DNA of 25,551 nt, from the IMG/VR virus record IMGVR_UViG_3300035698_004311, positions 1 to 25,551 of that record. One strand, written 5' to 3'. This DNA comes from a virus. The translations under genes and the position numbers were made by a program. Positions 1 to 25,551 of the stretch are shown here, piece by piece. The notes beneath the pieces are model-generated. The model saw only the letters and a list, made by a program, of their open reading frames with translations. It was not told where the DNA came from and made no database searches. The first letter of the stretch is position 1, and each line of letters begins with the position of its first letter.

Positions 1-2377
1 TCAGTTCGTTTGCAATTTGAGGATGGCTTGTCCCTTCATGGACAGTCCCATCTTTAAACCTATAAGCCGCTGACCTTATTTTATCAGCTTCAACACCCAC
101 CGGCTCACGGGCTATATCCTTGGGCTCAGCAGGTGCTTGCATATCTTTCCCTGTTAATTCTTTTTTCAACCCTTCTTCACCAATAATTGATTGCCTTATT
201 TGCTCAAGCCTGTCTAATTCTGTACGCCACCAGCCTGAATATTCTGGCTCAATATTTCCGGCTTCTTCCTCAATAATTAATTGATCATTAAGATCGCTTA
301 ATCCCTTTGCAGAAAGTTTTGTGTTTTCAAGAGTTTCTATTTCTTTTTCCCAAAAAACTGCATATTCAGAAGTAATATTTCCAGCTTCTTCCTCAGTAAC
401 AAGTCGACTTTTTAACGCTTCCATTCCGCTAATTGATTTATTCGCATACTCAATCTCGCCTAATTGTTTTTCCCAAAAAGTTACATATTCAGGCTTGATA
501 TTACCTTTAACTTCTTCTGCTTTTAACTGATCCCGTAGATTTTCCAATCCGGTTGCTGACTCTTTCAGATAATCAGTTTTGGCTAATTCGTTTGTCCAAA
601 ATGACATATATTCTTGATCGTCAAGAGCTTCCTGTGAACCAAGTATCATTTCTTTATTGGCTCTAATTGTGTTCTCAAAGAAAGGTATATGCCTTGACCA
701 TTTTTGTTTCGTTGGGACAGTCACAGCTTCTTGCTGTTTTATTTCTTCTTCAAATACTTTAGCTGATTCCTCAGCAGTTCTTTCAACTGGAGGGACATAG
801 AATTGGCTTGCTATTTCTTCGTTAATTCCTCTTCTGGTTAAATCAGTACCTGGTTTCATACCTAAAGCTTTCATAGGGGTCGTGATTCCAGTTGTTGACT
901 CTATTTTTTCTTTTGTTGCCAGAGTAGTCGTTTCTTCTGAACCTATAGTCATTGGAGCCGTAGAAGCTTCAGGCATTGCCGCTGCTAAAATTCCATTAAT
1001 TCCTGATTCTAACTCAGGTGATTGCTCTACAATTTTGGTCAAATCAGTAGCATCAAATAGTTTGCTTTCATAACCTCTTGTAAGCGTTTCTATAGTTTGT
1101 TCAGGGGTTTGACTGCCTTGCTTTAATGTATTACTTAAAGAATTTAATATATCTGTTTTGGCTTTGGTAACATCTTCATCTGTAAATTCAGCAGCAACAG
1201 GTTTTACTTTGACATTCAATTTAGCAGCCATACCAGGAGCACCAAGGCCAAATAATACAGCAGACATACTTGCACCGCCATATCCAGCCTCTTTTAAAGC
1301 TTCCATTGTTATTGGAGCATCTGGATCATATTGAATGCGTTTTGATACTTGACCACCAAGATAAGCTTCCATTTCTTGAATTGTCTCAAAGGCCATTCCT
1401 TTTCCGAACAGCCCTAACCCTTTAAGTAATTTTCCTATATAACCAACTCCAGCATTCTTGCTAACTCCAGCAACTTTCAAATATTTCCAAAGTTTTCCGG
1501 CAGCTTCTAAGGCAGGAAGTTCAGTTATTACCTCTATTTGAGCAGAAGTAAGACCATGTAAAATTTGTTGAACTTCGCTTGCCCCTTCGGTTTTAGCTTC
1601 TTCCGCAGCAGATCCATAAGCAATCGTACCAAGAGTTGCAGATGCTACACTTCTTGCAGCAGATACAGGAGACAATAAAGCCGTTCCTATTACAGCTCCA
1701 ACTTGAGGAATAGCAGGTAATCCGGTAGCAGCCACTTTTTTAGGATGATACCATGGCAAGTCAGCGGTCTCTCCAGTAACATCAAGGGATTGCTGTAGTT
1801 TTTGTTGTTCGGTTATATATTTTTCAAGAAATTTAACACCTGGAGCTTCTTCTTTCATTCCAAAGGATTCACGAGTAACACGTGTCGGATAATCAGCCAG
1901 CCTAATAATATCCCTTAAATCCCGGGCAAGGCTTACGTTCACACCAGCCACTCCGGAAACAGGAGCTTTTGTTATTATTTCACCCCACGAAGGTGTTTCA
2001 GATGGAACTTTATCAGTTTTTTTATCAATAGCTAATTCACCAATTCTACCGATACCAGCTACATCCCTTGCAGCAGTAGCAAACATATTGTCTGCTCTTC
2101 CGCTGGTTTCAACAGGAGCTTTTGCGGCAGATTTTTCAGCAATAGCCTGATCTAAAAGATCAATTTGCCATCCAGATAGTTTTTTTCGTTCGGGAGTTTT
2201 ATCAAGCGATTTGGGTTCATTAACAGAGATTTTACGCTCTATAGGTTTATTCTGTTTTTCAGCAATAGCCTGATCCAAAAGGTCAAGTTGCCATGGAGAC
2301 AGCTTTCTTTTTGCAGGTGCTTGATCCTGCTCTGGAGAAAATTGACCCAACCGTTTTGTTTCTTGTATAGCTTGCAT
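1..2377 (-). CDS. Large virion/ejection-type protein, C-terminus beyond window edge (partial)
   Basis: The minus frame is open from ATG at 2377 to base 1, giving at least 792 codons without a stop, so the C-terminus is missing. The ATG follows the TAA of the upstream gene directly (0-nt gap). Residues 24-41 and 65-82 are near copies (RKLSPWQLDLLDQAIAEK and a second WQIDLLDQAIAEK). About residues 215-390 are Ala/Gly-rich and mildly hydrophobic, as in membrane-interacting internal virion proteins. Four 41-residue repeats follow (about residues 587-743). The last visible part reads AAYRFKDGTVHEGTSHPQI, resembling short motifs that recur in large polyvalent phage proteins. Size, position after the tail genes and the preceding small helical protein suggest an internal protein ejected with the DNA. 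The function is inferred; no catalytic motif was recognised. Confidence 0.75.
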   Translation of the reverse strand, partial: MQAIQETKRLGQFSPEQDQAPAKRKLSPWQLDLLDQAIAEKQNKPIERKISVNEPKSLDKTPERKKLSGWQIDLLDQAIAEKSAAKAPVETSGRADNMFATAARDVAGIGRIGELAIDKKTDKVPSETPSWGEIITKAPVSGVAGVNVSLARDLRDIIRLADYPTRVTRESFGMKEEAPGVKFLEKYITEQQKLQQSLDVTGETADLPWYHPKKVAATGLPAIPQVGAVIGTALLSPVSAARSVASATLGTIAYGSAAEEAKTEGASEVQQILHGLTSAQIEVITELPALEAAGKLWKYLKVAGVSKNAGVGYIGKLLKGLGLFGKGMAFETIQEMEAYLGGQVSKRIQYDPDAPITMEALKEAGYGGASMSAVLFGLGAPGMAAKLNVKVKPVAAEFTDEDVTKAKTDILNSLSNTLKQGSQTPEQTIETLTRGYESKLFDATDLTKIVEQSPELESGINGILAAAMPEASTAPMTIGSEETTTLATKEKIESTTGITTPMKALGMKPGTDLTRRGINEEIASQFYVPPVERTAEESAKVFEEEIKQQEAVTVPTKQKWSRHIPFFENTIRANKEMILGSQEALDDQEYMSFWTNELAKTDYLKESATGLENLRDQLKAEEVKGNIKPEYVTFWEKQLGEIEYANKSISGMEALKSRLVTEEEAGNITSEYAVFWEKEIETLENTKLSAKGLSDLNDQLIIEEEAGNIEPEYSGWWRTELDRLEQIRQSIIGEEGLKKELTGKDMQAPAEPKDIAREPVGVEADKIRSAAYRFKDGTVHEGTSHPQIANEL
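149..619 (-). repeat. Four tandem 123-bp (41-codon) protein repeats
   Basis: The conserved Trp codons of the EY..FW motif fall at 596-598, 473-475, 350-352 and 227-229, exactly 123 bases apart each time. Each unit reads roughly EYxxFWxxEL, then an acidic helix, then GLxxLxxQLxxEEExGNI. A degenerate unit may precede them (Trp codon near 698). The repeats probably form a helical, coiled-coil-like solenoid within the large partial protein. Confidence 0.85.
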
Positions 2378-3001
2378 TTAATTACCCATTGCATTTCTAA
2401 GATCAAGCATTTGAGACTCTGACATATTCAATAAAGATTGATTAAAATCTTCTATTTTTTTCATACCTTCTTGCAATACTTTAGTGCCAGAACCATCTTT
2501 AGCTTGTGCAGTTCTGGCTTCTAATCGTAAAGTTTCATATCTTTCTGGAAGAACTTCTGTCACTGGATCAACTAAGCCTGAAAGCAATTCATTTTCTGTA
2601 GCATCAAATATTTCATCAGCTTGTTTTTCTCCTCTTAAACTTATGGTATCACTAAGACGATTAGCCGCTGTATCTGCTGTCCGTATTTGTCCTCTTTCTG
2701 TAAGGCCACCTGGTCCGTATTGTCTCAAATTACGTTTCTCTGAACCAGCTTCTGTTATTGCCTGCCTTGCTCCAAGTCCAGCTTCTTTTGTACCTAAACG
2801 ACTTGTTTGCCCGGCTTCGTACATACCACGCCTTTCAGTTTGACCAGCTTCCGACAAACGAGTTCGTCTGGTATCTCCAACCTGTTTTCTTTCAACTTCG
2901 GCCATGCTTGCAGCAGCTAAAGATCCGGCAGTACTTTTTGCAAACTCACGCCTTTCTTTTCTTAATTCTGCCCCATGCCCTTTATCATATCCTAAAGCCA
3001 T
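2378..3001 (-). CDS. Hendecad-repeat helical virion protein, hypothetical
   Basis: A 207-residue protein; its ATG at 3001 has an excellent SD (AGGAGG, 5 nt before the start). The sequence is charged, Cys-free and helical. EAG triplets at residues 51, 62, 73 and 84 are spaced exactly 11 residues apart within a KERRE/ERRGM-type Arg/Glu-rich helix. The C-terminal third (residues 130-207) is an acidic helical domain. I do not recognise a named family. Its place between a coiled-coil structural protein and a very large ejection-type protein suggests a virion or internal core component. Its TAA touches the next gene's ATG, so the two are probably translationally coupled. Confidence 0.8.
   Translation of the reverse strand: MALGYDKGHGAELRKERREFAKSTAGSLAAASMAEVERKQVGDTRRTRLSEAGQTERRGMYEAGQTSRLGTKEAGLGARQAITEAGSEKRNLRQYGPGGLTERGQIRTADTAANRLSDTISLRGEKQADEIFDATENELLSGLVDPVTEVLPERYETLRLEARTAQAKDGSGTKVLQEGMKKIEDFNQSLLNMSESQMLDLRNAMGN
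2732..2860 (-). repeat. Four 11-residue (hendecad) repeats
   Basis: Units of the form EAGxxxRxxxx repeat four times with an exact 33-base period within the 207-residue protein. An 11-residue period is typical of right-handed coiled coils. Confidence 0.7.
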
Positions 3002-3012
3002 CCTATCCTCCT

Positions 3013-4389
3013 CTATACTGCCGTTTCATCATATTTATGAGATTCTGAAAGTGTAGCCGCATTGCTTAACTGATAACCATAATTATGCCCAACATTCCAG
3101 CCTTGATTATGATTTGAACCAAGGCTTGCACTTGCATTGACAGCACTCAAAGCACTTGCCGCTATTTGCGCTGAAATATTTCCACCAGTCTTGATAGATT
3201 CAGATGTTAATTGCAAGGCCCCAAGATACCCCTGAATAGCCAATTCAGCTTCTTTCAAGGTTATAGATGTTTCATTATTCGCTTGGTCAATGCTACCCTG
3301 ATAAACTTTAATTTGTGCATCAAGATCAGCAGCAGCCACTCTTGCGTCAGCTTCATAGCCGGCTATTTTATATCCATAAACTTTTGCTATCTGCTCGACA
3401 ATTCCCAATTCTTTTGTAACTTGGACCTTATATTTTTCAACATTTGCATTATATTCATCAATCACACTGCTATTAGCAGCAACAGCGGCATCAACTTTTA
3501 CTTTTTCTATTTCAGCTTCAATTTTAGACCCTTCTATTTCGGCTGTGTACCCTTTCATTTTAATATCAAATAAATCGATTATTACCTGTATTGTTGCCTT
3601 AGATGCTTCAAGAGTTCTGTTTGCCGTTGCTGTAAATTGTTCTTTATCCTGCCCTTCAAGAGTGATTGCGGCTGTCATGGAAGAATCTGACTGTGCTCTG
3701 GCAAGTCTGGCCTGTTCTATTAAAATTTCATAATTAAGTTGTGCGTCTGCTCTGGTTTGTTCGGCTAAAGCTTCTGTTAATCTACCACCTAAAGCACCCG
3801 GCGGGATCGTGTAGCCTCTCGAAGAAAAATATTCTTCTGCTTCATTATATGTCTTTTCGTTTACAATATCGAGTCTCGCTTGAGCACGAGCCCATAAAGC
3901 AGCTTCTACGGTTGAACTAAGGCCAGTGCCACCATCTTCAATAAAAGCTTCCAATGCTACCTTGAGAGCATCCTGAAGGTCTGATTGATAAACAGGTTCC
4001 TCATAGTCAAGTTCGTTTTCGGGAGCTGTCAAAGTGTATGCTGGAATTGATATGGAAGGAACCGTTATATTGTTTATCGTTCCTATCACTGGCGTAGCAA
4101 CATCAACAGGTGTTAATTCCGCATCTGTTGGAGCTTCAGGTCTGTAACTTGATATATCAGAGTCAAGAACTATATCTTGATGTTCGTATGAAATATCCGA
4201 TGTGGGCATAGCAGCACTGGTGAAGAGAGATGATAACGAATCAAGATATACTTGTGCGGCATCGACTTGCTGCACGGCTAATGTTTCAGCAAGTTCAAAC
4301 CGTTCAGCAACTAATTCATCTGCTTCGGTTTCACCTACTCCTGCCTCTTTGTAAGGCACATCATTTATTGATAGTGGATGAGTTGGCAT
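3013..4389 (-). CDS. Long coiled-coil phage structural protein
   Basis: A 458-residue protein; SD GAGGAG lies before ATG 4389. The N-terminal 40 residues are acidic and helical. Residues 60-135 are Pro/Thr-rich linkers. From residue 138 on, it is mainly long Ala/Glu/Gln-rich helix. The segment SRGYTIPPGAL (190-200) within an Ala-rich helical stretch matches a motif that I know from structural proteins of many podovirus- and siphovirus-like phages (recall only, no search done). Residues 250-400 look like a long coiled coil. The end is Gly/Asn/His/Tyr-rich (GWNVGHNYGYQ). It probably belongs to the tail or ejection apparatus. The exact location in the virion is not determinable here. Confidence 0.8.
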   Translation of the reverse strand: MPTHPLSINDVPYKEAGVGETEADELVAERFELAETLAVQQVDAAQVYLDSLSSLFTSAAMPTSDISYEHQDIVLDSDISSYRPEAPTDAELTPVDVATPVIGTINNITVPSISIPAYTLTAPENELDYEEPVYQSDLQDALKVALEAFIEDGGTGLSSTVEAALWARAQARLDIVNEKTYNEAEEYFSSRGYTIPPGALGGRLTEALAEQTRADAQLNYEILIEQARLARAQSDSSMTAAITLEGQDKEQFTATANRTLEASKATIQVIIDLFDIKMKGYTAEIEGSKIEAEIEKVKVDAAVAANSSVIDEYNANVEKYKVQVTKELGIVEQIAKVYGYKIAGYEADARVAAADLDAQIKVYQGSIDQANNETSITLKEAELAIQGYLGALQLTSESIKTGGNISAQIAASALSAVNASASLGSNHNQGWNVGHNYGYQLSNAATLSESHKYDETAV

Positions 4390-4426
4390 TTCAAACTCCT
4401 CATTTTATTAAACACTATTTATAATT

Positions 4427-5551
4427 TTACCACCAAACATAATGACCTGACCAAGTAGCTGACGATACACAATCAACTTCGTTACAAGAACTTACTATAT
4501 ATGTTCCTGCTTCTTCTACAATCTTTTTTACTTTTCTCAGTGATAAATTTGAAATTTGTATTTCTAAACCAGCTAAATTCCAATCAACACTAAATCTATT
4601 ATTTTTACTCCCCAAATAGCATATTTGTTGGATATTTAAAGCTATTACATGAATTGCACTTCCTTTATTACTCTGTAATAGTTCAATACATTGCGTTAAA
4701 GAACCCGAATAATCATTCCCGCAGTCAACAGGATCTTCGGTACCATATTCACATTCTTCACCGCCAAAATATTCCAAATATCTATTCTGGTAATGACCCG
4801 CAAATCTGCACTTTGCTGCATGGTCTTCGTCTTCATCATCATCATCTTTCCAAGTAGGAATTCTACATAAGGCTTCTGCCTGAATATTACCCGGGCATTG
4901 CCATTCGTTAAGATTCGATATAATTGTAGTTATTGTTGGTTTCACTACAGAAAAATCATAAGAAAGATAATACCAACCATCTGTTAAAGAACTGGACTCT
5001 TTTAAATTAAACGCTAATGTATAATCATATACAGCCCATACCGGCCAAGAGGACGTAACCAAAGAACTGTTACAAGAAGTTTGTTGTTCTGTTATTTTTA
5101 ATCCCTGACTATTATCAGTATCAATAGTTTCTGTCCACTCTCCCCGACTTGCAAGATCTCTTCTATTATAACTTATTTCATATTCTATATCACTTGCAAA
5201 ATCAGTCCCAAGATCTTCGTCGGTTATATCTTCGCAAAGAATTCGACAGTATCTTGGCAGACCATCTTCAAACCCAACAACTTTCATATTTGCAACAGAT
5301 AAATTTTTGGCATCCCCATAATTTACTATTATAACCCTATCACCTTCTGCGAATTGGAAGTAAGGCGATCCGTCTGCTATTGTTTTTGATTCAGAGCAAT
5401 GATAAAAAATAGGTATATCAAAAAAAGAATCATAGTCATCTATATCAACATCAACAGTCATGGCGACTTTATCCATATCTGTCACCTTCCCAACAAGAAC
5501 ATGAACAGTCCCAGCGTTTTTAGCTTCTATTTCTACAACTTCGTGTGTCAC
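4427..5551 (-). CDS. Acidic, Cys-containing virion-associated protein, unknown
   Basis: A 374-residue protein starting with GTG at 5551. The start is supported by a GTGA overlap with the upstream stop and by AGGAG 7 nt before it. Residues 10-100 look like a small beta-barrel (VLVGKVTDM, then GSPYFQFAEGDRVIIVNYG), similar in pattern to OB-like modules. The middle is Asp/Glu-rich (DDDDEDEDH). Cysteines occur as scattered pairs (for example EVDCVSS and SSCNE near the C-terminus). I do not recognise the family. It shares the barrel-like motif pattern and Cys content with the gene immediately upstream, and lies between appendage genes and the coiled-coil protein, so a tail-tip or fibre-attachment role is possible. 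That role is inference. Confidence 0.75.
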   Translation of the reverse strand: MTHEVVEIEAKNAGTVHVLVGKVTDMDKVAMTVDVDIDDYDSFFDIPIFYHCSESKTIADGSPYFQFAEGDRVIIVNYGDAKNLSVANMKVVGFEDGLPRYCRILCEDITDEDLGTDFASDIEYEISYNRRDLASRGEWTETIDTDNSQGLKITEQQTSCNSSLVTSSWPVWAVYDYTLAFNLKESSSLTDGWYYLSYDFSVVKPTITTIISNLNEWQCPGNIQAEALCRIPTWKDDDDEDEDHAAKCRFAGHYQNRYLEYFGGEECEYGTEDPVDCGNDYSGSLTQCIELLQSNKGSAIHVIALNIQQICYLGSKNNRFSVDWNLAGLEIQISNLSLRKVKKIVEEAGTYIVSSCNEVDCVSSATWSGHYVWW

Positions 5552-6228
5552 GAATTAACTCCTGCAATTTTTAACGGCATTATTAAAAAAGATCCATCTG
5601 CTTCATCACCTATTCTGTCTGGTCGCCTTGTTCCCTCACAGGCTATACATAGATCAATTCCATCGTTTGTGCAACCACGTTCAGGCGTTCTTCGCTCAGG
5701 ATCTTCTAAGGCTGTATCTTCCCAAACACCTCTCATAAATGCAATTACTTTATCGCCAACTTCATATTCTGCAAAATCAGAAGGTAAGCAAATATATTGA
5801 CCATTATCATTCCCCTGGCAAAGAGTCACTTTATATCTGATACCGATATAATTTTTAACCGCCACATCATCTGAGTTACAATAATCAGGATATGTTTCTC
5901 CTTCATATTCTCCGACATCACCATAATCACCAAGTATTTCTGTTATCTTGCCTTCTGTGAAATAATTAGAGCACCAGCAATATTCAATTTTTACAATTTT
6001 TCTTTCTTTAACAGGCGCTCCTGTCGGTACAAAAACTTCAACTTGATCTTGCCCGAACACCGAAGAACATCTTATCATTGTACCATCATCAAACCTCACA
6101 AGCCTTTGATCTTGTTCAAGCCCCTGGAAACTCATTGCGTTTTTTAAGACAGAAAGCTGGTGTCGGCCTTCGCCTAAAAGACCTTTTGCTGCAAATTCGT
6201 TTCCAGTTGTGATATATCTAATTGACAT
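5548..6228 (-). CDS. Cys-rich virion-associated protein with OB-like pattern, unknown
   Basis: A 226-residue protein. The ATG at 6228 follows the upstream TAA directly (0 nt). The C-terminal TGA overlaps the next GTG. It contains about ten cysteines (CWCSNYF, CTNDGIDLCIACEG), unusually many for a phage structural protein. Residues 150-175 (YICLPSDFAEYEVGDKVIAFMRG region) resemble the barrel-like pattern of the following protein (FAEGDRVIIVNYG), so the two may be distant paralogues or partners. No catalytic motif is visible. No named family was recognised. Tight coupling to its neighbours indicates that it is made together with the tail or appendage set. Confidence 0.75.
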   Translation of the reverse strand: MSIRYITTGNEFAAKGLLGEGRHQLSVLKNAMSFQGLEQDQRLVRFDDGTMIRCSSVFGQDQVEVFVPTGAPVKERKIVKIEYCWCSNYFTEGKITEILGDYGDVGEYEGETYPDYCNSDDVAVKNYIGIRYKVTLCQGNDNGQYICLPSDFAEYEVGDKVIAFMRGVWEDTALEDPERRTPERGCTNDGIDLCIACEGTRRPDRIGDEADGSFLIMPLKIAGVNS

Positions 6229-6696
6229 TTATCGCGGCTTTCTTCCTAAAATGATTGCTAAAACTTCGATATCATCTATCGCAAAATACTCTCCATTAAT
6301 ATTATCTATCCGTACTTGCCAATATCTTCCAACCCCATCCCTGCCGACATCTACTCTGCCACTGCTTTGAACATTCCCTGACGTTAGATTTAAAGCATAC
6401 GACCTTGAATTATTTTCATCGTCTTTTAATAATAGTGTTAATTCCCCATTGGCCTCGCCACCAACAAAAATAGACCGGATTCTTTTCATGCTTGAAATAC
6501 CAAAGTCTGAAAGAATTAATTCAAAAAAAGCATCTATATCCGTACCAGCGTCATCATCTCCGGCCAAATCGAAGATACCTGAATCAGAGGCCCCATAATA
6601 TTTATTACCGATTTTACAAAAACTATTAAAATTAAATCCACAATATTGAGTAACCGCTGAGTTTGAAAGGTTTATACTTATAGTTGATTTACTCAT
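6229..6696 (-). CDS. Small beta-rich virion protein, unknown
   Basis: A 155-residue protein starting MSKSTISINLS. The frame is open upstream to a TTG at 6726, but ATG 6696 is preferred because it makes an ATGA overlap with the upstream gene's stop and has GGAG 6 nt before it. The sequence alternates hydrophobic and polar residues with Asp/Gly turns (FFELILSDFGI, GELTLLLKDDENN), as in a beta-sandwich. No named family was recognised. Its coupling to the repeat-rich appendage protein upstream suggests a fibre- or tip-associated role. Confidence 0.75.
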   Translation of the reverse strand: MSKSTISINLSNSAVTQYCGFNFNSFCKIGNKYYGASDSGIFDLAGDDDAGTDIDAFFELILSDFGISSMKRIRSIFVGGEANGELTLLLKDDENNSRSYALNLTSGNVQSSGRVDVGRDGVGRYWQVRIDNINGEYFAIDDIEVLAIILGRKPR

Positions 6697-8018
6697 ATCG
6701 GCTCCGTGTATCTCAAAATTGTGCAAGCTGACCTCGCAGGAGTTCCAACCATATAAGGACTAATTAAAGGTAGCGTTGCATCAATATCACCTGTAATATC
6801 ATCATACCCTTCTAATGAAGCTTCCATAGCTGGCAAAGAAACAGTAATTGTGGCGACCTTGCCTGTTTTCGCCTGTATAGAAACTCTTATTAAAGGTAAC
6901 TCTGCGGTTATATCACCAAGTATTCCGGCTTTACCATCCAATGATGCTGTAATCATAGGAACAATAGCATTAACTTTGCATGAACGACCAACCTTGCCTT
7001 CGAGTTCGGCTGTAATCATAGGCAGGGAATCACTAAGATAAGCACCGCTTTTGATATCAGCGGTTAATGCTGGTAATGAAGCTTCAATTGAAGCTCCGCC
7101 ACCACAAGTTAAATCGGCTGTCATTGATGGGAGAGTAGTGACTATATCAGCCGGATATCCATATCCTTCAAATTCAGATTTTACTGAAGCATTTTCAGAT
7201 AATTCACCAAAATGTGCAGAAACAAATTCAGACTCTACTGAAGCATTTTCAGATATTTCACCAAGATGCTCACCTATAAATGCTGTATTTGCAGAAACAT
7301 TTTCGGATATTTTATTATCACCGATGGCATTAAATTCGGATAAAACATTCACATTGTCAGATGTTTCACCCATACTATCATCAAATTCTGATAATACGCT
7401 TACACCTTCATCAATCTCACCCATACTATCGTCAAAGTCTGATAAAACATTTATGTCTTCGGATGTATCTCCTGATTCCCATTCAACATGCAGTTCAGCC
7501 TTTTTAGAACCAGAATCATAATCGATAGTTGCTGGAAGCCTTTGCGAATCTTCAGTAGATCCATTATCTTCTATCATTACCTGAACTGCATTACCAGATG
7601 CCCATCCAGCTCTATCTACAATTTCTTGGAGTATGGTTTTTAACTCTGGAGAATTGTATTGAGCGTCAACTGTTGGCCATGATTCTATAGCATCCCAATC
7701 AACTACAGCAGAAGTTTTTACAAGAGCATTATAACCGTCACTTGTATGACCAGGTTCTCCCTCTGGAGGAGCCACTGCGTCATCAACATCATTAAAATAA
7801 CATTTAGCATTACAACCTTCAGTATCTCTTGCGTATCGAGCTGTGAACGTAATATACGCTTCAGTTATTGAAGATCCTTTAGGAATAGTTACATCAGTGA
7901 ATCGTACCCAAGAACCATATTCATAACCAATTCTTTGATAAACATAATCAGAATCATAGCTTTTTATAGAAAAACCATCATCAATGCTAACTGCTGGATA
8001 ATAAATTCCACTTGACAT
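6693..8018 (-). CDS. Repeat-rich tail appendage protein with carbohydrate-binding-like N-domain
   Basis: A 441-residue protein with SD AAGGA before ATG 8018. Residues 1-180 look like a DNRLRE/CBM-type beta-sandwich found in surface and virion proteins: DDGFSI, WVRFTDVTIPKGSSITEAYI, then SPELKTILQEIVDRAGWASG. Residues 187-284 hold six 17-19-residue repeats of the type VLSEFDDSMGE. Residues 296-424 hold seven 17-21-residue repeats of the type LPMITAELEGK, with LP or VP at 296, 315, 332, 353, 374, 395 and 416. It is probably a trimeric or fibrous appendage: a binding head, an acidic stalk and a second beta-repeat stalk. The receptor-binding role is inferred. Confidence 0.75.
   Translation of the reverse strand: MSSGIYYPAVSIDDGFSIKSYDSDYVYQRIGYEYGSWVRFTDVTIPKGSSITEAYITFTARYARDTEGCNAKCYFNDVDDAVAPPEGEPGHTSDGYNALVKTSAVVDWDAIESWPTVDAQYNSPELKTILQEIVDRAGWASGNAVQVMIEDNGSTEDSQRLPATIDYDSGSKKAELHVEWESGDTSEDINVLSDFDDSMGEIDEGVSVLSEFDDSMGETSDNVNVLSEFNAIGDNKISENVSANTAFIGEHLGEISENASVESEFVSAHFGELSENASVKSEFEGYGYPADIVTTLPSMTADLTCGGGASIEASLPALTADIKSGAYLSDSLPMITAELEGKVGRSCKVNAIVPMITASLDGKAGILGDITAELPLIRVSIQAKTGKVATITVSLPAMEASLEGYDDITGDIDATLPLISPYMVGTPARSACTILRYTEPI
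6740..7133 (-). repeat. Array B: seven 17-21-residue LP..TA repeats
   Basis: Each unit begins LPxMTAxL or LPLIxxSL and continues with a Gly-containing turn. The last five anchors are 21 residues apart. The pattern fits a repeated beta-strand/turn stalk in the appendage protein. Confidence 0.8.
7163..7460 (-). repeat. Array A: six 17-19-residue acidic repeats
   Basis: Units of the form ENVxVxSEFxxSMGE follow one another in the 441-residue appendage protein. The copies at the N-terminal end of the array are nearly identical (VLSDFDDSMG, VLSEFDDSMG), while later ones diverge, consistent with recent slippage or unequal exchange at one end. Confidence 0.8.
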
Positions 8019-8027
8019 GATTAATCC

Positions 8028-8591
8028 TTAAACATCTGCAAGAGTTATCGTGCAACTTACCAAAAGAACGTCAGTACTTACCACGCTTTTAGATGTTCCA
8101 AACTTACTCGAAGCAAACAAAGTGCCGCCACCGGCTGCATCAGATTTAACTGTAGGATCAGATCCTCCGCCAAGAAGGGCAGCTCCGTAAATTGTTTTTG
8201 TAGCATTAAAAGTAAAAGTAGCTTTACTTGCAGTATTTGTCATAATCTTAGATGCTGCTGCCGCATCGACATATTCTGGCCGAGTAGCTTCTGCGTATGC
8301 TTCACATTCAGTATATCCAGGAACAGCATAAGTGTGAGTAACAAGTGCCGTGGTATCAGATTCAAAAACTACCATATACCATGTCGTTATCTGCGTAGCA
8401 GCATGAAACATAATATCAAGAAGAGAGTTCAGGCCTTCATTCGTGGTTACATTTCCTTGTTCCCACTTATCAATAAGTTTCCCAGCCCTAAAATGTTCAA
8501 ATTCCCATAATGTTCCTACCGGAATCAATGGATTGAGAAAATCGCTTTTTTGAAGATTTGCTGAAAATTTTGTTTTAATAGGTATAAGCAT
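8028..8591 (-). CDS. Phage structural protein with NEGLNSLLDI motif
   Basis: A 187-residue protein. SD AAAGGAG lies before ATG 8591. The segment GNVTTNEGLNSLLDIMF, followed by TTWYMVVFESD and a YAEATRPEYVDA segment, matches a pattern that I associate with a widespread small virion protein of phages, often near capsid and tail-fibre genes. The C-terminal half is beta-rich with Gly/Ser turns (GAALLGGGS). It lies in the morphogenesis operon, preceded by another structural protein with an 18-nt gap. The precise location (tail fibre base or decoration) is not known. Confidence 0.7.
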   Translation of the reverse strand: MLIPIKTKFSANLQKSDFLNPLIPVGTLWEFEHFRAGKLIDKWEQGNVTTNEGLNSLLDIMFHAATQITTWYMVVFESDTTALVTHTYAVPGYTECEAYAEATRPEYVDAAAASKIMTNTASKATFTFNATKTIYGAALLGGGSDPTVKSDAAGGGTLFASSKFGTSKSVVSTDVLLVSCTITLADV

Positions 8592-8609
8592 AATAATTTT
8601 TCTCCTTTT

Positions 8610-9326
8610 TTAACTCGCTGGCATAGTGAAATCGGCAGTATCACAAGTAACCGTAGCTCCTAACGCAACTGTCGTAGAACTTAAAATCATTGCCACACCT
8701 GAAGTGCCTACAAGCCCCTGACATCTCTTTGATGTTGTACTTAACCCTGTGACCCTACCATTATCATAAAGTCTCCACCATGCCGCCACTCCTGCTGCTA
8801 TTCCAGCATCAGACCATGTATCTGTATTTTTTGAAAGAACGCCTGAAGCAATCGCATCAAAGTTTAAACCATTGGTTGAAGTTCCAGGTGTTAAAGTACC
8901 ACCATCTTTAGTAATTTCAAGCAAACACGTTCCCGATCCTTCGTCAGCATCAGCCGTAGCCGGTACTGCACCAGAATAAACACGAATAACCGCATTATTG
9001 AATATGTCCTTAAACCCTTTTGAATTGGCTGTAATTGTTACAGATTCACCAGCATCATCATCAACCAATGTACCAGCTATTTCCATTTCTGAGCCATCCG
9101 ATTCAATAGAAGTTATCGTGGTTATTTGATTGTTTGCAGTTGTACCTGTAAAACCAGATATTGTAATCGTGTCTTCAGGCCTGAATCCCGCATCGAATAA
9201 TCCATCACCTGAATCTTCAATGGTAAATGTACCTGTGTCCTCAACAGCCTTTAAAGTGATTGCCGTAATTGTGTCGGCATCTCCCATCAAAGCGTTGCGA
9301 AGACCTGTACTTATTTTAAATGCCAT
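8610..9326 (-). CDS. Phage structural protein with inserted beta-barrel module
   Basis: A 238-residue protein. SD AAAGGAG lies before ATG 9326. The ends (MAFKISTGLRNALMG at 1-15, then FNNAVIRVYSGAVPATADA from 109 and a C-terminal LSSTTVALGATVTC) match a common phage virion protein in which these parts are usually adjacent. About residues 17-103 look like an extra small beta-domain (FRPEDTITISGFTGTTANN, IAGTLVDDDAGESVTI) inserted between them. The role is probably a capsid or tail structural component. The family assignment rests on recall of the pattern, not on a search. Confidence 0.7.
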   Translation of the reverse strand: MAFKISTGLRNALMGDADTITAITLKAVEDTGTFTIEDSGDGLFDAGFRPEDTITISGFTGTTANNQITTITSIESDGSEMEIAGTLVDDDAGESVTITANSKGFKDIFNNAVIRVYSGAVPATADADEGSGTCLLEITKDGGTLTPGTSTNGLNFDAIASGVLSKNTDTWSDAGIAAGVAAWWRLYDNGRVTGLSTTSKRCQGLVGTSGVAMILSSTTVALGATVTCDTADFTMPAS

Positions 9327-9356
9327 GATAAAATCTCCTTTGTTATAATTATTTTA

Positions 9357-9385
9357 TTGACTATTTGTTTAAATCTTAATATTAT
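9357..9385 (+). promoter_or_regulatory. Sigma70-like promoter of the plus-strand HNH gene
   Basis: TTGACT (9357-9362), a 17-base spacer and TATTAT (9380-9385) read toward the HNH gene. The predicted start of transcription is about 9390-9394, at the first strand of the structured leader. It is the only promoter-like match in this gap on the plus strand. Confidence 0.55.
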
Positions 9386-9388
9386 ATT

Positions 9389-9485
9389 GATGCGGATAGG
9401 GTAGCACCCGAAAAGTGGTACTCAAGCAACCACCTGCCGCATTCCTAAATAGCTTGAACAACCCTTTGCTTGGAAGGATTATATT
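9389..9485 (+). promoter_or_regulatory. Structured 5' leader of HNH gene with loop-to-RBS pairing
   Basis: The outer stem is ATGCGG 9390-9395 with CCGCAT 9437-9442. Inside it are two hairpins: GGGT 9399-9402/ACCC 9406-9409 and GTGGT 9415-9419/ACCAC 9429-9433. The loop of the second (ACTCAAGCA, 9420-9428) can pair with GCTTGA 9452-9457 (six bases, pseudoknot) or with TGCTTG 9467-9472, which touches the SD GGAAGGA (9472-9478). The start ATG is at 9486. The two pairings exclude each other, which suggests translational control. No known riboswitch or ribozyme class was recognised. Confidence 0.5.
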
Positions 9486-10121
9486 ATGCCACCATTTATT
9501 GATCTTACCGGAAAAACTTTTAATCGCCTTACTGTTCTTGAACGTGCTAAAAATAAACATGGAGAAAGTTCTAAATGGAAATGCCAATGTATCTGTGGTA
9601 AAAAATTTATTACTCGTGGTTTTGCAATTAGGTCTGGTAAAACAAAATCTTGTGGTTGTCTCAATAAAGAACTTTCTGTTATAGCCAATACTATTCATGG
9701 TATGTGGAAAACACATGAATACCACACATGGCAAAGCATGATTCAACGTTGCTATAATCCTAAAAACCCAAAATTTAAACGATATGGGGCACGAAATATC
9801 AGTATATGTAAAAAATGGAAAAATGATTTTAAAATATTTTTTAATGATATGGGTAAATGCCCTCCAAGTTTTACGATAGAACGTATTGACAACGACGGAA
9901 ACTATGAACCGTCTAATTGCAAATGGGCGTCGGCCAAAGAACAAGCAAATAATACCAGTCGAAATGCTTTGGTCACTATTAATAGCTGGACTCTTAATAT
10001 TACGCAATGGGCAACCTATGTTGGCTTGAATGCAAGAACAATCCGAACCAGATTGCGTTTGGGATGGCCAATTGAAAAAGCTATATTTAAACCAGTTAGA
10101 TATCATAAACCTTATTCCTAA
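9486..10121 (+). CDS. Free-standing HNH-type homing endonuclease (CGC zinc-site family)
   Basis: A 211-residue protein on the strand opposite to all surrounding structural genes. SD GGAAGGA lies 7 nt before ATG 9486. The N-terminal part has a Cys-rich zinc site (KCQCICG 32-38 and SCGCL 55-59). The middle has the signature of phage HNH-like endonucleases: HGMW and YHTWQSMIQRCYN (71-91), YGARNISICKKW (100-111), and IERIDNDGNYEPSNCKWAS (131-149). The C-terminus (170-200) looks like a helix-turn-helix DNA-binding element of the NUMOD kind. It probably makes a site-specific cut in phage DNA lacking the insertion and spreads by repair. Three bases separate its stop from the convergent neighbour's stop; neither flanking gene looks interrupted. 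Confidence 0.9.
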   Translation: MPPFIDLTGKTFNRLTVLERAKNKHGESSKWKCQCICGKKFITRGFAIRSGKTKSCGCLNKELSVIANTIHGMWKTHEYHTWQSMIQRCYNPKNPKFKRYGARNISICKKWKNDFKIFFNDMGKCPPSFTIERIDNDGNYEPSNCKWASAKEQANNTSRNALVTINSWTLNITQWATYVGLNARTIRTRLRLGWPIEKAIFKPVRYHKPYS

Positions 10122-10124
10122 AAA

Positions 10125-11054
10125 TTAATTAAGGGTAACACAATAATGACCATCACGGTATAAACTTGCGCCTGAAAGTGCCAATGGTAAATCAATTTTT
10201 CGTTCACTTATATTTATCAAATTACCATTCCCATCGCCGATACAGACACCTTCACTTGTCGTAAAAACAATTACTGCCCCTGGGATTCCTTCACCAATGC
10301 GAGAACCATCTATTTTAACAGCAGTTCCTTCTATTGCTGGATAATTAGCAACCAATGTTTGAGTCGGCATTTCAAGTCTCGATGGAATAATTTCACCTTG
10401 AAGAAAATATAAACTTTCACTGTCGCTAATCCACAGACCAGTTTTGACAGCCTGAACCATTCTTAACCGACTCGGAAACCCAAAATAATTAGCAGACAGA
10501 CGATACGACGAAAGATTTCCTGGCTCAGAATACCATAAAATTTTATCTTCTGCTATAAACATTCTAAGATTGCGAATACACAAAAGATGTCCAATCGGAG
10601 CTTCGTAAAAGGATTTTCTGGTTTCCGGGCCAACGTATGTGCCAACCGGCCAAGAATAACTTACCTTATTTATAACACGCCCTTTTTCGTACCCGTTCAT
10701 ATAAAATATAATATCCTGAGCGCCATCGGTATTGCGGACATACGACATCTTCGCGCCGGTGGTAACATTCCTTAGATTCGTTTTTGACATATCCGCTGCA
10801 ATTACAGCCAAAGCATTACCTGTTACGCCCAAAGCAAATGCGCCAGCAGAAAAGAGGCTGTGCCATGCTTCTGTACGATCTGTTACAGCATATCCGGCTC
10901 TGCGTGAGATCCTTCCGGTATCATCAATCGAAATATTCTTACATGCGGCCAAGGCCGAAACGCCAGTACGATAATCAAATTTCAGACGTACCGGATCAAC
11001 TTTAGTATTTAATCCATCTGATGCTGATTTGAATATGTTTATGTGTCTGCTCAT
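10125..11054 (-). CDS. Nozzle/beta-propeller-like tail protein
   Basis: A 309-residue protein with ATG 11054. The opening residues (FKSASDGLNTKVDPVRL, then LAACKNISIDDTGRISRRAGY) are typical of phage proteins that follow the head-tail adaptor and form the short-tail nozzle or a similar beta-propeller. Repeated beta-strand patterns of the kind KILWYSEPGN, GLWISDSESLYFL and GAVIVFTTSEGVCIGDGN support a propeller-like fold. The C-terminal HYCVTLN looks natural, so the HNH element beside it has not cut the gene. The role is assigned from the pattern and from gene order (directly after the adaptor) and is moderately sure. Confidence 0.65.
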   Translation of the reverse strand: MSRHINIFKSASDGLNTKVDPVRLKFDYRTGVSALAACKNISIDDTGRISRRAGYAVTDRTEAWHSLFSAGAFALGVTGNALAVIAADMSKTNLRNVTTGAKMSYVRNTDGAQDIIFYMNGYEKGRVINKVSYSWPVGTYVGPETRKSFYEAPIGHLLCIRNLRMFIAEDKILWYSEPGNLSSYRLSANYFGFPSRLRMVQAVKTGLWISDSESLYFLQGEIIPSRLEMPTQTLVANYPAIEGTAVKIDGSRIGEGIPGAVIVFTTSEGVCIGDGNGNLINISERKIDLPLALSGASLYRDGHYCVTLN

Positions 11055-11071
11055 AATTATAAATAATTTAG

Positions 11072-11731
11072 TTAAGGCAAAGGATTTTTTCCGCCATGTC
11101 TCCTCGGTTTACGATCTCTGGCAAATACATTTAACATCCCAATATCTCCGTTTGGAGTTCCATACAATCCTGCCTGGTAATTAGCGTTCCACCACTGAAG
11201 ACTTTGATGCGGTGGCTGAGAACTCATGTCGATAAGCAAATGATATGCCTTGATAATCACCTTACTTATTACAACTCTTGAATGATACTGTGCAGGAATA
11301 CACGTTAATATGCTTGACTCCGTGGTAAGATCAGTAGGTTTTTTATAAAACCAAAGATTAATATCTTCTGCTGCCATCGGGTATATACCAATTTGATCAT
11401 CTCTTGTGGCAATAGTTGTTACATTATCGCCGGTGTCATCGTGGTCGATATCAAGTTCGTCCAGATCATCTAATGACCGCTTTATTGTGATTTTATTATA
11501 ATCAGAATCGTAGCACTTAAAAACTTTCTTCATGTATGTAGTCGGAAGATCATACAACCAGTCAGACTCAGTAACCGTGAGCGTAGTCGGTTCATTCAAT
11601 TTCAAAGCAGGTAAGCTAAAATCATTGGCAATCTCAGTAACTGCATTATTGATCCAGTCCTTAAAACGAGGAGAAAGGCTACTGTCCTGAACATAGAGTC
11701 CTAATTCATCTTGAAGTTCGCCTAAATTCAC
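11072..11731 (-). CDS. Head-tail adaptor-like protein
   Basis: A 219-residue protein starting with GTG at 11731. The start is supported by a GTGA overlap with the preceding stop and by GAGAGGA 5 nt upstream. The sequence (LQDELGLYVQDSSLSPRFKD, INNAVTEIANDF, DLPTTYMKKVFKCYD, then IGIYPMAAEDINLWFYKKP) fits the SU10/T7-gp11-type adaptor family, which docks under the portal and connects it to the tail. The C-terminus carries a basic tail (RDRKPRRHGG). Its place after small head proteins and before the nozzle-like gene agrees with this role. Confidence 0.75.
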   Translation of the reverse strand: MNLGELQDELGLYVQDSSLSPRFKDWINNAVTEIANDFSLPALKLNEPTTLTVTESDWLYDLPTTYMKKVFKCYDSDYNKITIKRSLDDLDELDIDHDDTGDNVTTIATRDDQIGIYPMAAEDINLWFYKKPTDLTTESSILTCIPAQYHSRVVISKVIIKAYHLLIDMSSQPPHQSLQWWNANYQAGLYGTPNGDIGMLNVFARDRKPRRHGGKNPLP

Positions 11732-12015
11732 GAAGTCCTCTCTTTCGTAATAGCCGCCATGCCATCACCAACACCCATAGGCTTTGAATCAGAAGTCACT
11801 AATTTTACTTTATCTGTTGTGACTTCAAAAGATCTACAATTTGAATCATGCCTTATTGACCGAACTTTTCCGGAAACAGTGACTTTAATATTTTCATCAA
11901 TTTGCAAATCATCAAAATTCTTAGGAGCCTTGGTAGCCTTTTTGCTATCTTTATTGAAATAAAAACTAACAGTCGGAGCGTATTCTTCGGGTTCGTCTGC
12001 CATTGGTTTACTCAT
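11728..12015 (-). CDS. Small head-completion-type protein, OB-like pattern
   Basis: A 95-residue protein. The frame is open to 12084, but ATG 12015 is chosen because GGAGGAAAC lies just upstream and the longer version would overlap the zinc-ribbon gene entirely. The core (ENIKVTVSGKVRSIRHDSN, FEVTTDKVKLV) looks like a short five-stranded barrel as seen in small phage proteins located near connector genes. It overlaps the adaptor gene by 4 nt (GTGA) and the zinc-ribbon gene by 8 nt, so it is translated in the same unit. The function is unknown. Confidence 0.7.
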   Translation of the reverse strand: MSKPMADEPEEYAPTVSFYFNKDSKKATKAPKNFDDLQIDENIKVTVSGKVRSIRHDSNCRSFEVTTDKVKLVTSDSKPMGVGDGMAAITKERTS

Positions 12016-12148
12016 CGTCTGTTTCCTCCTCATCAGGCACAAGCTTATGGCCGCATTTTGGACAATATGTTTCAGGTTCAACATGCTGTCTCGGATCGGG
12101 CCTGTACTGCAATTTACAATGTGGACAAAAACGAATGTAGTCTGTCAT
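12008..12148 (-). CDS. 46-residue zinc-ribbon protein
   Basis: A short ORF starting MTDYIRFCPHCK and ending in an acidic DEEETDDE tail. It has two Cys pairs, C8/C11 and C29/C32 (CPHC and CPKC), the arrangement of a zinc ribbon. The start ATG 12148 lies 3 nt after the upstream TAA and has AAGAG before it. The stop lies 8 nt inside the next gene. This tight fit within the operon and the intact Cys pairs support a real gene. A role in nucleic-acid or protein binding during head assembly is possible but not shown. Confidence 0.7.
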   Translation of the reverse strand: MTDYIRFCPHCKLQYRPDPRQHVEPETYCPKCGHKLVPDEEETDDE

Positions 12149-12151
12149 CTC

Positions 12152-12655
12152 TTATCCCGTTGCTGCCTTTTTCTTACCGATTTGACTTCGAGCATTTGCC
12201 ATACGTTCCTGCTGCTCTCTCTTTAACTTGTCAGAAGTTGTTTTCTTGGCTGATATTTCCCTTTTTGCTTTCCCTCTTTCTACTGAACTCTTTCTTGTAA
12301 ACCAGTCGAGAACCGCTTCAAGCTGTGGGCCTTTTGGCAAAGTATTCAGAATATCAGCCAGGTCAGTTATTTCAGAACCGTCTTCCCATTCATACCCACC
12401 ATCAGGTGTAAGGGTAATTCTTTTCATTTCCATTTTTGGCTTTACTTCGTCCTTATGACTGAACCATTCAAGAGCTTCTTTACGGTCTTTACCGCTTGGA
12501 ATTAACTCTTGCAAGTCTCTATCAGAAGTTACCGGAGAACCAGATAAATGAGCATACCCGCCTTTTGAAAGCTTGCCGATATGTCTCCCATCACTTGATA
12601 CCCATGTTTTTTCAAAAGATATGGGGCCGAAATGTTTTGTTTTTATTGTCTGCAT
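12152..12655 (-). CDS. Small morphogenesis-operon protein with internal duplication
   Basis: A 167-residue protein with SD AAGGAG 7 nt before ATG 12655. Two similar segments are visible: LQELIPSGKDRKEALEWFS (48-66) and LADILNTLPKGPQLEAVLDWF (about 98-118), each followed by a charged stretch. The C-terminal 45 residues are very basic and helical (KTTSDKLKREQQERMANAR), a likely nucleic-acid or protein contact. No named family was recognised. It is placed with head-completion genes between the coat-type proteins and the adaptor. Confidence 0.75.
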   Translation of the reverse strand: MQTIKTKHFGPISFEKTWVSSDGRHIGKLSKGGYAHLSGSPVTSDRDLQELIPSGKDRKEALEWFSHKDEVKPKMEMKRITLTPDGGYEWEDGSEITDLADILNTLPKGPQLEAVLDWFTRKSSVERGKAKREISAKKTTSDKLKREQQERMANARSQIGKKKAATG

Positions 12656-12678
12656 TAAACATCTCCTTATTGGGGGTT

Positions 12679-12704
12679 TGAGAGGGAGAGCGGACTCCCT
12701 CTCA
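12679..12704 (-). other. Perfect 10-bp hairpin in the morphogenesis transcript
   Basis: TGAGAGGGAG 12679-12688 is perfectly complementary to CTCCCTCTCA 12695-12704, with a 6-base loop. It lies between the stop of the 394-residue coat-type protein and the next SD. There is no U-run on either side, so it is not a standard terminator. It may shield the upstream message's 3' end or reduce downstream expression. Confidence 0.6.
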
Positions 12705-12735
12705 GGTTAAAGGTTAATGTTAGGAGGTAAACAGA

Positions 12736-13920
12736 TTATTTTCCCCAAGCCATAAACTTGAGAGTTGTGGATTGAAGTATTGTTCCGTCACCAACTTCAA
12801 GAGGTACAATACCACCAGTAATTTCTTCCGGTAAACCCCAAACATAGGTAAGCGAAACTGCATCAGTTGTGGCATCTTCAGTGCCAATCATATCAGTAAC
12901 ACCAACTGCCGGACGTTGCTGGTAGTTAATGACAAACTCGCCAGCCGTACCAACTGCATCACCCATAAGCATTTGCATTGTATGGGGGTCTCGTTCGCCA
13001 GCATTATGATAATCCGGTAAGCTTCCACCAATTGCATGAAACAATACAGGGTGTAATGGATTTAATGCAGTACTCGCACCAGCCGCTATTGTGGTGTCCT
13101 GATCTTCCAAAAAACGATCATAAATAAAACCGCTTGCAGGAAGCTCGATATAAGTAACTGTAACTCCAGTAATTGCATCTGCCGCAGCAAACGTGAGTGT
13201 AGTTGATCCAGAATCTGTAAAATCAACTTCACACTCAGTAGTAGCTGGGGTATCACCACCCCGAAGATATCCGGGTTTACTTGATGCTGTTCCGCCGGCG
13301 GCAAGGCAACTCTCAATAAAACAAACTGTCGTTCCAAGGTCTGCTATTTCGGTTATGCCTGTTGAAACAGCCGTTGCCGCACTTCTTTTTGCCCACACTT
13401 CAGCCCATGCTTGAGTGATATAAGTGACTTTAACAGCTCCAACTTCTGAATGGAACGTAAGACCTGTTCTCACCCCTTCCGCCATTGCTGATGTAAGTTG
13501 TGCCTCTCCTGCCGCTACAGTATCGCTGGCTTCAATAAAGTCATATCCAACTGTAGAACTTGCCACATTAAGAATAGCAGCCGCTGGATATTTCAATGTA
13601 ATTCCAAAAGGCGTAGCTGGAACTGTGTGCGCTTCCTCATAAACAATCGGAGGGGCCTGTGCGAACATCTTGATTTTTCTATTTGTCTGGTCATACCGAT
13701 AAGTAAGGCCATTTGCAGAAGCATCCACAATATCAAACATAGAGACTTCTTTGTTCATTCCAAAAGTTCCTATTGATGGCATTTCAACACCACCATAGGG
13801 ATAAGTTAAAGCTCCATCACCAAAAGCAAGAGAGCCTTCTGACATTTTCAATTTTCCAAGGATGTGTCGATCACGCGGATCTAAGGTGACTGTTACATCC
13901 GTACTTGCCAAATCAGTCAT
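12736..13920 (-). CDS. Coat/decoration-type virion protein with inserted beta-domains
   Basis: A 394-residue protein with SD AAAGGAG before ATG 13920. Residues 8-86 (DVTVTLDPRDRHILGKLKM, GDGALTYPYGGVEMP, FDIVDASANGLTYRYDQ and NRKIKMF) match a small phage protein commonly encoded after the capsid gene that is normally much shorter than 394 residues. The rest is Thr/Ala/Gly-rich beta-sequence with two weakly alike segments (LTFHSEVGAVKVTYI and LTFAAADAITGVTVTYI), suggesting inserted or duplicated domains. The C-terminus returns to a core-like strand (STTLKFMAWGK). It is probably an abundant outer-capsid or connector-surface protein. Confidence 0.7.
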   Translation of the reverse strand: MTDLASTDVTVTLDPRDRHILGKLKMSEGSLAFGDGALTYPYGGVEMPSIGTFGMNKEVSMFDIVDASANGLTYRYDQTNRKIKMFAQAPPIVYEEAHTVPATPFGITLKYPAAAILNVASSTVGYDFIEASDTVAAGEAQLTSAMAEGVRTGLTFHSEVGAVKVTYITQAWAEVWAKRSAATAVSTGITEIADLGTTVCFIESCLAAGGTASSKPGYLRGGDTPATTECEVDFTDSGSTTLTFAAADAITGVTVTYIELPASGFIYDRFLEDQDTTIAAGASTALNPLHPVLFHAIGGSLPDYHNAGERDPHTMQMLMGDAVGTAGEFVINYQQRPAVGVTDMIGTEDATTDAVSLTYVWGLPEEITGGIVPLEVGDGTILQSTTLKFMAWGK

Positions 13921-13975
13921 AATATTAAATCTCCTTTATTTTGCCCGAAGGCGCTAAGATTCTATCTTTAATTAT

Positions 13976-13996
13976 GGGGAGCCGTTATGACTCCCC
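13976..13996 (-). other. GC-rich 6-bp hairpin after coat-type gene
   Basis: GGGGAG 13976-13981 pairs with CTCCCC 13991-13996 around a 9-base loop, immediately after the stop of the 244-residue protein. No U-run follows. It occupies the same place (just 3' of a coat-type gene) as the hairpin at 12679-12704. Confidence 0.45.
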
Positions 13997-14003
13997 GTTT
14001 AAA

Positions 14004-14738
14004 TTAAGTTGTTGCTGTCATTGCGGTCTGATTGCCAGCCACTTCTGCCATATGATGACCAAAAACATAAGGCTGGTATGTACCTGCACTGCCAGCTCCC
14101 AATGTACCGGTAGTAAATATGGCTAACTGTTCACCAGCATGAATATCTGCTACACCTCTGTTCATGTAAGTTGCAGTAAGACCACTACCAACCGGACTGG
14201 GAACATTATCAACATCTTTAAAAATAACATCACCCAATGCAGTCGTACCGATTGGAATAGTGAGTTCGGCTATTTTGTAGCCAATTTCATACGTGTCTCC
14301 ACTGTCCCATGTATCAGCAGTGGTACCATCTGAATCAAGATACATGGCTGCTGTTACAGTTGTGGCTGCATTTGCCGTAATAATACCAGAGCTTCCGTTT
14401 GTGATATTATAAATAGTCCAACCGACAAATTCATTTACTGTGAAAGCTTCTGTCGTGTCAGTCATAAAAGCAGCAGCCGTACTGGTATCATCTGATGCTC
14501 CAGAATTGGGGATGGCAACCTTAGCACGCCTGAACAATGACACTGTCGCAGCGGTAGTAAGGACTATTGCCGTAATTGCCTGAATTGAAAGCCTTGCTAC
14601 ACAAAACGGTTCAGGCATCATCCATGTGCTTGCTATAACACCAATCGCCTGGTTGTAATTTAATGCCGTGATTTTAGCTATCGAAGCATCATTCGTAGCA
14701 GCGCTAAATACTTTTCCTTTATCATAAGAACCGTACAT
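14004..14738 (-). CDS. Virion surface/decoration-type protein with inserted module
   Basis: A 244-residue protein with SD AAAGGAG before ATG 14738. Residues 1-85 (MYGSYDKGKVFSAATNDASI, then ITAIVLTTAATVSLFRRAKV) and 153-235 (IAELTIPIGTTALGDVIFKDV, then ADIHAGEQLAIF) read as one beta-sandwich. Between them, about residues 90-152 form a separate module (FTVNEFVGWTIYNITNGSSG, TANAATTVTAAMYLDSDGTT, TWDSGDTYEI) of a kind that recurs in phage structural proteins. It is the second gene after the major capsid protein, apart from the inserted HNH gene, so an outer-capsid role is likely. Confidence 0.7.
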   Translation of the reverse strand: MYGSYDKGKVFSAATNDASIAKITALNYNQAIGVIASTWMMPEPFCVARLSIQAITAIVLTTAATVSLFRRAKVAIPNSGASDDTSTAAAFMTDTTEAFTVNEFVGWTIYNITNGSSGIITANAATTVTAAMYLDSDGTTADTWDSGDTYEIGYKIAELTIPIGTTALGDVIFKDVDNVPSPVGSGLTATYMNRGVADIHAGEQLAIFTTGTLGAGSAGTYQPYVFGHHMAEVAGNQTAMTATT

Positions 14739-14740
14739 AA

Positions 14741-15568
14741 TTATTCTCCTTTTCTTTTATTAAGTTGTTGCTTTAATTTATAATTTTCAAGAGCAAGACG
14801 TTTTACATCTTTATCATAAATGTCTTGCAGTCTTTGTCCAGCAGGATGGCCATTCAACCAAATTTCAAGATTGTCTGGTTCATTATTTGATCTGATTCCA
14901 TCTTTATGATGAACTCTTTCAAAATCGAATAATTCCCGTCCTAATATTTGTTCCATAACATATCTGTGCTGTGGGATTCTTTTTCCATTTCCAGCTTTTC
15001 CTGTGGTCATCATTATATATCCACTTGGTACTATATATCCATTTTCATGACGAAGAGCTAAACCAGCACATTGATGAGAACAATATTTTTTGCCATATCC
15101 TCTTTTTAAAGGTTCCCCACATTGCTCACAATATTTTTGTTTCCATGCAATGTGTTTATTATGACATTTTTTTGAACAATATTGACCTTTGCCTTTTGCT
15201 AATTCCTTATCAGTCAAATCTCTAATGAATTTTGCCCCACAATTTTTACATGTTAATATCCTGTTATTATCAGGAACTTGTTTTGTGGCAAAAGCATTTG
15301 CGCATTTCAAAGAACAGTATTTTTGATTTTTATGACCCTTACAATGAATAAACTCTTTACCGCAATACTTACACTTTTTTGATTTGTCGCTTATTGTAAG
15401 TTTACGATCTTTCCATTGATAGTTGCTTTTACATGAAGTTGAGCAACATCGTGGAACATCTTTGGCCAAATCTATTGGTGGAATATATCTACTAAATTCT
15501 TTACCACAGTATGCGCATGTTCCTGTAAAATTCGGTTTCTTTTTTCCACCATCTTTTTGTTTCCCCAT
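14741..15568 (-). CDS. HNH endonuclease with four N-terminal zinc knuckles
   Basis: A 275-residue protein; SD AAGGA lies 8 nt before ATG 15568. Four CX2C...CX3C zinc knuckles are visible: C18/C21-C42/C46, C66/C69-C85/C89, C107/C110-C131/C135 and C147/C150-C163/C167. The C-terminal half has an HNH_3-type nuclease core: QHRYVMEQILGREL (200-213), VHHKDGIRSNN (219-229), PDNLEIW (231-237) and HPAGQR (241-246), with H201, H220, H221 and N233 as likely active or metal-binding residues. A coiled coil ends the protein. It lies between the capsid gene and a coat-type gene and has its own promoter, as expected of a homing endonuclease moving as an intergenic element. Confidence 0.9.
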   Translation of the reverse strand: MGKQKDGGKKKPNFTGTCAYCGKEFSRYIPPIDLAKDVPRCCSTSCKSNYQWKDRKLTISDKSKKCKYCGKEFIHCKGHKNQKYCSLKCANAFATKQVPDNNRILTCKNCGAKFIRDLTDKELAKGKGQYCSKKCHNKHIAWKQKYCEQCGEPLKRGYGKKYCSHQCAGLALRHENGYIVPSGYIMMTTGKAGNGKRIPQHRYVMEQILGRELFDFERVHHKDGIRSNNEPDNLEIWLNGHPAGQRLQDIYDKDVKRLALENYKLKQQLNKRKGE

Positions 15569-15606
15569 AATTTTTTCCTTTTATACATAAATTAATTATT
15601 ATGGGA

Positions 15607-15635
15607 GTTATAATATATTTTTTTTTGATTGTCAA
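15607..15635 (-). promoter_or_regulatory. Strong sigma70-like promoter for the HNH gene
   Basis: On the minus strand TTGACA (15630-15635), 17 bases, then TATAAC (15607-15612), followed by an AT-rich leader of about 30 nt to the HNH SD. It lies after the capsid stop codon. A 13-bp dyad, GTTTTG-C-CAAAAC (15655-15667), lies just upstream of the -35 box and may be a regulatory site. Confidence 0.7.
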
Positions 15636-15677
15636 ACACTTTCTTCGCATGACGGTTTTGCCAAAACTCTTATGCAA

Positions 15678-16649
15678 CTATGCGGAACCTATACGAATTA
15701 TCTTACTTTCTCCGTCATTTCCTGTGTCCCATATTGAAGCAAAAACGAAAATTCCGCGCCAGGCTATGGCTTTTACACGTCCAAAATCCGATTGATAATT
15801 CGGATCAGCATACAACTGCGGAGATTCAGCCTCAACATACCCAACAGCTTCGTCGCCAAACACAACAGCTTCACCCATTATGGTACATGCCGTTGATGCA
15901 CTGTTCGCAAATGCGGCTTCCCTGTCAACCTGAACACACCTGATATTTTCAGCTTTTCCAGTTTCGCCCTTGAAAAACAAATCACCCTTCTGGAGATACA
16001 TGTGAACTTGCTGCCACAAAGTATCCTGTTTGAGACCTCTCAAAGTTTTTCTGGCAGCAAGCATGATATAATCATCACCCTCAAACGGAGAGGCATGAAT
16101 ATCACCGGCCAAATAATCCGCCAGTACGCCCATGTGATCAAAAGTCAGATTAACCAGAGCGGTTGTACTCGGTGTACCGTCTGTATCAAATGTTCCGCCT
16201 GTGAGAGTCGTAGGGCTAAAAGTGATTTTAACGTCAGTTGATTTGAAAGCATTCGCACAGGATGTATCAAGAGACCTGTCCATCTGTCTCATAAGAGCCT
16301 TCTGAAGATAATCAGCAGGATCAAACTGACCGAACTGCTGTGCAAGATTGGTATATTCCACACCACGGCCCCATTCAACAAGGGTAATTGCTCGATTCCC
16401 TAACTCCAGTTTGTCGATAGGAATTCTGGTATCTTCCTCAAGCTGTGTCGTAGTCGGATCTGGCAGCTCTTTTAGAATAGGAATATTAACAGTTTCACCT
16501 TTTTTCTTGAACTTACCAACCCCTTTGATTGGTCGGGCAAACGGTGCAACCTTGGTGGCTCCAAGAGATTTCAACAGTAACTCATTGGAAATATAGTGAT
16601 TTTTGTATACGCCTATATCAGCGTCAAATGTCCAATTGTGTGCGCTCAT
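15678..16649 (-). CDS. Major capsid protein, N4-gp56 (SU10-like) family
   Basis: A 323-residue protein, the usual size of the family; SD AAGGAG precedes ATG 16649. The start (WTFDADIGVYKNHYIS) and the segments KKKGETVNIPILKELPD, ITLVEWGRGVEYTNLA, DGTPSTTALVNLTFDHMGV, FEGDDYIMLAARKTLRGLK, EAVVFGDEAVGYVEAE and WDTGNDGESKIIRIGSA match the N4-gp56 family with an HK97-type fold. No protease gene or cleavage-domain extension is visible, in keeping with assembly on a separate scaffold protein encoded directly upstream. It forms the icosahedral head. Confidence 0.93.
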   Translation of the reverse strand: MSAHNWTFDADIGVYKNHYISNELLLKSLGATKVAPFARPIKGVGKFKKKGETVNIPILKELPDPTTTQLEEDTRIPIDKLELGNRAITLVEWGRGVEYTNLAQQFGQFDPADYLQKALMRQMDRSLDTSCANAFKSTDVKITFSPTTLTGGTFDTDGTPSTTALVNLTFDHMGVLADYLAGDIHASPFEGDDYIMLAARKTLRGLKQDTLWQQVHMYLQKGDLFFKGETGKAENIRCVQVDREAAFANSASTACTIMGEAVVFGDEAVGYVEAESPQLYADPNYQSDFGRVKAIAWRGIFVFASIWDTGNDGESKIIRIGSA

Positions 16650-16664
16650 AATTTGTTCTCCTTA

Positions 16665-17603
16665 TTATATTCTGCGTTGATTCTGCTTGAACCCATCCGC
16701 TAATCCAAGCGGCGTTGCAGGAACAGCCTTTGAAACAGGTTTAATCCCTCCGCGTTCAAGCACAGTATTTTTTTCTTGATTTGCCTTTGCCTTTCTTTCT
16801 GCTTCCAGAATTTTATCTTTTTCTTCAATAACCGGAGAGGCAATTCCGTCTTTAATTCCTTTTACTTTACTTACAGTCCATTCAATCTGAGTTTCAATAG
16901 TTCCGTCAGGGGCCTTGTCTGCAAAAGCCCAAAACATTTCCGAATCGTCTGATCCCTTTTTCATATCAAGACCAGCAGCTTTCCCGGCAACTTCTGCCTC
17001 AGATAAAATCGTTTTTTGTGTTGAAAGTTCATCATCGACTTTAGTTTTTGCTTCTTTTACTTTTTTGTCATAAGCATCTAAAGCCTGTTGTACTTTGGTA
17101 TCAAGAGTACCTTGCATTTCATCTTCACGCTGTCCCCAAATCTCAGCAACTTTCAAATGATAATCTTCATCATCAGGATCAAGGGCTTCCACCTGTTCTA
17201 ACAACTTTCCCATTCTGTCTGCGCTGGTAGGTTGAGCAGGTTCCTCTTTTGCCGGTGTTGCCGTAACCTTGAGAAGTGCCTCATTAAGTTGCCTTTGTAA
17301 ATCTTCAGCTCTCTCATTCGCTTTCTTGGCTTCATCGGCCTTTTGATGCATAGCAGTCTTGGTATCTTTGACTCCTTTTTCAGCAGCTTCCTGAGAAACA
17401 TACTCAAATGCAGGTTTTTTATCATCAACCTTTTCGACTGGCGTTTCATCAACTTTTACTATAGATTCTTCGTCAACTTTCTTCTCAGATTCTTCTCCGG
17501 GATTATTGTCAATTTCTCCTTCAGCCGGATGTCCTTCAAATACCGATGTACTTTCTTCTATTGCTTTTTCAACACTTAATGGATCTGTAATAGGTTCTGG
17601 CAT
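16665..17603 (-). CDS. Capsid scaffold protein
   Basis: A 312-residue protein directly upstream of the major capsid gene (15-nt gap); SD GAGGAG precedes ATG 17603. It is highly charged and Cys-free. An acidic, low-complexity N-terminus (residues 15-65) is followed by a coiled coil (about 80-115, QKADEAKKANERAEDLQRQL), another helical acidic region, a KDKILEAERKAKANQEK helix near 265 and a basic C-terminal end (FKQNQRRI) that could contact capsid subunits. Position, length and composition agree with a scaffold that directs capsid assembly and leaves the head before packaging. Confidence 0.82.
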   Translation of the reverse strand: MPEPITDPLSVEKAIEESTSVFEGHPAEGEIDNNPGEESEKKVDEESIVKVDETPVEKVDDKKPAFEYVSQEAAEKGVKDTKTAMHQKADEAKKANERAEDLQRQLNEALLKVTATPAKEEPAQPTSADRMGKLLEQVEALDPDDEDYHLKVAEIWGQREDEMQGTLDTKVQQALDAYDKKVKEAKTKVDDELSTQKTILSEAEVAGKAAGLDMKKGSDDSEMFWAFADKAPDGTIETQIEWTVSKVKGIKDGIASPVIEEKDKILEAERKAKANQEKNTVLERGGIKPVSKAVPATPLGLADGFKQNQRRI

Positions 17604-17664
17604 TGTCTTCTCCTCAGTGAATCCTCATCGTTTTGGGGGCTATAATATCAGCGAATCCCGCCAT

Positions 17665-17985
17665 TTAAAGGGACTGTTTTTGAGCCTTTTCAAGCTCAGT
17701 TAACTTAATTTTAGTCAGCGCCTTGCCAACATTTACTTTAATCTTTAAATCATCAAAAATCATCTGGTATGCCATACACGCCGGATCAGTTTTAATGATT
17801 TCATTTATTCTGTTTGCAAATAAACCAGCTATATTTTTTAATATCGGACCTCCATTGCCTGACAAGTCATTAACAAGCTCCTGATATTCAGAAATAATTC
17901 GTTCAACTCTTTTCACTTCACGCTGTTTCTGAACAACTGCTAAAGGCAAACCGCTTGCGATATCAACATCTGGCCCAACTTCCAT
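17665..17985 (-). CDS. Small helical protein coupled to portal, unknown
   Basis: A 106-residue protein. ATG 17985 overlaps the portal stop by one base (TAATG), a sign of translational coupling. It is mostly helical with charged residues (KQREVKRVERIISEYQELVND, then AGLFANRINEIIKTDPACM). It lies between portal and scaffold genes, where small portal-associated or scaffold-related proteins are often found. No named family was recognised. Confidence 0.75.
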   Translation of the reverse strand: MEVGPDVDIASGLPLAVVQKQREVKRVERIISEYQELVNDLSGNGGPILKNIAGLFANRINEIIKTDPACMAYQMIFDDLKIKVNVGKALTKIKLTELEKAQKQSL

Positions 17986-19829
17986 TATGCTTTATTCCCT
18001 TCAGGTTTTTGTTGCTGGTTTTGAATTTTAGCTTCAGCATCTGCGGCTTCAAGTCTATCTTGCTCTTCCTTTTTTATCATTTGATCTTCCTGTATTCCCG
18101 GAACCTGTTCTTCTTTAACAACCACGCCTTCATCTTCAAGATTTGTACGCCGTTCAACAGATTTAACAATATTGTATGGGTTTAAATAAGGAGCAAAAGT
18201 TGGATTATTCGCCAAAGGTATAATCAAATCAGTAACAGATTTTAATACTTCGGCATCCTTCATTACAGCAGATATACCACTTATATGAAAAGCTCCACTA
18301 AGTTCAGGCAAATCAATTCCTGTTGGAGACTCAAAATTAAGCAATGCAGCAACTATATCTTCCGGAAAAACTTGTAACAAATCTTGCGGACTCGCATTGA
18401 TTTCAATTGTTTCAGCAGCCGCATTCATAACCTGAATAGCACCATCTTCAAGGTTCGTTCCCATAAGACTGAAAACATTCATGGCTTGATCAAGATTCTG
18501 AGCTTGCTCTTTCGCGGTTACTTCTGCCCTGTAACCAGGCAACCCCTGAACTAAAGATGTAACAAACGATCCTTCTTGGAAATGCTTATCTCCATAATCC
18601 AGATTAGCAAGAATTTCATTTGTGATATTTTTTCTATCTACTGTTCTAACAGCTTGCTGACCGCTTACTGTATCTCTTACAAGGTATGTCTTCCCGGGAT
18701 AATCGTCTAAATCATCCTGATTGACCAATGCAGATATATTTATTTCTTTTGGAGGATTTACAACCCAATTCAAAGAATCAGAATGAAGTGACATTAAAGA
18801 ACACATCCAATACCATACACTCCTGATGCCCTGTAAAAGCCCTCTGCCTTCAAATCTAAGAAATTGCGGTAACGGGCTAAACGATACACCAGGCCATCTT
18901 AAAGTTTTGTAAGGAGATCTCTTAGGCAATCCTATGACACGATTTCCAGCCACGGTAAAAGTTGCTGATGGTAACAACAGGTTCCCTTTGCTATCAAGAA
19001 CTGTACCCCAAAATTCGGAAGTTAAAACAGATTTTCTAAATGCTGATCGTTCCCATATCATATTCTTTCTACGGGCAATTTCTTCTTTTGTAAGGTTCGG
19101 ATCTTTTGAACTCACAGAATCTTTTACCTGATCCACACCAACATATCTACCTGTTTTTTCGGCTTCTTTTAAAACATGAAAATCAAGATATTCCTGATGA
19201 ATCCAATACATTCCACTTTGAGGTTGTCGGCTTGAAGTGTCCGGGTCCCGATGAATTTTCCATGGTTCAACAAGAACAAATTTTAATCCAATTCCAGGTC
19301 GCCACACAGGAATCATTTCCATTGACTGACCAACAGCAAAGCCCATACCACTTGCATCTGTGAACTGAATTGGAAAATTGCTGTGTTGTTTGTTCATCTG
19401 ATGTTTTATAAGTTTTTCCCAAAAATCAGCGACATCTGGATTTTGTTCATTTTCAACTGATAGAAATTCCGCTGAGAAGGCTTTTCTCACGACACCCATT
19501 GCAAACTGAACTGCACCGAAAGGTTTTGGGATTATTACTTTAGACTGCCATTCTTCTTTGTTGGCGTAATTAGGCGGAGCTTCTTCGTTATAAACACTCC
19601 AACACTCCTTCTGTATTTCCCGGATATTGGTCATTGAGTTAACAGAGGTTTTTCGGCAATCCTCACAATAATCAACAAAATGCTTTGGAGTTTCACCAGC
19701 GTAAGCTTCGGCAGCAGATTCACGCTCACCAAGCTCCTGATCATCCATATTAATAGTTTCTTGATTATCAGTAGCAAGTTTTCTTATTAGATCTTGGATT
19801 TCTCTTGTAGGATCATCAATGAAAGCCAT
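17985..19829 (-). CDS. Portal (head-tail connector) protein
   Basis: A 614-residue protein; ATG 19829 has only a weak AGG before it. Features of large podovirus-type portals are visible: NYANKEEWQSKVIIPKPFGA (about 87-106), HRDPDTSSRQPQSGMYWIHQ, LLQGIRSVWYWMCSLMSLHSD in the helical stem and AEVTAKEQAQNLDQAMNVFS further on. The C-terminal 60 residues are a Glu/Gln-rich helix (about 550-614), as in barrel extensions. It forms the dodecameric ring at the packaging vertex and works with TerL. Gene order (terminase, portal, scaffold, capsid) supports the call. Confidence 0.88.
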   Translation of the reverse strand: MAFIDDPTREIQDLIRKLATDNQETINMDDQELGERESAAEAYAGETPKHFVDYCEDCRKTSVNSMTNIREIQKECWSVYNEEAPPNYANKEEWQSKVIIPKPFGAVQFAMGVVRKAFSAEFLSVENEQNPDVADFWEKLIKHQMNKQHSNFPIQFTDASGMGFAVGQSMEMIPVWRPGIGLKFVLVEPWKIHRDPDTSSRQPQSGMYWIHQEYLDFHVLKEAEKTGRYVGVDQVKDSVSSKDPNLTKEEIARRKNMIWERSAFRKSVLTSEFWGTVLDSKGNLLLPSATFTVAGNRVIGLPKRSPYKTLRWPGVSFSPLPQFLRFEGRGLLQGIRSVWYWMCSLMSLHSDSLNWVVNPPKEINISALVNQDDLDDYPGKTYLVRDTVSGQQAVRTVDRKNITNEILANLDYGDKHFQEGSFVTSLVQGLPGYRAEVTAKEQAQNLDQAMNVFSLMGTNLEDGAIQVMNAAAETIEINASPQDLLQVFPEDIVAALLNFESPTGIDLPELSGAFHISGISAVMKDAEVLKSVTDLIIPLANNPTFAPYLNPYNIVKSVERRTNLEDEGVVVKEEQVPGIQEDQMIKKEEQDRLEAADAEAKIQNQQQKPEGNKA

Positions 19830-19879
19830 ATTATTATTTACCTAATGTTCAAGTAATGGTTTAAGAAAGTAGTTATAAC

Positions 19880-20209
19880 TTACTCATATTGTATATTATA
19901 CCAACAATCTGCGGAACCAATTGTTTTCGTTGGACCTGTTGAACTATTGCAAACTACAATGCCTTTTGTGCAAAAACGGCCAATCTCATTAAAATCATAA
20001 AAGAAATTTGAGCTGGCCGGAACTTTAAAAATAACAGCGGGAACGGCAGTATCTGCGGGAAGGGTAGCCGAATCATGGAGCTGGATAAACTGTGCTGAAG
20101 TTCTGCTGTTATATCCTGTAATGCTGTAAATGCTTCCCGGAGTTGCTTTTACTATTGCACTGGCCTCATACGCTATACTGTCATCATAGTTTAAATTTTT
20201 TGGCTGCAT
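19880..20209 (-). CDS. Small beta-sandwich virion protein (decoration-like)
   Basis: A 109-residue protein starting MQPKNLNYD at ATG 20209. An in-frame GTG at 20218 exists, but the ATG overlaps the upstream TAA by one base (TAATG) and has AAGGTGG before it. The sequence KATPGSIYSITGYNSRTSAQFIQLHD, VPAVIFKVPASSNFFYDF and CTKGIVVCNSSTGPTKTIGSADCW (given here in parts) matches a small beta-sandwich domain that recurs in phage structural proteins. It lies between terminase and portal genes. A coat-decoration role is likely but unproven. Confidence 0.75.
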   Translation of the reverse strand: MQPKNLNYDDSIAYEASAIVKATPGSIYSITGYNSRTSAQFIQLHDSATLPADTAVPAVIFKVPASSNFFYDFNEIGRFCTKGIVVCNSSTGPTKTIGSADCWYNIQYE

Positions 20210-20445
20210 TATTCCCACCTTATAGAATCATAGTTTTTTGCATATCTGTTAGAAATTTCAGGAAGTCTTTCACCTGACGGAAGTTCAGGAGGAGATCCAT
20301 TCCAACCATCTTTGGATGAATGGAACTCGCCGGTTTCCATGTTACGAAATCCTTCGATAGAATTCTTTGAACCATCTGCGTTCCGCCCTGTCAGTTGTCT
20401 AAGTTCCCAAAACTTTTTATATCCTGACTTTTGTATTTCCGGCAT
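20209..20445 (-). CDS. Small protein between TerL and portal, unknown
   Basis: A 78-residue protein starting with ATG 20445 (AGGGA upstream). It is polar, with Gly/Ser/Asn turns and several Trp (KKFWELRQLTGRNADGS, GEFHSSKDGWNGSPPELPSG). No named family was recognised. Its TAA overlaps the next ATG by one base. Position suggests a head-assembly or decoration partner of the following protein. Confidence 0.7.
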   Translation of the reverse strand: MPEIQKSGYKKFWELRQLTGRNADGSKNSIEGFRNMETGEFHSSKDGWNGSPPELPSGERLPEISNRYAKNYDSIRWE

Positions 20446-20518
20446 TAAGCTTATTCCCTGTTTGTATTTCTTATTATTTAAACCACTTATATACTGTTTT
20501 TTAAACCTTTACCTACCC

Positions 20519-20545
20519 CATATATTAATTTTTGCTTCCTGTCAA
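20519..20545 (-). promoter_or_regulatory. Possible promoter between terL and the structural genes
   Basis: On the minus strand TTGACA (20540-20545) is followed after 15 bases by TATATG (20519-20524), in a 123-base AT-rich gap after terL. The spacer is shorter than ideal, so this is tentative. It could give extra transcription of the virion genes. Confidence 0.35.
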
Positions 20546-20568
20546 GAAAAATTTACACAATATAAAAA

Positions 20569-21981
20569 TTATCCTACTGAATAAGAATTTGCTCTTGCCT
20601 TACCCTTTGCTTTCATTTTTAAGATAACGCCCCTATCCATAGCCTTTGCTCTTGATGGCAATAAAACATTTACACCGTTGGCCCATGCATCCCCTATATG
20701 ACTTGATGGATTTTTCATTGGAAGATCACCCATTATGTTTCCAGAGCTATCAACTTTGTAACACCATCCACCGGCCAAAGCCTTATCCAGCAACCTATTA
20801 TGTTTATTCACGATAAAGGCAGGCTTACCAGTGATATTCATTCTGAAAATATGATCAATCCCCATTTTCATGTGCGTCCAGCGGGCTGGACCTCCTTCAA
20901 AATAAGTATTAAATTCATCTTCTATAACCCTGGCCGCTGATTCATTTATATTACTCTGATCCGGAATCTTCATCGATCTGTCACCTATGTGCCGCCACGA
21001 TTTGCATTTGCCCTTCCATCTCGGAGAGTTGAGCATTGGTTTTATTTTTTGGTCAATAAGTGTTCTGATATCTATGTTATCCCCTGCCAGTGTATCAATG
21101 AAAATAAGCCTTCCAGTATGTGTTATTTGTCCCAAAATGGCCGCAGGATTGTGCCATCCATCATAGCAAATAAAGCCCTCAAGACCAGTTGCCGGCTCCA
21201 ATGGATTCCCGGAAGTGTATGCACCTGTTCCATAATCCGGGGTAACTTTCTTGCCCTTTGTGACAGCAACAAATTTATTTTCAACATACCTTGCATAAGA
21301 AGCTGGATCATTTTTATACGCAACTTTAACAGCCTGCCTTGCTTGATCTGATAGGTTATTGTTATCACCATAAGGTACCGCAAATACAGCTTTTGTTATC
21401 AATGGATTTTCAGGGTCAACATCCGGCTCTAAAAAAAATCTTCGGTATGTCCAATGATCTTGATCGGCTGGATTCATTGAGACCTGCAACCTTGCAATGG
21501 TATCTGACTGCCTGGCACATACAATCAAAGCGGCATTATAAACATCCTCAGAAAGACCGGCATTTGCCTTGTCTGACATAGGCGCTGGCTCTTCCAACCA
21601 TACAAGAGAATATTCAGGCCCCTGTAACTTCTGAAGCGCGGCCAGATCATCTATGCCAAACAAATCACAGAATACATGCGGCTCGGATTTAATCACCAGT
21701 TGCTTGAAATCATTTTTGAATATGTAAAGAGAAGGAGGAAATATTTCTTGAACGGCCCTGACTACTGATATTTTAATATTTTCGTGAGTGTCCCTGACAA
21801 TGGCACATCGAATGGGTTTTTTATTACGTTGAGCGTGGACTAACATACTGATAATACTTACAAATGTCTTGCCTTCGCCCCTGGAACTGTATATTACATT
21901 AACCATTGCAGTCGAGTTTGCATAGGCAGTCTGTATAGGTGAAAGCTCGAATTTGAACTGTTTAGGCGGCTTTGCGGACAT
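20569..21981 (-). CDS. terL: Terminase large subunit
   Basis: A 470-residue protein; ATG 21981 with GAGG 6 nt before. The N-terminal ATPase has Walker A SSRGEGKT (32-39), Walker B LVWLEEP (126-132) and a coupling motif SMNP (168-171). The C-terminal nuclease has the three acidic positions: D274 in CYDGWHNP, D334 in HIGDRS and D431 in HIGDAWANG. It drives DNA into the head and cuts the concatemer. It is the first gene of the morphogenesis operon and is separated from terS by a plus-strand cassette. The length is normal, and the call is very sure. Confidence 0.95.
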   Translation of the reverse strand: MSAKPPKQFKFELSPIQTAYANSTAMVNVIYSSRGEGKTFVSIISMLVHAQRNKKPIRCAIVRDTHENIKISVVRAVQEIFPPSLYIFKNDFKQLVIKSEPHVFCDLFGIDDLAALQKLQGPEYSLVWLEEPAPMSDKANAGLSEDVYNAALIVCARQSDTIARLQVSMNPADQDHWTYRRFFLEPDVDPENPLITKAVFAVPYGDNNNLSDQARQAVKVAYKNDPASYARYVENKFVAVTKGKKVTPDYGTGAYTSGNPLEPATGLEGFICYDGWHNPAAILGQITHTGRLIFIDTLAGDNIDIRTLIDQKIKPMLNSPRWKGKCKSWRHIGDRSMKIPDQSNINESAARVIEDEFNTYFEGGPARWTHMKMGIDHIFRMNITGKPAFIVNKHNRLLDKALAGGWCYKVDSSGNIMGDLPMKNPSSHIGDAWANGVNVLLPSRAKAMDRGVILKMKAKGKARANSYSVG

Positions 21982-22014
21982 AGAACCTCGTGTAATAGAT
22001 TAAGTATTGAGCGC

Positions 22015-22043
22015 ATTATCTAATGGTTTTATTAACTTGTCAA
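22015..22043 (-). promoter_or_regulatory. Sigma70-like promoter for terL and the morphogenesis operon
   Basis: On the minus strand TTGACA (22038-22043), a 17-base spacer and GATAAT (22015-22020) are followed by a leader of about 27 nt to the terL ATG. It faces away from the plus-strand promoter at 22071-22097. Confidence 0.7.
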
Positions 22044-22070
22044 ACTTTATTTTTATTTGCTACAAAAACA

Positions 22071-22097
22071 TTGACAAAGAAATATATACCATATACT
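22071..22097 (+). promoter_or_regulatory. Sigma70-like promoter for the plus-strand cassette
   Basis: TTGACA (22071-22076) is followed after 15 bases by TATACT (22092-22097), or after 17 by TACTGT. The RHH gene starts 42 bases further on (SD AAGGAAC). It lies back to back with the terL promoter. Confidence 0.55.
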
Positions 22098-22138
22098 GTT
22101 GTAATCATAAATTCATACCTATTATATAAAGGAACTAA

Positions 22139-22279
22139 ATGAAAAGAAAACTTGTTCAAATTAAACTTCATATACCACTTTGGACTCAACTCAAAAAGAA
22201 AGCTGAAGACGAAGAGCGCTCCCTGAGTAGCCTGATTAGAATAATCTTGAAAGAATATCTGAAAGGCACAAAACCATGA
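22139..22279 (+). CDS. Arc-like ribbon-helix-helix regulator, 46 residues
   Basis: A short ORF starting MKRKLVQIKLHIPLWTQLKK. SD AAGGA lies before ATG 22139. The pattern is that of an RHH DNA-binding protein: a short beta-strand (VQIKLHIP) followed by two helices (LWTQLKKKAEDEE and SLSSLIRIILKEYL), with the usual RSLSSLIR turn. As a dimer it should bind DNA through the strand. As the first gene of the cassette it probably controls its own promoter and perhaps the divergent terL promoter. The TGA overlaps the next ATG (ATGA). Confidence 0.72.
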   Translation: MKRKLVQIKLHIPLWTQLKKKAEDEERSLSSLIRIILKEYLKGTKP

Positions 22280-22467
22280 AAATAATCTCAGTTGAAAAAG
22301 TCAGTAGCTATATTATTGAAATTAAAACAGAGTTAGAAACTCTCCAATGCACACGGCACAGCTCTACATCTTGGTTTATTAGAATGGGCGACAGTGATGA
22401 ACCTGTTTATGACCACGAAGGAATAGAAAAGTTATTCCAGAGATATATGAAAATCAGAGATCTATAA
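22276..22467 (+). CDS. Small hypothetical protein of the plus-strand cassette
   Basis: A 63-residue protein (MKIISVEKVSSYIIEIKTEL...). It overlaps the RHH gene through ATGA. It looks like a single alpha/beta domain with a CTRHSSTSWFIRM segment and an acidic DSDEPVYDHEG loop. No family was recognised. Co-translation with the RHH gene suggests a linked role. Confidence 0.6.
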   Translation: MKIISVEKVSSYIIEIKTELETLQCTRHSSTSWFIRMGDSDEPVYDHEGIEKLFQRYMKIRDL

Positions 22468-22504
22468 AGAATAAAACAACACTACAAAAAAAGGAACCCT
22501 CCCA

Positions 22505-22918
22505 ATGTTAAACATCCCTGCAACACTAAAAATCGGTGGACATCAATACAAAGTCTTATTCCCATATCAATTCAAAGAACGTGTCGATATCTGCGGCATG
22601 TCAGATAACAAACTCCGTAGAATTATGATATCTCCGATGGACGGTAACGGAGAAACCAGGCCTGATACAGAAATCATATCGACCCTCTTCCATGAAATCA
22701 TTCACGCGATTGACTCCATCTATTGCAGTTTCCAAATAGGTAAAGAATGTAATAAAGAAAGTCTTACCGAAGCGATTGCTCAGGGACTGGTACAAGTGTT
22801 TATCGATAATCCGGGGTTGAGAAACGGAGACTGCCCTAAATGTCATACTGTCTTTTCTGTTATTATAGGAGAAGGGAAAGAAAGCTATTGTGTTAATTGT
22901 GGACAAAGGAACTTATGA
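22505..22918 (+). CDS. HExxH metallopeptidase-like protein with C-terminal zinc ribbon
   Basis: A 137-residue protein; AAGGAA lies upstream of ATG 22505. The helix ISTLFHEIIHAID carries HEIIH at 63-67, and E89 in SLTEAIAQGL is a good candidate for the third zinc ligand, as in gluzincin-type peptidases. Two Cys pairs (C110/C113 and C129/C132) form a C-terminal zinc ribbon. Such small HExxH proteins occur in many phages. Their substrates are mostly unknown, but related ImmA/IrrE-type enzymes cleave regulators. Peptidase activity is inferred from the motif. The TGA overlaps the next ATG. Confidence 0.8.
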   Translation: MLNIPATLKIGGHQYKVLFPYQFKERVDICGMSDNKLRRIMISPMDGNGETRPDTEIISTLFHEIIHAIDSIYCSFQIGKECNKESLTEAIAQGLVQVFIDNPGLRNGDCPKCHTVFSVIIGEGKESYCVNCGQRNL

Positions 22919-23124
22919 AAAATAAGACCATTATTAAAAATTTATCAACAAAAATATTCTTATTATTTACAATAATACTTTCTTCGATAATAATTGGATT
23001 TTATCTGACCATAATAATATTTACTCCAGATTTATTATCAAACGATCAAACTGAAATATTTTTAACCATTATGTTTATCTTTTTAACTCTTTCGTGTTGT
23101 GACATTCTTATAAAGAATACTTAA
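22915..23124 (+). CDS. Two-helix membrane protein
   Basis: A 69-residue protein starting MKNKTIIKNLSTKIF at ATG 22915, chosen over an upstream ATG (22897) because of the ATGA overlap with the preceding stop and AAAGGA upstream. Two hydrophobic stretches (about residues 14-36 and 48-66) flank a short acidic loop. A basic N-terminus suggests cytoplasmic N- and C-termini. Without a lysis context it cannot be called a holin; it may be an inner-membrane accessory or exclusion protein. Confidence 0.6.
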   Translation: MKNKTIIKNLSTKIFLLFTIILSSIIIGFYLTIIIFTPDLLSNDQTEIFLTIMFIFLTLSCCDILIKNT

Positions 23125-23139
23125 CAAGAAAAATCTATT

Positions 23140-23237
23140 TAGGCGTTCAGAGCGGAAGACAAGGCCATAAACTGAAGGATAACCTGTAAATAGTCTGGAG
23201 TACCTCTGTTAATCATCCCTAACAAGATGAACGCCTA
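23140..23237 (+). ncRNA. Candidate structured RNA closed by a perfect 10-bp stem
   Basis: TAGGCGTTCA 23140-23149 is exactly complementary to TGAACGCCTA 23228-23237, closing 78 bases. Inside are a small hairpin (GGAG 23197-23200/CTCT 23204-23207, with one G-U pair) and further 4-base complementarities (AGAC 23157-23160/GTCT 23193-23196, GGAT 23177-23180/ATCC 23215-23218). It lies 15 bases after the plus-strand cassette. No U-run, so not a plain terminator. It is not a tRNA, and no known RNA family was recognised. Confidence 0.45.
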
Positions 23238-23251
23238 ATATGCCTTACAAA

Positions 23252-23350
23252 TCATAAATTCCTGAGACAACACAGCACCATCACAATCACAAAAAATATA
23301 ACCGTTGTCTTAATAACTTCCCATTCTGTCATTTTCTTTTTTCGTCTCAT
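23252..23350 (-). CDS. 32-residue single-pass membrane micro-protein
   Basis: The sequence starts MRRKKKMTEWE, continues with the hydrophobic VIFFVIVMVLCCL and ends at TGA. ATG 23350 overlaps the RHH gene's stop as ATGA and has GGGAGG 6 nt upstream, an ideal arrangement for a translated gene. A basic head and one membrane helix predict a cytoplasmic N-terminus. The function is unknown; it may be a small toxin-like or accessory membrane peptide. Confidence 0.5.
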   Translation of the reverse strand: MRRKKKMTEWEVIKTTVIFFVIVMVLCCLRNL

Positions 23351-23691
23351 AGCTTGCCTCCCTTCGGTGCGCATACGGAACCGTCTAAAGGATTCTTCCA
23401 TGCCGGGTCTTTTTTTTGTTTTTTTAATTTGGCAACCTTTCTTACAAGATCATCAGTAGACGGGTTATTTTCTTCCTTGGCTGCTTCAGGAGATTCTGAC
23501 TCTTTTAACTTTACTGGATGCTGCTTGCTTAACAACTGGTCAACCTTACTCTCAATCCTGTCTAACTGGTTATCACCTAATGAATCTAAAATATACGCAC
23601 TGATAGACAACCCTTTCTCCTTTGCCTTGCCAGTTATTCGAACCCATGTATCCTCGTTAGGAACATATATCATCTTCTTTAATCCTGCCAT
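23347..23691 (-). CDS. Ribbon-helix-helix protein with coiled coil
   Basis: A 114-residue protein; AGGAGG lies before ATG 23691. Residues 5-38 (KKMIYVPNEDTWVRITGKAK, then GLSISAYILDSL) have the RHH pattern of strand plus two helices. Residues 40-58 (NQLDRIESKVDQLLSKQ) form a short coiled coil. The rest is polar and basic and ends in a CAPKGGKL tail. It probably binds DNA as a dimer and represses its own promoter, which contains a palindrome of the right size (23746-23762). The TGA overlaps the next ATG (ATGA). Confidence 0.72.
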   Translation of the reverse strand: MAGLKKMIYVPNEDTWVRITGKAKEKGLSISAYILDSLGDNQLDRIESKVDQLLSKQHPVKLKESESPEAAKEENNPSTDDLVRKVAKLKKQKKDPAWKNPLDGSVCAPKGGKL

Positions 23692-23743
23692 AATTTCCTC
23701 CTATATATATTTATATGTATATGTATCTTTATCAATATCTATA

Positions 23744-23772
23744 CATATATACTGAGTATATAGCTTTGTCAA
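23744..23772 (-). promoter_or_regulatory. Promoter of the RHH gene with an embedded 17-bp palindrome
   Basis: On the minus strand TTGACA (23767-23772), 17 bases, then TATATG (23744-23749). The spacer contains TATATACTGAGTATATA (23746-23762), two 7-base half-sites around TGA. A repressor bound there would cover both boxes. The leader to the ATG is about 45 bases and ends with AGGAGG. Confidence 0.6.
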
Positions 23773-24185
23773 TACCTTTTTTGGGGCAAATGCGTTTTTA
23801 AAATTTTAGGTTGAATAATGATAGGGGGGGTATTGAAAAAACTTATTTTATAAACGTGAATAATATCTGACTCCAACATATATAGAGAGGGGGGAGGACT
23901 TGCGATCCCGGGTTTTACCTATCCCACTTATCGGCTTATCCTATCCATACCACATACCCACCGGCCCGGCGCACCATCCATCCATCAGGCAGTCCATCAG
24001 ACAGCAGGCACACAGCTCAAGCAATCAAATCAATCAAGCATAGCATAGGGCAAGCGCATGGTGGCTCGTATATAGCTGTATCAAGCAGGTATCATAGTAG
24101 TATTGACATATATAAGTATATATAATTAGTAGGCTGTATGTAGGTATGTATATATAGTAGTGTGAAGATGCAGGTATTTATCCAT
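23773..24185. other. Gene-free tract with G-runs and short direct repeats
   Basis: No credible gene is seen in these 413 bases. They contain two G-runs (near 23825 and 23885), a GC-rich patch (CCGGCCCGGCGC, 23961-23972), direct repeats of CCATC/TCCATCAG (23974-24000), AATCAAATCAATCAAGC, a GCATAGCATAGG repeat (24036-24047) and alternating TATA tracts (24103-24160). The tract abuts terS. Packaging recognition or end-formation sites often lie next to or within terS, so a pac or cos site is possible. There is no direct proof. Confidence 0.4.
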
Positions 24186-24240
24186 GGTTGAAGATCGCAT
24201 AACCCGGTAATATCACAATCAATCGCTGATCTTCTCAACC
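24186..24240. repeat. Inverted repeat across the terS 3' end
   Basis: GGTTGAAGATC (24186-24196) matches the complement of GATCTTCTCAACC (24228-24240) except for a 2-base bulge. The loop of 31 bases includes the terS stop codon. It is not followed by a U-run, so it is a dyad or protein-binding site rather than a standard terminator. Confidence 0.45.
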
Positions 24241-24716
24241 TTCTCAGTAACCGGTGTGACATCCACGGCAGCTGCATCCCCATCGGCTCCGGCTGTGCGC
24301 ATTGCGATGACAATTTCCGACCCTGGTGGCAGGTCAAAACCTTTTTCCCGGAACTTCTCGGGCCTGTGGGCCTTGAGTAGCAGGGCCATAAGGGTGTCAG
24401 AATAGCATGTTTCGTTCCCTACGAGTTCACCGCGCTGATATATAGGTCTGGTGTACCCTGTAATTGCTCTGGTTCTCGCTGCGCTCTCAAGATCGTCTGT
24501 TGCTTCCTCGATTGCGTTTGCCCAATCTTTCGCAAACTCCTTGTTTTCACGGCGTAAATAGTGCATATGCTGACGTGAAAAACCAATGGCTTTGGCCGAT
24601 GCTGTAACATTACAAGTTTTAGCAAGAGTCTTGCAAAACCGCGCACGTAACTCATTAGTCATAGCAGGCTGACATGCACCATTAGACCCATTTTCTTGAA
24701 CCTTAGTTCCAGCCAT
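24219..24716 (-). CDS. terS: Terminase small subunit-like protein
   Basis: A 165-residue protein. AAGG lies 9 nt before ATG 24716. Residues 19-58 form a helix-turn-helix-like part (LAKTCNVTASAKAIGFSRQH, HYLRRENKEFAKDW). The core ESAARTRAITGYTRPIYQRG, GELVGNETCYSDTLMALLLK and KAHRPEKFREK (about 77-124) is the pattern of a very widespread phage small-terminase-type protein. It should recognise the packaging site on the phage DNA and recruit TerL. Unusually, it is 2.2 kb from terL with an oppositely oriented cassette between. The Ala/Asp-rich C-terminus is variable. Confidence 0.8.
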   Translation of the reverse strand: MAGTKVQENGSNGACQPAMTNELRARFCKTLAKTCNVTASAKAIGFSRQHMHYLRRENKEFAKDWANAIEEATDDLESAARTRAITGYTRPIYQRGELVGNETCYSDTLMALLLKAHRPEKFREKGFDLPPGSEIVIAMRTAGADGDAAAVDVTPVTEKVEKISD

Positions 24717-24812
24717 TAATTTTAACCTTACAATTACGAGGGTTTACAGGTAATATCGTTTTTCCGGTGATTCTAAGCGTAATATACATATCTTAGTGAT
24801 CCTGTTAAGTTG

Positions 24813-24875
24813 CTATATTTGTACAGGTAGAACTTTACCGTCTTTATCCTCTACTACTATTTTATATCGTTTCAT
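24813..24875 (-). CDS. Very short ORF, possible peptide
   Basis: A 20-residue ORF (MKRYKIVVEDKDGKVLPVQI) with a weak GGAA before ATG 24875. The residue pattern (short beta-hairpin, charged turn) looks protein-like rather than random, but the length and poor SD leave doubt. It could be a remnant of a longer gene. The remaining bases of 24717-24949 show no other feature. Confidence 0.25.
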   Translation of the reverse strand: MKRYKIVVEDKDGKVLPVQI

Positions 24876-24949
24876 TCGTGTTTTCCGATTTGTTTAATTG
24901 CCTTATACTATCCATTGATAATAATACCTATGATTTTAGGCTTGTCTCT

Positions 24950-25165
24950 CTATGCCTTAGACCTTTGATTACAATCTGTGATGATCTCAGGCCGCTTAAA
25001 AGCAATATTTATCTTGTTTTTGATACATTCACACACATTATCTGTTTTACAGGTTTTATTTTCAATATTTAGTCTATTTTTTATCCGTCTGTCATTGCTC
25101 CGCCTGTTTTTGCCTCTTCTGTCTATTTCTTCGAGCTTGAGCCCTGTGTCATTTATGTCTATCAT
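24950..25165 (-). CDS. Small basic hypothetical protein
   Basis: A 71-residue ORF (MIDINDTGLKLEEIDRRGKN...), with AGGGA 6 nt before ATG 25165. It is strongly charged with many Arg/Asn/Lys (RRSNDRRIKNRLN) and has four Cys. No known family. The SD and the gap of 13 bases from the upstream ORF support it, but the AT-rich plus strand is also open here, so it is tentative. Confidence 0.4.
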   Translation of the reverse strand: MIDINDTGLKLEEIDRRGKNRRSNDRRIKNRLNIENKTCKTDNVCECIKNKINIAFKRPEIITDCNQRSKA

Positions 25166-25178
25166 GTTTGATCCCTGG

Positions 25179-25364
25179 TTATCTGTTTTGACCTTGGCCG
25201 CGTCCCTTGCCTTGACCTTTTCCGGGTCCTGACTTGCATGGTTTTTTATTTTTGTTTAATCTTTGTCCGGATGGTTGTCCTTGTCCTGATCCGTTTTGCT
25301 TTCTTACTGCCATGATTAAATCTTTTTTTGTTATCCCGCTTTGGAGTTCTTTTTTACAGCCCAT
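25179..25364 (-). CDS. Small Gly/Lys/Gln-rich basic protein
   Basis: A 61-residue version starting MGCKKELQSGITKKDLIM at ATG 25364 (the frame is open to a TTG at 25427). The C-terminal half (residues 24-61) is of low complexity: Gly/Gln/Lys/Arg (SGPGKGQGKGRGQG). Such compositions occur in nucleic-acid-binding proteins but are also weak evidence for coding. There is no good SD. Alternative starts are ATG 25313 and TTG 25427. Confidence 0.3.
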   Translation of the reverse strand: MGCKKELQSGITKKDLIMAVRKQNGSGQGQPSGQRLNKNKKPCKSGPGKGQGKGRGQGQNR

Positions 25365-25472
25365 TGTTGCTGAATGATTTTTTGTTAGCTCACACCAGCG
25401 GGATATTTTAATTTTAGTACATATCAAATGAGCAGTACTAATTTACATCATTAAAACATCATCTACGAAAAC

Positions 25473-25548
25473 GAGTGTACAGCCTATGTACATGAGTGTC
25501 TGACCAATGTACACTCAGGCCCTTGAGTGTATAACCACTGTACACTCA
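25473..25548. repeat. Three iteron-like repeats with internal dyads
   Basis: GAGTGT-N3-(A/G)CC-N2-TGTACA occurs at 25473-25492 (with GCC), 25494-25513 and 25525-25544. The second and third are extended by CTCA, giving TGAGTGT...ACACTCA inverted repeats of 25 bp (25493-25517 and 25524-25548). The starts are 21 and 31 bases apart, about two and three helical turns. They look like binding sites for a dimeric protein such as a replication initiator or repressor. The array may continue beyond the window. Confidence 0.7.
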
Positions 25549-25551
25549 GAA

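Follow-up and report, generated by a model that had tools for sequence, protein, structure and literature searches.

Why does a stand-alone HNH endonuclease gene, lying between two virion genes of the opposite strand, carry a promoter and a folded leader of its own? Here, we present an analysis of this leader in a 25,551-nt stretch of viral DNA (from here on, the window). The analysis was motivated by an earlier note on the same DNA, which described a promoter followed by a three-way junction and a loop with two mutually exclusive partners, one of which would hide the Shine-Dalgarno (SD) sequence. The note took this as translational control of a selfish nuclease, recognized no known riboswitch, ribozyme, or group I intron, and left open whether the leader senses something, times expression, or is an inherited remnant.

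The leader of the HNH gene is an int-alpA RNA

The elements of the leader and its gene are as follows.

9357 to 9385, plus strand: sigma-70-type promoter TTGACT-17-TATTAT (TTGACT at 9357 to 9362, TATTAT at 9380 to 9385)
9389 to 9443, plus strand: core of the int-alpA RNA, a three-way junction (matched by Rfam RF02996 and by our model R1)
9389 to 9396 with 9436 to 9443, plus strand: P1, with one A.G mismatch beside the junction
9397 to 9398, plus strand: junction TA
9399 to 9409, plus strand: P2, GGG-TAGCA-CCC (stem 9399 to 9401 with 9407 to 9409)
9410 to 9414, plus strand: GAAAA
9415 to 9419 with 9429 to 9433, plus strand: P3, GTGGT/ACCAC
9420 to 9428, plus strand: P3 loop ACTCAAGCA, the putative antisense element, complementary to sites A and B (loop and targets covary family-wide)
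9434 to 9435, plus strand: CT
9452 to 9457, plus strand: site A, GCTTGA, predicted single-stranded loop partner (loop pairing −8.8 kcal/mol; position within the family peak at +6 to +11)
9463 to 9477, plus strand: predicted SD hairpin CCTT[TGCTTGG]AAGG (−4.5 kcal/mol; a hairpin around site B is found family-wide)
9467 to 9472, plus strand: site B, TGCTTG, placed in the loop of the SD hairpin and complementary to the P3 loop (pairing −8.2 to −9.6 kcal/mol)
9472 to 9478, plus strand: SD sequence GGAAGGA, recognized by sequence
9486 to 10121, plus strand: stand-alone HNH endonuclease gene, 211 aa, between two minus-strand virion genes (phrog_374, E 7e-72, residues 1 to 204)

The promoter, the three-way junction, the loop, and both of its partners are thus present exactly where the earlier note had placed them, and the protein is an HNH endonuclease by a whole-protein match to the phrog_374 profile. 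P1 begins 4 nt past the final base of the promoter. Sites A and B are each fully complementary to a part of the P3 loop, and the two parts overlap; site B touches the SD, the 3′ arm of the SD hairpin is part of the SD, and the ATG of the HNH gene follows at 9486. The two pairings have similar energies in the window (−8.8 versus −8.2 to −9.6 kcal/mol). When the 39-nt leader was shuffled, two non-overlapping loop-complementary sites of at least 6 nt arose in 24 of 200,000 shuffles.

The earlier note named no RNA family for the fold; we found that the leader matches the int-alpA family (Rfam RF02996) at 9389 to 9460 over the full model (1 to 71) with 37.9 bits, above the gathering score of 35.8, and shares its junction letters. 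Our own covariance model R1 scores the leader at 51.9 bits, with the window being among the sequences from which R1 was built. The Rfam comparison that the earlier note had proposed yielded a known family but not a riboswitch: no known riboswitch family matched the leader, and the C4 model (RF01695), which scores the P1 and P4 RNAs at 69 and 75 bits, gave no match in window positions 9300 to 9600 at E values up to 1. Folding of the leader as a single sequence gave no significant stability (z of −0.35), and the minimum free energy (MFE) structure has a different pairing. Single-sequence folding alone does not reveal the three-way junction; the support for it comes from comparison, i.e., from the Rfam match and from covariation.

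Int-alpA RNA is reportedly due to Weinberg in 2017. A published function was not found in the searchable literature, in which the RNA is mentioned as a list entry only and which did not include the original description. The name refers to a location between integrase and alpA genes and is not a sequence criterion; the order in Escherichia coli D5 (integrase, RNA, hypothetical protein, HTH regulator) fits it. The window copy lies elsewhere, between virion genes and upstream of the HNH gene, and it would control the endonuclease gene and not an open reading frame flanked by int and alpA. Because most of the relatives that pass the Rfam cut-off also lie elsewhere, we do not count this location against membership. 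Rfam files int-alpA as an sRNA gene, and its structure line has no pairing to downstream sites; however, its consensus loop, CCuUua, is complementary to the tail uaAgGG, so that the Rfam model holds the loop together with site A.

No U-run or terminator was found after P1 in the window leader; hence, a short trans-acting form would need processing. A second int-alpA copy was not found anywhere in the window, including upstream of a second, unrelated HNH gene (HNH_3; phrog_1271) among the virion genes at 14741 to 15568 on the minus strand. A 245-codon open frame on the minus strand (9369 to 10106) runs antisense to the RNA leader and the HNH gene and is probably fortuitous.

One loop and two downstream sites are usually kept matched across the family

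Pattern scans of IMG/VR and GTDB genomes, followed by a structural descriptor, yielded 186 relatives, among which 131 different P3 loops occur. The junction letters TAG, GAAAAG, and CCTG are conserved among them. The descriptor required P2 and P3 to pair, so their pairing proves little. By comparison, P1 was not initially a filter, and at least five of its eight positions are paired in 186 of 193 descriptor matches. Covariation in the core was scored at 0.674, versus 0.143 after shuffling, in an alignment that was drawn from loci with at least six P1 pairs, such that P1 is partly selected.

Pairing between the loop and its targets was never a criterion for selecting relatives. At least one downstream site complementary to the loop is present for 84% of the unique loops, versus 20 ± 3% when loops and leaders were swapped, and at least two such sites are present for 57%, versus 2.0 ± 1.2% (maximum 6.2% in 300 swaps); conversely, no second exact 5-nt site exists for 43% of the unique loops, and for 16% there is none at all. 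This excess is confined to the downstream side, as the 60 nt upstream, where targets of the a1/b1 type would lie, gave 18% and 2% for at least one and at least two sites, respectively. The P2 loop was considered as a second antisense element and rejected, because its values (25% and 3%) are near background.

After P1, the sites form two peaks, at +6 to +11 (A) and +18 to +26 (B), usually 14 to 15 nt apart. In 96% of the family members with two sites, the A and B pairings share at least three loop bases; because both use the same loop bases, they are mutually exclusive. Across the family, the A pairing is the stronger one in 58 of 100 loci and the B pairing in 33 of 100. Of 96 members, 84 have an SD that overlaps site B; the start codon follows site B by a median of 8 nt. 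Site B also lies in a hairpin loop, with a mean of 4.06 Watson-Crick stem pairs in 100 two-site loci compared with 2.72 ± 0.10 when the 3′ flank was swapped, whereas the stem around site A has a mean of 2.61 such pairs. In agreement with the earlier note, a loop with two mutually exclusive partners, of which one lies at the SD, is maintained by compensatory change over some 130 loops and among the HNH homologues described below.

Two further features were found near P1 in parts of the family. In 25 of 127 loci, a −10-like hexamer begins 8 to 11 nt ahead of P1, where it would let transcription start at P1 (versus 1.9 ± 1.7 loci for other 4-nt blocks and 7.5 ± 2.4 after shuffling), and a T-rich sequence (at least six T in 8 nt) follows P1 in 20% of loci versus 2.5%. 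Together, the hexamer and the T-rich tail suggest that part of the family may be made as a free short RNA. Two int-alpA copies were found in 4 of 43 records, most records having a single copy; four are too few to weigh action in cis against action in trans. In one record (L162 in G042, 64163 to 64327), the copies stand in tandem about 100 nt apart.

The leader is found sporadically with HNH genes and precedes many other genes

The earlier note had proposed to look for compensatory changes upstream of homologous HNH genes, and these were found. Five loci (L136, L140, L130, L148, and L066) encode HNH proteins 33 to 46% identical to that of the window, and each has its own int-alpA-type leader, which passes the Rfam int-alpA cut-off in all but L136. 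Their loops contain GCCUUG and their sites are of the AAGGC type, whereas the window has ACUCAAGCA with GCTTGA and TGCTTG. In another HNH leader (L318), the loop CTCATCA (CUCAUCA) is matched by GATGA and TGATGAG. The phage at L397 has homologous adaptor, head-closure, and virion genes but no HNH gene at the junction that carries it in the window; rather, an HNH gene whose product is 46% identical to that of the window lies elsewhere in this phage, preceded by a related leader. This leader has no R1 match, its junction GAAAAG having drifted to GATAAAG, and its loop, CUGCCACUGGUACUU, faces sites ACCAGTG/ACCAG; despite the drift, this loop of 15 nt remains complementary to an 8-nt site A (TACCAGTG) and to a site B of ACCAG. 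The regions of L397 concerned are 1353 to 1991 on the minus strand and 4382 to 4578, and its HNH gene with the drifted leader occupies a different intergenic place. The comparison of L397 with the window suggests that the nuclease travels with its leader.

Of 80 HNH relatives gathered through their proteins, L318 alone carries the int-alpA unit, as judged with R1 and with a looser descriptor; a match at L350 was discounted as low-complexity sequence (1 of 240 in the shuffled control). Because 1 of 80 relatives has the unit, the association of HNH genes with int-alpA is sporadic. A blastn comparison of the window leader with isolated phages gave short matches only, to its AT-rich promoter end.

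Nor is the unit special to selfish nucleases, to which the earlier note had confined its reading. HNH proteins are the commonest annotated group among 127 downstream proteins (phrog_374, 12; phrog_953, 11; phrog_99, 8; overlapping), in counts that are skewed by the search patterns used. The RNA also precedes DUF1376/primosomal and other replication genes, Rha antirepressors, GIY-YIG/NUMOD genes, a DUF927 primase, a Dam methylase, and many genes of unknown function. In one group of phages (L005, L010, L015, L051, L089, and L120), the RNA is followed directly by the gene for a DUF927/primase-polymerase-like protein of about 940 aa, and the loop sites in this group are less regular. Eleven phage or prophage loci, several of them from Enterobacterales (L007, L031, L045, L049, L074, L094, L106, L143, L191, L196, and L233), have a nearly identical loop (CATCGTCA) and targets upstream of small genes that differ widely, as would be the case if a single immunity group had taken up many genes.

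The layout resembles that of C4 and CI antisense RNAs

C4 of phages P1 and P7 and CI of P4 (RF01695) are likewise three-way-junction RNAs in the leader of the gene that they control, and the RNA, a first site, the SD site, and the gene follow one another in this order. C4 acts at the ribosome-binding site, where it blocks translation (PMC12197685). P4 CI pairs with upstream and downstream sites, and its pairing at seqA and seqC leads to premature Rho-dependent termination (PMC4825925). Both C4 and CI work in trans (PMC4825925, PMC12197685). In the P1 record, a2 follows the RNA directly, and b2 immediately precedes the start of icd; b2 matches the P3 loop, while a2 matches the strand 3′ of P3. 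As in P1 C4, the loops of the window leader (through site B at 9467 to 9472) and of the family are complementary to a downstream SD region, with the other site directly past the RNA. In contrast, C4 has two antisense segments, a′ in the junction and b′ in the loop, while int-alpA has one loop for both sites, and C4 also has the upstream targets a1/b1, for which int-alpA showed no excess. The two RNAs are different covariance families, and one locus (L213) carries both separately. We therefore suggest that int-alpA works like a C4 and not that it is one, and the mechanism is transferred by analogy. In this element of Enterobacter sichuanensis, C4, isrK, and int-alpA RNAs occur together (L213, 1029 to 1214 and 3715 to 3780, both on the minus strand).

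Hairpins that sequester the ribosome-binding site are known for the phage homing endonucleases I-TevI, mobE, and segB (PMC3014915). There, as is predicted here, a structure at the ribosome-binding site damps translation of the endonuclease; however, those hairpins are local, whereas here a separate folded RNA has a matched antisense loop that is aimed at the SD hairpin.

A probable self-targeting antisense regulator of HNH translation

Based on sequence and comparison, we consider it probable that the int-alpA leader is a self-targeting antisense regulator, the loop of which controls HNH translation through the SD. Transcription would start at about 9389, and folding of the RNA into the three-way junction would expose the P3 loop. 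Its partner would be either site A or site B, the latter through a loop-loop interaction with the SD hairpin. Pairing with B would block the ribosome and keep the nuclease at a low level, possibly limiting its cost; pairing with A would occupy the loop, and the SD would stay available. By analogy to P1 C4 and P4 CI, the likeliest form is that RNAs ending before site A would repress full-length mRNAs in trans; for this trans-acting form by itself, we see the chances as about even. We speculate that site A keeps the mRNA's own loop busy, in which case repression would rise with gene copy number.

Alternatively, the leader may be a folding switch that acts purely in cis, in which the loop of a single mRNA pairs with A first (ON) or with B later (OFF), no separate antisense RNA exists, and transcription speed, ribosomes, or a protein tips the balance between A and B. 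In favor of this reading, one transcript carries both sites within 50 nt, the sites compete for the same loop bases, most records are single-copy, and the window has no terminator. However, C4 and CI, the closest functional precedents, act in trans (PMC4825925, PMC12197685), and the T-rich tails after P1 in a subset of loci suggest a free RNA. We regard the cis switch as a real possibility that falls somewhat short of an even chance.

Transcription attenuation as in P4 CI, with A/B pairing leading to premature Rho-dependent termination and a translation block being secondary, is rather unlikely. P4 CI provides the precedent with seqA and seqC (PMC4825925), and there are two target sites here too; however, 84 of 96 members have site B at the SD, and its spacing to the start codon is fixed, which argues that translation is the direct target. 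A ligand-sensing riboswitch with pseudoknot alternatives is highly improbable. The conserved junction letters and the sequestration of the SD do resemble riboswitch architecture, but the downstream genes have no pathway in common, and the variable loop/target pairs look like specificity determinants and not like a fixed expression platform; nothing in the analysis pointed to ligand sensing, and the nearest functional precedent is an antisense immunity RNA. Least probable of all is a fortuitous structure or functionless remnant, with which the unremarkable MFE z-score and the lack of the unit in most HNH relatives would agree, since the loop and both sites match in the window beyond chance, covary family-wide, and remain matched.

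The RNA family itself is already known; what is new is the function that we propose for int-alpA, self-targeting antisense regulation. This would give a concrete function to an orphan family of structured RNAs that is common in phages and prophages, and would extend the C4/CI principle of an antisense loop directed against an SD to a second RNA family, in which loop and targets coevolve. A candidate regulator of this kind, together with a promoter, can thus accompany a selfish HNH gene. Moreover, the many matched loop/target pairs would represent a natural library of translational switches with differing specificities. As a tentative and rather doubtful extension, int-alpA RNAs may be a large class of antisense keys that are interchangeable and fit a two-site lock each (linear A and SD hairpin B), and with which phages, satellites, and selfish nucleases would control copy number or superinfection. 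If so, a resident copy would silence incoming copies with the same loop, and new loops would give rise to new immunity groups.
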